Positions 1 to 64,000 of a DNA stretch of 64,000 nucleotides are shown here, in pieces; the first letter of the stretch is position 1, and the number at the start of each line of letters is the position of its first letter. A program made the position numbers and the translations under genes. A model generated the notes under the pieces. That model did no database searches and was not told where the DNA came from. It was given only the letters and a program-made list of their open reading frames with translations. The DNA lies in assembly GCA_026708325.1 (NCBI GenBank), contig JAPOVC010000016.1:62001-126000 (forward strand). The letters run 5' to 3'. Source of the stretch: Anaerolineaceae bacterium (GTDB lineage: Bacteria; Chloroflexota; Anaerolineae; Aggregatilineales; Phototrophicaceae).

Positions 1-380
1 ATCGGGTCGATGACCCAGGTGCGTTCCGCCGCGCGATTATGGCCCGGGTCCAGCCAGACGCAGAGCTGCGCCTCGCTGACTTCCTCGCCGAGCGCGGCGC
101 TGACCTGTCGCCGCACCTCCTCGCGTTCCCCCGTGCCGATAAGCTGCAGGAACTCGTCGCCGCCCTCCTCGGCGATGATGGCATCATCCGGGAACAGGCG
201 GCGGATCGCGCGGCACAGGATGGCCTGGGCGCCGTAGTCGGCAATGGTGACGGGTTCATGACCCTCCTTGCGCCGGACGGCGTCCTCCTGACGGGCGGAG
301 CCAATATGGACGCGCTGTACCCTCTGGCACAGGGAAGCCGCCTGTCGCGCGGCCGGTAAAAGTCGCAGGAGATCATCCAT
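1..380 (-). CDS. Inositol monophosphatase / 3'(2'),5'-bisphosphate nucleotidase family protein (C-terminus outside window)
   Basis: The reverse strand reads open from an ATG at 380 to the window edge, about 126 codons. The protein shows the layout of the Mg-dependent inositol monophosphatase superfamily: a KEGHEPVTIADYGAQ segment, then FPDDAIIAEEGGDEF (the metal-binding Glu-Glu pair), and at the edge WVIDP, which is the start of the family's D-P-x-D-G-T metal motif. Members hydrolyse small phosphorylated metabolites such as inositol phosphate or PAP. The KEG.EPVTIAD opening resembles the CysQ/HAL2 branch more than SuhB, but the substrate cannot be fixed from this fragment. Truncation is by the window, not by mutation. 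Confidence 0.8.
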   Translation of the reverse strand, partial: MDDLLRLLPAARQAASLCQRVQRVHIGSARQEDAVRRKEGHEPVTIADYGAQAILCRAIRRLFPDDAIIAEEGGDEFLQLIGTGEREEVRRQVSAALGEEVSEAQLCVWLDPGHNRAAERTWVIDP

Positions 381-407
381 GGGGCTTCCTGTCACCGAAT
401 GCGGGCG

Positions 408-1289
408 TCAGGGGCGGAGTATAACAGAGCCGCCCTGGCGCCGGAGCGGCAGGGGCACGCGTTGCAGGTCCCGGCCGTTGAGGACCGGCCCGTCATAACC
501 CTCGCGGACCTCGTCCGGCAGGGTGTCGCAGCTGCCGCCCCAGCTGAGCTGGTGCACCAGCAGGGTCAGGCCGGGCCGGACGCGGCGGGCCAGGGCCGCC
601 AGTTCGCTGGTGGAGGTATGTACGCTGCCGTGGTAGCGCTGCCAGGCCGGCGTCAGCGCAGCGAAGGCCCGCGCCGAATAGACCTCGTGCACCAGGATAT
701 CGCAGTCACGCGCGGCTGCCTCAATGCCGGCGCAGGGCGCCGTATCGCCGGAGACGACGATGCAGCCCTCGGCCGTCTCGAAGCGGTAGGCCCAGGCGGG
801 CCAGGAGCCGTGCTCGACGCGAAAGGCCCTGACCTCGACCCGTTCGTCCTGAAAGACCCTGCCCGACGTGTCGAACTCCCGCGCCAGCAGGTGGTGTCCC
901 CCGTCGACAGCCGGTTCCAGACCCTCCAGGCGTTCCCGCACGTCTTCACGCCAGGCCGCGGCTACGCCACCCGCCAGCGCGTCCAGGCCGGGGGGACCGT
1001 AGACCGTCAGCGGGTCGCGCCGGCCCAGAGTCCAGGGGGTCAGCAGGAGATCGGGCAGGCCGGCCGTGTGATCGTGGTGCAAGTGCGTGAGGAAGGCGAG
1101 GCGCAACTGCGGCGGCGCCAGCGCCTCGATGCCCTGCTCACGCCAGGCGCGGAGGGCGCGGCGCACGACGCCGGGGCCGAAGTCCACCAGGTAGGAATGG
1201 CCGTCGACCACGACGGCCAGCGCCGACCCGTGGCGACCGGCTTCGGCGTTGGGCGTGCCGGTGCCCAGCAAGACCAGTTCAGTGGCCAT
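408..1289 (-). CDS. MBL-fold metallo-hydrolase, RNase Z-like
   Basis: A 293-residue metallo-beta-lactamase-fold hydrolase. The zinc motif HLHHDH lies at residues 69-74 (HxHxDH), followed by AGLPDLLLTPW and an LTVYGPPG segment typical of the RNase Z/arylsulfatase branch. Further metal ligands are likely in GDTAPC and in the C-terminal LLVHQLS. RNase Z removes 3' trailers from tRNA precursors, but this branch also holds hydrolases of other phosphoesters, so tRNA processing is only a possibility. It lies downstream of the tRNA-Arg on the same strand, about 65 bp from the tRNA 3' end with a hairpin between. There is no signal peptide, so it is cytoplasmic. Confidence 0.85.
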   Translation of the reverse strand: MATELVLLGTGTPNAEAGRHGSALAVVVDGHSYLVDFGPGVVRRALRAWREQGIEALAPPQLRLAFLTHLHHDHTAGLPDLLLTPWTLGRRDPLTVYGPPGLDALAGGVAAAWREDVRERLEGLEPAVDGGHHLLAREFDTSGRVFQDERVEVRAFRVEHGSWPAWAYRFETAEGCIVVSGDTAPCAGIEAAARDCDILVHEVYSARAFAALTPAWQRYHGSVHTSTSELAALARRVRPGLTLLVHQLSWGGSCDTLPDEVREGYDGPVLNGRDLQRVPLPLRRQGGSVILRP

Positions 1290-1323
1290 GGAATGCCATC
1301 GACGCCTGTTGCAGGAATACAGA

Positions 1324-1347
1324 ACGACCGGCGGTCCCGCCGGTCGT
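1324..1347 (-). terminator. Hairpin downstream of tRNA-Arg
   Basis: An 11-bp perfect inverted repeat (ACGACCGGCGG / CCGCCGGTCGT) with a 2-base centre begins 7 bp past the tRNA 3' end. In the tRNA's direction it is followed by TTCTGTATTCC, which is only partly T-rich. It is likely a terminator or processing hairpin separating the tRNA from the RNase Z-like gene. Confidence 0.6.
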
Positions 1348-1353
1348 CATCTG

Positions 1354-1427
1354 CGTGCCTGGAGGGATTCGAACCCCCGACCTATGGTTCCGTAGACCAT
1401 CGCTCTAATCCACTGAGCTACAGGCAC
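1354..1427 (-). tRNA. tRNA-Arg (anticodon ACG)
   Basis: A full cloverleaf reads on the reverse strand. The acceptor stem pairs GTGCCTG with CAGGCAC, the D arm contains AGCTCAGTGG, the T arm contains GGTTCGAATCC, and the anticodon stem ATGGT/ACCAT holds the loop CTACGGA, giving anticodon ACG (read as ICG). The discriminator is G and the next bases are CAG, so the 3' CCA is not fully encoded and must be added after processing. Confidence 0.96.
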
Positions 1428-1485
1428 CCGCGTTTCATGGTGGCACAGGCAGTACGGACTGTCAAGGCCGCGGCGGCCCGGCGCC

Positions 1486-2376
1486 TCAGGCGTCGGCGAG
1501 GACCGCGTCCGCCGGCACGCTGACCTCGACGTCGCCGCCGTAACGCATGTTTTCAAAGGCGAGCGTCAGGTTGATTTCCGAAGTCTCGTCCCGGTCGCCG
1601 CCCAGCACGAGCGGGTTGACGCCCAGTTCCAGGTCCAGCGCCAGACGGCGCATCAGTCCGCTGTCCAGCTCAATCACTGTTTCGATCGATAGCCGCTGAT
1701 GCCGCAGCAACAGGCCGGGCGCGTTGCCCACGTGGGTCCAAAACACGTCCTGCGTCACGTCGGCGGCCAGGGTCATCAACGCGCGGAAGGACGGCGACTC
1801 CAGCCAGGCGTCGAGGTCGACGTCAATGCGGAACGTCGCCATGCCGTCGACGTCGGAGCGGGCGCCGCTGCTGAAGCCGTCAAGGCCGAGAAACTTCAGC
1901 CAGGCGAGGAAGTCGAGCGCCCGGGCCCCGGCAACCTCGCCCAAATGGACTGGCAGGCCCGCGTCCGCAAGGACTTTCTCCAGCGAAATCTGCAGCCAGC
2001 CGAGGTCTTCGTCTTTGTTTATGAACTCGTACAGGACGTTGTCCACCAGGCGCAACTCGAGAAACCCTGGCCGTTCTTCATGCCAGGCGACGGCACTCGA
2101 GCTGCCCTCCAGATCCATTGTCATCAGGGGCAGACCGGCAGCGTCCATGCCAATGGCGCCGGGACCGGCCAGGTCGATGCCCATCGCCAGCGCCGGATCG
2201 CCCGTCACACTGATGCCAAACACAAGGTCAAAATGGAGGCTGTCCCCGTCCATGCCGGCGCCGGTCAGCAGCGCCAGGTCGGCATCCGCAAGCCCTTCGA
2301 TCTGCGGTCGGGCCTGGGCCAGCGCGGCGCCGCAGAGCAAAAACAGCGTCGTCAGCAGCAGGACAGTTCGTTTCAT
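1486..2376 (-). CDS. Secreted protein, tandem paralogue A (possible lipid-binding LppX/LolA-like fold)
   Basis: A 296-residue exported protein. The start chosen is the ATG at 2376, preceded by GGGGAG and opening a clear signal peptide (MKRTVLLLTTLFLLCG...AQA); the upstream in-frame extension has no signal-peptide logic. The mature protein alternates amphipathic strands (LPLMTMDLEGSSSA, LRLVDNVLYEFIN, GWLQISLEK) and ends NMRYGGDVEVSVPADA. It is a close paralogue of the next gene upstream, with shared segments throughout and an almost identical C-terminus. The strand pattern recalls LppX/LolA-type lipid carriers, but this is a guess from texture, not a recognised motif. No lipobox is present. 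Confidence 0.75.
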   Translation of the reverse strand: MKRTVLLLTTLFLLCGAALAQARPQIEGLADADLALLTGAGMDGDSLHFDLVFGISVTGDPALAMGIDLAGPGAIGMDAAGLPLMTMDLEGSSSAVAWHEERPGFLELRLVDNVLYEFINKDEDLGWLQISLEKVLADAGLPVHLGEVAGARALDFLAWLKFLGLDGFSSGARSDVDGMATFRIDVDLDAWLESPSFRALMTLAADVTQDVFWTHVGNAPGLLLRHQRLSIETVIELDSGLMRRLALDLELGVNPLVLGGDRDETSEINLTLAFENMRYGGDVEVSVPADAVLADA

Positions 2377-2522
2377 CGCGGCAACTCCCCGTTTTCTTGA
2401 CGTGACCCACGGCGCAAGGGGACGGGACAAGGAGCCGGGTCCGGCTCCATCAGCGCTTCAGTTGCAAGGGATCACCACAATGCGCCAGGGGCGCGTACGC
2501 CCCGGCCCGGCGGCGCGGCGCC

Positions 2523-3407
2523 TCAGGCGTCGGCGAGGAACGCGTCCGCCGGCACGCTGACCTCGACGTCGCCGCCGTAGCGCATGTTGTCAAAGGAGAG
2601 CGTCAGGCTGACTTCAGTCGTTTCCGCCTGGGCGCCGCCGCCCAGCGCGGCCGCGTCAATGGCCAGCCCCAGGTTCAGGGCCATCTCGCGCATCAGGCCG
2701 CTGTCCAGTTCGACCGTCGAGTCAATCGTCAGCAGCAGGTCCTGCAGCAGCATGCCCAGCATGGGCCCCATGGCGGCCAGGCTCTCGTCTTCCGTCATGT
2801 CGCCGGCCACCGTCATCAATTCGGCGAAGGCCGGCGAGCGCAGCCAGGCGCCCATGTCGACCTCAATCCGCACCCTCGCCATGCCGTCGGCGTCCGAGCG
2901 CGCCCCGCTGCTGAAGCCGTCAAGGCCGAGGGATTCCAGCCAGCCGAGGAAATCGACGGCCTGGGCGCCGGCGATCTCGCTGGTGTCGGCGGGAAGACCG
3001 GCATCGGCGAGACCCTCATCCAGCGGCGTCACCTGCCAGCCGTCCTCCTCGTTCATCAGCAGATACAAAATGTTGTCCACCAGACGCAGGCGGACAGCTG
3101 CCGGCGTGTCTTCCAGCTCCCCGGCGCTGGAGCTGCCTTCCAGGTCCATCGTCATCAGCGGCAGGCCCATGTCGTCCATGCCAAAGGCGCCGGACCCGGC
3201 GAGTTCGACGCCCATCGCCAGGGTCGGGTCGCCCGTCACGCTGGCGCTCAGGCTCATGTCAAAATGGAGCGTGTCGGCGTCCATGCCGGAAGCGTTCAGC
3301 AGGGCGAGGTCGGCTTCGTCGAGGCCATCGATGGCCATTTGGGCCTGGGCCAGCACCGCGCCCGCCAGCAAAAGCAATACGCTTGACAGAATGGCAAATT
3401 GACGCAT
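2523..3407 (-). CDS. Secreted protein, tandem paralogue B
   Basis: A 294-residue exported protein with signal peptide MRQFAILSSVLLLLAGAVLAQA. It aligns end to end with the neighbouring paralogue: IEGLADADLALL versus IDGLDEADLALL, the shared LGLDGFSSGARSD segment, and the terminal VEVSVPADA. The two genes are head-to-tail on the same strand, 146 bp apart, so they arose by tandem duplication and may be cotranscribed, this one first. The function is unknown; a secreted beta-rich carrier or surface-associated protein is an inference. It is acidic, Met-rich and lacks cysteines in the mature part, unlike the triple-Cache proteins further along. Confidence 0.75.
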   Translation of the reverse strand: MRQFAILSSVLLLLAGAVLAQAQMAIDGLDEADLALLNASGMDADTLHFDMSLSASVTGDPTLAMGVELAGSGAFGMDDMGLPLMTMDLEGSSSAGELEDTPAAVRLRLVDNILYLLMNEEDGWQVTPLDEGLADAGLPADTSEIAGAQAVDFLGWLESLGLDGFSSGARSDADGMARVRIEVDMGAWLRSPAFAELMTVAGDMTEDESLAAMGPMLGMLLQDLLLTIDSTVELDSGLMREMALNLGLAIDAAALGGGAQAETTEVSLTLSFDNMRYGGDVEVSVPADAFLADA

Positions 3408-3536
3408 GTTGGCTGCTCCCGGATTTCACGCAGGGGACTGCTGATGCTGCCAGTGTATTGTGCTGCCCAGGGACTGTCAACCAGCCCCGCCGCTGCGGGC
3501 CCCTGTCGATGGCCGCGTTGCGATGAGACCAGGTAC

Positions 3537-3546
3537 TTGCTATGCT
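3537..3546 (+). promoter_or_regulatory. Extended -10 promoter, leaderless start of the SH3 lipoprotein gene
   Basis: TTGCTATGCT contains a TGn extended -10 followed by TATGCT (3541-3546). The ATG at 3554 lies 7 nt downstream, where transcription should begin, so the mRNA would be leaderless. This also argues against the ATG at 3542, which falls inside the -10 element. Confidence 0.45.
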
Positions 3547-3553
3547 GGCGCGC

Positions 3554-4537
3554 ATGACAAGGAGCGCTCCACGTCGGCTTTGGCTGCTGCCGGTTGTCCT
3601 GTTTTTGGCGGCAGCCTGCAGTGCCCTGGAACCCCAGGCGGCGCCACCCACGGTGACGCTGCTGCCGCGCTTTACGGCGACGCCCCTTCCTTCAGAGACT
3701 CCGGCGCCCACGGCGACGCAGACCCCGGGCGCGACCCTCACCCTGGCCCCCAGCAAGACGCCCCCGCCCAGCCCCACACCGGCCCGCAGCGGCCTGATCG
3801 ACGCCGTGCGCTCGGTCAACCTGCGCTCCGGCCCGGGCGTGAGTTACGGCGCCCTGGCGGCCCTGCAACCGGGCGAACGCGTGATTCTGCTGGCGCAGGA
3901 CGAGGACGCCAGCTGGCAACAGGTGCAACTTGCCGACGGCCGCGTCGGCTGGGTCGCCGCCAGCCTGATCGTCGAGGCCGAGGAACCCACCAGTGAACTG
4001 CCGGTGATCGACGTGGAATCCGTCCGGGCGACCGCCACCGCCATCGCCGCCAGCGACGCGGCCGTCGCAGAACCCGCCGCGCCGGCCGCCGAGGGGCCCG
4101 GTGAAACGGCGGGCGGCGGCGCCCTGCGCACCGGCGTGGACGTGCTGGCCTACTGCGACGACGCCGACCACGGCTTCCCGCCGCCCGAGGGACTGGTCGC
4201 CGGTTCGACCATCGACGTCTGGTGGACCTGGTTTGCCAGCACCCGGGCGCAGGTCGAGGACCATCTGGCCCACGCCATCTACGAAGTCACGGTGGACGGG
4301 GAACCCCTCAACGACTGGCGCGACTACCGTCTGCCGCCCGAACGCCACGATGACGGCAACACCTACGTCTACTGGTACGTGCGCTACGGCCCGCTGGAGG
4401 CCGGCGAGCATCGCATCACCTACCAGCTGACCTGGAGCGAGGCCATCAGTGACGGCTACCGTCGCTTCGGCCCCGGCACCGACACCACCCGGAATACCGG
4501 CAGTTGCAGCTTCCGCGTGCTGCCCGCCGGGGGTTAG
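3554..4537 (+). CDS. SH3-domain lipoprotein with Thr/Pro-rich linker
   Basis: A 327-residue lipoprotein from the ATG at 3554 (an ATG 12 bp earlier overlaps the -10 box). The leader ends in the lipobox LAAACS, so the mature protein is anchored by a lipidated Cys. Next come a Thr/Pro-rich spacer (TPLPSETPAPTATQTPG) and a bacterial SH3 (SH3b) domain: VNLRSGPGVSYG, GERVILLAQ, DGRVGWVAASLI. The C-terminal half (about 140 residues, containing WWTWFAS and EHRITYQLTW) is unassigned and looks like a secreted beta-sandwich. SH3b domains usually bind cell-wall peptides or mediate surface contacts. The second SH3b protein of the window starts at 5024. Confidence 0.85.
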   Translation: MTRSAPRRLWLLPVVLFLAAACSALEPQAAPPTVTLLPRFTATPLPSETPAPTATQTPGATLTLAPSKTPPPSPTPARSGLIDAVRSVNLRSGPGVSYGALAALQPGERVILLAQDEDASWQQVQLADGRVGWVAASLIVEAEEPTSELPVIDVESVRATATAIAASDAAVAEPAAPAAEGPGETAGGGALRTGVDVLAYCDDADHGFPPPEGLVAGSTIDVWWTWFASTRAQVEDHLAHAIYEVTVDGEPLNDWRDYRLPPERHDDGNTYVYWYVRYGPLEAGEHRITYQLTWSEAISDGYRRFGPGTDTTRNTGSCSFRVLPAGG

Positions 4538-4549
4538 CCGCGCGCCCGG

Positions 4550-4870
4550 CTAAAACTGAAAGCCCTTGCGAAAGGGCAGTATCTTGCGTTCGTAGTCCGT
4601 CGTCAGTTCCTGCAGACGCGTCTCCATATCCTCGAAGCGTCGGCTGGATGACAGTTTGAGCAGGTTTTCCTCGCTCTCGGTCACAAACTCCAGTTGCCGC
4701 ACGGGGTAATCGCCCCAGGCGACGTGCCAGACGCGAAACAGGTAGATGCCCATCGTTTCCAGTTCCGGCACGAACTCCTTCAGGACAAAGTGGTAATAGG
4801 TCTTCACCTGTTCCGGGCGAATGTCGTAGGTCAGCAGCAACTTGTAACCGGGAATGATGGTTGCGGGCAT
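4550..4870 (-). CDS. Small hypothetical protein, NIPSNAP-like size
   Basis: A 106-residue cytoplasmic protein from the ATG at 4870; an ATG 30 bp upstream is equally possible and neither has a strong ribosome site. The sequence (YKLLLTYDIRPEQVKTYY, LETMGIYLFRVWHVAWGD, RQLEFVTESEENLLKL) has the beta-alpha-beta rhythm and length of dimeric ferredoxin-like proteins of the NIPSNAP/ABM type. Real coding is supported by the non-repetitive composition of this segment; the reading frame stays open far upstream only as an antisense shadow of the TPR gene. The function is unknown. It is convergent with the lipoprotein gene, with 12 bp between the stops. Confidence 0.6.
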   Translation of the reverse strand: MPATIIPGYKLLLTYDIRPEQVKTYYHFVLKEFVPELETMGIYLFRVWHVAWGDYPVRQLEFVTESEENLLKLSSSRRFEDMETRLQELTTDYERKILPFRKGFQF

Positions 4871-5023
4871 GACGGCGTCCGTCGTTGAACCTGTCTCCAT
4901 TCTAGCACGACGGTCGCCGGGTCGCGCCCTCGCGCCGTTGCTGGCCGGCGCCCGGCGGCCCTGCTTGACGCGCCCGGCTGAATGCGTCAGGATAGCGCAG
5001 CCTGAACGCGCCGGGAGTTGACC

Positions 5024-7333
5024 ATGAGCCATCTGCAGGAGCGCCTCGAAGAGTTGCGCCGACGGCTGATGGCGGCGACCGACGATGCGGCCGCGTTGAC
5101 GCGACTTGAGGCCGAGGCGCGCGCCCTGCTGGCGGACGCGCGCAACACCCCGCACGAGGGCGCCGCCCAGGCGCTCTTCGCCGAACTGGCGCGTATCAGC
5201 AACCCCACCTCGCCCACCGCCGCCACCGTGCGCGGTCTGCTGCGGCGGGCGCGCATCCGCATCGAAATCGCCGGCGACGACGATGACATCGACGAGGCCA
5301 TCGACATCCTCGCCGAGGCCCTGGCCCTCGACCCAGAGGCGCCCGACACCATCGCCATGTTGCAGCAGGCCGGCGCCTGGAGCGGCCAGGCGCGTCAGCG
5401 TGTCAGCGACCTCTTCGCGCGTCACAACGTCTCCGCCAGCGCCAGCGCCCCCGGCAACGACACTGACGTGACGCCGGCAGTGCCGGAAGCCCCGGACCTG
5501 CCGGAAGAACTGCCGTCCTACACGCCCTCCTTCGCGCCGGAACCCAGGGAGGCGGTCGACGAGCCGGCCCGGCCGGCGGCGACGGAAAGTTCGACCTGGT
5601 TCGGCCCGGATATCGAGGACACGCTCTCCCGCCTGACCCAGGCCTACTACGCCGGCGAGTACCAGCAGACGGTGGACCTCGCCAATCGCGCCCTGACCAT
5701 GCAGCCGGGCAACCCCGCCGCGCTGGAATACCGTCAGAAAGCCGAGGACAACCTGATCCGCGGCGTGGTGCCCGATCACCGCATCCCCTTCGACGCGCGC
5801 GTGGCCTACAACCGCGCCAACTCGCTGGTGCGCGCCGGCAACTACGACGAGGCCGAACGCCTCTACCGCGAGGCGCGCGACCTCGCCGAACACAGCGGCA
5901 TCCTCAGCTGGAAGGATGCCGAGCAGGCGATGCTCGAAATCCAGGACCTGGCCCTGGCGCGCGAACTGCTCAACGCGGGCGACCGCCTGATGGAGAGCGA
6001 CCACTGGAACGAGGCGCTGCGCAAGTACGAAGGCGCGCTGCGCGTGGTCGCCAACGACCCCCAGGCGGAGGAACGCATCGAGAACCTGCGCCGCGTCCAG
6101 CAGGATGCCGACCAGGCCGGCACGCAACTGGGCATGCTCAGCGGTTCGCTGCAGGAGCAGGCCAAGCAGCTGGAAAACATCATGACCATCATCCAGCGGG
6201 CGCACCAGCGCCTGCCTGGCAGCCAGCGCCTGCGCCAGTTGATGGAATCCACCAACCAGCGCCAGATGGCCATTCGCAACCGACTCTTTGACCAGGCGCG
6301 CATCGCCCTTTCCCGCAACGACAACGCCGACTCGCTGGAGGAACGCCTGCAGCTGGCGGGTGAGGCCAGCGCCCTGCTGGAACTGGCCGCGATGCTGGAC
6401 CCCGGCGACGCCGACCTGGCCGCCGCGTCGATGGCCGCGCGCAGCCAGATCAGCGACATGGAGAACGCGCGTCAGACCATCGAGCGCGCCTCCGCCCTCG
6501 TGGCGCAGAACTTCGAGAACGACCTGTCCCAGGCGCGCAGCATGCTGGCCGGCCTGGATGACTACTCCCAGGACGCCCGCTGGCGCAGTGTGGTCAACGA
6601 ACTGATGACGCGCTACCTCGAGCGAGTCGAGGACGCGCTCGAAGCCGGCGACCTGGACCTGGCCGAATCCTGGATGGAGGCCGCCACCGAGGCGCCCTTT
6701 AACCTCATCGGGCGGCGCACCGAACTGCAACGCCTGGAACGCGCCATGCGCCGCAGCCGCGGCCGTCGTCGCACACGGACGCTGCTCCTCGTGGGCCTGA
6801 TTTTTATCGGCGCCGCCGGCGTTGCCCTGATTTCCCGCCCGCTGTGGTTTCCCGTGCTGTATCCGCCGCCCACACCCACGCCCACCAACACGCCGACGCC
6901 GAGCAACACGCCCACCATCACCCCGACCGGCACGCCCACCGTCACGCCCTCGTGGACGCCGACGGCCAGCAATACCCCAACCGCCACCTGGACGCCGACC
7001 ACCACCTTCACGCCCACGGCCACGCCGACCATTACCCACACACCAACCATCACCGCCACGCCGACCATCACACCCACGCCGGTGGTGCTCTGCTACATCG
7101 GTAATTTCGGCAACGAGGCCATCAACATTCGGGCGGAACCGGCCACGACGTCACGCCGCGTCGGCCTGGTGGAGCCAGGCGCCACGATGCAGGTTGGCGG
7201 CCAGCAGATCAGCGAAATCGATGGTCAGTTGTGGTATCTGGTGCGCGACGAGCCCGGCCCCAGCGCGCGCATCAACGGCTGGGTGCGCGACGACGTCGTG
7301 CGGGCCATCGACTGTCCGCCGCTGGATGGCTGA
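5024..7333 (+). CDS. Membrane-anchored TPR protein with Thr/Pro stalk and C-terminal SH3 domain
   Basis: A 769-residue protein. The ATG at 5024 is preferred over the TTG at 5018 because CGGGAG sits 6 bp before it. Residues 1 to about 580 are helical TPR-like repeats (YNRANSLVRAGNYDEAERLY is the clearest) with a low-complexity insertion near 150-190. One transmembrane helix follows (TLLLVGLIFIGAAGVALI), then an external stalk of about 75 residues of TPTPTNTPT type, and a terminal SH3b domain (INIRAEPATTSRRVGLVEPG, INGWVRDDVV). The topology is therefore a cytoplasmic TPR body with an extracellular SH3 head, which could couple internal complexes to the wall. The Thr/Pro stalk is characteristic of Chloroflexota surface proteins. 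Confidence 0.88.
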   Translation: MSHLQERLEELRRRLMAATDDAAALTRLEAEARALLADARNTPHEGAAQALFAELARISNPTSPTAATVRGLLRRARIRIEIAGDDDDIDEAIDILAEALALDPEAPDTIAMLQQAGAWSGQARQRVSDLFARHNVSASASAPGNDTDVTPAVPEAPDLPEELPSYTPSFAPEPREAVDEPARPAATESSTWFGPDIEDTLSRLTQAYYAGEYQQTVDLANRALTMQPGNPAALEYRQKAEDNLIRGVVPDHRIPFDARVAYNRANSLVRAGNYDEAERLYREARDLAEHSGILSWKDAEQAMLEIQDLALARELLNAGDRLMESDHWNEALRKYEGALRVVANDPQAEERIENLRRVQQDADQAGTQLGMLSGSLQEQAKQLENIMTIIQRAHQRLPGSQRLRQLMESTNQRQMAIRNRLFDQARIALSRNDNADSLEERLQLAGEASALLELAAMLDPGDADLAAASMAARSQISDMENARQTIERASALVAQNFENDLSQARSMLAGLDDYSQDARWRSVVNELMTRYLERVEDALEAGDLDLAESWMEAATEAPFNLIGRRTELQRLERAMRRSRGRRRTRTLLLVGLIFIGAAGVALISRPLWFPVLYPPPTPTPTNTPTPSNTPTITPTGTPTVTPSWTPTASNTPTATWTPTTTFTPTATPTITHTPTITATPTITPTPVVLCYIGNFGNEAINIRAEPATTSRRVGLVEPGATMQVGGQQISEIDGQLWYLVRDEPGPSARINGWVRDDVVRAIDCPPLDG

Positions 7334-7338
7334 GCGCG

Positions 7339-8676
7339 CTAGAGACAGAGTGCGAAGCGCTGCAGGTCGATGAGCCACAGGCCGCCGTCCACGCCGTTGG
7401 CGGCCAGCGCCAGCGTGGTGAAATCCGGCGAGAGGGCCATGCGACTGCGCGCATCCGGCGCCAGTCGCAGCGGCAGCGGACTCAGGTCATGCAGGGTCTC
7501 TGAATCCGGATTGTAGCATTGCAGACGCGCCTGGCCCTCCACGGGACGGGCGATATAGATGCGACGTCCGCCCGGGGTACTCGCGTACCAGGGCGCGGGC
7601 CAGTGATGGCCGGGCGGCTCGGCCTCAAACATCGGCACGGCGAAATTTGTGGCGCTGTCCTTGAGGAAATAACCGGTCACGCCATCGATGGTGGCGCTGA
7701 TCACCAGGCCGTGACCGCTGGCGGAAACGCCCGGCACTGTCCGCGAAGGGATGGCCTCCGCCGGGAGCAGACTGAGCCGGCGACCCTCGGAATTGCCAAC
7801 CGCGTAGCTGACCTCCGTGCCCTGGCCCGCGTGAAACCAGGCGACGAATACGCCGCTGTCGCCCTGCCAGCTGATGCCCTGCAGGGAAATGTTGTATATG
7901 TCGTCGACGATCACGCGCGGGAAGCTGCCGTTGGGCTCCACGGTGACCAGCGAATTGGCCGCACTGCGGTAAAAGGCGCGGCGCTGGCCGGGCGCAAAGC
8001 TGAAGAAGGAACGCCGGAACAGCAGCGGATCGCTCTGGCCGATGGCCTGCAGCAATGGCTCCGTCACGCCCTCGGCCCGCGGGTGCGCCGGCAGCGCGCC
8101 GCGTTCCCCGTCCAGCAGGTCCAGTTCAAACCAGTCCCGTTGGGTGAAGACGTCGCGCCAGCAGCCGCTGCTGTAACGCAGGCGTCGCGCGTCCACCCAC
8201 TCCAGCTCGACGACTTCGCCGCTGTCCACCTGGCGGATGCCCGGCAGGTCCTGGGCAATCCCTGGCGTCGCCACGTCTCGCGGGCTGGCCTGCGGCAGAA
8301 CATCGATGCTGGCGTCCGGCGGCACCTCTTCCGCGCCAAAGAGATCGAGTTGCAGCACGAAGGGCGCGCTCTCGGCCGGCCGCAGGACGTGGTCCGCCGG
8401 CAGCGCCTCGCCGCAAGCGCCCGTCAAAAAGCCAAAGGCCTCGCCGATCAGCGCGCCATCGGCGCTGTGGACCCTGGCGACCAGCTCCTCCACGGCCCAG
8501 GCGCGTTCGCCGTCGTTCTGCAGCCGCCCCTCAACGAAGGCCCCCTCCTGCCCCCACACGTCCGGCCGCAGCGCGACGGCCAGATCCAGAGGCTGCAGCT
8601 CCCCACCCTGGGCCGGCAGCGGGGCGGCCTGGACGACGAACAAAAAAAGCAGGACGAGCGCGCGCAGCTGCGGCAT
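7339..8676 (-). CDS. Secreted beta-propeller-like protein of unknown function
   Basis: A 445-residue protein with signal peptide (LRALVLLFLFVVQAAPLPAQ). The first third resembles a beta-sandwich (LQNDGERAWAVEELVARV, as in proteins with FxLAM/NEW3-like domains). The remainder carries WD40/TolB-like blade patterns: GISWQGDSGVFVAWF, ISATIDGVTGYFLKD, MALSPDFTTLALAANG followed by LWLIDLQ. Three cysteines could form a disulfide. No catalytic motif is visible. It is convergent with the TPR gene (5 bp between stops) and divergent from acpS. Confidence 0.75.
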   Translation of the reverse strand: MPQLRALVLLFLFVVQAAPLPAQGGELQPLDLAVALRPDVWGQEGAFVEGRLQNDGERAWAVEELVARVHSADGALIGEAFGFLTGACGEALPADHVLRPAESAPFVLQLDLFGAEEVPPDASIDVLPQASPRDVATPGIAQDLPGIRQVDSGEVVELEWVDARRLRYSSGCWRDVFTQRDWFELDLLDGERGALPAHPRAEGVTEPLLQAIGQSDPLLFRRSFFSFAPGQRRAFYRSAANSLVTVEPNGSFPRVIVDDIYNISLQGISWQGDSGVFVAWFHAGQGTEVSYAVGNSEGRRLSLLPAEAIPSRTVPGVSASGHGLVISATIDGVTGYFLKDSATNFAVPMFEAEPPGHHWPAPWYASTPGGRRIYIARPVEGQARLQCYNPDSETLHDLSPLPLRLAPDARSRMALSPDFTTLALAANGVDGGLWLIDLQRFALCL

Positions 8677-8794
8677 GCAGACCCCCGGGACGGACGGTCG
8701 AACGATTGTAGACGATGGCCGTGAACGGCGGCCACTGTGAACCCCGGCGCCGGGCCGTTACAATCCGGACTGGAAGGTGAAAGGAAGAGCGGCC

Positions 8795-9178
8795 ATGGTG
8801 CGCTGCGGCATCGACCTCATCGACATCTGTCGCGTGGCCGCGGGAATCGAGCGTTTCGGCGAGCGCTTCCTGCAGCGCTTCTTCACGCCCGGTGAACGCG
8901 CGGACTGCGAGGACCGGCCGGGCAGCCTGGCCGCGCGCCTGGCCGCCAAGGAAGCCGTCGCCAAGGCCCTCGGCACGGGCATCGGCGCCGTGCGCTGGCG
9001 CGACATCGAGGTGCGCTGCGCCGGTGAGGACGGTCGGCCCGAACTGCATCTGCACGGCGCGGCCGCGGGCATCGCCAGCGGCTTGGGCCTGACGCAATGG
9101 GACGTCAGCCTGACGCACACCGGCGATCAGGCGGCCGCGGTGGCGGTCGCGCAGCAGGGCGGGCGCGGCCCGGGTTAA
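8795..9178 (+). CDS. acpS: Holo-[acyl-carrier-protein] synthase
   Basis: A 127-residue 4'-phosphopantetheinyl transferase that moves the phosphopantetheine arm from CoA to a serine of acyl carrier protein, needed for fatty-acid synthesis. The ATG at 8795 is chosen over an in-frame GTG at 8777 because AAGGAAG precedes it. Family signatures are GIDLIDICR (Mg-binding Asp7), RFFTPGERADC, and AAKEAVAKALGTG (catalytic Glu53 region), plus the closing VSLTHTGDQAAAVAV. Length is normal for the AcpS class. A MaoC-like hydratase follows 32 bp downstream with its own ribosome site, suggesting a lipid-related pair. Confidence 0.93.
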   Translation: MVRCGIDLIDICRVAAGIERFGERFLQRFFTPGERADCEDRPGSLAARLAAKEAVAKALGTGIGAVRWRDIEVRCAGEDGRPELHLHGAAAGIASGLGLTQWDVSLTHTGDQAAAVAVAQQGGRGPG

Positions 9179-9210
9179 CCTGCCCGCGGCCATCAGTAGC
9201 GGAGGCTGGC

Positions 9211-9699
9211 ATGCGTCATACGGAATCGGGTCCGCTGGGCCTCTATTACGAGGATATCGAGACCGGCGCGGAATTCGTCACCCGCGGGCGCAGCATCACC
9301 GAGGCCGATATCGTCCAGTTCGCCGCGCTCACCGGTGATTTCAACCCCATGCACACGGACGAGCGTTACATGCAGGGCCACCCCATGGGCCAGCGCGTGG
9401 CGCACGGCATGCTCACGCTCAGCTACGCCGTCGGCCAGATCTACCAGCTGGGCTTCATGGAACGCACGGTCATCGCCTTCCGCAGCGTGGAGATGAAGTT
9501 CAGCCTGCCGGTTTTCATCGGCGACACGCTGCACAGTGTGTTGCGCATCACGGAAAAGCGACCTGCGCGGCGCCTCGGCGGTGGCTCCATCACGGCTGAG
9601 GTGCGCATCCTCAATCAGGATGGACGCGCCGTACAGAGCGGCACGATGACGCTCATCATCGCCTCGCGGCCGGCGGAAGCGGCTGACGGGGCCACTTGA
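9211..9699 (+). CDS. MaoC-family dehydratase / enoyl-CoA hydratase
   Basis: A 162-residue hot-dog-fold hydratase that adds or removes water across the enoyl double bond of acyl-CoA or acyl-ACP substrates. The ATG at 9211 follows GGAGG by 5 bp. The hydratase-2 motif is intact: FAALTGDFNPMHTDERY (Asp43 and His48 are the catalytic pair) followed by VAHGMLTLSYAVG. The length matches single-domain MaoC proteins. It lies directly after acpS. The substrate cannot be told from sequence. Confidence 0.9.
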   Translation: MRHTESGPLGLYYEDIETGAEFVTRGRSITEADIVQFAALTGDFNPMHTDERYMQGHPMGQRVAHGMLTLSYAVGQIYQLGFMERTVIAFRSVEMKFSLPVFIGDTLHSVLRITEKRPARRLGGGSITAEVRILNQDGRAVQSGTMTLIIASRPAEAADGAT

Positions 9700-9725
9700 C
9701 ACACGCGCCGGGGCCAGGCTACGCT
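9696..9725 (+). promoter_or_regulatory. Sigma-70-type promoter for the TPR gene pair
   Basis: TTGACA (9696-9701, overlapping the stop codon of the MaoC gene) and TACGCT (9720-9725) are separated by 18 bp. The ATG of the first TPR gene is 33 nt past the -10 box, so this mRNA would have a short leader, unlike the leaderless genes elsewhere in the window. Confidence 0.5.
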
Positions 9726-9757
9726 GAATCCCCCGGGAGCACAACGCAGGCCTGTGT

Positions 9758-11026
9758 ATGCGCATCAAACGCGACTATTCGCGTCCCTTCTTTGGCTCCC
9801 GCCGGCGCCGGCTTCCCGGACGCAACCTGCTCCCCGTCCTGCTGCTGCTGGGCATGGCGCTGGCCTTCTTCTGGCTGCAACGCGACACCCTGCAGTACGC
9901 GGCCCTGGATCTCGTCGGCCTGGCGCCCACGCCCACGCCTTTCGCCAGCGAACTGGCCACCCGCGGCGCGGCGCTGGCGCAGGCCGGCGATCTGGCCGCC
10001 GCCGCCGCGCATTTTCTGCGGGCGGTGGAGCAGCGGCCGGACAACCTCGATTATCTCTATGAGTACGGCAAGCTGCTGATCGAACTCGACCAGGCGCAGC
10101 AGGTGCTTGAGGAGCAGCCGCTCTTCGGCGGGCTGACGCTGGCGGACCGCGCCATCGAACTGGACAGCCGCGACGCGCGCGGCTACGCGCTCAAGGCCCG
10201 CGCGCTGGTGTGGATCGACGAGGCCGCCGACGCCATCCCGGTGGGCACGGCCGGCCTGGAGCAGAACAGCGATTTCGCCCCGCTCAGTGCCGCGCTGGGG
10301 CGCGCCTACACGCGCATCGGCCGCTACCAGCAGGGTCTGGACTTCACCGAACGGGCCGTGCAACTGGACCCGCTGGACGTCGAGGCGCGGCGCAGCTACG
10401 CCATCGCCCTGATCTGGGTCGGCCAACGCTATGAGGCGATCGGTCAGCTGGAGGACGCCGTCGCCCTGCAGCCGCGCTGGAAGGGCCCCTGGTTCGAACT
10501 GGCGGCCCAGTATCTGGCCACCGACCAGGACGAACTGGCCATCGCCACCTACGACCAGATCCTCACCCTGGACCGCGGCGACAAGCGCGCCATGCTGCGC
10601 CTCTGCCAGGCCTGGGCAAAAGTGGGCCGCAACGACCAGGCGCAGGGCTACTGCCAGGACGCGCTCGACATCGACCCGGAATACGCCGAGGCCTGGATCG
10701 AGATCGGCCGGGCCAAATACACGCGGCGCAACTACGAGGGCTCGATCGAGGCCTTCGAGAACTGCGCCAACTTTGGCTCGACGGCCATTGAGTGCTGGTA
10801 TCTGCGCGGCCTGGCGCACTACTATCTCGGCCAGTGCGACGAGGCCTGGACCATCCTCAACGAGGCGCTGCCCATGACCCTGCGACTCGCCGAACCCGGG
10901 CCCATCGTCGCCAACATCCGCGAGGGGTTGCGCCTGACGACCATCGATTGCCCGGCCTACGCCGGCGCGGCGCTGCCCACCGGCATCCCGCCCACCCCCG
11001 TCCCGCCAACCCCCATCGGCGGCTGA
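9758..11026 (+). CDS. Membrane-anchored TPR protein, tandem paralogue 1
   Basis: A 422-residue protein. A basic N-terminus (MRIKRDYSRPFFGSRRRR) precedes one transmembrane helix (LLPVLLLLGMALAFFWL), then a short TPTP spacer and about ten TPR-type helix pairs (for example RIGRYQQGLDFTERAVQLDP, RKNYEGS-like segments, ALDIDPEYAEAWIEIGRAKY). It ends in a Pro-rich tail (PTPVPPTPIGG). By the positive-inside rule the TPR array is external. TPR arrays scaffold protein-protein contacts. The next gene starts 4 bp after the stop and has the same architecture. Confidence 0.85.
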   Translation: MRIKRDYSRPFFGSRRRRLPGRNLLPVLLLLGMALAFFWLQRDTLQYAALDLVGLAPTPTPFASELATRGAALAQAGDLAAAAAHFLRAVEQRPDNLDYLYEYGKLLIELDQAQQVLEEQPLFGGLTLADRAIELDSRDARGYALKARALVWIDEAADAIPVGTAGLEQNSDFAPLSAALGRAYTRIGRYQQGLDFTERAVQLDPLDVEARRSYAIALIWVGQRYEAIGQLEDAVALQPRWKGPWFELAAQYLATDQDELAIATYDQILTLDRGDKRAMLRLCQAWAKVGRNDQAQGYCQDALDIDPEYAEAWIEIGRAKYTRRNYEGSIEAFENCANFGSTAIECWYLRGLAHYYLGQCDEAWTILNEALPMTLRLAEPGPIVANIREGLRLTTIDCPAYAGAALPTGIPPTPVPPTPIGG

Positions 11027-11030
11027 AGCC

Positions 11031-12293
11031 GTGAACCTGCGCATCCCCAAACGTTACCGCCGCGGCCAGCGCCGCAACCTCTTCTCCCTGCGCTGGCTCT
11101 GGCTCTGGCTGCTGACGCCCGTGGCCCTCTACGCCGGTCTCTACATCCTGCAGAACCGCGAGCAGTTTGCGCCCGTCGTCGAAGAGCGCTTCGACCAGTT
11201 CATCGGCGACGCCGAACGCGTGCTCGCCACGGCGCTGGCGCCCACGCCCCTGCCAACCGAGGACCCCGGCGTCCGCCTGCGTCTCGCCGACGCCGCCTGG
11301 CAACGTGGCGCCATCGGCGAAGCCGCCACGCTTTACGGGGAGCTGGTCCCGACGCTGCCCAATGACGTCGAACTGCACCAGCGCCTGGCGCTCGCGCTGG
11401 TCATGGATGGCCGTCTCGCCGAAGCCCTCGACGTCGCCGAAAACGCCGTCACTGCCGATCCCTTCAACGCCGACGCCTGGGCCCTGCGCGCCCTCGTGCT
11501 GGACCGCAACGGGGACTTTACGACGGCCCTCGTCAGCGCCCGCCACGCCCTCGATCTGGCCGGCGAGGCGCAGCCCGCTGCCGCGCGCGCCGGCGCCTAC
11601 CTCGCCGAGGCGCTCTTTGACCTCGGTCATCACGAACGCGCCTTCAGCACGGTCAACAGCGCGCTGCAGGAAGACCCCGACAGCCCCGAGGCCCTGCGCG
11701 TGCGCGCCCACATCAACGAGTACGCCCGCTTCGATTACGAGGCCGCGCTGGCCGATTTGCAGCGGGCGCGTGAGCTGGCGCCGCATTTGCCCTACATCAT
11801 CATCGACCTGGCGCGGCTGCACAATTACCGCTTCGGCGACGTCGACACCTCCATCGCCCTGCTGGCGGACATCATCGACCTCAATCCGCGCAACACCACC
11901 GCGCTGCTGGAGCTGGGCACCATCTACCTGCGCGTGCTCGGCGACTATGGCCGCTCGATTGAGTACCTTTCACGTTGCATCGAAAGCAACGCGCGCCACC
12001 AAAGCTGCCAATACTGGCTGGGGCGCGCGCAGATGAATGGCAAGCAGTACAGCGAGGCGGCCGCGTCCTTCCGCCGCGCCATCGACATCGGCCCCGACGA
12101 CCCCCGCCACTACTGGTGGACGGCCAACGCCGACGCCTCGCAGGGCAACTGCACGGCGGCCGCCCCCTGGTTGCAGCGCGGCTACCGCCTCGCCCAGGAG
12201 CAGGGCGACGAGGTGCTGACCGGCGAATTCGAGTTCCTGATGAGCAACTGCGGTCTGCTGACCCTGCCCGAATCGATCAGCGATCAGGGCTGA
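11031..12293 (+). CDS. Membrane-anchored TPR protein, tandem paralogue 2
   Basis: A 420-residue protein starting at GTG 11031, 4 bp after the previous stop, so the two are almost certainly translated from one mRNA. It repeats the plan of its neighbour: basic N-terminus (RIPKRYRRGQRRN), one membrane helix (LWLLTPVALYAGLYIL), an APTPLPTEDPG spacer, then TPR repeats (ALDVAENAVTADPFNADAWA, AAASFRRAIDIGPDDPRHYW). Cysteines near the C-terminus recall those of paralogue 1. The last 10 bp overlap the convergent manA gene. The partner is unknown; a heteromeric external scaffold is a reasonable guess. Confidence 0.85.
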   Translation: MNLRIPKRYRRGQRRNLFSLRWLWLWLLTPVALYAGLYILQNREQFAPVVEERFDQFIGDAERVLATALAPTPLPTEDPGVRLRLADAAWQRGAIGEAATLYGELVPTLPNDVELHQRLALALVMDGRLAEALDVAENAVTADPFNADAWALRALVLDRNGDFTTALVSARHALDLAGEAQPAAARAGAYLAEALFDLGHHERAFSTVNSALQEDPDSPEALRVRAHINEYARFDYEAALADLQRARELAPHLPYIIIDLARLHNYRFGDVDTSIALLADIIDLNPRNTTALLELGTIYLRVLGDYGRSIEYLSRCIESNARHQSCQYWLGRAQMNGKQYSEAAASFRRAIDIGPDDPRHYWWTANADASQGNCTAAAPWLQRGYRLAQEQGDEVLTGEFEFLMSNCGLLTLPESISDQG

Positions 12294-13243
12294 CGCGCCA
12301 GCAGCACCTGCGCCGCGCCCCGCAGTTCCCAGACGCCGGCGCAGGCCGGCACCAGCGCCGTCTGGCCCGCGCGCAGCGACAGTTCGCCCGGGCCGCAGGC
12401 CAGCGTCGCCTGGCCCGCGATGCAGGTCAGCGCCTGGAAGCGCCGGCCCGCCGTATCGCGTCGCAGGCGGTCGCCGGCCCGTGGGTTGAGTTGCAGCAAT
12501 TCGCAGACGAAATACGCGCAGCGCGCCAGTTCGACGACCTGTTCCTGGCGCCCGCCGTGCTGCTGCAGCGGCGCCGGTTCGTCCACGTTGGTCACCATCA
12601 GGCCGCGTTCAATGTGCAGCGGGCGCGGCTGCCCGTCGAGGCCGCGCCGGCCCCAGTCGTAGAGGCGGTAGGTGCGGTCCGAGGTCTGCTGGATCTCGTA
12701 GACCAGCAGGCCCGGCCCCAGCGCATGCAGCGTCCCGGCCCGCAGCATCAGTGTGTCGCCCGCCTGCACCGGCGTCTCCAGCATTAACTCCGGCAGCGTC
12801 TCCGCGCGGATGGCCGCCGCCAGTTGCTCGCGCGTGCAACCCGGCTGCAGGCCGCGCACCAGGCGCGCCTCCGGCTCCGCCGCGACGACGTACCAGGCCT
12901 CGGTCTTGCCGCGGGGCTCGTTTTCGAGGCGCTGCGCCCAGGCGTCGTCGGGGTGCACCTGCACGGAAAGCCAGGCGGAGGCGTCCAGCAACTTGGCCAG
13001 CAGCGGCCAGCCCTCGCCCAGGTCGACCTCCGGCCCGGCCAGGTCAGCGCCGTACTGCGGCAGCAGGTCGCCCAGTTCGCGCCCGGCCAGCGGCCCTTCG
13101 GCCACGGTCGCGCTGTCGTGCATCACCCAGGCCTCGCCGTATGGCTGCGCGTCCGGCAGGGGGATACCGGCCGCCTCAAGTTTGCGCCCGCCCCAGACCT
13201 TGACCTTCAGCGCCGGCTGCAACAGCAGCGGCCCGCCGTCCAT
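12284..13243 (-). CDS. manA: Mannose-6-phosphate isomerase, type I
   Basis: A 319-residue zinc-dependent isomerase interconverting fructose-6-P and mannose-6-P, which feeds GDP-mannose for glycans. Cupin metal ligands are visible: QVHPDD (His97), KTEAWYV (Glu115) and GTLHALG (His173), followed by YEIQQTSDRTYRLYDWGR, a signature of the short class-I enzymes. The length fits the compact bacterial form rather than the 390-residue enterobacterial form. The C-terminal cupin half is present. It overlaps the end of the TPR gene by 10 bp tail to tail. Confidence 0.92.
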   Translation of the reverse strand: MDGGPLLLQPALKVKVWGGRKLEAAGIPLPDAQPYGEAWVMHDSATVAEGPLAGRELGDLLPQYGADLAGPEVDLGEGWPLLAKLLDASAWLSVQVHPDDAWAQRLENEPRGKTEAWYVVAAEPEARLVRGLQPGCTREQLAAAIRAETLPELMLETPVQAGDTLMLRAGTLHALGPGLLVYEIQQTSDRTYRLYDWGRRGLDGQPRPLHIERGLMVTNVDEPAPLQQHGGRQEQVVELARCAYFVCELLQLNPRAGDRLRRDTAGRRFQALTCIAGQATLACGPGELSLRAGQTALVPACAGVWELRGAAQVLLARQP

Positions 13244-13319
13244 GCGCGCTCCTCACGTCATCGCCGGCGGCAGTATAGCGAGGGCGCCAGCCCGAAGCAT
13301 CCCGCAGGGGTAGCCATTT

Positions 13320-13361
13320 GCAGTAAACACTGCTGCACAGGTGGAGGGTCTGTGATACCCT
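13320..13361 (+). promoter_or_regulatory. hicA promoter with nearby inverted repeat
   Basis: TGATACCCT is an extended -10 (TACCCT at 13356-13361) with the hicA ATG 7 nt later, again predicting a leaderless message. Upstream, GCAGT-AAAC-ACTGC (13320-13333) is a small inverted repeat that could be bound by the HicB DNA-binding domain. No good -35 is visible. Confidence 0.35.
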
Positions 13362-13368
13362 GAAATCC

Positions 13369-13623
13369 ATGCGGGCGAGACACCGACGTACCCTTGAGCG
13401 CCTGTTCAGCCAGCCGACGCCGGCCAACATCCGCTGGCGGGAGGTTGTTGCCCTGATGGATGCGCTGGATATGGAAATGCATCAACGCGCCGGTTCGCGG
13501 GTCACTTTCAAGAAAGGGTCTTTGCGGGTAGTCGTTCACCGACCTCACCCTCGCCCCGAACTCAAACAAAACACTGTACGTGAGATTGCGAGATTTCTTG
13601 AGAAGGCCGGAGTGCAACCATGA
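13369..13623 (+). CDS. hicA: HicA-family toxin (mRNA interferase)
   Basis: An 84-residue HicA-type toxin, a small dsRBD-like RNase. It opens RRTLERLFSQPTPANIRW and carries the family core GSRVTFKKG and HRPHPRPELKQNTVREIARFLEKAG. In canonical HicA the core reads G-S-H, with the His catalytic; here Arg stands there, as I recall for a common HicA subtype with the HRPHP motif, so activity is not excluded. It overlaps hicB by 4 bp (ATGA), the standard toxin-antitoxin coupling. It lies at the left edge of a small island of accessory genes. Confidence 0.85.
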   Translation: MRARHRRTLERLFSQPTPANIRWREVVALMDALDMEMHQRAGSRVTFKKGSLRVVVHRPHPRPELKQNTVREIARFLEKAGVQP

Positions 13624-14003
13624 AAACGACGACTCTGGAACACAAGGGCTATGTCGCCGTGGCGACCTTCGATGACGCCACCGGTGACTATGACGGTTCG
13701 GTCGTCAACAGCGGCGCCTACGGCATCGTGGTCTTTGAAGGCCTGCAGCGAAGGGACCTTCAGCGAGAGTTTGAAATATCCATCGACGAATACCTGAATT
13801 CCTGCGAGGAAGACGGTGTCGAGCCACTGCCACCTGAACCACTCGGCGAGTTCCTCTCTGAGCGGCTGCACCTGCGCCTGGACGAGACCCTGCTGGGCCG
13901 CGTGCAGCAGGCCGCCAGGGACAGCGACCAAAGCCTCGACTGCTGGGTCGCGCAGGCCCTGGAGCGCAGCCTGGCTGCGGAGACGCCCACGCCCGAGGTT
14001 TGA
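13620..14003 (+). CDS. hicB: HicB-family antitoxin
   Basis: A 127-residue antitoxin. The N-terminal half (KGYVAVATFDDATGDYDGSV, AYGIVVFEGLQRRDLQREF) is the degenerate RNase H-like HicB domain that masks the toxin. The C-terminal half (SERLHLRLDETLLGRVQQAA, then DCWVAQALERSL) reads as a ribbon-helix-helix DNA-binding domain for autoregulation. The start codon overlaps the hicA stop. Both domains look intact, so the pair is probably functional. Confidence 0.87.
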   Translation: MKTTTLEHKGYVAVATFDDATGDYDGSVVNSGAYGIVVFEGLQRRDLQREFEISIDEYLNSCEEDGVEPLPPEPLGEFLSERLHLRLDETLLGRVQQAARDSDQSLDCWVAQALERSLAAETPTPEV

Positions 14004-14061
14004 GCCGGTATCTGGCGGTTAGGGAACGCGTCCGCGCGCAAGAATCAAAGGGGTCCGGTGA

Positions 14062-14310
14062 TTTGATGGCGTAACACCGGGACTCAGGGTGTATTTGGGC
14101 GGTCAGTCCATTGGTTGGGTGGAATGCCGGGATGTCAATGCCGAGCTCCACGTTGTTGAGAACAGCAACCAACTCATTCGCTATCTCAGGGCCTGCGACA
14201 ACCTGATCCTCACCAACTACAGTGAGTTTCGCTGGTATCGCGGCAGTTCATCCCGGGTACAACGAATCGAGCGAGGTCGGGTGTTCTTTCCCTTCTATCG
14301 CTATCCCTGA
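14062..14310 (+). pseudogene. Relic of a restriction-modification / DNA methylase gene, internal N-terminal part
   Basis: About 80 codons open after a TGA at 14059, lacking a convincing start or ribosome site. The segment WVECRDVNAELHVVENSNQL followed by IRYLRACDNLILTNYSEFRW matches, from memory, the N-terminal nuclease-like region of large Eco57I/type IIG-like R-M proteins (consensus IEAKD...QL.RY....LILTDY.EFRWY). Those proteins exceed 900 residues, so this is a small leftover. The reading frame ends in FFPFYRYP unrelated to the family. Confidence 0.5.
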
Positions 14311-14384
14311 GCGCCGGATTCCCGAACGCCTTGCCAGCGCGCGCAAATTGTGTCAGGATTCGCTTGTGACGGGTGGGGGATATC

Positions 14385-14633
14385 ATGGCAGCTACCATCG
14401 AAGACCGCGTCAGCAAGCTGGAAGGCGCTTTCGACCATCTGGCAACCAGGGCCGATCTGGCCGAACTCAAGGGCGAGTTCAAGGCCGACATGGCCGAGCT
14501 CAAGGGCGAACTCAGGGCCGACATGGCCGAACTCAAGGCCGACATGATCAAGTGGATGGTCGGTTTGATGCTGGCGTCGGCCGGGTTGGCAGCATCCATC
14601 GCACTGGTCATCCAACGATTCGCATCAGGATAA
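14385..14633 (+). CDS. Small coiled-coil membrane protein
   Basis: An 82-residue protein from the ATG at 14385 (a GTG 12 bp earlier is in frame; GGTGGGGGAT precedes the ATG). It has a heptad-rich helix containing near-repeats of ADMAELKGEL and ends in one transmembrane helix (WMVGLMLASAGLAASIALVI) and a short tail. The design is that of Bdr/DUF1640-like small coiled-coil proteins, which oligomerise at the membrane and often occur beside restriction or phage genes. It sits between the two restriction-modification relics. Confidence 0.7.
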   Translation: MAATIEDRVSKLEGAFDHLATRADLAELKGEFKADMAELKGELRADMAELKADMIKWMVGLMLASAGLAASIALVIQRFASG

Positions 14634-14675
14634 AGGCCGCCCGTTCATGGGCAGCCAGTTGCATCCCCGGGCGGC

Positions 14676-14795
14676 GTGCGCACCCACTCCAGCGACGACA
14701 TCACCCACTACCAGCGCATCGTGCGCTCCCTGGGCGAGACGCGGCGTCTGATGCGCGAGATCGACGAGGCCATCGGCGACTTCCCGCTGCCCTGA
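14676..14795 (+). pseudogene. Relic of a restriction-modification gene, C-terminal end
   Basis: A 39-codon stretch closes at TGA 14793-14795 and reads SSDDITHYQRIVRSLGETRR then LMREIDEAIGDFPLP. The pattern HYQ.IV..L.ET.RLM.EIDE.I is what I recall from the extreme C-terminus of type IIG/Eco57I-like methylase proteins. With the relic at 14062-14310 this looks like the two ends of one gene whose middle has been lost and replaced by the coiled-coil gene. The match is from memory and needs a search. Confidence 0.4.
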
Positions 14796-14951
14796 GCCAG
14801 GCAAACAAACCTGTATAATCCAACAGGCGATCACTGAAGACTTTCATCGCAGGAACAAGACCATGCCCGTCAGGAACCCGTCTCATTCCGGCAGAATAGA
14901 ACGTACAAGCTCCGCAGCCCGTCGCTAAAGTCCCCGGACCAGGTGATTTCG

Positions 14952-15530
14952 ATGTCCTTCTTCAGTTCCAGGCGGGAGCGACGGCTGTGGTCAGCGCTTG
15001 TTATCGTCCTGGTGGCGATTTATGCCACCCTGGGGCACGCCCCCGCGATAGCCGCGATGCTGCGCGAGCGCAACAAGCTCACGGAAGCGATGGTTTTCGC
15101 CTCTCTTGTGACGCTGGTGGCGATCGCCGTGCTGTTTGTCAGAAAGCGGCCGGGTCGCGCCGAGCTGGCGGTATGGGCGGGCATCCTGCTGGTCTACCTG
15201 ATGGCATGGCTCCGAATCGGGGTCGGGACGCCCGAGGAGCGTACGCACCTGTTCGAATACAGCCTGGTGGCTGCGCTGGTCCACGAAGCGCTGCTGGAGC
15301 GTCAGGAAAACGGTCGTCGCGTGCCTGCACCTGCCATCCTCGCCCTGATTGTTTCAATTCTGTTGGGCTGGCTTGATGAGGGCATACAATCACTCTTGCC
15401 CAACCGCGTCCATGACATGATGGATGTGCTCTTCAACACGCTCGCCGCCACCACGATCATTGGCGCCAGATGCGCACTGGAGTTCGTCCGGCGCCGCGTA
15501 CAGGCGCGACGGGGCGGTCCCAGGTATTGA
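14952..15530 (+). CDS. VanZ-like family membrane protein
   Basis: A 192-residue integral membrane protein from the ATG at 14952, with AGGTGA 5 bp ahead (the in-frame GTG at 14945 region belongs to that site). Four to five hydrophobic segments are present (LWSALVIVLVAIYATLG, MVFASLVTLVAIAVLFV, LAVWAGILLVYLMAWL, APAILALIVSILLGWLDEG). The VanZ-type signature is RTHLFEYSLVAALVHEAL and DEGIQSLLPNRVHDMMDVLFN. VanZ was named for teicoplanin resistance, but most family members have no known role. It is a passenger of the accessory island. Confidence 0.8.
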   Translation: MSFFSSRRERRLWSALVIVLVAIYATLGHAPAIAAMLRERNKLTEAMVFASLVTLVAIAVLFVRKRPGRAELAVWAGILLVYLMAWLRIGVGTPEERTHLFEYSLVAALVHEALLERQENGRRVPAPAILALIVSILLGWLDEGIQSLLPNRVHDMMDVLFNTLAATTIIGARCALEFVRRRVQARRGGPRY

Positions 15531-15679
15531 TTGTTGCTGTAACCGGTCAACAGAACGCCATGAGTTTGCCGAAATCCTGCGCTGGCGTCTGCCCGGCGCT
15601 TACCCCAATTGACCAGGCGCCTGGAGTCCAGGGCTTCGCGGACTCACTGGCCTTGTTCGGACCACCGCAAGCACATGGG

Positions 15680-15708
15680 TTGACAAGTGTCAATTGACAC
15701 TTTACACT
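15680..15708 (+). promoter_or_regulatory. higBA promoter with perfect palindromic operator in the spacer
   Basis: TTGACA (15680-15685) and TACACT (15703-15708) are separated by 17 bp. The spacer is almost entirely an 18-bp perfect palindrome, AAGTGTCAATTGACACTT (15685-15702). A repressor dimer bound there would block RNA polymerase directly, as expected for HigA autoregulation. The ATG of higB at 15716 is 7 nt past the -10 box, so the message would be leaderless. Confidence 0.8.
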
Positions 15709-15715
15709 GTCGGTC

Positions 15716-15994
15716 ATGATACGCAGCTATCGTAGCCGCAGGCTCAGAAGACTGTATGAGCGTGGGGAGCGCAGCAGAATCGACCCGCAACTTGTCGATA
15801 AAATCAGGCGTATCCTGACGTTACTGGATGTGGCCAAAACGCCGGAAGATATGCGCCTTCCATCACTTCGACTGCACGCGCTCCGTGGCGACCGGCTCGG
15901 TTACTGGGCAGTGGTTGTGAGGGCCAACTGGCGTATCACCTTCCGCTTCGAACATGAAGATGTCTACGACGTTGATCTTGTCGACTATCACTGA
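15716..15994 (+). CDS. higB: HigB-type toxin (RelE superfamily mRNA interferase)
   Basis: A 92-residue RelE-fold toxin, normally cleaving mRNA on the ribosome. Family marks are LRRLYERGERSRI near the start, LPSLRLHALRGDRLGYWAV in the middle, and the terminal WRITFRFEHEDVYDVDLVDYH, where Arg and the final Tyr-His are characteristic of HigB/Proteic killer toxins. The antitoxin follows 15 bp later. The toxin-first order is typical of higBA. Confidence 0.92.
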   Translation: MIRSYRSRRLRRLYERGERSRIDPQLVDKIRRILTLLDVAKTPEDMRLPSLRLHALRGDRLGYWAVVVRANWRITFRFEHEDVYDVDLVDYH

Positions 15995-16009
15995 AGGGAG
16001 AAACTGGAC

Positions 16010-16303
16010 ATGCCCATGAAAGATCCGGCCCACCCTGGCGATTTGGTGTTGCATGAATGTCTGGAACCTCTGGGTCTGAGCATCACCGAAGGTGCGAAGG
16101 TGCTGGGCGTCAGCCGTCAGGCGCTCTCCAGTCTGGTGAACAGGCGCGCGGGTATCTCTATTGACATGGCCATCCGCCTTGAGAAGGCTTTTGGCTCTAC
16201 TGCCGATTGCTGGCTTCGCATGCAGACCGCCTGGGACATCGCGCGAGCACGCGAGCGCGCCGACCAGATTGTCGTCGAGCGTTACGTAAGCAAATCCGCC
16301 TGA
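16010..16303 (+). CDS. higA: HigA-type antitoxin, XRE-family regulator
   Basis: A 97-residue helix-turn-helix antitoxin. It opens MKDPAHPGDLVLHECLEPLG, the HigA signature HPG.hL.e.l.p.g, followed by the XRE helix-turn-helix ITEGAKVLGVSRQALSSLVN and SIDMAIRLEKAFGSTADCWL. It neutralises HigB and, as a dimer, should bind the palindrome in the promoter spacer upstream. GGGAGA precedes the start region at 15996-16001. Confidence 0.93.
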   Translation: MPMKDPAHPGDLVLHECLEPLGLSITEGAKVLGVSRQALSSLVNRRAGISIDMAIRLEKAFGSTADCWLRMQTAWDIARARERADQIVVERYVSKSA

Positions 16304-16364
16304 CAGCACAGACCTGTCGGATAGTGGTCGGGTTGCACACACTCCCGCCAACCCGACGCCCCCT

Positions 16365-17582
16365 CTAACTGCCCAACACCTCCCCCAGTTGCCCCATCGC
16401 CTCGCTCTCCGTCGCGTGGATGGCCAGCACCTGCGCCGCCAAATCCTCACGGAATGCCGTCAGTTCTGCCTCCGTCATGGGGAAGTCCGCGCCGAGTTGC
16501 TCAAACAGCTCTGACTGCCGTGCGTGGCAGCGGCGCATCTCGGGCAGCGCGTCCATGCCCTGTTCATCCAGCAGTGCGTAACGCCGCTGCAACAGTTGAC
16601 GCGTCTCGGCCAGGGCGGGCACTTCATCCGGCAGCAGCATCCGCGCCAGTTCGCGCCACTGCCCGTGACTGCGGCGCAGGGTCTCGCCGACCTCGCGCAG
16701 CGCGGGCCTGTCGAGGATCATGGCGGCCTCGTCGAGGAAGTCCGCATAGGCGGCGCGCTCCATGCCGTCGAAGCCCCAGAGCTCGATGAAGCCGAAAGCG
16801 CCGGGCTGGGTGTGGTTGCCGGCCAGGGCCATCATCAGGTCGCGGCCCGGGGCGAAGTAGCGCGCCCAGGACTGCTTGTTGCGCGTGTTGGTCAACAACT
16901 GCGCCCAGCGCTCCAGCGCCAGCAGACCGAAGTTGTTTGCACTGCCGCGCGGCGGGCCTTCCGTGAACATTGAATGACACTGCCGCAGGCCGGCCTCGAC
17001 CGCGTCTTCGAGGCGACTGAAATCCGGCGCGCCGAGCGTGGTCACGCGGAAACGCTCCTTCTTGACGCGGCCGCGGGCGGCGGCCAGGGTCGCGGCGGGG
17101 ATGACCAGGGGACGCGACGAGGGTCCGGCGACCCAGGCGTTTTCCTCATCCAGGCCGAAGACCAGCAGCGGGGTCATGGCCCAGTTGCGCTCGTCATGCG
17201 GCAGCAGCGTCCAGGGCAGGCTGAAGGAATCGGCCATGACGATGGCGGCGTGGCCCTCGGCGAGGGCGTCGCCCAGGTTGGCCGCGCCCTTGTTCGCGCT
17301 GGCCGTCTGACGCAGGTCCTGCGGGATGGCGAGACGCTCGCAGAGCGTCGGCAGCGGGTCGAAGGTGTTGCGCGTCAGCAGCACCAGATGCGGCGGATAG
17401 CCCTGGTACTGGAAGGTGAAGTAGCCGAAGGCGATGCCGCCGCTGATGCCCAGCAGCAGCGCCTCGGAGAGCGGTTCACCACTATGCGGGGCGCGCACCC
17501 CCTCCCAGGCGAGGGCGTCGCGCAGGGTGCCGGTCTCGTAGTGGCGGCCGGCGAACTCGCAGTAGTTGTCAAGAACGGGCAT
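16365..17582 (-). CDS. BtrH N-terminal domain / DUF4872 protein
   Basis: A 405-residue cytoplasmic protein. The opening (DNYCEFAGRHYETGTLRDAL, LLLGISGGIAFGYFTFQYQG) is the BtrH-type domain, named from the butirosin acyltransferase, where a papain-like Cys/His pair handles acyl-ACP-linked groups. Here the likely nucleophile is in YCEFAGRHYE. The later part (NWAMTPLLVFGLDEENAW, FSRLEDAVEAGLRQC, TNTRNKQSWARYF) matches DUF4872. Such proteins are common as stand-alone genes in Chloroflexota and Firmicutes; no biosynthetic cluster is visible here. A role as an acyl or peptide transferase is inferred from family only. Confidence 0.75.
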   Translation of the reverse strand: MPVLDNYCEFAGRHYETGTLRDALAWEGVRAPHSGEPLSEALLLGISGGIAFGYFTFQYQGYPPHLVLLTRNTFDPLPTLCERLAIPQDLRQTASANKGAANLGDALAEGHAAIVMADSFSLPWTLLPHDERNWAMTPLLVFGLDEENAWVAGPSSRPLVIPAATLAAARGRVKKERFRVTTLGAPDFSRLEDAVEAGLRQCHSMFTEGPPRGSANNFGLLALERWAQLLTNTRNKQSWARYFAPGRDLMMALAGNHTQPGAFGFIELWGFDGMERAAYADFLDEAAMILDRPALREVGETLRRSHGQWRELARMLLPDEVPALAETRQLLQRRYALLDEQGMDALPEMRRCHARQSELFEQLGADFPMTEAELTAFREDLAAQVLAIHATESEAMGQLGEVLGS

Positions 17583-17668
17583 GGTCGTCTCCCCTGTCGT
17601 TACTGAAGGCAGTGTACAACAGGCGGCGGGACGGGCGGCAAAAGAGCGACATACTTTGGACTTTTGCG

Positions 17669-17897
17669 GCCCTCACCCCTAAATCCGTCACGCTCAGTTG
17701 TGGGAGCCCTTTCCTCAGGAAGAGGAAAGCAGTCTATTCTCGAACCAGCCTGAAATTAAAGTCCCTCTCCCTCAGGGAGAGGGGGAGTCCTATCCGGGAC
17801 GCGGACATCAACTCTTGCATGTCAGACTGGGGAAAACAGTCCCTCTCCCTGAGGGAAGGGCTCCCACAACTGAGCGAGAAAGGAATGGGGTGAGGGC
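17669..17897 (+). repeat. MITE-like palindromic element, copy 1 (terminal inverted repeats)
   Basis: This fills most of the 400-bp gap after the BtrH-like gene. The left end runs GCCCTCACCCC... GCTCAGTTGTGGGAGCCCTT and the right end is its inverse (AAGGGCTCCCACAACTGAGC ... GGGGTGAGGGC), giving inverted ends of roughly 45 bp. Inside are CCCTCTCCCT/AGGGAGAGGG palindromes. There is no open reading frame and no obvious target-site duplication. Related copies occur at five other places in the window. Confidence 0.75.
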
Positions 17898-17983
17898 AAC
17901 GCAAGCGGGCCTGCTGCCCGCCCTGCGCCGTCATATTGCAGTTTTGGCGACCGTCAGTTGCTGATCCGCATGCTGCCGGACCG

Positions 17984-18205
17984 TCAGGATCCCACGGTCA
18001 CTGCCCCGGCAAACATCACAAAGACATATACAAGTGCCGCGACGAGGACCAGCAACAAAAGCCTCGGCAACCATCGCCTGAGACCCTTGCCATCTTGCTC
18101 AAGCGCTGCGGCCTGGTGTTCGCGCGCCATTGCACGCCGGACGTCGGCAGCGCGCGCTTCGGCCAGCTTGCGCTGTAACCTTGGATCGGGCGTTCCTCTG
18201 TGCAT
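17984..18205 (-). CDS. Small membrane protein
   Basis: A 73-residue protein from the ATG at 18205, with GGAGGG 7 bp upstream. A charged helical N-terminus (RLQRKLAEARAADVRRAM) is followed by one membrane helix (LLLLVLVAALVYVFVMFAG). No family is recognised. The good ribosome site and sensible topology support it as a real gene. It lies between the repeat element and the beta-propeller gene. Confidence 0.65.
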   Translation of the reverse strand: MHRGTPDPRLQRKLAEARAADVRRAMAREHQAAALEQDGKGLRRWLPRLLLLVLVAALVYVFVMFAGAVTVGS

Positions 18206-18273
18206 GGTGGACCCTCCAAGGTCTGTTTTCTCTTCAGCATAGCAGAGTTGCCCAATCCGGCGATTGCTGTCCT

Positions 18274-19275
18274 TCAGGAGCGCAATTCCGCCAGCGCGAT
18301 GCCTTGCTCGCCCTGCACCGTGTAGAGCAGATAGAGACGGTCGTCGTCGTCGAGGAAGGGACAGGGATCGCGCAACTGGCAAACCGGCTCGTGCACGGCG
18401 CCGCGCTTCGACGGCGCCAGCGGCAGGCCCGCGCCCTCCCAGGGTCGCTCCGGCAGCAGCAGTGTGCGCAGGGGCCCCGGCCGCCAGCGGCGCCAGTCCG
18501 GCTCGCTGACGTCGACTTCGGCCAGCATGACGTGCTCGGGCGCGTCGCCCTGGCGCGAGCAGAAGACATGGAGCCTGTCGCCATCGAGCTGCATGGCCAG
18601 GTGACGGATGGAGGGCGCGCCGGGCGGGAAGAAGAAGTCTTCGCGCCGCGCATCGTCCCCCATGAGCAGCGGCCCGCTTTCGAAGACGGCCAGACCATCG
18701 GGGGAGCGGCAGAGCAGGCCCGGCATGCTGATGCCGTAGACCATGCCATGGATTGTGACCACGCGCAGATAGGCCGGCGCGATCAGTTGCGGCTGCACCT
18801 CGAAGTTCAGGCCGTCCCGCGACAGCGCGACGCGGCTGCGCTGGGTGTAGAAGAAGCGTTCGTCGATCTCCGGCGGGACCGTCCCGCGGTCCCTGGCCGT
18901 CATCATGCCGTGGTAGTAGAGATGGATGCGCCGCCGCTCATGATCGACGTGGATGTGGGGCGAGGCGATGTGCCCCTCGAAGCCGCTGTCTTCCAGCTGC
19001 AGCACGCCGCCTGCGTGTACCCGCCAGGGGCCGGCCAGGTCGTCGGCGTATGCCAGGCGGATGTGATCGCCGGCGTGGTGCGCGAAGTAAAGATAGTAGC
19101 GGCCCAGGGGCGAGGGCACCCAGTCCGGCACGCGCAAGAGGCAGGGCCCATTGATGTTCTGGCGCATCTGAGGGTCGGCGCCGGGCGTATCCGCCGTGAT
19201 GATGGGTCTGTCGAAGAGCCGCCGGGCCTGCATGGCCCCGAAATCGCTGCGCCTCAGGTCAGGCGCGTGTACCAC
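18274..19275 (-). CDS. Five-bladed beta-propeller glycosidase-like protein (GH43/GH32/GH130 fold)
   Basis: A 333-residue protein with repeated propeller strands: GRYYLYFAHHAGDHIRLAYA, HIHVDHERRRIHLYYHG, SRVALSRDGLNFEV, DGDRLHVFCSRQGD, LRDPCPFLDDDDRLYLLYTV. The pattern of an acidic residue before or within each WYxxF-like strand and the final RDPCPF..DD.LYLLY blade is that of GH43-clan hydrolases acting on plant-type or microbial glycans. There is no signal peptide. GTG 19275 lies inside the end of rpsD; an ATG at 19233 would avoid most of the overlap, so the start is uncertain. The exact substrate is unknown. Confidence 0.7.
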   Translation of the reverse strand: MVHAPDLRRSDFGAMQARRLFDRPIITADTPGADPQMRQNINGPCLLRVPDWVPSPLGRYYLYFAHHAGDHIRLAYADDLAGPWRVHAGGVLQLEDSGFEGHIASPHIHVDHERRRIHLYYHGMMTARDRGTVPPEIDERFFYTQRSRVALSRDGLNFEVQPQLIAPAYLRVVTIHGMVYGISMPGLLCRSPDGLAVFESGPLLMGDDARREDFFFPPGAPSIRHLAMQLDGDRLHVFCSRQGDAPEHVMLAEVDVSEPDWRRWRPGPLRTLLLPERPWEGAGLPLAPSKRGAVHEPVCQLRDPCPFLDDDDRLYLLYTVQGEQGIALAELRS

Positions 19276-19880
19276 TCCACGATCTGCTGCTCGTCCACCG
19301 GGATGGGCATCTCGTTGCGCTCGGGCACGCGCTCGAAGGTCGCGCTGAAGTTGTCCGCGTCGAGCGACATGTATTCCGGCACCGCTCCCCGCGATTCCAG
19401 CGCCTCGGCGATATGCACGTTCTTGCGCATGCGCTCGTGGATGGAGATGACGTCGCCGGTGCGGACCTGGGCCGAGGCGATGTCGAGGCGGCGGCCGTTG
19501 ACCAGGATGTGGCCGTGGCCGACCAGCTGGCGCGCGGCCCAGATAGTGGGCGCGAAGCCGGCGCGGAAGACCAGATTGTCGAGGCGACGCTCCAGCAATA
19601 CCAGCATGTTGGTGCCGGTGTTGCCGCTCTGCTTGCGGGCGCGCACGAAGTAGCGCCGCATCTGACGGTCGCGTACGTTGAAGATGAAGGCCAGCTTTTG
19701 CTTCTCGGCCAGTTGCAGGCTGTAGTTGCTGCGGCGGCCGGAACGGTATTGCCGGTCGCGGCCGTGTTCACCGGGCGGATAGGGGCGCTTCTCAAGGATG
19801 CGCTGGTACTTGGGGCGCGGCACCAGCACCTCGCCGAAGCGGCGCTGAACCTTCGCCTTGGGCCCGTGATAGGATGCCAT
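19254..19880 (-). CDS. rpsD: 30S ribosomal protein S4
   Basis: A 208-residue S4, an rRNA-binding protein that nucleates 30S assembly. The N-terminal domain is followed by the S4 RNA-binding fold: LERRLDNLVFRAGFAPTIWA, ARQLVGHGHILVNGRRLDIA, VRTGDVISIHER. The N-terminus (MASYHGPKAKVQRRFGEVLV) lacks the zinc-ligand cysteines of many S4 proteins (C-minus form). It stands alone: the usual rpsM-rpsK-rpsD-rpoA neighbours are absent. The downstream propeller gene starts within its last codons. Confidence 0.95.
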   Translation of the reverse strand: MASYHGPKAKVQRRFGEVLVPRPKYQRILEKRPYPPGEHGRDRQYRSGRRSNYSLQLAEKQKLAFIFNVRDRQMRRYFVRARKQSGNTGTNMLVLLERRLDNLVFRAGFAPTIWAARQLVGHGHILVNGRRLDIASAQVRTGDVISIHERMRKNVHIAEALESRGAVPEYMSLDADNFSATFERVPERNEMPIPVDEQQIVEWYTRLT

Positions 19881-19974
19881 CTGCCTCTTCCCTCTGCTCC
19901 GCGGGCCACTCGCGCCCGGTCAACAAAACGGACGGCCCATTGTACAGGCCGCGCGGCCAAATGCCAGCGTCAAA

Positions 19975-21009
19975 TCAGGGCGCGCCGACGAAGCGTCGCT
20001 CCTGCGCCACAAATACCCCCGGCTCAAGGCCCTCCCGGGCCATGGTCGTGGCCGCCGCATGCCAGGCCTGCATGGCGCGGGCGATGTCCTCAACCAGCGG
20101 CACGACCACCGAGTTGCCGAACTGTCGGTAGGCCTGGGTGTCCGAGACCGGAATCACGAAGTCGTCCGGGAAGCCCATCAAACGCGCGCACTCGCGCGGC
20201 GTCAGACGGCGCGGGTTTCGTCCACCCTGCTTGATGAGGATTTCGGAGCCGTCCTTGTAGTAGCGCGCGCTGAGCGTGCGCGTGATGCGGTCGCGCGCCG
20301 GGTCGACCAGGCCGAAGCCGAAGCCGTTGCCGCGGCGGCGGTGCTTTTCGGTATAGGCTTGCAGGTACTGCCACAGTTTGTCGCTCAGGGTGTATTTCCC
20401 GTCGACCTGCGCTTCGAGAATGTCGGCGAGGGACGGGCCCTGCGCCGGCGGGTCGGGAAAGCTGAAGCCCAGGTCGGGCCAGAGGTCGCGGCGAAAGCCG
20501 ACGATGAAGATGCGCTGCCGGTGCTGCGGCACATAACCCTGGGCGTCCAGCACCCGGTGATGTACACGATAGCCCAGGCGTTGCAGTTCGGCCCGGATGA
20601 TGCGAAAGGTGCGGCCGCCGTCGTGCGTCTTCAGGTTGCGCACGTTCTCCAGCAGCAGGGCCGGCGGACGCTTCGCCTCGAGAATGCGCGCGATCTCGAA
20701 AAAGAGATTGCCCTGCGTTCGATCGCCGAAACCATGTGCGCGTCCCAGACTTTTTTTCTTGGAGACACCGGCGATCGAAAAGGGTTGGCAGGGGAAACCG
20801 GCCAGCAAGACGTCGTGGTCGGGGATGTCCGCGACGTCAATGTCGCGGATGTCACCGAAGGGCGTTTCCGCGCAGGCGCCGCCAAAATTGGCAGCGTAGG
20901 TCTGCTGCGCGAAGCGGTCCCATTCGGACGAGAAAACGCAGTGCGCGCCGACGCGCCCGAAGGCCAGGCGCATCCCGCCGATGCCGGCGAAGAGGTCGAT
21001 GACCCTCAT
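19975..21009 (-). CDS. DNA (cytosine-5) methyltransferase, Dcm-like
   Basis: A 344-residue 5-methylcytosine methyltransferase with all core motifs in order: FAGIGG (7-12, SAM binding), PCQPFS (73-78, catalytic Cys74), ENV (121-123), QHRQRIF (162-168), a target-recognition region near 200-270, [16 protein letters not shown] (motif IX) and [11 protein letters not shown] (motif X). The ending [17 protein letters not shown] is very close to Dcm/EcoRII-class enzymes as I recall them; the target site is not deducible. The start overlaps the rsmI stop by 4 bp. No restriction endonuclease or Vsr nuclease is adjacent, so it is probably an orphan. Confidence 0.93.
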
Positions 21010-21830
21010 CCCGCGCGCCCCTCCAGCCCCAGGGCGTAGACCGCGCGGCGCTTCCAGCCGGAGACTTCCGCCACAGCCCTGGCGGCGCTGCCGGGCGGCT
21101 CGCCGGCCGCCTGGCGCTCCGCCAGCGCCGCGCGCACCTGGGCCTCGTCCCAGACTTCATCCTCCTCCGCCCCGCCGATAACCAGCATGATCTCCCCGCG
21201 CGGGCCCTGCGTTTCAAGCTGCCCCAGCACTTCGCTGACCGTGCCGCGCAGGTATTCCTCGTGCAGCTTGCTCAGTTCGCGCGCGACGACCAGCGGCCGC
21301 TCGCCCAGCGCGTCACGAATGGCGGCCAGCGTCGCCAGCAGGCGTTGCGGGTTCTCGCAGGCCAGCAGGGTGCGCCGCTCGTGACGCAGGCCCGCCAGCA
21401 ACTGCGAACGCGCGCGGGCCTTCACGGGCAGAAATCCCAGCCAGATGAAGCTGTCGCTCGGCAGGCCCGAGCCGACCAGGGCCGTGGTCAGGGAGTCAGG
21501 GCCGGGCAGGACCTCGACGCGCAGGCCCTCCGCCAGCGCCGCGCGCAACAGTTCGTAACCTGGATCGGCGAGGGTCGGCATGCCGGCGTCGCTGACCAGC
21601 GCCACGTCGCCCCGCGCCAGCGCCTCCAGCAGCTCTGCGACGCGTCGCGCCTCGTTGTGATCGTGGTAGCTCAGCAGGGGCGTGTCGATGTCGTAGTGTC
21701 GCAGCAACACGCGGGTGCGGCGCGTGTCCTCGGCGGCGATCAGCGAGACCTCACGCAGCACGCGCAGGGCGCGCAGGGTGATGTCCTCCAGGTTGCCGAT
21801 GGGGGTCGGCACGATGTAGAGCACGCCCAT
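21006..21830 (-). CDS. rsmI: 16S rRNA (cytidine-1402 2'-O)-methyltransferase
   Basis: A 274-residue SAM-dependent methyltransferase that 2'-O-methylates C1402 in the decoding centre of 16S rRNA. Signatures of the tetrapyrrole-methylase fold: [53 protein letters not shown], and [17 protein letters not shown]. Length is normal. It is followed with a 4-bp overlap by the Dcm-like methyltransferase gene, so the two are translationally coupled, an unusual pairing of rRNA and DNA methylation. Confidence 0.94.
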
Positions 21831-21889
21831 CGCGTTTTCTCACAGCCGCCGGCCAGCGCAGTGTACCATGCCGCCTGCTTCTGAACTGC

Positions 21890-22074
21890 GCCCTCACGCC
21901 CCCTCCGGCCCCTTTCCCGCTCAGTCGCGGGAGCCCTCCCGTCCCGGGGACGGGCCATTTGATAAATCGCCCCTACAGCGTAGGTGCGCCATATCATGGC
22001 GCCCGTACCAGGAGGACGCGGAGGGTCGCGGGCCAAAGCCCCTCTCCCTCAGGGAGAGGGGTTGGGGTGAGGGC
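21890..22074. repeat. MITE-like palindromic element, copy 2a, forming a 185-bp tandem repeat with the next
   Basis: It begins GCCCTCACGCC and ends GGGGTGAGGGC with a Dcm-like gene upstream. Internally it holds CTTTCCCGCTCAGTCGCGGG, a GTCCCGGGGAC palindrome, GCGCCAT...ATGGCGCC and CCCTCTCCCT/AGGGAGAGGG. The block 21909-22034 recurs at 22094-22219 with an offset of exactly 185 bp, equal to the element length, so the two are a tandem duplication. Confidence 0.7.
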
Positions 22075-22093
22075 CAAAATAGCCAGACTTGAC

Positions 22094-22470
22094 GCCCTTT
22101 CCCGCTCAGTCGCGGGAGCCCTTCCGTCCCGGGGGCGGGCGATTTGAAAAATCGCCCCTACACCGTAGGGGCGCCATACCATGGCGCCCGTACCAGGAGG
22201 ACGCGGAGGGTCGCGGGCCCTCACCCCCCGGCCCCCTCTCCCTCAGGGAGAGGGGGAGAATACGCAGTCTCTCCGCTATCTCTGTCAGGTAAGGTCCTTC
22301 TCCCTCAGGGAAGGGCTCCCGTAACCTGGCGGGTAAGGATTAGGGGTGAGGCCCGCTCCAGGCATGCCGTCCTCACCCCTAATCCCTTTCTCAGGGAGAG
22401 GGACTTTATATCCGGTTTTTCACCCCCTCTCTCTGAGGGAGAGGGGGCCGGGGGGTGAGGGTCCATTTCC
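22094..22470. repeat. Cluster of further MITE-like palindromic repeats (copies 2b-2d)
   Basis: The rest of the 695-bp gap before the sulfatase gene is repeat material. 22094-22219 duplicates the previous element; 22217 to about 22355 runs from GCCCTCACCCC to GGGGTGAGGCC; 22369-22466 runs from CCTCACCCC through two AGGGAGAGGG palindromes to GGGGTGAGGG. GCCCCTAC-acc-GTAGGGGC and GGGCGCCAT-acc-ATGGCGCCC are additional nested hairpins near 22154-22190. No coding potential is seen. Confidence 0.65.
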
Positions 22471-22525
22471 CGCATAACCCGCCAGTGTACAATGCGGCCC
22501 GTCTACCACGCCTGCAGGAGGCCCG

Positions 22526-24010
22526 ATGCCACCGCCCAACATCCTGGTCATCATGAGCGACGATCACGCGCAGTGGGCCTCTGGCTGCTACGGCAATCGG
22601 GAGTTGCACACGCCCGCGCTGGACCATCTGGCCGCGGGCGGCCTGCGCATGGACAAGGCCTTCACGCCCACGCCGGTCTGCTCGCCGGCGCGCGCCTCCT
22701 TCTTCACCGGCCTGCTACCCTCGCAACACGGCATCCATGACTGGCTCTGGTACGACGTCAACGTCCACAGTGAAGCGCAACGGTCGGCCCTGGCGGGTCA
22801 GCCCTCGCTGGCCGGGCAGGTCACTCTGGCGCAGCGCCTGGCGCAGGCGGGTTATCACTGCGGCCTTAGCGGCAAGTGGCATTGCGGCGGCGACGATACG
22901 CCGCAGCCCGGCTTCGCCTTTTGGGACGCCCTGCGCGCCAACCGGCCGGCGCTGGACGGCGCCTACAGCGTTGGCGGGACCTTCGTCGAGCGTCGTGGCT
23001 GGCACAGCGAGATCATCACTGACAACGCCCTGCGCTTTCTGCGCGAGCGCGAGCGCGAACAGCCCTTCTTCCTCTTCGTCGGCTACATCGGGACGCACAG
23101 CCCCTGGAGCGGCCATCCGGAACGCCTGGTAACGCGCAACCGCGACGCCCGTTTCGACGACATCCCGCAGAACGATCCCGGACCTCACGGGCAGTTCACC
23201 GGCGAGGGCATCAACGTGCGCGACCGGGAGGAGGCGCTGGCGCAGTATTACGCCGCGGTCAGCCACATCGACGAGGGCGTGGGCCGCCTGCTGGACGAAC
23301 TGGAGGCCCAGGGTCTGCGCGAGGACACCCTCGTGCTGTATACCTCCGACCACGGCCTCAACTGCAGCCACCACGGCCTGTGGGGCAAGGGCAACGCCAC
23401 CCGCCCGCCCAACATGCTGGAGGAGTCGATCCGCGTGCCGCTGCTCTTCAACTGGCCCGGGCGAGTGACGCCTGGCCGGGCGGCCGCGCACTTCGTCGAT
23501 CACTGCGATCTGCACGCGACCCTGCTCGACCTGGCCGGACTGGACGCCGATTCATCCGGCGGGCCGGGTCGCAGCTTCGCGCCGCTCTTCGGCGATGCAG
23601 CCGGGCTGCCCGACTGGCGTCAGTACCAGGCCGGCGAGTACGGCCCGACGCGCATGTGGCGCACAGAGCGTTACAAGCTGGTACGCGACGCAGCGGCGGT
23701 GGGAGCGCCGCGGAGTGAAGCGACGACGGCGCGGACATCCCCGCAGGTGGGAGCGCCGCGGAGCGCAGTGACGACGGCGCGGACATCCCCGCAGGGGGGG
23801 AGGAGCCGCGAGTTGCTCTTCGACCTGCAGGCCGACCCACGTGAAACGCGCGACATCCGCGCTGCCGAGCCGCAACTGGCCGCCGACCTGGGCGCGCAAA
23901 TGACCCGTTTCTTCGCGCAGTACGACGTCCCCGAACGCAGCGGCCTGCGCGCGCCGCAAGGCCCGCGCCACAATTTCCACGAGGCCTGGAGAGAGCGCCT
24001 GGAGCTGTAA
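22526..24010 (+). CDS. Sulfatase (type I, formylglycine-dependent)
   Basis: A 494-residue arylsulfatase-type hydrolase without a signal peptide. The metal-binding start NILVIMSDDHAQW and the sulfatase signature VCSPARASFFTG (residues 51-62, Cys52 converted to formylglycine) are intact, followed by LSGKWH and YTSDHGLN. AGGAGG precedes the ATG. Between YKLVRDAAA and RSRELLFDLQADPRETRD lies a two-copy 48-bp repeat that adds about 32 foreign residues in frame. No sulfatase-modifying enzyme is in the window. Substrates are likely sulfated sugars. Confidence 0.9.
   Translation: MPPPNILVIMSDDHAQWASGCYGNRELHTPALDHLAAGGLRMDKAFTPTPVCSPARASFFTGLLPSQHGIHDWLWYDVNVHSEAQRSALAGQPSLAGQVTLAQRLAQAGYHCGLSGKWHCGGDDTPQPGFAFWDALRANRPALDGAYSVGGTFVERRGWHSEIITDNALRFLREREREQPFFLFVGYIGTHSPWSGHPERLVTRNRDARFDDIPQNDPGPHGQFTGEGINVRDREEALAQYYAAVSHIDEGVGRLLDELEAQGLREDTLVLYTSDHGLNCSHHGLWGKGNATRPPNMLEESIRVPLLFNWPGRVTPGRAAAHFVDHCDLHATLLDLAGLDADSSGGPGRSFAPLFGDAAGLPDWRQYQAGEYGPTRMWRTERYKLVRDAAAVGAPRSEATTARTSPQVGAPRSAVTTARTSPQGGRSRELLFDLQADPRETRDIRAAEPQLAADLGAQMTRFFAQYDVPERSGLRAPQGPRHNFHEAWRERLEL
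23699..23794 (+). repeat. In-frame two-copy 48-bp palindromic repeat inside the sulfatase gene
   Basis: Units 23699-23746 and 23747-23794 begin GTGGGAGCGCCGCGGAG and end GCGGACATCCCCGCAG, differing at only about three positions. Each has an inner inverted repeat, GCGCCG (23705-23710) with CGGCGC (23727-23732). Being 48 bp, each unit preserves the reading frame and encodes VGAPRS.(A/V)TTARTSPQ. Confidence 0.85.
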
Positions 24011-24069
24011 CGTCAGGCGTGGGGCCTTAATTCAGGTTAGGATAGCGACAGACAGAAAACGGAGTTGCG

Positions 24070-26331
24070 ATGGCGATCACGACGCAGGACGTGCTGGAAT
24101 ATCACCGCCGCGGACGCGCGGGCAAGATCGAGGTGCGCGCCACCAAGCCGCTGGCCACCCAGCAGGACCTTTCGCTGGCCTATTCGCCCGGCGTGGCCGA
24201 GGCCGTGCTGGAGATCGACCGCGACAGTATGAACGGCTGGGAACTGACCGCGCGCGCCAACCTCGTCGCCGTGGTCACCAACGGCAGCGCCATCCTCGGC
24301 CTCGGCAACCTCGGCCCCCTGCCGGCCAAGGCCGTCATGGAGGGCAAGGGCGTCCTCTTCAAACGTTTCGCCGACATCGACGTCTTTGACATCGAGCTCG
24401 ACTGCGACGACCCCGAGGAAATCATCTCCATCTGCAAGGCCCTCGCGCCCACCTTCGGCGGCATCAACCTTGAGGACATCAAGGCGCCCGAGGCCTTCGA
24501 GATCGAAAGGCGCCTCCGGGCCGAACTGGACATCCCCGTCTTTCACGACGACCAGCACGGCACGGCCATCATCGCCGGCGCGGCCCTCGTCAACGCCGCC
24601 GACCTGGTGGGCAAGTCCATGCCCGATCTGCGCGTGGTGATCTCCGGCGCGGGCGCCAGCGCCATCGCTTCCGGCGAATTCTGCGTCCAGCTGGGCGTCG
24701 CGCGCGAGAACGTCCTGATGCTCGATTCGCGCGGCGTCATCTACGCCGGGCGCGAGGAGCATTTGAATGAATACAAGGTGCGCTTCGCCAACTACACCGA
24801 CGCCCGCACCCTCGACGACGCCATCGACGGCGCTGACGTCTTCATCGGCCTCTCCGCCGCCGGCGTGCTGACGCAGGACATGGTGAAGAAGATGGCGCGC
24901 GACCCCATCATCCTCGCCATGGCCAACCCGGACCCCGAAATCATGCCCGAGGACGCCCTCGCCGTGCGCCCCGACTCCATCGTCGGCACCGGCCGCAGCG
25001 ACTACCCCAACCAGGTCAACAACGTGCTCGGCTTCCCCTTCCTTTTCCGCGGCGCGCTGGATGTCTACGCGCGCAGCATCAACGAGGAAATGAAGCTGGC
25101 CGCCGCCCGCGCCCTGGCGGCCCTGGCGCGCGAGGACGTGCCCGACAGCGTGCTCACGGCCTACGGTCTGTCCTCGCTGAAATTCGGCCGCGATTACCTC
25201 ATCCCCAAGCCGCTGGACCCGCGCGTGCTGCTCTGGGTGGCGCCGGCGGTGGCCCAGGCTGCCATGGACAGCGGCGTGGCGCGGCGCCAGATCGACCTCG
25301 ACGACTATCGCCTGGAGATGCTGCGGCGCCAGGGCCACGGCCAGACCGTGCGCGCCAGCATCATGAACAAGGCCCGCGCCGGCGGCGCCGGGGCGCGCGT
25401 CGTCTATGGCGAGGGCGAGCACCCGCGCATCATCCGCGCCGCCTACCAGATGCGCGAGGAGGGCATCGGCACGCCCGTCCTGCTCGGCGAACGCGAGGTC
25501 ATCGAGTCCCGCATCCGTGAACTGGGGCTGGACTTCGCGCCGCGCATCATTACGCCGCACCTGGAAGAGCACGCGGACCGGGTGCAGGCGCTGCTGGACT
25601 TGCGCCGTCGGCGCGGCATGACCGCGACCCTGGCCACGGCCCTGCTGCAGCAACCCACCTGGTACGGCCTGATGATGGTGCACACCGGCGCCGCCGAGGT
25701 CTTTCTGAGCGGCCTGACCCAGGAGTACCCCGACGTCCTGCGCCCCGCGCTGCAGATCTTCGGCACCGCGCCCGGCGCCCGCGTCGCCAGCGGTCTCTAC
25801 CTGATGATCGTTGAGGACCGCAGCTACGTTTTCACCGACACCACCGTCAACATCGATCCGGACGCGGAGACCCTGGCCGACATCGCCGCGCTCGGGGCGG
25901 ACTTCGCCCGCAGCCTCGATTTCGAGCCGCGCGTGGCCATGCTCTCCTTCTCCAACTTCGGCAGCACGCCGCACCCCCTCTCGCACAAGGTGCGCGACGC
26001 CGCCGCGCTGGTGCGCCAGCGTCGGCCGGACCTGCTGATCGACGGCGAGATGCAGGCCGACACGGCCGTCGTCGACGCCATCGTCAACGAGCGCTTCCCC
26101 TTCAGCGAGGTGCGGGATGCCAACGTGCTGGTCTTCCCCGACCTCGGCTCGGCCAACATCGCCTACAAGCTGCTGCATCGCATGGCCGGCGTCGAGGCCA
26201 TCGGCCCCGTCCTGCTGGGGATGGGCGAACCGGTGCAGGTGTTGCAGGCCGGCGATGACGTCGACGACATCGTCGCCATGACCGCCGTCGCCGTCATGGA
26301 CGCCCAGGCGCGCCAGGCCGCGCGCAACTGA
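24070..26331 (+). CDS. maeB: NADP-dependent malic enzyme with phosphotransacetylase-like domain
   Basis: A 753-residue MaeB-type malic enzyme: malate plus NAD(P) gives pyruvate, CO2 and NAD(P)H. Residues 1 to about 400 form the catalytic malic-enzyme part: [49 protein letters not shown], then a GAGASA dinucleotide loop. Residues about 420-750 are the phosphotransacetylase-like domain ([44 protein letters not shown]-like [15 protein letters not shown]), which is regulatory and binds acetyl-CoA in known enzymes. GGAG lies 5 bp before the ATG. Confidence 0.95.
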
Positions 26332-26341
26332 GGAGTCCCGC

Positions 26342-27463
26342 GTGCCCGAGCTCGAATTCCTCAATCAGCTGGACCCGCAGCTGCGCAACATCATCCAGCG
26401 CGTCCTGCTGGCCATAGTCGCGCTGCTCTTCGTCTGGCTGCTGCGCCGCCTGCTGTCGCGCCTCGTGCTGATCCCCTTCAGCCGCTTCCTCGACCGGCGC
26501 GACAAGGAAGCCGACGAGATCTTCCTGGCGATCGTCGAAAACCCCGTGCGCCTGCTGGTGATCGCGCCCGGCCTGCTCATCGCCGGCACCCTCCTGCCTG
26601 GCGATCTCGAGACCACGCAGTTCTTCACCCAACTGGCGCGCAGTTTCGTGATCATGTCGGTCTTCGCCGCCTTTTACAACGCCGTCGGGATCATCGTCGA
26701 ATCCTCGCTGCGCCTGGAGCACGTCACCGGCATCCGGCTCGACCAGCAACTGGTGCCCTTCCTGCGCACGGGTATGCGCGTGATCGTCCTCGTGCTGGCC
26801 ATCGTCATCCTGCTACAGGAATGGCACTACGACGTCAGCGGCCTCATCGCCGGCATCGGCCTCGGCGGCCTGGCCATCTCGCTGGCCGCCCAGGATACCG
26901 TCGCCAACCTCTTCTCCTTCACCACCATCATCAGCGACAAGCCGCTGCGCGTCGGCGAGTTCATCCGCACGCCCAGCGTGACCGGCATCGTCGAGGAGGT
27001 GGGCGTGCGCGCCGTGCGCATCCGCCAGCTGGACCAGGCGCTGGTCACCGTGCCCAACACCATGTTGACCGGCGAGCCGGTCGTCAACTTCTCGCGTATG
27101 GAAAAACGCCGCATGGACGTGACCGTCGGCGTCACCTACGACTCGACCAGCAGCGACCTGCGCGCCCTCGTCGCCCGTCTGCGCGCCATGCTGGCCGCCC
27201 ACGAAAAGGTGGATTCCGAGACGGTGATGGTCTTTTTTTCCGGCTTCGGCGACAGTTCGCTCAACGTCCTGATCCGCTGCAACGTGACCGAGCCCGCCTG
27301 GGGGGACTTCATGGAAGTGCAGCACGGCATCCTGCTGACGATCATGGACATCATCGAGGACCTGGGGCTGAGCGTGGCCTTCCCCAGCCGCACGCTCTAC
27401 ATCGAGTCCTTCCCCGACGCGCCGGAAGCCCGGGCGGACGCCGACAAACCGGCCACAACCTGA
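26342..27463 (+). CDS. MscS-family mechanosensitive channel
   Basis: A 373-residue small-conductance mechanosensitive channel starting at GTG 26342, with GAGGAG in front. Four hydrophobic helices span roughly residues 15-165, the last (GLIAGIGLGGLAISLAAQDTVANLF) being the pore-lining TM3 with its Gly/Ala packing pattern. The cytosolic beta domain follows (TIISDKPLRVGEFIRTPSV, GIVEEVGVRAVRIRQLDQ, VTVPNTMLT). It should release solutes on hypo-osmotic shock. It starts 10 bp after maeB, so both may share an mRNA. Confidence 0.92.
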   Translation: MPELEFLNQLDPQLRNIIQRVLLAIVALLFVWLLRRLLSRLVLIPFSRFLDRRDKEADEIFLAIVENPVRLLVIAPGLLIAGTLLPGDLETTQFFTQLARSFVIMSVFAAFYNAVGIIVESSLRLEHVTGIRLDQQLVPFLRTGMRVIVLVLAIVILLQEWHYDVSGLIAGIGLGGLAISLAAQDTVANLFSFTTIISDKPLRVGEFIRTPSVTGIVEEVGVRAVRIRQLDQALVTVPNTMLTGEPVVNFSRMEKRRMDVTVGVTYDSTSSDLRALVARLRAMLAAHEKVDSETVMVFFSGFGDSSLNVLIRCNVTEPAWGDFMEVQHGILLTIMDIIEDLGLSVAFPSRTLYIESFPDAPEARADADKPATT

Positions 27464-27474
27464 GCGCGCAGCCC

Positions 27475-28062
27475 GTGGCAGCGCTGACGATCTCGCGGGG
27501 GCTGGCGGACCCGTACCGCGACCAGGCGGCCCTGCTGTACATGGAGGCCTTTCGCCCCCTGCTGCAGCCCCTGTTGGGCGACGGCCCGCGCGGCCTCGAC
27601 CTGCTGGCGCGCTCCATGAACCCGACCCACGCCTTCGCCGCCATTCGCGCCGGTCAACTGGCCGGCCTCGCCGGCATTCAGGACACGGCCGGCAGCCTGC
27701 TGGACATCGGGCTGCCAGCGATGATTCGGGGCTACGGTCTTCCCGGCGGCGGCCTGCGTTACCTCGCCATGGTGTTGTTGCTGTCGCGCAGCCGAGAGTC
27801 GGGCACCCTGCTGATGGACGGCATCGCCGTGGCGCCGGAATGTCGCGGCCAGGGCATCGGCACGCAACTGCTGCAGGCCGTCTGCGAGCACGCGCGCGAG
27901 GGCGGCTACCGCGACCTGCGTCTCGACGTGCTGGACAACAATCCGCGCGCCCGCGCGCTCTACGAGCGGACCGGCTTCGTGGCCGTGAAGGAGCGTTCAT
28001 ATCCCTTTTTGCAACGTTTCTTCGGCTTCAGCGCCGTGACGGAAATGCGCCGCCCCGTCTGA
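27475..28062 (+). CDS. GNAT-family N-acetyltransferase
   Basis: A 195-residue acetyltransferase; the GTG at 27475, 12 bp after the channel gene, is the best start (frame checked to the stop at 28062). The acetyl-CoA loop is in GIAVAPECRGQGIGTQLL (motif A, R/Q-x-x-G-x-G), followed by LRLDVLDNNPRARALYERTG and a FVAVKE strand, both standard GNAT features. The N-terminal part has a YMEAFRPLLQPLLG helix. The substrate is unknown. Confidence 0.88.
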   Translation: MAALTISRGLADPYRDQAALLYMEAFRPLLQPLLGDGPRGLDLLARSMNPTHAFAAIRAGQLAGLAGIQDTAGSLLDIGLPAMIRGYGLPGGGLRYLAMVLLLSRSRESGTLLMDGIAVAPECRGQGIGTQLLQAVCEHAREGGYRDLRLDVLDNNPRARALYERTGFVAVKERSYPFLQRFFGFSAVTEMRRPV

Positions 28063-28074
28063 GAGAGGGCAGCA

Positions 28075-29715
28075 CTAGCCATATCGCTCCAGCCAGTCGC
28101 TGTAGCCGCCGGCGTGGCCGGTCAACTCGCCGTCGCGCAGTTCGACGATGCGGTCCACCGTGCGCTCGAGGAAGTACCGGTCGTGCGAAATGGCCAGAAT
28201 CGCGCCGTCAAAGTCCGCCAGCGCCGTCTCCAGCACCTCTGCGGTGGGGATGTCGAGGTTATTGGTCGGCTCATCCAGCAGCAGCAGATTGGGCCGCTCC
28301 AGCACCAGGGTCGCCAGTTGCAGACGGCTGCGCTCGCCGCCGCTGAGCGCGGCCACCGGCAGACGCAACTGTTCGTAGTGAAACTGGTACTTCAGCAGGA
28401 AGGCGACCGCGTCGTTTTCGGACATGGGACGGATGTCCCGCACGCGCTCCAGCGGCGAGCGCTCCAGCCAGGGGCCGAGGGTCTCGTGGTCCTGCGCGTA
28501 GTAGCCGGGCTGCGTCCCCGGGCCGATGCGAATCTGCCCCTCCAGCGGCGTCTCCCCGCCCAGCACCAGGCGGAAGAGGACGGACTTGCCGGCGCCGTTG
28601 GGGCCGATCAGTCCGACGCGCTCGCCATGCCGCAGGAGCAGGTCAAGATCGACGAAGAGCAGCTCGTCGTCGTAGCCCATCGCCAGGCCCGTGATCTCCA
28701 GCGCCTTCGTGCTGCCGCGCCAGCCACTGAACTCCGCCTGCAACTGACGCCGCTCGACGACCTTCTCGATGATCTCGCCCTTTTCTTCCATGCGCTCCAG
28801 CATCCGGCGCCGGTGACGCGCCTTGCGCTTGTGGCGCGGGTCCTCGGTGATGCGGGCCCAGTGCTCAAAGCGTACAATGGCCTCCTCGATCTGCCGGATG
28901 CGTTTCTGCTGCGCCGTGTACTGTTGCTGCTGCCGCAGGCGCGCCAGTTCGCGCTGCGTGGCGTACCAGCTGTAGTTGCCGGCCCAGACCTTCAGCACAC
29001 CCGCCTCCAGTTCGACGATCTCCGTGACCACCTCATCCAGCAGCCAGCGGTCGTGCGAGACGATGATGACGGCGCCCTCGTAGCTGCGGATGAAGGCCTC
29101 CAGGCGGCGGCGCGCGACCATATCGAGGTGATTGTCGGGTTCGTCCAGCAGCAGTACCTCGGGTCGGGCCACGGCCAGGCGCGTCAGGGCCACCAGCTTT
29201 TTCTGGCCGCCGCTGAGCGCCTCGCAGGGCAGGTCATGGTCGGACTCGCCGAGGCCCAGGTGCGCCAGCAAGGAGCGCACCCGGCCCTGGTGCTGCGCCC
29301 CGCCGAGGCGTTCGTAGTCCGCCAAAGCCCGTTCCTGCTGCGCCAGGGCATGCGTCAGGCGGCGCTCGTGGTTGTAGACTGCCGGCTCGGCCAGGCGCGC
29401 TTCCACTTGCGCCAGACGCCCCTCGACCTCGGCCAGCGCCGGCGGCAACTCCATGGCCGTTTCCAGCAGGCTGCGGCCCGCGGGCAGGTTGACCTGTTGC
29501 GGCAGATAGCCGACGCGCGTCCCCGGGTGGCGTTGCACATTGCCGCTGTCCGCTTGCAGGTCGCCGCTGATGATGCGCAGCAGACTGGACTTGCCGGCGC
29601 CGTTGGGTCCGATGAGGCCGCTGCGGGCGCGGTCGTCAATGGCCCAGGAGAGCTCCGCGAAGATCTCGCGCGCGGCATAAGACAGGGTGACGCGGTCGAG
29701 GGTGATGCAATGCAT
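28075..29715 (-). CDS. ABC-F family ATPase
   Basis: A 546-residue protein with two ABC cassettes and no membrane part. Cassette 1: GPNGAGKSS Walker A near residue 37, LSGGQKK signature, LLLDEPDNHLD Walker B. A helical linker (RQQQQYTAQQKRIRQIEEAI ...) of about 80 residues separates it from cassette 2: GPNGAGKSV, LSGGERSR, LLLDEPTNNLD. ABC-F proteins act on the ribosome (EttA/Uup class) or protect it from antibiotics (ARE class). The long linker followed by HKRKARHRRRMLERMEEK resembles Uup/YdiF types, but subclass needs a tree. It is convergent with the GNAT gene. Confidence 0.93.
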   Translation of the reverse strand: MHCITLDRVTLSYAAREIFAELSWAIDDRARSGLIGPNGAGKSSLLRIISGDLQADSGNVQRHPGTRVGYLPQQVNLPAGRSLLETAMELPPALAEVEGRLAQVEARLAEPAVYNHERRLTHALAQQERALADYERLGGAQHQGRVRSLLAHLGLGESDHDLPCEALSGGQKKLVALTRLAVARPEVLLLDEPDNHLDMVARRRLEAFIRSYEGAVIIVSHDRWLLDEVVTEIVELEAGVLKVWAGNYSWYATQRELARLRQQQQYTAQQKRIRQIEEAIVRFEHWARITEDPRHKRKARHRRRMLERMEEKGEIIEKVVERRQLQAEFSGWRGSTKALEITGLAMGYDDELLFVDLDLLLRHGERVGLIGPNGAGKSVLFRLVLGGETPLEGQIRIGPGTQPGYYAQDHETLGPWLERSPLERVRDIRPMSENDAVAFLLKYQFHYEQLRLPVAALSGGERSRLQLATLVLERPNLLLLDEPTNNLDIPTAEVLETALADFDGAILAISHDRYFLERTVDRIVELRDGELTGHAGGYSDWLERYG

Positions 29716-29777
29716 GACAGAAGTCCATGGATGTGGTCAGGTTGTTGTTGCGCTGTTCCGCGGCGCTGGCCGCGGCC

Positions 29778-30596
29778 TCAGGCGGGCTCGACGAGTTCCA
29801 GTTCCTCGCGGCCGCCGGCTTCCGTCGCCGGCACCCAGACGCCGCAGGGACCGCCATGCTCGCTGACGCCCATCTCCAGCTCCTCGCCGTCGAAAGTCAG
29901 CAGCGGCTGGTAGAACTTCGCCACCTTCTCCGCCTCGCCGACGATGTAATGCGCGATCATGGCGCGACGGAAGCGGTCTTCGGTCGTGTTGGGCCAGCTG
30001 CCGTGAATCACCTGGCCGTTGAAGAAGAGCACGTCGCCGGGCTGCATCGCCAGGCTCCGCAATTCCATCCACTCCGCCAGCTCGACGGTTGTGCCGCTGA
30101 AGAACTTGCGCCGGTCCGCATCGATGATGCAGAGCTTTTCCAGGTCCTGGCTATGCGGCACGATCTTCATGCAACCGCTGTCCTCGTCGCTGGCGTCTAC
30201 CGCCATCCAGGCCGCCAGACAGGTGCCCGGCCGCACTTCCAGCGAGCGCTGGTCCTGATGCAGGGACTGGCCGCGGGCGCCGGGCGGCTTGAAGTAAAAC
30301 ATGGTCTGGGCCGCCAGCGGCTCGCGCCCCAGCAGGGCCGTCGTCCAGGCGCGCAGACGCGGGTCCAGCAACCAGTCGCGGCTGAGCGCGTCGTAACGGT
30401 GCGGGTGGATCATGCGCGGATAGCGGTAAAGGGGATCGAATTCGTCCGTGATGCCGTCATCATGGAAGCCGATTTTGCGCGCGTGCAGACGCATGAAATG
30501 CGCCTTGATGGTCTCCACTTCCCCAGGGGGGAACAGGGCGGGCACGATCACGTAGCCCTCGTCGGCGTAGCGCTCCAGCAGTTGTTGATCAATCAC
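29778..30596 (-). CDS. Phytanoyl-CoA dioxygenase (PhyH) family protein
   Basis: A 272-residue Fe(II)/2-oxoglutarate oxygenase starting at GTG 30596 (AAAGGTG upstream). The iron triad is visible as HQD (His113, Asp115) in QSLHQDQRSLEV and the distal His198 in GQVIHGSWPNTTEDRFRRAM, where the Arg pair binds 2-oxoglutarate. It belongs to the short prokaryotic PhyH class that hydroxylates diverse small molecules; substrate unknown. It is distinct from the two longer PhyH proteins at 54-58 kb. Neighbours are the ABC-F gene and a DinB-like gene on the same strand. Confidence 0.9.
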   Translation of the reverse strand: MIDQQLLERYADEGYVIVPALFPPGEVETIKAHFMRLHARKIGFHDDGITDEFDPLYRYPRMIHPHRYDALSRDWLLDPRLRAWTTALLGREPLAAQTMFYFKPPGARGQSLHQDQRSLEVRPGTCLAAWMAVDASDEDSGCMKIVPHSQDLEKLCIIDADRRKFFSGTTVELAEWMELRSLAMQPGDVLFFNGQVIHGSWPNTTEDRFRRAMIAHYIVGEAEKVAKFYQPLLTFDGEELEMGVSEHGGPCGVWVPATEAGGREELELVEPA

Positions 30597-30617
30597 GATG
30601 CTGCACCTTTCCCCTGG

Positions 30618-31118
30618 TTAATAGCGCCCCTTGTAGAGCCAGCGCATCAGGCTCAGATCGAAGGACGGGCCACCCATGCGGGCGGACATGGCCATGATCT
30701 CGGCGCGGTGGATGAGGCCATGGTTGGCGATGTGCAGCAGGATGTGCCACACGCGGTTGTCGATGCTTTCGCCGGCAAGCGACAGGTAGGGCGCCGGCGC
30801 GGCCAGGCCCGCCTCGTCGAGGCCAGCGGCGAATTCCCGCACTTCCGCCCCGACTTCCTCCAGCTTCTCACGCAGTTCCGCGCGCCCTGGCAGGTCCCCG
30901 GCGCTGAATCGCGGTAGCGGTGGACGCCCCCGGGCCCGCTCCAGCCAGGTCCACTCCCCGTTCAGCACGTGCAGCAGGGTTTCGTGGATGCTGCCATGCG
31001 AATAGCCTGTATCCTGCAGGTACTGCGTTTCATCCAGCTGCAGTACGCAGTCCTGCCAGACCTTCTGCTGTTCGCCGTAATGGTAGTCGAGCAGGGTTCG
31101 GATAATGTCGGGAGTCAT
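30618..31118 (-). CDS. DinB-family protein
   Basis: A 166-residue four-helix protein of the DinB/YfiT superfamily from the ATG at 31118 (GGAAG 7 bp before). The three metal-binding histidines are in SIHETLLHVLNGEWTWLERA (first) and HIANHGLIHRAEIMAM (H-x3-H type pair). Members are thiol-dependent transferases or metal-bound hydrolases with stress roles. It sits 21 bp upstream of the PhyH gene on the same strand, so a two-gene transcript is likely. Confidence 0.88.
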   Translation of the reverse strand: MTPDIIRTLLDYHYGEQQKVWQDCVLQLDETQYLQDTGYSHGSIHETLLHVLNGEWTWLERARGRPPLPRFSAGDLPGRAELREKLEEVGAEVREFAAGLDEAGLAAPAPYLSLAGESIDNRVWHILLHIANHGLIHRAEIMAMSARMGGPSFDLSLMRWLYKGRY

Positions 31119-31237
31119 CGTCTTCCACGTCCGGGGCCGGATGCGCAGTCTAGCGCAAAGGCAGCGGCATGTGCCAGTCGGGGCTGTGCACACCTCTCGG
31201 CCTCCGCCCCCGACAGGATGGTCGGGCCAGGCATTGC

Positions 31238-31471
31238 GCCCTCACCCCACCCCCTCTCCCTGAGGGAGAGGGGGGTCAGGCCGTCAGTGAATTCAGGCGG
31301 GAACAGCAACGCTACGCGATGCAGGAAATGCCCTTCTCAGGGACAGGGGAAACTATCCGCGAGCAGGGGCGTGATCCGGGGAGAGAGCATCGAAACAGAA
31401 TGCCGCTTAAAGTCCCTCTCCCTGAGGGAAGGGCTCCCGCGACTGAGCGGGAAAGGATTTAGGGTGAGGGC
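31238..31471 (+). repeat. MITE-like palindromic element, copy 3
   Basis: This occupies the centre of the 450-bp gap between the DinB and epimerase genes. It starts GCCCTCACCCC followed by CCCTCTCCCTGAGGGAGAGG and ends CCCTGAGGGAAGGGCTCCCG, CGACTGAGCGGGAAAGG and AGGGTGAGGGC. The length (234 bp) and ends match copies 1 and 6. The central 110 bp are not palindromic and carry no gene. Confidence 0.7.
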
Positions 31472-31538
31472 GTGTTGAAAGCCCTGGCGCCATGGACCGC
31501 CCTCGCCTTCCCTGCGGGATGCTTCGGGACCGGGCCCT

Positions 31539-31547
31539 TGCTATAGT
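31539..31547 (+). promoter_or_regulatory. Extended -10 promoter for the epimerase gene
   Basis: TGCTATAGT is a TGn-TATAGT extended -10 element, 24 nt before the GTG start; AGGAG (31561-31565) lies within the resulting leader. The same nonamer recurs in front of the triple-Cache array. Confidence 0.4.
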
Positions 31548-31570
31548 GGGGCAAGCAGTCAGGAGCGACC

Positions 31571-32521
31571 GTGCGCGTACTCATCACCGGCTCGAGCGGC
31601 CAGATCGGCAGCAACCTCGGCCTGCATATGTTGCAGCGGGGCCACGAGGTCTTCGGCGTCGATATCCGCCCCAACACCTGGACCACGCGCATCCCGACCC
31701 TGCTGCAGGACCTGGGCGAACGGACCGCCCGCTTCAACGGCGGCGTCGGCGACCAGGACTGGCCGCAGGACCTCGACCTGGTCGTGCATCTCGCCGCCCA
31801 TGCCAAGGTACACGAACTGGTCGAGAACCCGCTGCGCGCGCTGGACAACATCGCCATCACCTTCAACGTCCTCGAGTTCTGCCGTCAGAACCGCCTGCCC
31901 ATCGTCTTCAGCAGTTCGCGCGAGATCTACGGCGACATCCACCGCTACATCACCGACGAGGCGCACGCCGACTTTTACTACATGGAGAGCCCCTACGCCG
32001 CCAGCAAGCTCTCGGGCGAGGCGCTGATCTACTCCTACGCCCAGTGCTACGACCTGCCCTACCTCGTCTTTCGTTTCAGCAACGTCTACGGACGCTTCGA
32101 CAACGACCTCGACCGCATGGAACGCGTCATCCCGCTCTTCATTCGTGAGATCGGCGCCGGCCGCCCGGTGACCGTCTACGGGCAGGAAAAGGTGCTGGAC
32201 TTCACCTACGTCGACGATTGCATCCAGGGCGTCAGCGCCGGCATTGAGCGCCTCCTCGCCGGCGCCCTGCGGGACGAGACCATCAACCTGGCCTGCGGTG
32301 AGGGCCATCGCCTGCTGGACATGGTGCGCTTCATCGGCGAGGCGCTGGAAACCGGGCCCGAACTGCGCATCGAGCCAAGCCGCGCGGGCGAAATCACGCA
32401 CTACGTGGCCAATATCGACAAGGCGCGCGAACTGCTGGACTACGCGCCGCAGACCTCGCTGCGCGAGGGCATCCGGCGGACCGTCGCCTGGTCACGGGAA
32501 TGGGCCGACGGGCAGGGCTGA
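31571..32521 (+). CDS. NAD-dependent epimerase/dehydratase (extended SDR, sugar-nucleotide type)
   Basis: A 316-residue extended short-chain dehydrogenase starting at GTG 31571 with AGGAG 5 bp before. The nucleotide loop is GSSGQIGSN (G-x-x-G-x-x-G), the mid-protein LVVHLAAHAKVHE is the usual HLAA strand, and the catalytic triad includes SSSREIYG and YAASK. FRFSNVYGRF and VLDFTYVDDCI are typical of UDP-glucose/UDP-glucuronate epimerases and related dehydratases. It probably makes an activated sugar for surface glycans. The precise sugar is not deducible. Confidence 0.9.
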   Translation: MRVLITGSSGQIGSNLGLHMLQRGHEVFGVDIRPNTWTTRIPTLLQDLGERTARFNGGVGDQDWPQDLDLVVHLAAHAKVHELVENPLRALDNIAITFNVLEFCRQNRLPIVFSSSREIYGDIHRYITDEAHADFYYMESPYAASKLSGEALIYSYAQCYDLPYLVFRFSNVYGRFDNDLDRMERVIPLFIREIGAGRPVTVYGQEKVLDFTYVDDCIQGVSAGIERLLAGALRDETINLACGEGHRLLDMVRFIGEALETGPELRIEPSRAGEITHYVANIDKARELLDYAPQTSLREGIRRTVAWSREWADGQG

Positions 32522-32560
32522 AACGCTGCGTCCAACCGGCCTTTATGCGCCCTTTCTTAA

Positions 32561-32569
32561 TGCTATAGT
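32561..32569 (+). promoter_or_regulatory. Extended -10 promoter of the triple-Cache array
   Basis: TGCTATAGT lies in a short AT-rich stretch 76 nt before the ATG of the first array gene and matches the element in front of the epimerase. No TTGACA-like -35 is visible, as usual for extended -10 promoters. AAAGGGA (32629-32635) is the ribosome site. Confidence 0.4.
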
Positions 32570-32644
32570 GAATATGTGTTTTTCCGGGACAGGACGTCGA
32601 CCTGCGCCCGGTTTTTTGCACACAACCGAAAGGGATGGCCCATC

Positions 32645-34036
32645 ATGCGTTTTCGATTGACTGGCCCTGCATTGATCCTGCTGACGCTCGCGCTGCTGCT
32701 CGCGGCGTCGGCGACGCCGGTCGCGGCGCAGACACCCTGCGACAGCCACGCCGGCCGGCTCGCTGACATGAACAGCCGCGAGGAACTGAAGGCCTTCGTC
32801 CATTGCGCCGCCGCCCACGTCGACATGGTCGGCTGGGAGCAGGCCGCACAGGACTTCGGGGGCGACCAGTGGCTGGACGGCCCGATTTACCTCTTCGCCA
32901 GCACCCTGGACGGGACCACGCTCTTCAGCCCCGGCACGGACGCCAACCCGGGCGACAGCCTGTGGGAGTTGCGCGATTCGGACGGCGTCGCCGTGGTGCA
33001 GGAACAGGCCCGCATCGCGCGTGATTTCGGCGGCGGTTACGTCTTTTACCGCCTCGAAAACATCGCAAGCGGCGAGGAAGAACCCAAGCTCTCCTATGTC
33101 CTGCAGCTGGACTACCGGGGAGAGCCGGCTTTCATCGGCGCCGGCCTGCATCCGCAGGACACGCACGGCACCTGCCCGGCCGATACGGTGCGCGCCTCCC
33201 TCGTCTACAACGAACAGGACATCGAGACCTTCGTCGAATGCGCCGCCCATCACCTGCAGCGGAACGGACTGCAGGCCCTGCATGACTTCAACAGCGACCC
33301 ACGCTGGGTCTCCGGCCCCAGCTACCTCTTTTTCTACGATCTGGAGAGCGCCTTCGCCGTGCTCAACGCCGGCCAGCCGCACCTCGTCGGCACGGACCGC
33401 AGTGGCTCCACCGACCCGGATGGCGTGAAGATCACCCAGGAGATACTGCGTATCCTGCGCAGCCACGATGACGGCTACGTCTATTATCGCTTCCGCAACC
33501 CGGCCACCGACGAGGAAGGGCGCAAGATCACCTACGCCCGCCGCGTCCTCGTGGGCGGCCACGAATACCTCCTCGCCGCCGGCCTCTACGTTCCCTCGCT
33601 GGAGTGCAACGCCCTGCCCCTGGCGCGCGACATCAACACCCGCGAGGAGTTGCAACTCTACGTGCGCTGCGGCGTGGAACTTCTGGAGGAACGCGGCGAC
33701 CTGGCCTTCGACCTCTTCCGCCATCACCCGCAGTGGATCGGCGGCTCTTCCTATCTCTTCGTTTCGGGCTCGGACTGCCGCAACATCTTCTACCATCTGG
33801 ACTACCTCTACGATGAATCCCAGACCTGCGACCTGGTCGACTCCGCCGGCAACCTGGTGAACCAGGACGTCCTCGACATGTCGACCAGCGAGGCCGGCGA
33901 GGGCTGGGTCGATTACGTCTGGCTGAACCCGGCCAGCGAAACGCTCGAGACCAAGAGTTCCTACATCATCGGTTCGACGCTCAATGGCGAACACGTCTCG
34001 GTCGGGGCCGGCCTCTACGAATCGGAACTGCAGTAA
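32645..34036 (+). CDS. Secreted triple-Cache protein 1 of 5
   Basis: A 463-residue exported protein. The ATG at 32645 opens a signal peptide cleaved near TPVAAQ/TPC; the upstream in-frame extension is not used. The mature chain holds three consecutive units of 135-150 residues, each with the sCache_2 pattern: helix with FVxCA, W.dGp.YLF, a loop, DSDG or DPDG, GGYVFYRLEN or DGYVYYRFRNP, a K.sYv strand and a closing GAGLY-like strand. Each unit begins with Cys paired to a second Cys about 22 residues on; unit 3 adds two more. Cache domains normally bind small ligands outside the cell in chemoreceptors and kinases; here no membrane helix or signalling domain follows. Most divergent of the five in unit 3. 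Confidence 0.8.
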   Translation: MRFRLTGPALILLTLALLLAASATPVAAQTPCDSHAGRLADMNSREELKAFVHCAAAHVDMVGWEQAAQDFGGDQWLDGPIYLFASTLDGTTLFSPGTDANPGDSLWELRDSDGVAVVQEQARIARDFGGGYVFYRLENIASGEEEPKLSYVLQLDYRGEPAFIGAGLHPQDTHGTCPADTVRASLVYNEQDIETFVECAAHHLQRNGLQALHDFNSDPRWVSGPSYLFFYDLESAFAVLNAGQPHLVGTDRSGSTDPDGVKITQEILRILRSHDDGYVYYRFRNPATDEEGRKITYARRVLVGGHEYLLAAGLYVPSLECNALPLARDINTREELQLYVRCGVELLEERGDLAFDLFRHHPQWIGGSSYLFVSGSDCRNIFYHLDYLYDESQTCDLVDSAGNLVNQDVLDMSTSEAGEGWVDYVWLNPASETLETKSSYIIGSTLNGEHVSVGAGLYESELQ

Positions 34037-34050
34037 CGACTTCTGCGGAT

Positions 34051-34088
34051 CGCTCCCGCCCGCCCTGCCCTGGCGCAGGCCGGGAGCG
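34051..34088 (+). other. Inverted repeat between array genes 1 and 2
   Basis: CGCTCCCG (34051-34058) pairs with CGGGAGCG (34081-34088) around a 22-nt loop, followed by GTCCCTTTC. It could attenuate transcription or stabilise the upstream message; there is no proper T-tract. Confidence 0.35.
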
Positions 34089-34119
34089 GTCCCTTTCATA
34101 TCCCGCAGAGGAGAGAGCG

Positions 34120-35529
34120 ATGCCATTTCATCCACGCGGTCAGGGGCTGGCCGCAGCCCTGATCACCCTTGCGCTGCTTTCCTTGACTCTGCTGACCGCC
34201 CCGGTCGCCGCGCAGACGCCCTGCGACGACCATGCGGGGCGACTGGCCGACATCCACACCCGCGAGCAACTGAAGGCCTACGTCCACTGCGCCGCCGAAC
34301 ACATTGAGGCCGTCGGCCATGAGCAGGCCTTCCAGGATTTCAGCGGAGGCGCCTGGCACGATGGCCCCATGGCGCTCTTCGCCGCGACGATCGACGGCGA
34401 GCACCTCTTTGCGTATGGTGTGGACATACCCCCCGGCAGTGACCTGTCGGAATGGCGCGATTCGGAGGGTACGCCCATCGTGCAGCAGCAGGCCCGCATC
34501 GCGCGCGACTTCGGCGCCGGCTTCGTTTATTACCGCATCGAAAACATCGCCAGCGGACTGGAAGAACCCAAGGAGTCCTACGTCCTGCGGCTGGACTACC
34601 AGGGCGTGCCGGCCTTCATCGGCGCCGGCCTGCATGCGCAGGACACGCGGGCCACCTGCTCGCCGGAGGTCGTGCGCGCCTCACTCGTCTACAGCGAACG
34701 CGACGTCGAGGCCTTCGTGACCTGTGCCGCGCATTACCTGCAGCAGAACGGCCTGCAGGCCCTGCACGATTTCAACAGCGACCCGCGCTGGATCGCCGGT
34801 CCCACCTACCTCATCCTGCTGGACATGGAGAGCCTCGTCGCGGTGGTTGCCGCCGGACAGCCACACCTGGTCGGCGTGGATGGCAGTGAATTTCGCGATA
34901 TGGACGATGTGCAATTCGCAAGGGAGAAGCAGCGCATCCTGGCCACCCACGACGATGGCTACGTCTATTACCGCTTCAGAAACCCGGCCAGCGGCGAAGT
35001 GGAGCCCAAGGCAACCTACCTGCGCCGGGTGCTGATCGACGGCCACGCCTACATCCTCGGCGCCGGCCTCTACGTCCCCGCCGCCGGGTGCCGCAGTCTG
35101 CCGCTTGCGCGTGAGATCGTCACGCGCGACGAGTTGCAACTGTTTGTGCGTTGCGCCGCGCGGCTGGTCGAGGAACGCGGCGAACTGGCCTGGGACCTCT
35201 TCCTCAACCACCCGCAATGGATCGGCGGGGCGACCTACATCTTCGTGCTGGACGAGCTCTGCCGCCAGCTGGTCTACCCGCTCGACTATGAGCGCGCGGA
35301 GGGCGATGAACCGCGTTGCGACCTCAGGGACGCCGAGGGCACCCCGTTGAACCAAAACGTCCTTGATACGGTGCGCAGCGAGGCAGGCGAGGGCTGGGTC
35401 GAGTACGTCTGGCTGAACCCGGCCAATGACAAGGTCGAGGCCAAACACGCCTTCGTCGTCGGCGAGACACTCGACGGCGAACACGTTTCGATCGGCGCCG
35501 GACTTTACGAATCGCAATTGCAGGGGTAA
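34120..35529 (+). CDS. Secreted triple-Cache protein 2 of 5
   Basis: A 469-residue paralogue with signal peptide (LITLALLSLTLLTAPVAAQ) and AGAGGAGAG before the ATG. Units begin at CDDHAGRLADIHTREQ, CSPEVVRASLVYSERD and CRSLPLAREIVTRDEL, and close with FIGAGLHAQD, ILGAGLYVPA and SIGAGLYESQ. Signature strands include AGFVYYRIEN, DGYVYYRFRNP and GWVEYVWLNP. The gene starts 83 bp after gene 1. Unit 3 is close to those of genes 3 and 5 (QWIGGATYIFVLDELCRQLV), pointing to recent duplication or conversion. The GW residue of the first helix is GH here (AVGHEQAFQDF). Ligand unknown. Confidence 0.8.
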   Translation: MPFHPRGQGLAAALITLALLSLTLLTAPVAAQTPCDDHAGRLADIHTREQLKAYVHCAAEHIEAVGHEQAFQDFSGGAWHDGPMALFAATIDGEHLFAYGVDIPPGSDLSEWRDSEGTPIVQQQARIARDFGAGFVYYRIENIASGLEEPKESYVLRLDYQGVPAFIGAGLHAQDTRATCSPEVVRASLVYSERDVEAFVTCAAHYLQQNGLQALHDFNSDPRWIAGPTYLILLDMESLVAVVAAGQPHLVGVDGSEFRDMDDVQFAREKQRILATHDDGYVYYRFRNPASGEVEPKATYLRRVLIDGHAYILGAGLYVPAAGCRSLPLAREIVTRDELQLFVRCAARLVEERGELAWDLFLNHPQWIGGATYIFVLDELCRQLVYPLDYERAEGDEPRCDLRDAEGTPLNQNVLDTVRSEAGEGWVEYVWLNPANDKVEAKHAFVVGETLDGEHVSIGAGLYESQLQG

Positions 35530-35601
35530 GCCCGTTTCGCTGCCGTTTCCATATCCATGGCAGCGACGGGCGCCGGTTGGCGGACCACCAGGGAGGGTCT
35601 C

Positions 35602-37005
35602 ATGATTTTCGGAAAACCACGACAGTTCCTGCTCTTTGCGGCGTTGACCCTGCTGCTGTCGCTGCTGGCCGCGCCGGTCGCGGCGCAAACGCCCTGCGAC
35701 AGCAACGAGGGGCGCCTCGCCGACATCCACAGCCGTGAGCAACTGAAGGCCTACGTCCACTGCGCCGCCCAACACATTGAGGCCGTCGGCTGGGAACAGG
35801 CGGCGCAGGACTTCGAGACCAGCGCCTGGATGGATGGAGACGTCTATCTCTTCGCCGGCACGCTGCAAGGCGACATTTTCTTCGTGGCCGGCTCGGGTTT
35901 GGCCGCCGGGACCAATCTGTGGGACCTGCAGGATTCGGAGGGCGTGTGGTCCACGCGTGAACTGGCCCGCATCGCCAGCGACTTTGGCGAGGGCTTCGCG
36001 TACTACCGCTTCACAAGCCGCGAAACGGGTCGCGACGAGCCCAAGCTGAGCTACATCATGACGCTGGAGCGTGATGGCGAGCCGGCGGGACTGGGCGCGG
36101 GCTATCATCCGCGGGACACCCATGGCAGTTGCTCGCCAGAGGTGGTGCGCGCCTCACTGGTCTACACCGAACGCGACGTCGAACGCTTCGTCACCTGCGC
36201 CGAACACCATCTGCGGCAACGGGGCCTGCAGGCGATCCACGAATTCAACACGGACCCGCGCTGGAAGGCCGGCCCCACCTATCTCTTCCTCTTTGACCTC
36301 GAGGAGCTCTTCACCCTGGTCAATGCCGGACAGCCGCAACTGGTGGGCACCGTTCGCGATGCCGCTGCCTATGCGCCAGACCAGGTGCCGGGTGCGCCCG
36401 AAACGCGGCGCATCCTCGCCAGCCACGACGATGGCTACGTCTACTACACCTTCCGCAACCCGGCGACGGAAGAGGAAGGACGCAAGATTGCCTATTTCCG
36501 TCGCCTCCTGCTTGACGGACGTTCCTATTACATTGGTTCCGGCCTCTACGTCCCCGCCGACGACTGCCGCAATCTGCCCCTGGCGCGCGACATCGACACC
36601 CGTGACGAAATGCAACAGTACGTTCGCTGCGCCCAGGACCTGGTCGACGAGCGCGGCGACCTGGCCTGGGACCTCTTCCTCAATCACCCGCAGTGGATCG
36701 GCGGCTCGGCCTACATCTTCGTCCTGGACGAGCTCTGCCGCCAGCTGGTCTACCCGCTCGACTACGAACGCCAGCAGGGCGATGAACCGCGTTGTGACCT
36801 AAGGGACGCCGCGGGCAACCTGCCAAACCAGGACATCCTCGCGACGGCCCGCAGTGAAGTCGGTGAGGGCTGGGTCGAGTACCTCTGGCTGAACCCCGCC
36901 AGTGACGAGGTAGAGACCAAACACTCCTTCATCGTCGGCGGCACGCTCAACGGGGAACATGTTTCCATTGGCGCCGGCCTCTACGAATCGCAAATGCAAT
37001 CGTAG
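35602..37005 (+). CDS. Secreted triple-Cache protein 3 of 5
   Basis: A 467-residue paralogue; the ATG at 35602 follows GGGAGGG and opens a signal peptide (LTLLLSLLAAPVAAQ). Units start at CDSNEGRLADIHSREQ, CSPEVVRASLVYTERD and CRNLPLARDIDTRDEM. Cache strands are GFAYYRFTS, DGYVYYTFRNP and GWVEYLWLNP. The 72-bp spacer from gene 2 resembles that before gene 5 (GATCCATGGCA-like block and GACGGGCGCCGG), so duplicated units carried their leader. Unit 3 contains QWIGGSAYIFVLDELCRQLV, almost the same as in genes 2 and 5. Confidence 0.8.
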   Translation: MIFGKPRQFLLFAALTLLLSLLAAPVAAQTPCDSNEGRLADIHSREQLKAYVHCAAQHIEAVGWEQAAQDFETSAWMDGDVYLFAGTLQGDIFFVAGSGLAAGTNLWDLQDSEGVWSTRELARIASDFGEGFAYYRFTSRETGRDEPKLSYIMTLERDGEPAGLGAGYHPRDTHGSCSPEVVRASLVYTERDVERFVTCAEHHLRQRGLQAIHEFNTDPRWKAGPTYLFLFDLEELFTLVNAGQPQLVGTVRDAAAYAPDQVPGAPETRRILASHDDGYVYYTFRNPATEEEGRKIAYFRRLLLDGRSYYIGSGLYVPADDCRNLPLARDIDTRDEMQQYVRCAQDLVDERGDLAWDLFLNHPQWIGGSAYIFVLDELCRQLVYPLDYERQQGDEPRCDLRDAAGNLPNQDILATARSEVGEGWVEYLWLNPASDEVETKHSFIVGGTLNGEHVSIGAGLYESQMQS

Positions 37006-37054
37006 CAGCGTCTCCGTTGTGGATACGCCGTGACCGAACGCGGCAATGGCGACG

Positions 37055-37072
37055 TGCCCGCCTGACCGGGCA
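37055..37072 (+). promoter_or_regulatory. Hairpin abutting the ribosome site of array gene 4
   Basis: TGCCCG-cctgac-CGGGCA forms a 6-bp stem ending directly at the GGGAGGG Shine-Dalgarno (37073-37079). A similar hairpin precedes gene 5. It may tune translation of individual array members. Confidence 0.35.
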
Positions 37073-37082
37073 GGGAGGGACA

Positions 37083-38477
37083 ATGCGAAGTCGACATCCA
37101 CACCTTTGTCTGGTCGCTGTCGGGCTGGCCATGCTGCTGATCCTGCTGGCCGCGCCGGTCGCGGCGCAGACGCCCTGCAACAGCCATGGGGGCCGCCTGG
37201 CCGATATCCACAGCCGCCAGCAACTGAAAGCATTCGTCAACTGCGCCGCCGAACACATTGGGGCCGTCGGCTGGGCACAGGCCGCGCAGGACTTCGAGAC
37301 CGCCGCCTGGCGCGACGGACCTGTTTACCTCTTCGCGGGCACCGGGGAGGGGAAAATCATCCTCGTGGCCGGTGTCGACGTTGAACCGGGCGCGGATGTG
37401 CTGGACAGGGTGGACTCTGATGGCGCCCACGTATCGCATCAACATCTGCGCGTATTGCGTGATTTCGGGAGCGGCTATGTCTATTACCGCTTCAACAACC
37501 CGGTCAGCGGCGAGACGGAACCCAAGGTGACCTGGATCACCCGGGTGGAGTATGAGGGGGAACCTGCCTACATCGGCGCCGGTTACTACCCGACGGATAC
37601 GCACGCCAGCTGTTCACCGGACCTGGTGCGCGCCTCGCTGGTCTTCAGCGAACGCGACGTCGAGCGCTTCGTGGCCTGCGCCGAACGCCATCTGCAACAA
37701 CGGGGCCTGCAGGCCCTGCACGACTTCAACACGAACCCGCGCTGGATCTCCGGCCCCACCTACCTCTTCCTCGGTGACATGGAGAGCGCTTTCGCCGTCG
37801 TCAACGCCGGCCAACCCCATCGCGTCGGCACCGACGGCTCTCTCCTGGTCGGCCCCGACGGGGTTAACGTCGGCCTGGAAACCCAGCGTGTCCTCAACAC
37901 TCACGACGACGGTTACGTCTACTATTCCTTCCCCAACCCCGCCACCGGCGAACCCGGCTACAAGGGCTCATATGTCCGCCGTATTCTGCTGGACGGGCGC
38001 GCCTACGTCCTCGGCGCCGGCCTCTACGTCCCCGCCGCGGAGTGCCGCCACCTGCCGCCGGCGCGCGACATTGACACTCGTGACGCAATGCAACAGTTCG
38101 TGCGCTGCGCCAAAGATTTGGTCGAGGAACGCGGCGAAGCGGCATGGGACCTCTTCCTCAACCACCCGCAGTGGATCGGCGGGGCGACCTACCTCTTCGT
38201 GCTGGACGAGAATTGCGATTATCTCGCCGCTCCCGTCTACCCGGCTGGCGTGAACAACGGACAATGTGACTTTGTCGACGTGGAGGGCACTCCGGTCGAT
38301 CAGGAAATCCGCGCCCGGGTCACCAGCGCGGAAGGCGAGGGCTGGGTCAGCTATGTGCTGCGCAACCCGCTCAACGGCGAAGTCGAGGGCAAGGAAAGCT
38401 ACGTGGTCGGGGTGACGCTCAACGACCAGCTGATCTCCGTGGCCGCCGGACTCTACGAATCGCAAATGCAGGGGTAA
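37083..38477 (+). CDS. Secreted triple-Cache protein 4 of 5
   Basis: A 464-residue paralogue from the ATG at 37083 with a strong GGGAGGG site. Signal peptide: LVAVGLAMLLILLAAPVAAQ. Units start at CNSHGGRLADIHSRQQ, CSPDLVRASLVFSERD and CRHLPPARDIDTRDAM. The third unit is distinct: VLDENCDYLAAPVYPAG replaces the DELCRQLVYPLDYER segment of genes 2, 3 and 5 while keeping the extra Cys pair (ENC and GQCDF). Closing strands are YIGAGYYPTD, VLGAGLYVPA and SVAAGLYESQ. Divergence around the loop expected to line the Cache pocket suggests a different ligand. Confidence 0.8.
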   Translation: MRSRHPHLCLVAVGLAMLLILLAAPVAAQTPCNSHGGRLADIHSRQQLKAFVNCAAEHIGAVGWAQAAQDFETAAWRDGPVYLFAGTGEGKIILVAGVDVEPGADVLDRVDSDGAHVSHQHLRVLRDFGSGYVYYRFNNPVSGETEPKVTWITRVEYEGEPAYIGAGYYPTDTHASCSPDLVRASLVFSERDVERFVACAERHLQQRGLQALHDFNTNPRWISGPTYLFLGDMESAFAVVNAGQPHRVGTDGSLLVGPDGVNVGLETQRVLNTHDDGYVYYSFPNPATGEPGYKGSYVRRILLDGRAYVLGAGLYVPAAECRHLPPARDIDTRDAMQQFVRCAKDLVEERGEAAWDLFLNHPQWIGGATYLFVLDENCDYLAAPVYPAGVNNGQCDFVDVEGTPVDQEIRARVTSAEGEGWVSYVLRNPLNGEVEGKESYVVGVTLNDQLISVAAGLYESQMQG

Positions 38478-38520
38478 GCCCGATACGCTGTTGTGTCCCG
38501 ATCCATGGCAACGACGGGCG

Positions 38521-38537
38521 CCGGTCCCGCAGACCGG
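38521..38537 (+). promoter_or_regulatory. Hairpin just before the ribosome site of array gene 5
   Basis: CCGGTC-ccgca-GACCGG is a 6-bp stem with a 5-nt loop, two bases before the GGGAGGG site (38540-38546). Confidence 0.35.
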
Positions 38538-38550
38538 CAGGGAGGGTTAC

Positions 38551-39957
38551 ATGTTTCACGGTATTGCAAAACGGTTCCTGTTCATTCTGGCGCCGGCCAT
38601 GCTGCTGTCGCTGCTGGCCGCGCCGGTCGCGGCGCAGACGCCCTGCGACAGCCACGCCGGCCGTCTGGCCGATATCCACAGCCGCCAGCAACTGAAACAA
38701 TTCGTCAACTGCGCCGCCGAACACATTGAGGCCGTCGGCTGGGAACAGGCCGCGCAGGACTTCGAGACCAGCGCCTGGTGGGAGCACCCGGTCTACATTT
38801 TCGCCACCAGGGCGGACGGGACAGCCCTGCTCAGCCCGGGTTCGGACATCGCCCCCGGCGACAATCTGTGGGACTGGCAGGACCCGGACGGCGTCTACCC
38901 CTCGCGGGAGCAGGTGCGCGTGACCCGCGACTTCGGCGAGGGCTACGTCTACCTGCGCTTCATCAATCCGGACAGCGGCCGCGAAGACCCGCTGGAGACC
39001 TGGGTCCGGCTGGTTGACTATCAGGGCGAGGCGGCCTATCTGGGCGCCGCGATCTATCCCCAGGACACGCACGGCACCTGCTCGCCGGAGGTGGTGCGCG
39101 CCTCGCTGGTCTACAACGAGCGCGACGCCGAGCAATTCGTGGCCTGCGCAGCCCATCACCTGCAGCAGAACGGCCTGCAGGCCCTGAACGACTTCTCCAG
39201 CGACCCGCGCTGGATCTCCGGCCCCACCTATCTCTTCCTCGGTGACCTGGTGACCCTCTATCAGGTCGCCAACGCCGGCCAACCGCATCTCACCGGAACT
39301 GACGGCTCCCTCCTTGTTGATTCGGACGGCGTACGCATCGGCCTGGAAATCCAGCGGGTCCTCAGCACGCATGACGACGGCTACGTCTATTACACCTTCC
39401 GCAACCCCGCCACCGACGAGGCCAGCCACAAGGCTTCCCATGTCCGTCGCGTCCTGCTGGACGGCCGTCCCTACGTCCTCGGCACCGGCCTATACGTCCC
39501 CTCTGCCGAATGCCGCAACCTGCCGCTGGCGCGCGACATCGACAACCGTGACGAACTGCAGCAGTACGTGCGCTGCGCCAGGGACCTGGTCGACGAGCGC
39601 GGCGAACTGGCCTGGGACCTTTTCCTCAACCATCCGCAGTGGATCGGCGGCCCGGTCTACATCTTCGTGAATGACGAGCAGTGCCGCCAGCTGGTCTACC
39701 CGCTCGACTACGAACGCCAGCAGGGCGATGCATCGCGTTGCGACCTCAGGGACGCCGAGGGCACCCTGCTGAACCAGGATTTGCTTGACATGTCTCGCAG
39801 CGAGGCCGGCGAAGGCTGGGTGCGCTATCTCTGGCTGAACCCGGCCAGTGACGAGGTCGAGGCCAAGCACTCCTTCGTCGTCGGCGGGACGCTCGACGGC
39901 GAACACGTCTACATCGGCGCCGGCCTCTACGAATCAGAAATGCAGCAGGACGGTTAA
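38551..39957 (+). CDS. Secreted triple-Cache protein 5 of 5
   Basis: A 468-residue paralogue from the ATG at 38551. Signal peptide: LAPAMLLSLLAAPVAAQ. Units start at CDSHAGRLADIHSRQQ, CSPEVVRASLVYNERD and CRNLPLARDIDNRDEL. The first unit differs around its pocket (WWEHPVYIFATRADG, GYVYLRFINPDSG); units 2 and 3 (YVYYTFRNPATDEA, VNDEQCRQLVYPLDYER) stay close to genes 3 and 4. It is the last gene of the array and is followed by a strong hairpin. All five share the exact junction APVAAQTPC, so the same export route and N-terminal disulfide are likely. Confidence 0.8.
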   Translation: MFHGIAKRFLFILAPAMLLSLLAAPVAAQTPCDSHAGRLADIHSRQQLKQFVNCAAEHIEAVGWEQAAQDFETSAWWEHPVYIFATRADGTALLSPGSDIAPGDNLWDWQDPDGVYPSREQVRVTRDFGEGYVYLRFINPDSGREDPLETWVRLVDYQGEAAYLGAAIYPQDTHGTCSPEVVRASLVYNERDAEQFVACAAHHLQQNGLQALNDFSSDPRWISGPTYLFLGDLVTLYQVANAGQPHLTGTDGSLLVDSDGVRIGLEIQRVLSTHDDGYVYYTFRNPATDEASHKASHVRRVLLDGRPYVLGTGLYVPSAECRNLPLARDIDNRDELQQYVRCARDLVDERGELAWDLFLNHPQWIGGPVYIFVNDEQCRQLVYPLDYERQQGDASRCDLRDAEGTLLNQDLLDMSRSEAGEGWVRYLWLNPASDEVEAKHSFVVGGTLDGEHVYIGAGLYESEMQQDG

Positions 39958-39963
39958 ACGCAG

Positions 39964-39994
39964 CCGCGCCCGGCGGGAAACCCGTCGGGCGCGG
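39964..39994. terminator. Bidirectional hairpin between the array and arsM
   Basis: CCGCGCCCGGCGGG and CCCGTCGGGCGCGG form a 14-bp stem (one G-T wobble position) around AAA. It lies 7 bp after the last array gene and 18 bp beyond the convergent arsM stop. No long T-run follows, but the stem is the strongest in the region and probably ends both transcripts. Confidence 0.7.
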
Positions 39995-40011
39995 TCATAC
40001 GATCCGGGGAG

Positions 40012-40737
40012 TCAGGCCCGCGGCTTGCGGGCCGTGATGCGCGCGCTGAAGAGCGGCGGCATGCCCGGCTTAATCGTGATAATCCCGTCGGCGTTCTGCA
40101 TGTCGGCGACCTCAATGTCCACCAGTCCGGCCTCGCGCATCAGCCCGGTGTAGTCCGCCAGGGGAATGGCCCCGGTCACGCACTCCGCCCACTTGTCGCG
40201 GTTCGCCATCAGCTCCGGCGCAAACTCCCCCGCGCTGACGATGTCGTTGACGGCGAGGCGGCCGCCGGGCTTCAGCACGCGAAAGGCCTCGCGGAAGACC
40301 GGCGCCTTGTCCGGCGTGAGGTTGATGACGCAGTTGGAGAGGATCACGTCGACCGTGTCCGCCTCCAGCGGCAACTCCTCGATCCGCCCCTCGCGAAACT
40401 CGACGTTGCCAATGCCCATACGCGCCCGCGCCGATTCCGCGCGTTCCAGCATGGCGGGCGTCATGTCGACGCCGATGACGTGGCCCGTCGGCCCCACCTC
40501 GCGCGCCGCCAGGAAGCAGTCGATGCCGGCGCCGCTGCCGAGGTCCAGCACCGTCTCGCCCGGCTGCAGGGCCGCGCCTTCCAGCGGGTTGCCGCAACCC
40601 AGCGACAGTTCGCTGGCTTCCTGCGGCAGGCCTTCCAGCATGGCCGCGCCATAGAAATCGGGCGAACAGCAGCTTTCGCCCCCCTGCGCCAGCGCGCCGT
40701 AACGTTCACGCACCTGCTCGTGGATGCTCTCGCTCAT
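40012..40737 (-). CDS. arsM: Arsenite S-adenosylmethionine methyltransferase
   Basis: A 241-residue As(III) methyltransferase converting arsenite to methylated arsenicals. The ATG at 40737 overlaps the arsR stop by 4 bp. The SAM motif is [12 protein letters not shown] (63-74). The conserved thiols for As(III) are present: SLGCGNP (Cys48), SNCVINL (Cys136) and KWAECVTGA (Cys186), with a vicinal CC at 23-24 in [12 protein letters not shown]. The length is short compared with 280-380-residue ArsM proteins with an added C-terminal domain. With arsR it makes a compact arsenic-response operon. Confidence 0.92.
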
Positions 40738-41060
40738 GCCTCTTCCCTTTCCTCGTCGCTGACCGGGACCGGCGCCAGGCGGTAGTCCGGCGCGTAAACG
40801 CGCATCAACTCGCCGCAGCAGGTCGTCAGACGCTCCTGATTGAGTGTGTAGCGGCGCTGCCGTCCGCGCTGCTCGACCAGCACCAGGCCGGCCTCCTCCA
40901 GCAGGCGCAGATGGTGGCTGACCGTCGGCTGGCGCACCTGACCCTCCAGGGTCAGCACCAGGGCGTTGACCGTCAGCCAGCGGCAGCAAAGCTGGCGCAG
41001 AATCTCCTGACGGGTGCCGTCGGCCAGGGCCTTCGCGAATTGCAGCGACTCGTCCACCAT
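40734..41060 (-). CDS. arsR: ArsR/SmtB-family transcriptional repressor
   Basis: A 108-residue winged-helix repressor. [17 protein letters not shown] and [20 protein letters not shown] are the helix 1 and recognition-helix segments, and RQRRYTLNQ the wing. The classical metal motif ELCVCDL is not conserved (the equivalent region reads RWLTVNALV); instead Cys25-Cys26 and Cys81-Cys82 occur, suggesting a different As(III) or metal site. It is expected to repress itself and arsM. The start codon lies 6 nt past a consensus -10 box. Confidence 0.92.
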
Positions 41061-41066
41061 GCCCCG

Positions 41067-41094
41067 ATTATATTGATGATCATCAATATGTCAA
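41067..41094 (-). promoter_or_regulatory. arsRM promoter with 20-bp palindromic operator
   Basis: On the reverse strand TTGACA (41094-41089) and TATAAT (41072-41067) are both perfect consensus, 16 bp apart. The 20-bp perfect palindrome ATATTGATGATCATCAATAT (41070-41089) fills the spacer and is a typical ArsR-class operator. The arsR ATG at 41060 is 6 nt beyond the -10 box, so the message is probably leaderless. Confidence 0.88.
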
Positions 41095-41205
41095 GCGTCC
41101 GGGTCGCCACCGGGCCGGTGTACAATGAATCGGCCGCGCGTCAGAAATTCGCAAGATGCGCATGCTACAAGTGGATAGCCCGATACTCATGAGAGTCGTT
41201 TTGAA

Positions 41206-41787
41206 GTGAGAACCTGGATCATCCTCGCCCTCCTGCTGCTGGCCGCCTGCAGCGCCGGTGAACCCGGCGAGCAGTCCTACGACGGCGTCAGCTACCCGGC
41301 GGACTACGCCACGACCTACACGCACTACGCCACCGTCGACCGCGGCGACGGCACGATCCGCGATTTGTACATCAGCCCGCGCGCGCTGCAGGGTCTGCGC
41401 AGCAGCGGCCGTCTGCCGCACGACAGCGTGCTGGTCATCGAATTGTGGCAGGCCGCCCTCGACGAACAGGGCGAGCCGCTGCTGGATGCGGCGGGCCGCC
41501 TGCGCAAGGGCGCGATGCAGGACACGCTGCACGTTTCCCACAAGCGCATGGACTGGGACGAAGAGGACTTCACCAGCGCCGCCCGCGCCGGCAACTGGAA
41601 CTTCGGCTCCTTCGACCGCGCCAGCGGCGCGATGATCGACGAGAACCTGACGGCCTGCTTCAACTGCCACCAGGCCAGTTCGCGCAGCGACTTTCTCTAC
41701 AGCGCGCAGGAACTGGCGCGCTTCGCCATGAGCGACACGACGCAGTACTTCTACTGCGAACTCAGCCGTCGCAGCCCATGTCCGTGA
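41206..41787 (+). CDS. Cytochrome P460-family lipoprotein
   Basis: A 193-residue protein starting at GTG 41206, overlapping the stop of a 6-codon upstream ORF. The leader ends in the lipobox LLAACS, so it is membrane-tethered outside the cell. The c-type heme motif CFNCH lies near residues 152-156, and the fold pattern (YATVDRGDGTIRDLYISPRA, ELWQAALDEQG, AMQDTLHVSHKRMDW, NWNFGSFDRASG) matches cytochrome P460, which in nitrifiers oxidises hydroxylamine. Stand-alone homologues in other bacteria are of unknown role. It is divergent from arsR. Confidence 0.85.
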   Translation: MRTWIILALLLLAACSAGEPGEQSYDGVSYPADYATTYTHYATVDRGDGTIRDLYISPRALQGLRSSGRLPHDSVLVIELWQAALDEQGEPLLDAAGRLRKGAMQDTLHVSHKRMDWDEEDFTSAARAGNWNFGSFDRASGAMIDENLTACFNCHQASSRSDFLYSAQELARFAMSDTTQYFYCELSRRSPCP

Positions 41788-41794
41788 CCACCTG

Positions 41795-42082
41795 CTACAC
41801 CCCGTCCAGGGCGAGGAAGCTGGCCGTCGAGGCCGGCAGACGCAGTTGCTTCACCTCCTGATACTCGTCCGAAGCGTAGAAGTCCTGCACCGTCTGCAGC
41901 GAGGGGAACTCGATCAACACGAGACGGCTGGCCGGCGCGTCTCCCTCCAGCGTCACCACCTCGCCGCCGCGCACGAGGAAGCGGCCGCCGTATTTCTCAA
42001 TGAGCGCCGGCGTCTGCGCCGTGTACTTGCGATATTGCTCCATGTCATGCACCTCGACCTGGGCGAGCAGGTAGGCGGCCAT
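41795..42082 (-). CDS. DUF1330-family protein
   Basis: A 95-residue dimeric ferredoxin-like protein. The ATG at 42082 is chosen because GGAGG sits 6 bp before it, while the ATG at 42088 directly abuts that site. Family features: AAYLLAQVEVHDMEQYRKY, KYGGRFLVRGGEV, LVLIEFPSLQTVQDFYASDE, EYQEVKQLR. The function of DUF1330 is unknown. It is convergent with the P460 gene. Confidence 0.9.
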   Translation of the reverse strand: MAAYLLAQVEVHDMEQYRKYTAQTPALIEKYGGRFLVRGGEVVTLEGDAPASRLVLIEFPSLQTVQDFYASDEYQEVKQLRLPASTASFLALDGV

Positions 42083-42227
42083 CGTCATCCTCCACAAGGT
42101 TGGCATTCCACGCGCGCGCAGTATACCCCGCGCCGCTCGCCGCCTGACTTAGCCGTTTCTAATCGGTGGCGCCCTGGCCAGACGCTATACTGACGGCAAC
42201 GCACACGACACTGAGACTCTCCAACCC

Positions 42228-43409
42228 GTGAACCCTTCCCCCCTGCGGCGTCTGCTGCTGGCCTTGCTGCCCCTGTTGCTGATCATCTTCGGCTTTGCCC
42301 TGGGCAGCGTTTTGCTGCCGGGCCAGGCGGCGCCCGTCCTGCAGGTCATCGCGCCGCCGCCCACCCCCGATTTCGACGCGCTGGAGATTAGTGCCGCCGA
42401 GAGCGAGATCGCGCGTCTCTACGTGGAAGTCAGCCCCTCGGTCGTCTCCATCAACGTGGCCGTGGTGCAGCGCGGCCGCGTGGAATCCGTTTCCGGCTCC
42501 GGCTTCGTCATCAGCGACCAGGGCCATGTCGTCACCAACACGCATGTCATCGAGGACGCCATGCGTGACGGCATCGAGGTCAATTTCCTGGATGGCACCA
42601 TCGTGCGCGCGCAAATCGTCGGCATGGACCGCGACTCCGACCTGGCCGTGCTGCAGGTCTCCACCCCGCCGGAACAGTTGCGGCCCCTGGTCCTGGCCGA
42701 TTCCGACCGACTCGTCATCGGCCAGACGGCGCTGGCCATCGGCAGTCCCTTCGGCCAGCGCTGGACCCTCACCCGCGGCATCATCAGCGCGCTGGACCGC
42801 ACCATTCAGGGACTGAACCGTTTCTCCATCGGCTCGGTCATCCAGACCGACGCCGCCATCAACCAGGGCAACAGCGGCGGCCCGCTCTTCAACCTGAGAG
42901 GCGAGGTCATCGGCGTCAACTCGCAGATCGTGACCGAGCCACCGTCACGTTTGTCACGTTCGATCCCCGGCAATGCCGGCGTGGGCTTCGCCATCCCCGC
43001 CAACCTCGTGCGTCGCGTCGTTGACGACCTGATTCGCGATGGCGAGGTGCGCTACAGCTTTCTGGGGATCACCGCCCTGAGCGACGAGGGACGACCCATC
43101 ACGCTCAACCAGATGGAGACGCTCAACCTGCCCAACAACCTGCGCGGTGTGCTGGTGGCCGCGGTTTCACCGGATAGCCCGGCAGAACGCGCCGGCCTGC
43201 GCGACATGGGCCGGTCGGTCAGGGTGCGCGGCGAGCAGGTACCCTCCTCGGCCGACATCATCACCGCCATTGACGGAACCCCGGTGCATGACATGAGTTC
43301 GCTCATTTCCTGGTTGGCCATCCATACGCGGCCCGGGGACGAGGTGACGCTTTCCATCTGGCGCGATGGCGCGCCCATATCCATGCCCGTGACTCTGGGT
43401 GAGCGCTGA
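42228..43409 (+). CDS. DegP/HtrA-type serine protease with PDZ domain
   Basis: A 393-residue membrane-anchored protease starting at GTG 42228. One N-terminal helix (LLALLPLLLIIFGFALGSVLL) serves as anchor. The trypsin-like triad is complete: His106 in VVTNTHVIED, Asp138 in DRDSDLAVLQV and Ser216 in NQGNSGGPL. A PDZ domain spans about 285-390 (LRGVLVAAVSPDSPAERAGL, ADIITAIDGTPVHDM). It should degrade misfolded exported proteins, relevant given the many secreted proteins nearby. Confidence 0.93.
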   Translation: MNPSPLRRLLLALLPLLLIIFGFALGSVLLPGQAAPVLQVIAPPPTPDFDALEISAAESEIARLYVEVSPSVVSINVAVVQRGRVESVSGSGFVISDQGHVVTNTHVIEDAMRDGIEVNFLDGTIVRAQIVGMDRDSDLAVLQVSTPPEQLRPLVLADSDRLVIGQTALAIGSPFGQRWTLTRGIISALDRTIQGLNRFSIGSVIQTDAAINQGNSGGPLFNLRGEVIGVNSQIVTEPPSRLSRSIPGNAGVGFAIPANLVRRVVDDLIRDGEVRYSFLGITALSDEGRPITLNQMETLNLPNNLRGVLVAAVSPDSPAERAGLRDMGRSVRVRGEQVPSSADIITAIDGTPVHDMSSLISWLAIHTRPGDEVTLSIWRDGAPISMPVTLGER

Positions 43410-43418
43410 TCCGGCCCT

Positions 43419-44771
43419 TCAGTCCCACAGCCTTTCGAAGGAACGCCCGCGCAGCAGCATGACGTCCGCCAGGATGGAGTGCGTGCCGCAGAGCAGGACA
43501 GTTCCCTCAGGGCCGGCCCCCTCCTGCGCCCGGGCGAGCGCCGCAGCCAGGTGCGGGACACGCGCGACCCGCGCGCCCTCCGCCCGCCCCAGCGCCAGCA
43601 ACTCTTCGGCCGGGGGAAAGCGCAGGATGGGGTTGCGCGGCGTCTCGCAGAAAATGAGGCCGTCGCTGGCCGGCGCCAGTGCCTCAATCACGCCAGCGTA
43701 GTCCTTGTCATCGGGTACCGCCAGAACGACCTGCAGCGGTCGCGCGACCGCAGCCCCCAGCGCCTCAAGCGCGTACAGGGCCGACTGGCGATGGACGGCG
43801 CCGTCCACATAAAGCGCAGGTGAGTCCCCCAACTTCTCCAGGCGGCCGGGCCAGCGCAGCGTCGCCAGGCGCGCGGCCATGGCGGCGGGGTCCCCGCTGA
43901 CGCCCAGGCGGGCCGCCACGTGGGCGGCGGCGCGCAGCGCCAGGGTCGCGTTGGCGGCCTGGTGACGCCCGCGCAGGGGCAGGTCGAACTCGCCGAAGGG
44001 CGCCAGGCGCAAACGCTGTCCCCGCTCCGTCCGGGCCAAAGGCTGCGCCAGTTGCGCGGGCGTCAGGAGCTCCAGGCGAGCCTCCTGCCGCTGCGCTTCC
44101 CGCTTCAGTTCGGCGACGACCGGGCCGGCCTGCGGCAGGCTGACCACCTGACTGCCCGCCTTGATGATGCCGGCCTTGTGCCAGGCGATGCGCGCCAGCC
44201 CCGGCCCCAGCCAGAAATCGTGCTCGCGCACCACGGGCGTCACCAGCGACAGGGCGTTGGGCGCCAGCGCCACGTCATCGAAACGCCCGCCGCGCCCCAC
44301 CTCCAGCACGGCCGCCGCCACGCCCTGCTCGTCGAACCAGCGCAGGGCCAGCGCCAGAAACAGCCCGGTGGGGCTGAAGTACTGGCCTGGGCCCAGGTGC
44401 GCCTCGATGCGCTCCGTCGCCGGTTTCAGCCAGGCGAGGATGCGCAGAAAGTCCGCAAGGGGTATGGCCTGGCCGTCCACGCGTACCCGTTCGCGCCAGG
44501 AGACGAGATGTGGGCTGGTCAGCATGCCAACGCGGCGACCGGGCGCCTGCAGGGTTCGCGCTGCCATGGCCGTCGTCGAGCCCTTGCCCTTGCTGCCGGT
44601 GACGACGACGTATTCGCGGGCGACGGAGGGCAGGCCCAGCGTCTGCAGCAGTTCCCGCGTGGGCGCGGCGTCACGCCCCCGGTCGTCAGGCGGGCGCGGC
44701 TGACCGCGCAGTTTGCGCAGGGAGTGGAAGACCCAGGTGACGGCCTCCGCCTCGCTCGCGAAGGCGCTCAT
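43419..44771 (-). CDS. folC: Folylpolyglutamate synthase / dihydrofolate synthase
   Basis: A 450-residue Mur-ligase-type enzyme from the ATG at 44771 (the frame stays open upstream only as a shadow). The ATP loop GSKGKGSTT is at 59-67, followed by TSPHLVSWRERVRVDG (folate loop), EVGRGGRFDDV and HDFWLGPGLARIAWHKAGII. It adds glutamates to folate. The C-terminal ligase domain (RWPGRLEKLGDSPALYVDGA) is intact, with Arg in the place of the H-N-P/D-G-A-H motif's usual DGAHN (here DGAVHRQSA). Confidence 0.9.
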   Translation of the reverse strand: MSAFASEAEAVTWVFHSLRKLRGQPRPPDDRGRDAAPTRELLQTLGLPSVAREYVVVTGSKGKGSTTAMAARTLQAPGRRVGMLTSPHLVSWRERVRVDGQAIPLADFLRILAWLKPATERIEAHLGPGQYFSPTGLFLALALRWFDEQGVAAAVLEVGRGGRFDDVALAPNALSLVTPVVREHDFWLGPGLARIAWHKAGIIKAGSQVVSLPQAGPVVAELKREAQRQEARLELLTPAQLAQPLARTERGQRLRLAPFGEFDLPLRGRHQAANATLALRAAAHVAARLGVSGDPAAMAARLATLRWPGRLEKLGDSPALYVDGAVHRQSALYALEALGAAVARPLQVVLAVPDDKDYAGVIEALAPASDGLIFCETPRNPILRFPPAEELLALGRAEGARVARVPHLAAALARAQEGAGPEGTVLLCGTHSILADVMLLRGRSFERLWD

Positions 44772-44784
44772 GATGGCGATTTTG

Positions 44785-45360
44785 CTAGCGTCTGCGTGAG
44801 GGCGCGGGACGTCTGAGGGCGAAGAACCAGATGAGCGCGCCCAGGGCCAGCATGGCGACCACCACCAGCAGCGCGCCCAGCAGCGACAAGGCGACACGGG
44901 GCAGCAACTGCGACAAATCGCCCGCTCCCCGGGTCGGCGCGGCGTCCGTCGCCGGGGCTTGCCGGGGCGCGGCGTAGTCGACCAGCGTGGGCGCCCCGCC
45001 ATCCTCTATGCGGCGCGTGAAGATGACGCCGCCACCGGCCTGGCGCATGCTGTCGCTCACCAGCAGGGTGTATTCGCCGGATTGCAAAAACTGGAAACAG
45101 ACCACGCCCTGCGCCGCCAGCGGCGAGTCGTCCAGTTGGCCGCTGGCGACCACCAGACCCTCCCCGTCGCGCAGGTCGGCGCTGACTCCCGCCGTCAGCG
45201 GCGGCTCGCCCGGGTCGAGAGTCCCGTTGCCGTTGCGGTCCTCAAAGGAACGCAGGCAAAACTGTCCGCCACCATCCTGCGCCAGCAGGGGCGTCATGGC
45301 TGTCAGCAGCAACAACCCCGCCATCAGGGGGAAAACACGGGGGACGGGAGGGACGCGCAC
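44785..45360 (-). CDS. Surface protein with SdrD B-like domain and membrane anchor
   Basis: A 191-residue exported protein starting at GTG 45360, 1 bp after the stop of the LysM gene, so translationally coupled (an internal ATG at 45324 is the alternative). Signal peptide: MAGLLLLTAMTPLLAQ. The middle carries an SdrD B-like/Cna-type repeat (SFEDRNGNGTLDPGEPPL with Ca-loop residues), then a Pro/Ala spacer and a C-terminal helix (LSLLGALLVVVAMLALGALI) with a basic tail RRPAPSRRR. It shares this B-like module with the gene upstream. Confidence 0.75.
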   Translation of the reverse strand: MRVPPVPRVFPLMAGLLLLTAMTPLLAQDGGGQFCLRSFEDRNGNGTLDPGEPPLTAGVSADLRDGEGLVVASGQLDDSPLAAQGVVCFQFLQSGEYTLLVSDSMRQAGGGVIFTRRIEDGGAPTLVDYAAPRQAPATDAAPTRGAGDLSQLLPRVALSLLGALLVVVAMLALGALIWFFALRRPAPSRRR

Positions 45361-45361
45361 G

Positions 45362-46930
45362 TCAGCGACGCCGCAGCGACAGCGTCAGGGCGCCTCCGGC
45401 GATCAGGACCAGCCCTGCCATGCCAAAGGCGACGTATCCCAGGTTGGCGAACAGGATGTCCAGCGGCCCTGCCGTGCTGTCCTGAACGATATCGTCGCTG
45501 AAGACGTGCACCTCGTCCGGCGCCGGCGCCACGGGCGGCTGCAGGCCCGCGGCCGCGCCGACCGCGACATCCAGGCGCGCGCCAGTGGGCAGGTCCAATT
45601 GCAGTTGCCCTGGCGCCGTGAGCCCGTAACCTTCGGGCGCGATGACTTCCAGCAGCCAGGCGCCGCCTTCCAGGTCCTCAAAACAGCTGACCTCCTCGCC
45701 GGTGGCCATGCGCGCCGGGTCACCGGCGCCGATCAATTGCAGAAGACCGCTGGCCAGGGCAGTCTCGTCCGGCTCGCGCAGGCGGTTACGGTTAACGTCG
45801 TCGAACAGGGTCACGCAGACGCTGGCGCGCATGGCCAGCGGGTCCATGGCGGGCAGGGCCGCGACAGAGACCGGCGCAGGCGCGAGATCCGCGGCGGCGT
45901 CGGCGGTAACGGCCCGGCGTGATCCCGGACGGTCGCCGCTGTCGGCGACGCGTTCCGGCGCGGGCTCGGGGGCCGTCTCTGCCGGCGCTTCTTCCACTGC
46001 GGCGGGGCTCTCGTCCGGCGCGCTGCTGCCGCCGGCGCGGCGCACGAGGATTCGCTGGCCGACACTGATAATGCGCGGGTTGGTGATTTCAGGGTTGAGC
46101 GCCAGCAACTCGGGGCGCGTCATGTCGTAGGCGACGGCGATACTGTCGATGGTGTTGCCGGGCCGCACGACGTGCACGATGGAGCCATCATCTTCGGCAC
46201 CCTGGGGCGCCACGAAGGGCACCTGGGGCGGCACTGTGGGCGCCGGCGCGGCTGCTTCAACGCCGGCCACCGCGCCACCCGGGCCGCCACCGACGAGCGA
46301 AATGTTGTCCCAGTAGGTCTTGTTGAGTTCGGCGACACTCGCCTGGGTTGAATACAGGAAAAGCGTCGCGGTCGGTCCGGTGACGGTCGCGTTGACCGAG
46401 ACCTCCAGCCATTTGTCATGCGGCTGCGACCAGTTCGACCAGACGATGTCGGCGTCATTGGGGTTGTTGCCGCCGTTGGGGTCAACGCCGATGCGCGTCT
46501 GCGAGCCGGACTCGATGGCCGAACCGCAGTTTCCCCTGCCGCCATGGTTGCAGGCCCGGACATGCGACCAGGCGCTGGCCGTCACGTTGCTGTTCGGCGC
46601 CACACTGACTTGCTGATAGACGGCCACGGTGCAGGTGACGTAGCCGCAATCGACCGCCAGGGCGCGGCTGCCCTCCTGCGGGTTGGGGCCGGGACCAGGA
46701 TGTGGCTGGATGTCGACCTTGTCGGCGCGGTTGAAGTAATCATCGGCATTGCCGCTGTGAGGGTGCAACCAGACGTTCCAGCCGCCCGGCACACGAATGG
46801 GCTTTTCGCCCTCGCGGATGCTGATGTAGTTGCCCTGCATGCCAGGATTCTGCAACAGTTGTTCCTGGGCGAACAGTGGGGTGGCCTGCAACAGGCAACA
46901 CAGGAGCAACAGGGTCGTCAATGGCCGCAT
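45362..46930 (-). CDS. Surface protein with LysM and SdrD B-like domains
   Basis: A 522-residue exported protein from the ATG at 46930 (GGAGTG upstream). Signal peptide LLLLCCLLQATPLFAQ. Domains in order: a Cys-containing carbohydrate-binding-like beta-sandwich (about 20-215, including VNATVTGPTATLFLYSTQAS and TYWDNISL), a LysM domain (VHVVRPGNTIDSIAVAYDMT, LLALNPEITNPRIISVGQRI) for peptidoglycan-type glycans, an acidic Pro/Ala spacer, an SdrD B-like repeat (FDDVNRNRLREPDE) and a C-terminal membrane helix with RRR stop. It and the coupled downstream gene probably form a cell-surface pair. Confidence 0.82.
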   Translation of the reverse strand: MRPLTTLLLLCCLLQATPLFAQEQLLQNPGMQGNYISIREGEKPIRVPGGWNVWLHPHSGNADDYFNRADKVDIQPHPGPGPNPQEGSRALAVDCGYVTCTVAVYQQVSVAPNSNVTASAWSHVRACNHGGRGNCGSAIESGSQTRIGVDPNGGNNPNDADIVWSNWSQPHDKWLEVSVNATVTGPTATLFLYSTQASVAELNKTYWDNISLVGGGPGGAVAGVEAAAPAPTVPPQVPFVAPQGAEDDGSIVHVVRPGNTIDSIAVAYDMTRPELLALNPEITNPRIISVGQRILVRRAGGSSAPDESPAAVEEAPAETAPEPAPERVADSGDRPGSRRAVTADAAADLAPAPVSVAALPAMDPLAMRASVCVTLFDDVNRNRLREPDETALASGLLQLIGAGDPARMATGEEVSCFEDLEGGAWLLEVIAPEGYGLTAPGQLQLDLPTGARLDVAVGAAAGLQPPVAPAPDEVHVFSDDIVQDSTAGPLDILFANLGYVAFGMAGLVLIAGGALTLSLRRR

Positions 46931-47066
46931 CGCTTGCACTCCATTCCGGGGGCGGGGGGCGGCGCCTGCTCTACGCCCGACCCTCAAACGAGTATAATAC
47001 AGGCGGGGTGGCGCGGCAATGCGGCGTCGCCCGGCCCGCCACTGACCAAAGCTGGCGTTTCAGACG

Positions 47067-48236
47067 ATGAACATTCTGCACCTTACGCCCTACCATGCCC
47101 CGGCCTGGGCCTACGGCGGCGTACCGCGCGCGGTGGAGGGCCTGGCGCGCGCCCAGCAACGCCGCGGCCACCGCGTCACCGTCTTGACCAGCGATTCCCT
47201 GGCCGCCGGTCAGCGCCACCCCGGCCCCGCCGACGAACTCTGCGACGGCGTGCGCGTCTTGCGCGTCCCCAACGCGCTGCCCTGGCTGCGCGAGCGCTTC
47301 AATCTCTCCACGACGCTGCGCATGCGAACCCTGGCGCGCCAGCTCTTGCCGGAGATGGACGTCCTTCACTGTCACGAACTGCGTACCCTGGAGAATCTGC
47401 TGGTGACGCCGCAGGCGCAGGCGCTTGGGCTGCCCCTGGTGCTCTCCCCCCACGGCACGCTCAGCCACGCCACCGGTCGCGGCCGTTTCAAGGCGTTCTG
47501 GGACCGCGTCGCCGGGCCGACCCTCGCGCCGCGCTTCAGCCACGTCATCGCCCTGACGGAGGCTGAAGTTGCCGAGTTGCGCGCGCTCTGGCCCGCCGGG
47601 ACGCCCGTCAGCGTCATTCCCAATGGCATCGACCCCGAAGAATTCGCCGACCTTGGCGACGGCGCTGCATTTCGCGAGACCTGGCGGACGGGCGCCGGCC
47701 CGCTCTGTCTGTTCATGGGACGCCTGCACGAACGCAAGGGCCTGCAGGCGCTGGTCGAGGCTTTTCGCAGGACAGGACGCCCGGACGCCAGACTGGTCAT
47801 CGCCGGGCCCGACGAGGGCATGCGCGCCCGTCTCGAAGCCCTGCAGGACGGACGTCTGCTGTTCACCGGCCTGCTGACCGGTCGGGAACGCCTGGACGCC
47901 CTGGCCGCCGCGGACCTGCTGGCGCTGCCCGCCCGCGGCGAAGGCCTGCCCATGGCGGCGCTGGAAGCCATGGGCGCCGGCCTGCCGCTGGTCCTGGCGC
48001 CGGGCTGTAACCTGCCCCAGGCCGTGACCCGCGGCGCGGCGCTGGAAGTGCTGCCACAGCCCGCCCCGCTGGCGCAGGCGCTTGAATGCCTGCTGGCGGA
48101 CTCCGCGCGGCGGGCGCAGATGGGGCGCCAGGGACGCGCCCTGGTCAACGAGTGCTTCACCTGGGAGCGAATCGCCCGGCGTTGTGAAGCCCTCTACCGC
48201 TCGCTGATATCCGGGCGGCAGCAGCCTGTGTTATAG
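47067..48236 (+). CDS. Glycosyltransferase family 4
   Basis: A 389-residue GT-B glycosyltransferase. The N-terminal acceptor domain opens MNILHLTPYHAPAWAYGGVP with RAVEGLARAQQRRGHRVTVL. The donor domain has VIPNGIDPEEF, LFMGRLHERKGLQALVEAF and the E-x7-E motif in PARGEGLPMAALEAMGAGLP. It transfers a sugar from a nucleotide donor for surface polysaccharide. A TATAAT box at 46993-46998 lies in the intergenic region shared with the divergent LysM gene. Sugar and acceptor are unknown. Confidence 0.92.
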   Translation: MNILHLTPYHAPAWAYGGVPRAVEGLARAQQRRGHRVTVLTSDSLAAGQRHPGPADELCDGVRVLRVPNALPWLRERFNLSTTLRMRTLARQLLPEMDVLHCHELRTLENLLVTPQAQALGLPLVLSPHGTLSHATGRGRFKAFWDRVAGPTLAPRFSHVIALTEAEVAELRALWPAGTPVSVIPNGIDPEEFADLGDGAAFRETWRTGAGPLCLFMGRLHERKGLQALVEAFRRTGRPDARLVIAGPDEGMRARLEALQDGRLLFTGLLTGRERLDALAAADLLALPARGEGLPMAALEAMGAGLPLVLAPGCNLPQAVTRGAALEVLPQPAPLAQALECLLADSARRAQMGRQGRALVNECFTWERIARRCEALYRSLISGRQQPVL

Positions 48237-48271
48237 TTCCTTCACTCGCATGGGAAGCTGCGGGTGCTGCC

Positions 48272-51200
48272 ATGGCCGACAACGACGAACTCGAATATTA
48301 CGACGACGACGACATCCGTGACCAGATCCCCGATGACGACGGAGAGGACGAAGGGGGTGGGGAACGGTCAGCGCCGCCGACTCCGGTAAGGCCGCTGCAG
48401 ACCTCGTCTCGTCAGCCCGCCGCCCGACCGCCGGCGCGGCCGCCCCGTCCCGTGTCCCGTCGGCCGCAGGCCGGGCCGCCGCCCGGACCCGCTGCGCAAT
48501 CCTCGTCCGGACCGCCCGCGAGTTCGCCGCCGCGCAGGGCCAGGGGTACTCCCGCCAGGTCGTCACCGCCTCCACAGGACTGGCCTGCGGCCTCTGAGTC
48601 GGAGTACCAGCCCCGCATCGTACACAGTCGGCCCGGTGAACCCCTGCGCGACCTCTCTCCGCCGCCACCGGCGCCAACGACTGACGCGGAGTCGCCTGGC
48701 CGTCTCGCCCGTCTGCTGCGCCGCACCCGGCAACAGGAGTCGCAGCCCGCGGCGCAGCGGCCAGGCCCCCTGCAGGCCCTGCGCGCCCGCCTGCCGGAAG
48801 TCCGCGCACCCGGCCTCTCCGGCGACCTGACGCAACGCGCGCGCGGCGCCTTGCGTCTGCCCCTGCCTGGCCGTCGGGAGCAGGAGCCGGCACGCCGGGC
48901 CGGCGGCGCGCGCAAGCGGCGTCGCAACAACAAGGCGCCCCGGCTTGGCGGCAGCGGCCTGACGCTGGACAACAAGCTGGACATTCTCGGCGTGTTGCTG
49001 GTGCTGGCCTCGTTGGCGCTGTTCCTCAGCAGCCTCTCCACCATCCGCGGCCAGTTGACCCAGGTCGTCAACACCTTCCTCGGCAACTTCTTCGGCTGGG
49101 GCGCGCTCGCCGTGCCGCTGCTGTTCTTCGCCATCGGCGCCTGGCTGATCGTGCGGCACTTCGGCAGCGAGGCCCCCGTCATCAATCCCCTGCGCGTGGC
49201 CGGCGGGGCCCTGTTTTTTGTCGGTCTGCTGCTCTTCTTCCAGTTTGTGGACAGCTTCAACCCAGGCTACTCCAGTATCGACCTCTCTGACCCCGTACGC
49301 CTGCGCCTGCAACTGGAACTCTCCTGGAACGCGGGCCGCGGCGGCGGCTATGCCGGCGCGGAGCTCTACTATTTGCTGGTGACCGGCCTCGGCGAAGTCG
49401 GCATGCTGGTCAGCACGACGGGCCTGTTGCTGATCGGCGCCATGTTCGCCCTGCAGATCTCGGTGGCGGACCTGGCCGCCCTGATCAGCCGCGGCTGGCA
49501 GCGCCTGGAGAAGGTCCGCGAGCGCCGCGCCCGACAGCGCGAGGCGCAACGACAGGCAGCCCGCGCGGCGATGCTTCAGGCACAGGCAACTGGCGCCATC
49601 ATGGAGGATGACGGGCCGCGCTCGATCCCGATTACGATGGGCGGCCGCACGGTCAAGGCCGTCGTGAGTGAGCAGGAATCGGAGGCCTCCGTCCGCTCGG
49701 GACTGCGCGCCCTGTCACCGCGGTTGCGCGCCGGGATTGCGGCGGTCGTTGCCGCGCGCAGGGGCGCCAGCGGGCCCGCAGGACCTGCCGACAGGCCGAC
49801 CGCCCCCGCGCCTGCCGCCGACCGGGAGGGCATGGTCCCGCCGCAGGAAGACCTGCCGTCCTCCGCGCCGGCGTCGCCCTACGTGGAAGCGCCGCCCGCG
49901 CCCGCGCCGGCCGGGTCCGGGACGCCCCACAATGAAGGCTTGTATGCTGCGCCGCCCGCGGGGCCCGTCACAGCGCCGACGGAGGAGGAGGAATCTCCGC
50001 CACAGATCCTGCCGCCGGCCGCGTGGCAACAACCCGTCGCGGCGGAAGCCACACCATCGCCGGCCGTGGAGGAAACGCCGCCGCCGCCGCGGATTCCGCC
50101 CTCGCCAACCTCGATGCGCCCCACCCTGGCCGCCGCGCCGCGCCGCCGGCAGCGCGACTGGCAACTGCCGGACCTGCGCAGCCTGCTCAACGTCGGTTCC
50201 GAATCCGACCTGGACCGCGAGATCCTGCTGGGCCGCGCGCGCACGATTGAGGAAACGCTGCAAAGTTTCGGTTCGCCCGGCCGCGTCGTGGAGGTCAACA
50301 CCGGTCCGGTCATCACCCAGTTCGGCGTCGAGCCGGACTATTTGCTGACGCGCGCCGGCAAGAAGACCCGCGTGAAGGTCGGCACCATCGCCCAGCTGGA
50401 CAAGGACCTGCAACTGGCGCTGGGCGCGAAGACGATCCGCATTGAGGCGCCGGTGCCGGGCAAGGGCTACGTCGGCATCGAGGTGCCCAACGCCCAGGCG
50501 GCTGTCGTCAGCCTGCGCGACGTGATGGAATCCGAACCCTTCCGCGAGCTTCAGGAAAAGGCCGCATTGGCCATCGGCCTCGGCCAGAGCGTGGATGGCA
50601 CCCCCGTCGCGGCGGACCTGGCCAGCATGCCGCATTTGCTCATCGCCGGCACCACCGGCTCCGGCAAGTCCGTGCTGGTCAACGCCATCATCGTCAGCCT
50701 GCTGGTCAACAACACGCCCGACAGGCTGCGCTTCATCATGGTCGACCCCAAGCGCGTGGAACTGACCAGCTACAACGGCGTGCCGCACCTGGTGGCGCCG
50801 GTGGTCGTCGACCTCGAGCGCACCCTGGGCGTGCTCAAATGGGTCACCCGCGAGATGGACGAGCGTTATCGCCGTTTCAGCGAGGCCGGGGCGCGCAATA
50901 TCGAAGACTACAACCGCCACCTCAACGGCGACCTGGAGCGCATGCCCTACATCGTCGTGGTCATCGACGAACTGGCGGACCTGATGATGCTGGCGCCGGA
51001 CGAGACCGAGCGCGTCATCACGCGCATCGCGGCCCTCGCGCGCGCCACCGGCATCCACCTCGTCATCGCCACCCAGCGCCCCTCGGTGGACGTCGTCACC
51101 GGCCTGATCAAGGCTAACTTCCCGGCGCGCATCGCCTTCGCCGTGGCCGGCGGCGTGGACAGTCGCGTCATCCTCGACCAGCCGGGCGCCGAGCGTCTGC

Positions 51201-51724
51201 TGGGCAAGGGCGACATGCTCTACCTCAGCGGCAGCGCGCCGGCCGCCGCCAGGCTGCAGGGCGTGCTGGTCTCGCCGGAAGAAGTCGACAACGTCACCGG
51301 TTACTGGAAGCGTCAGGCGCTGGACGAGCCCGCCGCGACGCCGCTGCCGCAGGAGGACGATGACGATGACGCGCCTGCGGAAACGCCCCGGGCGGACATG
51401 CCGCCCCTGCCGTCGCCGGCGCCGGACAGCGAAGCGAAAGCGGTGGCCTCGCAGCAGGCCCACCTCGCCTTCCCGGATTTCAGCGCCTGGGAGGAGGAAA
51501 GGGGCATCGAACTGCACGAGCGCGTCAGCGACGAGCGCGACGAACTCTACGAGCAGGCGGTGGAGATGGTCAGGCGCCTGAACAAGGCCTCGGTCTCGCT
51601 GCTGCAGCGGCGCATGCGCATCGGCTACACGCGCGCCGCGCGCCTGATCGACATGATGGAGGACGAGGGCGTCATCGGCCCGGCCCAGGACGGCAGCAAG
51701 CCGCGCGAGGTCCTGCCGGAGTGA
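48272..51724 (+). CDS. ftsK: FtsK/SpoIIIE-family DNA translocase
   Basis: An 1150-residue DNA pump for chromosome segregation at division. Residues 1-215 are an acidic and Pro/Arg-rich cytoplasmic arm. Four membrane helices follow (LDILGVLLVLASLALFLSSL, ALAVPLLFFAIGAWLIV, GALFFVGLLLFFQFVDSF, LVSTTGLLLIGAMFALQI), then a long Pro/Ala linker to about 620. The motor has Walker A GTTGSGKSV near residue 795 and Walker B VVVIDELADLMML. The C-terminal gamma winged helix (YEQAVEMVRRLNKASVSLLQ, RRMRIGYTRAARLIDMME) reads orientation sequences. Confidence 0.95.
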   Translation: MADNDELEYYDDDDIRDQIPDDDGEDEGGGERSAPPTPVRPLQTSSRQPAARPPARPPRPVSRRPQAGPPPGPAAQSSSGPPASSPPRRARGTPARSSPPPQDWPAASESEYQPRIVHSRPGEPLRDLSPPPPAPTTDAESPGRLARLLRRTRQQESQPAAQRPGPLQALRARLPEVRAPGLSGDLTQRARGALRLPLPGRREQEPARRAGGARKRRRNNKAPRLGGSGLTLDNKLDILGVLLVLASLALFLSSLSTIRGQLTQVVNTFLGNFFGWGALAVPLLFFAIGAWLIVRHFGSEAPVINPLRVAGGALFFVGLLLFFQFVDSFNPGYSSIDLSDPVRLRLQLELSWNAGRGGGYAGAELYYLLVTGLGEVGMLVSTTGLLLIGAMFALQISVADLAALISRGWQRLEKVRERRARQREAQRQAARAAMLQAQATGAIMEDDGPRSIPITMGGRTVKAVVSEQESEASVRSGLRALSPRLRAGIAAVVAARRGASGPAGPADRPTAPAPAADREGMVPPQEDLPSSAPASPYVEAPPAPAPAGSGTPHNEGLYAAPPAGPVTAPTEEEESPPQILPPAAWQQPVAAEATPSPAVEETPPPPRIPPSPTSMRPTLAAAPRRRQRDWQLPDLRSLLNVGSESDLDREILLGRARTIEETLQSFGSPGRVVEVNTGPVITQFGVEPDYLLTRAGKKTRVKVGTIAQLDKDLQLALGAKTIRIEAPVPGKGYVGIEVPNAQAAVVSLRDVMESEPFRELQEKAALAIGLGQSVDGTPVAADLASMPHLLIAGTTGSGKSVLVNAIIVSLLVNNTPDRLRFIMVDPKRVELTSYNGVPHLVAPVVVDLERTLGVLKWVTREMDERYRRFSEAGARNIEDYNRHLNGDLERMPYIVVVIDELADLMMLAPDETERVITRIAALARATGIHLVIATQRPSVDVVTGLIKANFPARIAFAVAGGVDSRVILDQPGAERLLGKGDMLYLSGSAPAAARLQGVLVSPEEVDNVTGYWKRQALDEPAATPLPQEDDDDDAPAETPRADMPPLPSPAPDSEAKAVASQQAHLAFPDFSAWEEERGIELHERVSDERDELYEQAVEMVRRLNKASVSLLQRRMRIGYTRAARLIDMMEDEGVIGPAQDGSKPREVLPE

Positions 51725-51767
51725 GCGCCGCACGTCCGGGCCAAAAGATCCAGCCCGGGAAACGTCC

Positions 51768-52304
51768 TTGACCAACCGCCTCTTCGTCGCGCTGGAGCTG
51801 CCGCCGGCGCTGCGCCAACGGCTCGCCGCCCTGCCGCTGGACCTGCCGGGCCTGCGCCGCGTCCCGCCGCAGCAACTGCACGTCACCCTCTACTTCATCG
51901 GTAACAGTGAACAGACGGAGACGATCGGCGAGGCGCTGGCGTGGGTAGAGGCCGCGCCCGTCTCGCTGGCGCTGCAGGGCAGCGGCCGCTGGAGCGGCGT
52001 GCTCTGGGCCGGCCTGCGCCAGGATGCGGCCCTGAGCGACCTTCACAGAGGCGTGACGCGGGCCCTCGGCAGCTGCGGCCTCAGGGCGGAGCGGCGACCC
52101 TTCCGCCCGCACGTCACCCTGGGGCGTTTCCGCGCGCAACGCCCCCCGGCCAGGCTCAAGACATGGCTGCAGACCCACCGCTCGCTGCGCTCCTCGCCCG
52201 TCGTTATGGACGAGTTCTGCCTCTACGCCAGCGAACTCACGCCCACCGGCGCCCGCTATCGCATCCTGCAGCGCTACCCCCTGCGCGCGAAGGCGGAAGC
52301 ATGA
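51768..52304 (+). CDS. thpR: RNA 2',3'-cyclic phosphodiesterase
   Basis: A 178-residue 2H phosphoesterase opening or ligating 2',3'-cyclic RNA ends. Both catalytic HxT motifs are present: QLHVTLYFIG (His38, Thr40) and RPHVTLGRF (His115, Thr117). The start is TTG at 51768, supported by the standard family opening NRLFVALELP; a weak GGGAAA precedes it. It overlaps the next gene by 4 bp (ATGA). Confidence 0.92.
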   Translation: MTNRLFVALELPPALRQRLAALPLDLPGLRRVPPQQLHVTLYFIGNSEQTETIGEALAWVEAAPVSLALQGSGRWSGVLWAGLRQDAALSDLHRGVTRALGSCGLRAERRPFRPHVTLGRFRAQRPPARLKTWLQTHRSLRSSPVVMDEFCLYASELTPTGARYRILQRYPLRAKAEA

Positions 52305-53113
52305 GCGCGCTCATCCTGCTGCTGACCGGCCTGTTCCTCTACGCTCGCTTCGTGGAGCCGCGTTGGCTGCAGGTGAAGCGCGTCCCCCTGCGCCTGCCGC
52401 ACCTGCCCCAGGCCTTCGACGGGTTGCGCATCGCGCAGATCAGCGACCTGCATCTGGGCGGCTGGCTGCGACCGGCGCGCCTGCAGGCCTGGCTGGCGCG
52501 CGTCAACGCCCTGCAGCCGGACCTGGTGCTCATCAGCGGCGACTTCGTTGAGGAGACGGCGCGCCAGGACACGGAAGAACTGCTGGCTACGCTGCGCAGC
52601 TTGCAGGCGCCGGTCATCGCCGTGCCGGGCAACCACGACCACCGCCGCGGCGTGGAGCGGGTCTGCCAGGCGCTGACGGCCAATGGCATCCGCGTCCTGC
52701 GCAACGAGGTGTACACGCTGCAGCGCGGCGACGCGCAATTGCATGTCGCCGGCCTCGGCGACCAGGCCTGGGGCGATGACGACCTCGACGCCCTGCTGGA
52801 GCGGCTGCCGCCCGCAGGTCCCGCCATCTTGCTGGCGCACGAGCCGGACGTCGCCGACCTGGCGGGCCCGACGGAACGTTTTGCGCTGCAGCTATCCGGC
52901 CATACGCATGGCGGACAGGTGCGCCCGCCGCTGCTGGAACGACCGCTGATCCTGCCCGCCTGGGGTCAAAACTATTTCGCCGGCCTGACGCGCGTCGGCG
53001 CCATGCAGGTCTACACCAACCGCGGTCTGGGGATGATCCGCCCCTGGTTCCGCTTCAACTGCCGCCCGGAGCTCACGCTGCTGGAGTTGCAGTCCGACCG
53101 GCCGGCGACCTGA
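52301..53113 (+). CDS. Metallophosphoesterase, YaeI-like
   Basis: A 270-residue calcineurin-like phosphoesterase with an N-terminal hydrophobic anchor (LILLLTGLFLYARFV). Metal motifs are complete: ISDLHLGG (Asp49, His51), LISGDFVEE, VPGNHDHRRG and SGHTHGGQV. Family members such as YaeI hydrolyse phosphodiesters, including lipid UDP-2,3-diacylglucosamine-like substrates, but the substrate here is unknown. It is translationally coupled to thpR. Confidence 0.9.
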   Translation: MSALILLLTGLFLYARFVEPRWLQVKRVPLRLPHLPQAFDGLRIAQISDLHLGGWLRPARLQAWLARVNALQPDLVLISGDFVEETARQDTEELLATLRSLQAPVIAVPGNHDHRRGVERVCQALTANGIRVLRNEVYTLQRGDAQLHVAGLGDQAWGDDDLDALLERLPPAGPAILLAHEPDVADLAGPTERFALQLSGHTHGGQVRPPLLERPLILPAWGQNYFAGLTRVGAMQVYTNRGLGMIRPWFRFNCRPELTLLELQSDRPAT

Positions 53114-53117
53114 GTCC

Positions 53118-54257
53118 TCAGTTCGGGGCCAGCAACCTGGCGAAATCCGCCTCACGGGCCTCGGCCGCTTCCAGCTGTTCACGCTGCAACTTGCAGATCA
53201 GCGCCGTCAACTCCCGCGCCATAGGGTCGAGGTCGAGGTCGTTGGCGCTGCGAATCTGCGCGATCCAGTCCTGCCGGATGGCCGAGGCGCCGCACAACGC
53301 GCCGGCGATTGCGCCCGCCATGCCCGCGATCGTGTCGTTGTCGCGACCGTAGTTGGTGCTGCCGCTGATACTGGCCGCGAAATCCCCTTTCGCGACGACC
53401 AGGAAGGCCAGCGCAATCGGCGTTTCCTCAATGCTGTGCTCGCGGCTGGGGCGCGAGGCGTTGTCGCCCATGCCGCGCATGGACCTGTCCTCGGGCGCGC
53501 CGTCCCAGGGGCGGATGGCGTCGCGCAGCGGCCCGATCGCATCGGCCCAGTCGTCGTAACGCCGCGCGCACTCGACCACCGCCTCAATGGCGCTGCGCGT
53601 GCCTTCCTTCGCCAGCGACAGCACGACGTCGATGATGCTGTCGACGCTGGCGCCGGGCCGGAAGGCCTCGGCCACGGCGGTCGCCATCACCGCCGCGGCC
53701 TCCAGTCCGAAGCTGTACTGCTGCACGCCAAGAACGTCGACCGCCTCGTGGTAGGCGCTGACCGGATCGCCGGCGTTGACGATGCCGATCGGGGAGGCGT
53801 ACATGGCCGCGCCGCAGTTGACCATGTTGCCCATGCCGCCCAGGCGCGGGTCGGCGTTGGCCAGGCCGTTGCGAATGTAGAGCCACTTCTCCGGGTAGAA
53901 AAGCAGTTCCGTGAGGGGCATTTCGCGATTAAGGATAGAGACCCAACGCGGCTCCAGAATGATCGGAATGATGCGGCGCGCGTAGCTGTGGGCGTCGAGA
54001 TGGCCGCCTTCGTCGAGGTAGGCCTGACTCAGGGCCTGCACCATGTGGCTGTCGTCCGTGTAGCGCCCTTCGCTACGGTGGCGACGAAGGTCATTGTCCT
54101 CCACGGGCGGGACGAAGTCGGTTATTCTGCCGTAGAGTTCACGCATCTGTGCGGGCGTGTACCACTCCACGGGCGAGCCCATGGCGTCTCCGATCGCGCC
54201 ACCGTAGAGGCACCCGCGCACCTTGTCGAGCAGGACGCTGTTGTCAGACGGGGTCAT
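53118..54257 (-). CDS. ADP-ribosylglycohydrolase family protein, cassette copy A
   Basis: A 379-residue all-helical DraG-type hydrolase from the ATG at 54257 (AAGGGAAT upstream). Two Mg ions are held by GDAMGSPVE (Asp24), YTDDSHMVQ (Thr67, Asp68, Asp69) and GRDNDTIAG (Asp306, Asp308). The family removes ADP-ribose from proteins, DNA or small molecules, though many members act on other N-glycosides. It is divergent from a PhyH gene with 82 bp between the starts, and the whole cassette recurs as copy B (offset 2563 bp). Confidence 0.9.
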   Translation of the reverse strand: MTPSDNSVLLDKVRGCLYGGAIGDAMGSPVEWYTPAQMRELYGRITDFVPPVEDNDLRRHRSEGRYTDDSHMVQALSQAYLDEGGHLDAHSYARRIIPIILEPRWVSILNREMPLTELLFYPEKWLYIRNGLANADPRLGGMGNMVNCGAAMYASPIGIVNAGDPVSAYHEAVDVLGVQQYSFGLEAAAVMATAVAEAFRPGASVDSIIDVVLSLAKEGTRSAIEAVVECARRYDDWADAIGPLRDAIRPWDGAPEDRSMRGMGDNASRPSREHSIEETPIALAFLVVAKGDFAASISGSTNYGRDNDTIAGMAGAIAGALCGASAIRQDWIAQIRSANDLDLDPMARELTALICKLQREQLEAAEAREADFARLLAPN

Positions 54258-54339
54258 ACCAATTCCCTTCGTGGCATCAGGCAGACCTGTGTTATACTTC
54301 CGCGCGCCGCAAATGGCTATTGTTGATGGAGCAAAACAA
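54258..54339. promoter_or_regulatory. Divergent promoter region, cassette copy A
   Basis: The 82-bp gap contains GTTATACTT (54291-54299), which offers a -10 in both directions (TATACT forward, TATAAC reverse). The same block with few changes separates the genes of copy B (56821-56902), so the regulation was duplicated with the genes. No clear -35. Confidence 0.4.
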
Positions 54340-55374
54340 ATGGACAGCGAACTGAAGGAACTGCGCGTCTCCAACGACGCCCTGTACGACGGGGATGAGT
54401 TGCAGCGGCGCCTCGCCGACGAAGGCTATCTCTTTTTCAGGAAGTTGCAGGACCCGGACATGATGATGGAACTGCGGCTCGACATCAATACGGTGCTGCA
54501 GGAAGGCGGCTGGCTGCTGCCCGGCACGGACCCGATGGACGGCATCGCCGACGTGGACCGCGTCTGCACCGAGGGCGACGAGGGCTACACCGACGTCTAC
54601 CACAAGGTCTACGCTCTGGAATCCTTCCACCGCTCCGCGCATTTGCCGGAGATCGTGGACACGATCACGCGCATCGCCGGCAAGCCGGCCCTGCCGCATC
54701 CGCAGAAGATCGCGCGGCTGTGGTTCCCGCAATACACCGAGCACACCACGCCCACCCATCAGGACTACGTCCACTTCCAGGGCAGCTACGATACCTGGAC
54801 GGCCTGGGCGCCCGTCGGCGACTGTCCGGTCGAACTGGGCGGCCTGGCCGTGCTGCCCGGCTCGCACAAGGTCAACCGCGTGCTCGATCACCACTTCTCA
54901 CTGGGCGCCGGCGGCCTCAACGTCGAGGTGGACAGCTTTGACGGCGCCTGGCACACGATCGACTACGAACCCGGCGACACGCTGATCTTCGAGGCGCTGA
55001 TGATCCACCGCGCCCTGCCCAACATCACCGACAACCGTATGCGCATCTCGCTCGACAACCGCTACTTCGCCATCGGCAACCCGGTCAGCGAGGGCATGCT
55101 GACACCGCACCTGACCGAACACGTGGACCCGCCCATCACCTGGGAAGAGATTTACGCGGACTGGGAGAGCGACGATCTCAAGTACTACTGGAAGGACTAC
55201 GAGTTTCCGGTGCGGGCGGGTGACCCCAGCTTCACCCAGCGCGGCTTTGAGCAGGCGCTGGAGATGGCGCGCAACGGCAACGAGCACGCGCAACTGCACC
55301 TGCGCCGCGTCGTGCGCATCACGAAGGACGAAATGCAGGCGCAGCGCGCGCTGGAGGCCCTCGGCGAGGGGTAA
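54340..55374 (+). CDS. PhyH-family dioxygenase, cassette copy A
   Basis: A 344-residue Fe(II)/2-oxoglutarate oxygenase from the ATG at 54340 (GGAG 6 bp before). Iron ligands: THQDYVHFQG (His140, Asp142) and EALMIHRALPN (His223); the 2-oxoglutarate Arg is in RMRISLDNRY. Substrate unknown. Codons 62-222 are perfectly identical at DNA level to copy B (483 nt), while both flanks differ, which points to gene conversion. Paired with an ADP-ribosylglycohydrolase, it may act on a nucleoside-like or glycosylated compound (inference). Confidence 0.9.
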   Translation: MDSELKELRVSNDALYDGDELQRRLADEGYLFFRKLQDPDMMMELRLDINTVLQEGGWLLPGTDPMDGIADVDRVCTEGDEGYTDVYHKVYALESFHRSAHLPEIVDTITRIAGKPALPHPQKIARLWFPQYTEHTTPTHQDYVHFQGSYDTWTAWAPVGDCPVELGGLAVLPGSHKVNRVLDHHFSLGAGGLNVEVDSFDGAWHTIDYEPGDTLIFEALMIHRALPNITDNRMRISLDNRYFAIGNPVSEGMLTPHLTEHVDPPITWEEIYADWESDDLKYYWKDYEFPVRAGDPSFTQRGFEQALEMARNGNEHAQLHLRRVVRITKDEMQAQRALEALGEG

Positions 55375-55402
55375 ACACATTCAACTTGTTGAGTGGCAAA
55401 CG

Positions 55403-55429
55403 AAGGGCCGGTCCATGCGACCGGCCCTT
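55403..55429 (+). terminator. Terminator after PhyH copy A
   Basis: AAGGGCCGGTC-catgc-GACCGGCCCTT is an 11-bp perfect stem with a 5-nt loop, followed by GTCGATTCC, 28 bp after the PhyH stop. An identical hairpin follows copy B. Confidence 0.75.
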
Positions 55430-55453
55430 GTCGATTCCGGAGCGGGAACAGGA

Positions 55454-55541
55454 CGGCCCTCACCCCAAACCCTTTCCCGTCCTGGGGGACGGGAGCCTTT
55501 CCCGCTCAGTCGCGGGAGCCCTTCTCAGGGAGAGGGGCTTT
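55454..55541 (+). repeat. Half of a MITE-like element (copy 4) fused to a truncated gene
   Basis: GCCCTCACCCC begins here, followed by CTTTCCCGCTCAGTCGCGGG and CTTCTCAGGGAGAGGGG, then the element stops abruptly at the truncated ADP-ribosylglycohydrolase fragment. Only one end of the element is present. Confidence 0.6.
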
Positions 55542-55636
55542 GATTCCACGGGCGAGCGCATGGCGCCGCCGATCGCGCCACCGTAGAGGCAGCCGCGCAC
55601 CTTGTCGAGCAGGAGGCTGTTTTCCTGCGGGTCCAT
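55542..55636 (-). pseudogene. Truncated third copy of the ADP-ribosylglycohydrolase gene (N-terminus only)
   Basis: From an ATG at 55636 with its own AGGAAGG ribosome site the reverse strand reads MDPQENSLLLDKVRGCLYGG then AIGGAMRSPVE, matching the first 31 residues of copies A and B (VLLDKVRGCLYGGAIGDAMG). The metal-binding Asp of GDAMG is Gly here. The reading ends where the repeat element begins. It lies 45 bp past the stop of copy B on the same strand, so a third gene was once downstream of it. Confidence 0.75.
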
Positions 55637-55680
55637 GGCGTTTCCTTCCTCAGGTCAGGCGCAAGGTCCTGGCGGACGCG

Positions 55681-56820
55681 TCAGCGCGCGGCCAGCAATA
55701 GTTCGAAGTCCGCCGCGCGATCCTGCGCCGCCGCCAGTTGCTCCTGCTGCAACTCGTAGACCAGCGCCGTCAGTTCCCGCGCCATGGGGTCGAGATCGAT
55801 GTCGTTGGCGCTGCGCACCTGCTCAATCCAGTCCTGGCGAATGGCGGAAGCGCCATGCAGCGCGCCGGCGATGGCGCCGGCCTTGCCCGCGATCGAGTCA
55901 TTGTCACGGCCGTAGTTGGTGCCGCCGCAGATGCTGCCCGCGAAGTCGCCCTTCGCGACGACCAGAAAGGCCAGCGCGATCGGTACCTCCTCGATGCTGT
56001 GCTCGCGGCTGGGCGTGTTGTCGTTGTTGCCCTTGCCGCGGTCGCCCAGGATATCCGGCGCGCCGTCCCAGGGGCGCATGGCATCGCGCAGCGGCCCGAT
56101 GGCCTCGTACCAGTCATCGTAACCGCGCGCGCACTCCACCACCGCCTCGATGGCCTTGCGCGTGCCGTCCTTCGCCAGCGACAGCACGACGTCGATGATG
56201 CTGTCCACGCTGGCGCCGGGACGAAAGGCCTCGGCCACGGCTGTGGCCTGCACGGCGGCGGCCTCCAGACCGTAGCTGTGCTGGTGCGCGCTGAGCACGT
56301 CGACCGCCTCGTGGTAGGCGCTGACGGGATCGCCGGCGTTGACGATGCCCACCGGCGTGGCGTACATGGCCGCGCCGCAGTTGACCATGTTGCCCGCGCC
56401 GGCCAGACGCGGGTCGGCGTTGGCCAGGCCGTTGCGAATGTAGAGCCATTTCTCCGGGTAGAAGAGTCGCTCCACGATCGGCATCTCGCGTTCGAGGTCG
56501 GGAATCCAGCGCGGCTCCAGGATCAGGGGCACGATGCGGCGCGCGAAACTGTGGGCGTCCAGATGGCCGCCCTCGTCGATGTAGGCCTGGCTCAGGGCCT
56601 GCACCATGTGGCTGTCGTCCGTGTAGCGTCCTTCCGTGCGATGGCGGCGCCTGGGGCTGTCGTCGAGGGTCGGAACGAAGTCCGTGATCTTGCCGTACAT
56701 TTCGTGAATTTTTTCGGGCGTATGGCCTTCGACGGGCGCGCCGAGAGCGTCGCCGATCGCGCCGCCGTAGAGAGAGCCGCGCACCTTGTCGAGCAGGACG
56801 CTGTTGTCAGACGGGGTCAT
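55681..56820 (-). CDS. ADP-ribosylglycohydrolase family protein, cassette copy B
   Basis: A 379-residue paralogue of copy A, of exactly the same length, from the ATG at 56820. Motifs: GDALGAPVEGHT (Asp24), RYTDDSHMVQAL, and GRDNDSIAGKAGAIAGAL near the C-terminus, so the metal site is intact. Differences from copy A cluster in the region around residues 33-62 (EGHTPEKIHEMYG) and 255-285 (PDILGDRGKGNNDNTPS), possible specificity loops. The divergent PhyH partner begins 82 bp away. Confidence 0.9.
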   Translation of the reverse strand: MTPSDNSVLLDKVRGSLYGGAIGDALGAPVEGHTPEKIHEMYGKITDFVPTLDDSPRRRHRTEGRYTDDSHMVQALSQAYIDEGGHLDAHSFARRIVPLILEPRWIPDLEREMPIVERLFYPEKWLYIRNGLANADPRLAGAGNMVNCGAAMYATPVGIVNAGDPVSAYHEAVDVLSAHQHSYGLEAAAVQATAVAEAFRPGASVDSIIDVVLSLAKDGTRKAIEAVVECARGYDDWYEAIGPLRDAMRPWDGAPDILGDRGKGNNDNTPSREHSIEEVPIALAFLVVAKGDFAGSICGGTNYGRDNDSIAGKAGAIAGALHGASAIRQDWIEQVRSANDIDLDPMARELTALVYELQQEQLAAAQDRAADFELLLAAR

Positions 56821-56902
56821 ACCGATTCCTTTCGTGGCATCAGGCAGACACGTGTTATACTTCCGCGCGCTGCGAATGGCTATTTTTGGTGGAGCAGAAT
56901 AA

Positions 56903-57937
56903 ATGGACAGCGAACTGAAAGAAATGCGCGTCTCCAATGACGCCTTGCCGGACGGCGACGAGTTGCAGCGGCGCCTCGCTGACGAAGGCTACCTTTTCTT
57001 CAGGAAGCTGCAGGACCCGGACATGATGATGGAGTTGCGGCTTGACATCAACACGGTGCTGCAGGAAGGCGGCTGGTTGCTGCCCGACACGGACCCGATG
57101 GACGGCATCGCCGACGTGGACCGCGTCTGCACCGAGGGCGACGAGGGCTACACCGACGTCTACCACAAGGTCTACGCTCTGGAATCCTTCCACCGCTCCG
57201 CGCATTTGCCGGAGATCGTGGACACGATCACGCGCATCGCCGGCAAGCCGGCCCTGCCGCATCCGCAGAAGATCGCGCGGCTGTGGTTCCCGCAATACAC
57301 CGAGCACACCACGCCCACCCATCAGGACTACGTCCACTTCCAGGGCAGCTACGATACCTGGACGGCCTGGGCGCCCGTCGGCGACTGTCCGGTCGAACTG
57401 GGCGGCCTGGCCGTGCTGCCCGGCTCGCACAAGGTCAACCGCGTGCTCGATCACCACTTCTCACTGGGCGCCGGCGGCCTCAACGTCGAGGTGGACAGCT
57501 TTGACGGCGCCTGGCACACGATCGACTACGAACCCGGCGACACGCTGATCTTCGAGGCGCTGATGATCCATCGCGCCCTGCCCAACATCACCGACAACCG
57601 TATGCGCATCTCGCTCGACAACCGTTACTTCGCCATCGGCAACCCGGCCAGCGAGATGGTGATGACGCCGCACCTGTACGACCACGTGGACCCGGTCCAC
57701 ACCTGGGAAGATGTCTACGCGGACTGGGAGAGCGACGATCTCAAGTACTACTGGGAGGGCCATGACTTCCCGGTTCGCGCCTTCGATCTCAGCTTCGGCC
57801 AGCGTGGCTTTGAGCAGGCGCTGGACATGGCGCGCAACGGCAACGAGCACGCCCAACTGCATCTGCGCCGCGTCGTGCGCATGACGAAGGACGAGGCCCA
57901 GGCCCAGCGCGCGCTGGAGGCCCTCGGCGAGGGGTAA
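56903..57937 (+). CDS. PhyH-family dioxygenase, cassette copy B
   Basis: A 344-residue paralogue of copy A with identical iron ligands (His140, Asp142, His223). The central block 57088-57570 is identical to copy A at nucleotide level; the N-terminal 60 codons and C-terminal 100 codons have diverged (for example EMVMTPHLYDHVDPVHTWED versus EGMLTPHLTEHVDPPITWEE). Both copies end QRALEALGEG and share the same terminator. The C-terminal divergence may alter substrate choice. Confidence 0.9.
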   Translation: MDSELKEMRVSNDALPDGDELQRRLADEGYLFFRKLQDPDMMMELRLDINTVLQEGGWLLPDTDPMDGIADVDRVCTEGDEGYTDVYHKVYALESFHRSAHLPEIVDTITRIAGKPALPHPQKIARLWFPQYTEHTTPTHQDYVHFQGSYDTWTAWAPVGDCPVELGGLAVLPGSHKVNRVLDHHFSLGAGGLNVEVDSFDGAWHTIDYEPGDTLIFEALMIHRALPNITDNRMRISLDNRYFAIGNPASEMVMTPHLYDHVDPVHTWEDVYADWESDDLKYYWEGHDFPVRAFDLSFGQRGFEQALDMARNGNEHAQLHLRRVVRMTKDEAQAQRALEALGEG

Positions 57938-57965
57938 ACACATTCAACTTGTTGAGTGGCAAACG

Positions 57966-57992
57966 AAGGGCCGGTCCATGCGACCGGCCCTT
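57966..57992 (+). terminator. Terminator after PhyH copy B
   Basis: The hairpin AAGGGCCGGTC-catgc-GACCGGCCCTT is identical to the one after copy A, exactly 2563 bp away. Confidence 0.75.
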
Positions 57993-58018
57993 GTCGATTC
58001 CGGGGCGGGAACAGGACG

Positions 58019-58193
58019 GCCCTCACCCCCCGGCCCCCTTTTCCCGCTCAGTCGCGGCAGCCCTTCTCAGGGAGAGGGGCTCTGATTGGCATCACTTGCT
58101 CGCAAGTTTTCCCTGCACAGGACTTGCGTTCTCCCCCTCTCCCTGAGGGAGAGGGGCCCGGGGGTGAGTGGGAAAAGGGCCGGGGGTGAGGGC
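58019..58193 (+). repeat. MITE-like palindromic element, copy 5
   Basis: It runs from GCCCTCACCCC to GGGGTGAGGGC in the 326-bp gap between PhyH copy B and the sulfatase gene, with CTTTTCCCGCTCAGTCGCGG near the left end and CCCTCTCCCTGAGGGAGAGG near the right. The left 60 bp resemble the half element after copy A. No gene is seen in the gap. Confidence 0.7.
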
Positions 58194-58263
58194 CGGTTAA
58201 CGCTCCACTTCCAGGTGAAACAGGCTCTTCCCGGACCGGAAAAAGCAGCGTCCTAAGTCTCCC

Positions 58264-59664
58264 TCACCACAGCAGCGACCAGTCCGGCTGGTCTTCGGGA
58301 TCACCCAGGGGGCCGAACATGTTGCGCACCACGCGGCGCTGGTTGTCGAACCAGTCCGAATACTCCTGGCAGGGCCGGAAAGAATCGTTGCGCAGTGCCA
58401 GCAAGGCCTCCAGTTGCGTTTCGAGCTCCGCCTGTACGTCTGCCGCAGCCGCCGAACCCGCCAGGTTGTTCATTTGCAGCGGGTCCGCCGCCAGGTCGTA
58501 AAGCTCGTCGTCGCCGGCCAGACGCCGCGCGAAGGAGTGCGTCTTCGTGCGCACGCCGCGCCAGTCGTGGCCGTCCAGCAGCCAGTCGTGCGAGGCGCTG
58601 AAGTTCATGGTCAGCAGGGCCTCCTGCTCGAAGGCGCCGGGCAGCCCGCGCCAGGCGTCGGCCAGGTTGTAGCCCTCGACCGTGCGCGGCAGCGGCAGGT
58701 TGCAGAGGCCGCAGAGCGTCGGGAAGATGTCCACCGGCGCGGTCAGCGGGTCGCGCCTGATGCCGCCCTCGAAGACGCCCGGCCAGCGCATCATCCAGGG
58801 CACGCGTATCGACTCCTCCCAGGGCTGCTTCTTCTCCCAGGCGTGGCCGCCCTGGGAGCCCATCTGCGTGCCGTGGTCGGCGGTGAAGATGACCAGCGTG
58901 TCCTGCGCGCGGCCGCTGCGCTCGAGCCAGGCCAGCAACTCGCCCACCATGTCGTCGAGCGTCAGGATCATGGCGAGGTAGTCGCGCAGCGACTGTTGCA
59001 GGCCCTCAACCATCTCCGGCGGCGTGTTGGCCGGCAGGGTCAGCTCCTCCGGCAGGCGCTGGTAGTACTGCTCGGGCGCGTAGCGGTAGGGCGTGTAGTG
59101 CGCCTGGTGCGGCGAGACAAAGAGACAGAAGCGCTCGTCGTCGCCGACGCCCTCCATGAACTCGATGGCGTAACGCGCGAGGGCGTCGGTCTCGTAGCCT
59201 TGCCAGTGCTCCTTGTGCCAGTCTTCGGTGTTGACCGTCCCGCCGAAGTAATCGGTGTGGAAGTTGTAGCCGCGCCAGTGCTCGAAGCCCAGGCGGTCGC
59301 GGCCCTCGGGCACGTAGTCGCCGCCGTCGATCTCCGGGAAGGAGCCGCGGTGCAGATGCCACTTGCCGACCCAGGAGGTGCGCCAGCCGTTGCGCGCGAA
59401 GACGTCGCCGAGGCCGATTTCGTCGTGGCGCGTGTTGATGAAATTCATGATGTGACCGGTGGTCTGCGGGTGTCGACCGGTGGTCAGCATGGCGCGGTAG
59501 GGCGTACAGACCGGCGCGGTGGCGATCATGTTGTCCAAAATCACGCTTTCGCCGGCCAGGCGCTGCAGATGCGGCGTCTCGATCTGCGTTTCGCCCCAGG
59601 TGGGCAGCGAACTGGCGCGCACCTGGTCCGCCAGGATGAACAGAATGTTGGGTCCCTGTGACAT
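58264..59664 (-). CDS. Sulfatase (formylglycine-dependent), second in window
   Basis: A 466-residue type I sulfatase without a signal peptide. NILFILADQVRASSLP holds the first metal ligands, and APVCTPYRAMLTTGRHP carries the C-x-P-x-R core (Cys53 to formylglycine). WVGKWHLH and FTADHGTQMG supply further ligands. It is the last of a same-strand run with the GH32-like genes (33 bp after the nearest), so the sulfatase and these glycosidases likely work together on a sulfated glycan. Confidence 0.93.
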   Translation of the reverse strand: MSQGPNILFILADQVRASSLPTWGETQIETPHLQRLAGESVILDNMIATAPVCTPYRAMLTTGRHPQTTGHIMNFINTRHDEIGLGDVFARNGWRTSWVGKWHLHRGSFPEIDGGDYVPEGRDRLGFEHWRGYNFHTDYFGGTVNTEDWHKEHWQGYETDALARYAIEFMEGVGDDERFCLFVSPHQAHYTPYRYAPEQYYQRLPEELTLPANTPPEMVEGLQQSLRDYLAMILTLDDMVGELLAWLERSGRAQDTLVIFTADHGTQMGSQGGHAWEKKQPWEESIRVPWMMRWPGVFEGGIRRDPLTAPVDIFPTLCGLCNLPLPRTVEGYNLADAWRGLPGAFEQEALLTMNFSASHDWLLDGHDWRGVRTKTHSFARRLAGDDELYDLAADPLQMNNLAGSAAAADVQAELETQLEALLALRNDSFRPCQEYSDWFDNQRRVVRNMFGPLGDPEDQPDWSLLW

Positions 59665-59697
59665 ACCCCGCCTTTCCTGCTGTGTTCGAATAAAACC

Positions 59698-61302
59698 CTA
59701 CTGCCCTTCGCGGCCCTTCAGTTCCGGCCAGACGCTGCGCATCTGCCAGGCGTTGAGCGAGCGCAACTGCGCCGCGCCGCCGCGCGCGAAGAGCGTCACC
59801 CCGACACTGTCCGCGCGCGAGGGGTAGACGCGCAGCGTCAGACACTGTTTCTCGTTGGCGAAGACCTCGATGATGCTGCGGTCGACGAAAATGCGCAGAT
59901 GCAGCGACTCGTCGGGCGCGATGGCCAGCGGACCCTGCTCCGGCGGGCGGCCGTGTACGTCGTCGGCCAGCGTGGACTGCGAGGTGTCGATCTGCAGCCA
60001 GCCCGGGTGGACCCAGTGATCATACAGCGGCGCGTGAAAGGAGATGCGCGTCTGCTCCGCGCCGTCGGGGGAACGCAGCACCGTCAACCCCACCTCGCGT
60101 GCCTCGCCCGGCTCGATGAGCGCCTCGATCTCGATCGCCTGGCCGACGACATTGTCCAGCAACTGCTCGCTGTTGGCGGCGATCTCCTGCGCCGGCAACT
60201 GCACCCCGTCGAAGCGCTGGCCTTCCAGTTCGGGAACCGGCGCCTGGCGCAGCGTGTTGTCATCTGCCAGCCAGTAGTGCCGCGGCAGGGTCATCACGTC
60301 GTTCCAGCCGCGATAATTGCGCCCTTCCTTGACGTTGAAGATGCCGAGGTAGCGGCCCGAGTCGTCGATGGTGGCGCTGGGCGCGTGCAGGCTGCCTGTC
60401 CTCCAGGGGCCGTAATTCATGCGGCCGTGCGCCTCGGGCGTGAAGCGATGTGTGTCGTAATCGTAGCTGCCGATGTAGTAGCGTCCGGCGCGCTTGTGGC
60501 TGTAGAGCAGCAACATGTGTTTGTCGTCGCTGATCGGCCAGAAATTGGGCACGGCCATGTCCTCGCCCGGCTCGGCCAGCACCTCGTCGGTCACCATCGG
60601 CCCCAGCCACTTCCACTCTGACAGGTCTTTCGAATGGAAGATGTGATCGACGCCGAGGGCATCGACGCTGCGCGTGCCGCCGATGGAGCCCTGCATGTAG
60701 GCGCCGGAGAGCGCATAGTAGCCGTCCTCCTCCTTCCAGATGCAGGGATCGAAAACCAGATACTCGCCGCCAGGAGCGACACAGGTGCCGACGTCATCGG
60801 GGTCGGTCTCGCCGGGGATGACGGGGTTGTTGGGGTGGCGTTCCCAGTTGAGCAGCAGCGGGTCGCTGGCCGTGGCGATGGCGTTGCCGGCGAAGAGCCC
60901 GTGGTACATGGCGATCACGCGATCGTCCTCGACCAGGGTCTGGCCGCTGAAACAGGAGCGTTCGCCTCCCGCCGGATGCAGCGCGATCGGCAGGTCGCGC
61001 CAGTTGACGAGGTCGTCGCTGACCGCGTGACCCCAACTGACGCCGACACTCGGCGACTTGAAGCCGCCCGGCTCCATGCCCGCCGGGTGGAACTGGTAAA
61101 AAAGATGGTAGCGGCCGCCCCACTGACAGAGGCCGTTGGGGTCGTTCATGAACTTGCCGGGCGGCGACAGATGGTAGAGCGGCCGCGCCGGATCATCCGC
61201 CAGCGCCTCGCGCGCGGCGGTATAGTCCAGCACTTCTTCATCCAGCGCCAGGGCCTGCAACTGCGCCTCCAGCGTATCCGGGAACTGTCGCGGACCGGCC
61301 AT
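59698..61302 (-). CDS. GH32-like glycoside hydrolase, tandem copy a
   Basis: A 534-residue protein with the GH32 layout: five-bladed propeller (about 40-340) plus a C-terminal beta-sandwich (FVDRSIIEVFANEKQCLTLR is the classical GH32C segment). The nucleophile motif is FMNDPNGLCQW (Asp54). However the RDP motif reads FDP (184-186) and the acid/base ECP motif aligns with AVPNFWP (250-256), lacking Glu. All three tandem copies share this, so it is a clade trait rather than decay. Known GH32 enzymes cleave fructosides; the substrate here may differ. No signal peptide. Confidence 0.88.
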   Translation of the reverse strand: MAGPRQFPDTLEAQLQALALDEEVLDYTAAREALADDPARPLYHLSPPGKFMNDPNGLCQWGGRYHLFYQFHPAGMEPGGFKSPSVGVSWGHAVSDDLVNWRDLPIALHPAGGERSCFSGQTLVEDDRVIAMYHGLFAGNAIATASDPLLLNWERHPNNPVIPGETDPDDVGTCVAPGGEYLVFDPCIWKEEDGYYALSGAYMQGSIGGTRSVDALGVDHIFHSKDLSEWKWLGPMVTDEVLAEPGEDMAVPNFWPISDDKHMLLLYSHKRAGRYYIGSYDYDTHRFTPEAHGRMNYGPWRTGSLHAPSATIDDSGRYLGIFNVKEGRNYRGWNDVMTLPRHYWLADDNTLRQAPVPELEGQRFDGVQLPAQEIAANSEQLLDNVVGQAIEIEALIEPGEAREVGLTVLRSPDGAEQTRISFHAPLYDHWVHPGWLQIDTSQSTLADDVHGRPPEQGPLAIAPDESLHLRIFVDRSIIEVFANEKQCLTLRVYPSRADSVGVTLFARGGAAQLRSLNAWQMRSVWPELKGREGQ

Positions 61303-61429
61303 CAGGGTAATCCTCTCGTCATGAACAAATCAGGGAGCAGGACTGAATAGTACCCAATCTGGCGGCGGCCTGTCGCGCCTGGCCAGCCAATGTGGCTCTT
61401 GGACGCGGGCAAGGTTTTTGTGATGGAGC

Positions 61430-61657
61430 GCCCTCACCCCCCGGCCCCCTTTTCCCGCTCAGTCGCGGGAGCCCTTCTCAGGGAGAGGGGGAGCCCCGTC
61501 CCACTGAGTCGTGGGAGCCCTTCAGGGAGCAGGGTAGACAGGCATCTGCCAGGTTCGGAACTTAACAAAGACATTCTCAATTGAAGGAATTTGAAGCCCC
61601 TCTCCCTGAGGGAAGGGCTCCCGTCCCCCAGGACGGGAAAGGGTTTGGGGTGAGGGC
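61430..61657 (+). repeat. MITE-like palindromic element, copy 6
   Basis: It occupies the 407-bp gap between GH32-like copies a and b, from GCCCTCACCCC to GGGGTGAGGGC (228 bp), with CTTTTCCCGCTCAGTCGCGG on the left and CCCTGAGGGAAGGGCTCCCG on the right. The central part has no coding potential. Confidence 0.7.
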
Positions 61658-61709
61658 CCGACCGGCTCCGGGTTCCAGGGCCGGCACTTCGCGTTCAGAA
61701 ACGTCGGGC

Positions 61710-63311
61710 TCAGCGGCCCTCGAATGGCTTCAGTTCCGGCCAGACGCTGCGCATCTGCCAGGCCTTGAGCGAACGCAACTGCGCCGCGCCGCCGCGCGCA
61801 AAGAGACTCACGCCCGCGCTGTCCGCGCGCGAGGGATAGGCGCGCAGGGTCAGGCACTGCACCTCGTTGGCGAAGACCTCGATGATGCTGCGGTCGATGA
61901 AGATGCGAAGATGCAGCGGCTCGTCCGTCGCGATATCCAGCGGCCCCTGCTCCGGCGGGCGACCGTGCACGTCATCCGCCAGCGAGGACCGCGAGGTATC
62001 GATCTGCAGCCAGCCGGGGTTGGCGCGGTGGTCCTGCAGGGGCGCGAAATAAGAGACGCGCGTCTGCTCCGCCCCGTCCGGCGAACGCAGCACCGTCAAA
62101 CCCACCTCGCGCGCCTCACCCGGATCAATGACGGCCTCGATCTCGATCGCCTGGCCGCTGACATTCTCCAGCAGCTGCTCGCTATTGGCGGCGATCTCCT
62201 GCGCCGGCAACTGCACCCCGTTGTAGCGCTGGCCTTCCAGTTCGGGCACCGGCGCCATGCGCAGGGTGTCGTCCCCCGCCAGCCAGTAGTGCCGCGGCAG
62301 CGACATGATGTCGTTCCAGTCGCGCCGGTCGCGCCCTTCCTTGACGTTGAAGATGCCGAGGTAGCGGCCAGAGGCGTCAATGGTTGCGCTGGGCGCGTGC
62401 AGGCTGCCGACCGTCCAGGGGCCGTAATTCATGCGCCCGTGCGTCTCGGGGTGGAAGCGGTGCGTGTCGTAGTCATAGCTGCCGATGTAATAGCGACCCG
62501 CGTGCTTGTGGCTGAACAGCAGCAGCATGTGTTTCTCGTCGCTGATCGGCCAGAAGTTGGGCACCGCCATGTCCTCGCCCGGCTCGGCCAGCACCTCGTC
62601 GGCCACCATCGGCCCCAGCCACTTCCATTCGGCCAGGTCCTTCGAATGAAATATATGAACGACGCCGAGGGCATCGACGCTGCGCGTGCCGCCGCGCGAG
62701 CCCTGCATGTAGGCGCCGGAGAGCGCATAGTAGCCATCCTCTTCTTTCCAGATGCAGGGATCGAAGAGGAGGTAGTCCCCGTCGGGGCCGCGACAAACGC
62801 CGACGTTGTCGGGGTCGGTCTCGCCGGGGATGGCGGGGTTGAAGGGCGGGTGTTCCCAGTTGAGCAGCAGCGGATCGCTGGCGATGGTGATCACGTTGCC
62901 GGCGAAGGGGGCGTGATAGGTCGCGATCACGCGGTCCCCGTCGACCAGGGTCTGGCCGCTGTAGCAGCCCAGTTCCTCTCCTACCGGACGCAGCGCGATC
63001 GGCAGGTCGCGCCAGTTGACCAGGTCGTCGCTGACCGCGTGACCCCAGCTGATGCCGCGATGTTGCCGCGGGGAGCCAATCGGCTCCAGCCTGTCCCGGT
63101 TGTACTGGTAGAAAAGATGGTAGCGCCCCTGCCACTGGCACAGACCGTTGGGGTCGTTCATCCACTCGCCGGGCGGCGAGAAATGGTAGAGCGGGCGCGC
63201 CGGATCGTCCGCCAGGCGCTCGCGCTCCGCGGTGTAGACCTGTACCTCGACGTTATCCGCCAGGGCCTGCAATTGCTCTTCAAGCGTCAGTGGATATTGC
63301 GCACCCGCCAT
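61710..63311 (-). CDS. GH32-like glycoside hydrolase, tandem copy b
   Basis: A 533-residue paralogue from the ATG at 63311 (GGAGGAGAG before it; the upstream in-frame ATG has no site). WMNDPNGLCQWQGRYHLFYQ holds the nucleophile; FDPCIWKEEDGYYALSGA and EDMAVPNFWPISD again replace RDP and ECP. The C-terminal sandwich has FIDRSIIEVFANEVQCLTLR. Most differences from copy a lie at 70-85 (RDRLEPIGSPRQHRGI) and 165-182, near the active-site funnel. Confidence 0.88.
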   Translation of the reverse strand: MAGAQYPLTLEEQLQALADNVEVQVYTAERERLADDPARPLYHFSPPGEWMNDPNGLCQWQGRYHLFYQYNRDRLEPIGSPRQHRGISWGHAVSDDLVNWRDLPIALRPVGEELGCYSGQTLVDGDRVIATYHAPFAGNVITIASDPLLLNWEHPPFNPAIPGETDPDNVGVCRGPDGDYLLFDPCIWKEEDGYYALSGAYMQGSRGGTRSVDALGVVHIFHSKDLAEWKWLGPMVADEVLAEPGEDMAVPNFWPISDEKHMLLLFSHKHAGRYYIGSYDYDTHRFHPETHGRMNYGPWTVGSLHAPSATIDASGRYLGIFNVKEGRDRRDWNDIMSLPRHYWLAGDDTLRMAPVPELEGQRYNGVQLPAQEIAANSEQLLENVSGQAIEIEAVIDPGEAREVGLTVLRSPDGAEQTRVSYFAPLQDHRANPGWLQIDTSRSSLADDVHGRPPEQGPLDIATDEPLHLRIFIDRSIIEVFANEVQCLTLRAYPSRADSAGVSLFARGGAAQLRSLKAWQMRSVWPELKPFEGR

Positions 63312-63342
63312 CAGGACTCTCCTCCCGGGCAAATTACCGGTC

Positions 63343-64000
63343 TCAGCGGCCCTCGAAGGCCTTCAACTCCGGCCAGACGCTGCGCATCTGCCAGGCCTTC
63401 AGCGAGCGCAACTGCGCCGCGCCGCCGCGCGCGAAGAGACTCACGCCCGCGCTGTCCGCCCGCGAGGGGTAGGCGCGCAGCGTGAGGCATTGTTTGTCAT
63501 TCGCGAAGACCTCGACGATGCTGCGATCGACGAAGATGCGCAGATGCAGCGCCTCGTCCGCTGCAAGCGCCAGCGGCCCCTGCTCCGGCGGCCGGCCGTA
63601 GACGTCGTCGGCCAGCGAGGACTGCGAGCTGTCGATCTGTAGCCAGCCCGGGTTGGTCGGGCGGTCCAGCAGCGACACGTAGAAGGAAATGCGCGTCTGC
63701 TCAGCGCCGTCCGGCGAGCGCAGCACCGTCAGCCCGACCTCGCGCGCGTCACCCGGCTCGATCACCGCCTCAATTTCGATCGCCTGGCCGCTGACGTTCT
63801 TCAGCAGCTGCTCGCTGTTGGCCGCGATCTCCTGAGCCGGGGCTTGCACTTCATTGAAGCGCTGGCCCTCCAGTTCGGGCACCGGCGCCATGCGCAGCGT
63901 GTCGTCAGCCGCCAGCCAGTAGTGCCGCGGCAGCGACATGATGTCGTTCCAGCCGCGCCGGTCGCGCCCCTCCTTGACGTTGAAGATACCCAGATAGCGG
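63343..64000 (-). CDS. GH32-like glycoside hydrolase, tandem copy c (N-terminus outside window)
   Basis: About 219 C-terminal residues of a third paralogue run to the window edge (RYLGIFNVKEG at the edge, then DIMSLPRHYWLAADDTLRMA). The beta-sandwich domain is complete with FVDRSIVEVFANDKQCLTLR. It lies 31 bp upstream of copy b on the same strand, consistent with an operon of three GH32-like genes followed by the sulfatase. The catalytic half is not visible here. Confidence 0.88.
   Translation of the reverse strand, partial: RYLGIFNVKEGRDRRGWNDIMSLPRHYWLAADDTLRMAPVPELEGQRFNEVQAPAQEIAANSEQLLKNVSGQAIEIEAVIEPGDAREVGLTVLRSPDGAEQTRISFYVSLLDRPTNPGWLQIDSSQSSLADDVYGRPPEQGPLALAADEALHLRIFVDRSIVEVFANDKQCLTLRAYPSRADSAGVSLFARGGAAQLRSLKAWQMRSVWPELKAFEGR

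Follow-up and report, generated by a model that had tools for sequence, protein, structure and literature searches.

A five-gene array of secreted triple-Cache proteins in a Chloroflexota genome, with putative short-carboxylate pockets and apparent unit exchange between paralogues

The stretch of DNA analysed here (64,000 nucleotides of contig JAPOVC010000016.1 from an Anaerolineaceae bacterium, referred to as the window) carries five head-to-tail genes on the + strand (32645–39957) whose products, W1 to W5, are 463, 469, 467, 464 and 468 aa long and consist of a Sec signal peptide followed by three Cache units. The explanation we prefer, to which we give about even odds, is that the array encodes secreted multi-pocket binders of short carboxylates for capture or buffering, diversified by duplication, decay and recombination of units.

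Organization of the array

The initial annotation had described a tandem array of five genes encoding 463–469 residues each, and this was confirmed by the open reading frames and by Pfam matches on all five products. W2 to W5 share 55–64% identity with W1, and the dN/dS of the array genes against their orthologues (0.16–0.37) indicates purifying selection and hence genuine genes. The host genome comprises 3.3 Mb in 29 contigs, and the array is its sole sCache_2 match.

All five genes were delimited from the ORF, Pfam and hydropathy, supplemented by the clamp residues described below for W2 and W5 and by a structure model for W3, while the signal peptides were placed from sequence and hydropathy. 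W1 (32645–34036) has its signal peptide at 32645–32728, with a putative cleavage site between VAA and QTPC, and its units 1, 2 and 3 at 32738–33172, 33173–33604 and 33605–34033 (Pfam, alignment and clamp residues), the third with an extra cysteine pair. W2 (34120–35529; signal peptide 34120–34212) contains unit 1 at 34222–34656, placed from the clamp residues and with a degenerate clamp, and units 2 and 3 at 34657–35088 and 35089–35526, for which Pfam was also used. The units of W3 (35602–37005; signal peptide 35602–35685), at 35695–36129, 36130–36564 and 36565–37002, were placed by unit identity and clamp residues. Clamp residues located those of W4 (37083–38477; signal peptide 37083–37166) at 37176–37610, 37611–38042 and 38043–38474, and those of W5 (38551–39957; signal peptide 38551–38634) at 38644–39078, again with a degenerate clamp, 39079–39510 and 39511–39954. 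In an upstream alignment a purine-rich, ribosome-binding-like stretch (AGGGAGGG-type) precedes each gene, less clearly at W1 and W2, and no sigma-70 promoters or terminators common to the genes were found above chance inside the array.

Domain content and predicted fold

Profile searches bore out the proposal of three sCache_2 units per chain. The sCache_2 profile (PF17200) matches all five proteins (E 4e-26 to 3e-19; 70–92 bits against a cut-off of 25 bits), as does dCache_2 (PF08269; E 2e-28 to 2e-16), generally in three stretches per protein; in W3 there are two sCache_2 and three dCache_2 stretches, and all three units are evident from the latter together with the alignment. No other Pfam domain reached its cut-off in the five proteins. 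The nearest NCBIfam models, an MctS-type histidine kinase (NF052443; 77 bits against a cut-off of 700) and the CtpM malate chemoreceptor (NF058645; 38 against 900), were matched weakly and in their Cache parts. The expectation that the proteins have no signalling domain thus held, as both Pfam and NCBIfam find Cache parts only.

Mature W3 was modelled with AlphaFold2 using an input of this sequence and ten homologues, giving a model of moderate confidence (pLDDT 72, pTM 0.64) in which a long helix leads into a strand/helix/three-strand unit in each of three repeats. When single units of the model were submitted to Foldseek, sCache_2 domains were matched (4EXO and 2QHK with TM 0.70, 4K08 with TM 0.64, both by target length), the whole chain matched multi-PAS proteins, and a profile search of PDB sequences returned the same sCache_2 receptors. 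The long N-terminal helix and PAS-like sheet anticipated for each unit are therefore present in this model, which supports a Cache fold for each unit.

Cache domains usually belong to receptors, and one could suppose that gene calling or assembly overlooked the membrane and output parts of what are ordinary Cache receptors. However, all five frames stop directly after unit 3, an arrangement found across three species and also in another Anaerolineae family, and no output domain lies downstream; the conserved stop codons refute this explanation, which we judge extremely improbable.

Secretion and cysteines

All five proteins have a hydrophobic N-terminus ending in PVAAQTPC, and no segment past residue 40 resembles a transmembrane helix (maximum Kyte–Doolittle 19-mer ≤1.61), so that the signal peptide without a C-terminal membrane anchor that had been predicted was recovered in the hydropathy of all five chains. 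By their signal peptides the proteins are predicted to be extracellular. Other forms of attachment were considered and rejected: AQTPC is not a lipobox, and a wall anchor is contradicted by the lack of LPXTG and by chains that end directly after unit 3. Each protein has eight conserved cysteines, two per unit and an extra pair in unit 3, a pattern which suggests disulfides. Binding of c-type haem at the helix motif CAAxH was also rejected, since this motif differs from CXXCH.

Ligand-binding residues

In the receptor PscD, the carboxylate sits between two aromatic residues and is bound by Tyr90, His103, Tyr143 and Lys156 (PMC5062169). Receptors from the gut no longer bind lactate once the equivalent Tyr, Trp, Tyr or Lys is mutated to alanine, and their preference for pyruvate or lactate is governed by the residue at the His position (PMC12415202). 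The Tyr90/Tyr143/Lys156 clamp (PscD numbering) is intact in 13 of the 15 window units, the exceptions being unit 1 of W2, with Tyr90 replaced by Ala, and unit 1 of W5, with both Tyr143 and Lys156 replaced by Leu. The residue at the His103 position of the window proteins varies, with Ser, Ala or Val in the first unit, Asn or Ala in the second and Tyr or Ala in the third. The clamp is similarly retained in relatives, being intact in 15/18 units of the sister genomes, 18/20 of genus g291, 17/17 of g365 and 73/86 units from other classes.

Because the clamp residues are conserved, binding of short carboxylates is the likely biochemical function of the units, with preferences that would differ between them. 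Most units would use Tyr/Tyr/Lys to bind one short-chain carboxylate each, of the acetate, pyruvate, lactate or propionate class, with the ligand preference set by the His103-equivalent position and the neighbouring loop. Profiles, fold and clamp together support the earlier description of Cache domains that are free, stacked and amplified and that probably contain ligand pockets. Against a binding role it could be argued that the clamp residues are partly inherited structure and that two units have lost them. The reported affinities of sCache_2 domains, of the order of tens to hundreds of µM (23–356 µM for PscD; PMC5062169), are weak and count against scavenging of trace ligands; they suit buffering or sensing better.

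Relatives in Chloroflexota

In a scan of a one-genome-per-species collection, the close relatives were two MAGs of the same genus as the window, Anaerolineae bacterium 277c_24 and Anaerolineaceae bacterium RHO3_bin_8. The former comes from specimen 277c of the sponge Petrosia ficiformis (PMC8941161), RHO3 in the name of the latter may refer to the sponge Rhopaloeides, and the window bacterium is probably sponge-associated. The copy number differs among the three: the window has five genes, RHO3 has two, and 277c has four together with one that has decayed. In the decayed copy (L009:2363–3232), unit 1 is of the W1 type and interrupted by a stop codon, unit 2 is W3/R1-like, and unit 3 is missing. 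No orthologue of unit 1 of W3 was found in the two sister genomes, and no array was found among the other genera searched of the same GTDB family.

A class-wide scan detected the triple protein at full length (E about 1e-141) in four genomes of genus g291, which belongs to another Anaerolineae family and has up to three copies as well as decayed fragments. In the unit tree, units 1, 2 and 3 of most g291 proteins join units 1, 2 and 3 of the window genus, respectively, and because of this grouping by position the arrangement in threes is probably older than the divergence of the two genera. A second, separate clade (100/100; loci L033, L042, L054, L085 and L087) consists of tandem Cache lipoproteins or secreted proteins with one to six units, encoded by g365 and by members of several other families of Chloroflexota. 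Its members usually have His at the His103 position and have no conserved cysteine pairs, several carry a lipobox, no output domain was found in those scanned, and according to the unit tree their units multiply within a single gene. One gene of this kind (L085:10400–13006), from a single-contig genome, encodes a lipoprotein with six Cache units, of which three are almost the same in sequence; it follows a threonyl-tRNA synthetase-like gene and is surrounded by housekeeping genes.

In a relative within the window clade (L032/L088; L088:3694–5550), an SBP_bac_3-like domain, scoring just below the Pfam cut-off (E 2e-5), comes after two Cache units with paired cysteines, and the contig end truncates the protein at its C-terminus. 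The contig L088 is small and may be a contaminant of genome G346. This fusion, and the lipobox in many of the distant tandem-Cache relatives, count in favour of a binding role.

Exchange of units between paralogues

Comparison of the sister species revealed mosaic genes. Protein N3 of 277c has a W4-type unit 1 (81% identity), a W3-type unit 2 (81%) and a W4-type unit 3 (78%), while R2 of RHO3 has a W5-type unit 1 (83%) and a W2-type unit 2 (81%), and sliding nucleotide identity switches in line with these unit types. In AU tests, grouping with W3 was rejected for unit 1 (p=0.001) and unit 3 (p=1.5e-5) of N3, as was grouping of its unit 2 with W4 (p=2e-5); for R2, unit 1 with W2/N2 (p=3e-5) and unit 2 with W5/N4 (p=2e-5) were rejected, and the ancestry of unit 3 gave p values of 0.08 and 0.27. 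The p values are somewhat optimistic, because the groups to be compared were defined with the identity table already at hand. A chimeric assembly could also produce mosaics, but how far the paralogues have diverged (unit identity mostly 50–80%) and the conserved flanks make this less of a concern. From these sequence comparisons, the paralogues appear to exchange whole units, giving genes that are mosaic across sister species.

Between paralogues of the same genome, dN is 0.10–0.20 in the helix part and 0.35–0.50 in the pocket segment, which is about 2–5x higher, and dS is also lower in the helix part. This is as expected if conversion homogenises the helix parts while the pockets stay apart. 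The pocket dN/dS stays <1, and positive selection is thus not demonstrated.

These observations bear on two further explanations. The Cache repeats could be rigid beads of structural or adhesive surface proteins, engaged in cell–cell, matrix or host contact, with the pocket as a relic; a repeat architecture of one to six units across the phylum, the paired cysteines of each unit and a recombination-driven variability like that of surface proteins would all fit. We consider this unlikely, as conservation of the clamp over far-diverged units and two lineages is unexpected for a relic, and the window proteins are without wall-anchoring, adhesive or lipobox motifs. Lower still in our estimate is that the proteins are host-directed factors of a sponge symbiont, binding metabolites of the host or its community and diversified under host contact: the origin of one sister genome (277c) from Petrosia ficiformis (PMC8941161), the variable pockets and the turnover of copies are in keeping with it, but the pocket dN/dS below 1 shows no positive selection.

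Genomic context and possible partners

No MCP domain (PF00015) was found in the window genome or in 16 other Chloroflexota genomes with tandem-Cache proteins (17 genomes in total), and published sponge Chloroflexi genomes are without flagellar and chemotaxis genes (PMC6306507). The initial annotation had raised the possibility of soluble co-receptors handing ligands to a membrane partner. A chemoreceptor is unlikely to be that partner, because the genome has no MCP. Hand-over could still apply to a histidine kinase or a transporter, although no partner emerged in the loci examined: neither a permease nor a transducer is conserved beside the genes, and the window genes have no solute-binding Pfam profile and no cognate permease beside them. 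A conserved neighbour as partner was also rejected, since the flanking genes differ between genera, with an NAD epimerase and a methyltransferase in the window genus, a GH63-like hydrolase, an MFS protein and a Na/Pi cotransporter in g291, and a threonyl-tRNA synthetase-like gene in g365.

Some further genes were noted around the array. An ArsR-type regulator and a SAM methyltransferase, possibly an arsenite methyltransferase, lie convergent with it (window:40012–41060), with a methyltransferase at the same place in L010. Downstream of the array is a small, secreted-looking cytochrome P460-like protein (window:41206–41787), to which a near-identical protein, likewise downstream, corresponds in L010. 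A sulfatase gene is present at window:22526–24010; sponge Anaerolineae and Caldilineae are reported to be rich in arylsulfatases (PMC6306507).

The window genome encodes two membrane histidine kinases with extracytoplasmic regions of roughly 135–160 aa, and there are known cases of receptors stimulated by solute-binding proteins (PMC9602780). The triple-Cache proteins could, on this basis, be soluble co-sensors which, when liganded, dock onto a membrane histidine kinase at its ectodomain and trigger a response to organic acids. This is the foremost of the alternatives and nonetheless improbable, for none of the loci examined has a kinase close to the array, MCPs are absent, and the fast change of copy number and unit content between sister species fits poorly with a fixed docking partner. 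Secreted binders for capture or buffering are favoured because there is no MCP and no array-linked histidine kinase. Under this preferred explanation, the five secreted proteins, each with three ligand-binding sCache_2 units and no transducer, would form a multi-pocket extracellular layer that captures or buffers organic acids for a non-chemotactic bacterium, and tandem duplication, decay and unit-wise recombination between paralogues would diversify the repertoire of pockets. Downstream, the role may be capture, buffering or hand-over of ligand to some partner.

Comparison with known Cache systems

The founding survey of Cache domains found them exclusively with output domains, the SMP_2 family excepted, and held that an extracellular Cache domain signals only via its C-terminal membrane helix (PMC4822843); the window proteins break both rules. 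Cache receptors are further characterised by two flanking transmembrane helices and an output domain (Upadhyay 2016), neither of which is present here. The chemoreceptor sCache_2 domains of PscD (5G4Y/5G4Z), Adeh_3718 (4K08) and V. parahaemolyticus (4EXO) belong to the same Pfam family and share the predicted fold and the Tyr/Tyr/Lys clamp. In these receptors, however, a single domain lies between two membrane helices and is joined to an MCP output, whereas the window proteins are secreted chains of three units with no later membrane helix and no output. MctS and CtpM, the nearest by sequence in NCBIfam (NF052443 and NF058645), likewise have a kinase or MCP part which the window proteins lack.

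Among the Foldseek matches was alpha2-delta. Eukaryotic alpha2-delta and CACHD1 combine dCache_1 with VWA and are membrane-attached channel subunits, not simple Cache repeats. They resemble the window proteins in being extracellular Cache modules without an output domain of their own (CACHD1: PMC6527056). Solute-binding proteins similarly have a secreted or lipid-anchored binding role without a transducer, and L088 fuses two Cache units to a domain of SBP_bac_3 type, but they are two-lobed and of a different fold, and the window genes have no permease partner. Also comparable is the second Chloroflexota tandem-Cache lineage, whose sCache_2 chains are also transducer-less and retain the clamp, although its units form a separate clade.

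Searches of open-licence full text turned up no account of bacterial secreted proteins built from tandem Cache domains, and this, together with the relatives, agrees with the initial view of an amplified and apparently undescribed system. To that view the present analysis adds a wider Chloroflexota family, conservation of the pocket, paired cysteines and the shuffling of units. More tentatively, Chloroflexota may have evolved, at least twice, transducer-independent extracellular strings of Cache units as a secreted or surface repertoire for ligand capture, with new pocket combinations made by recombination of units within tandem arrays. Transducer-less chains with intact clamps in many Chloroflexota suggest that the Cache fold is used in free-standing binding proteins as well. 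The array offers natural single-chain, multi-pocket candidate carboxylate binders for ligand tests, and would illustrate how the binding repertoire of a bacterium, in at least one case a sponge symbiont, changes as units are shuffled. Compared with the known systems, the fold and the pocket are familiar, and the free multi-unit secreted arrangement and the apparent shuffling of its units are new.
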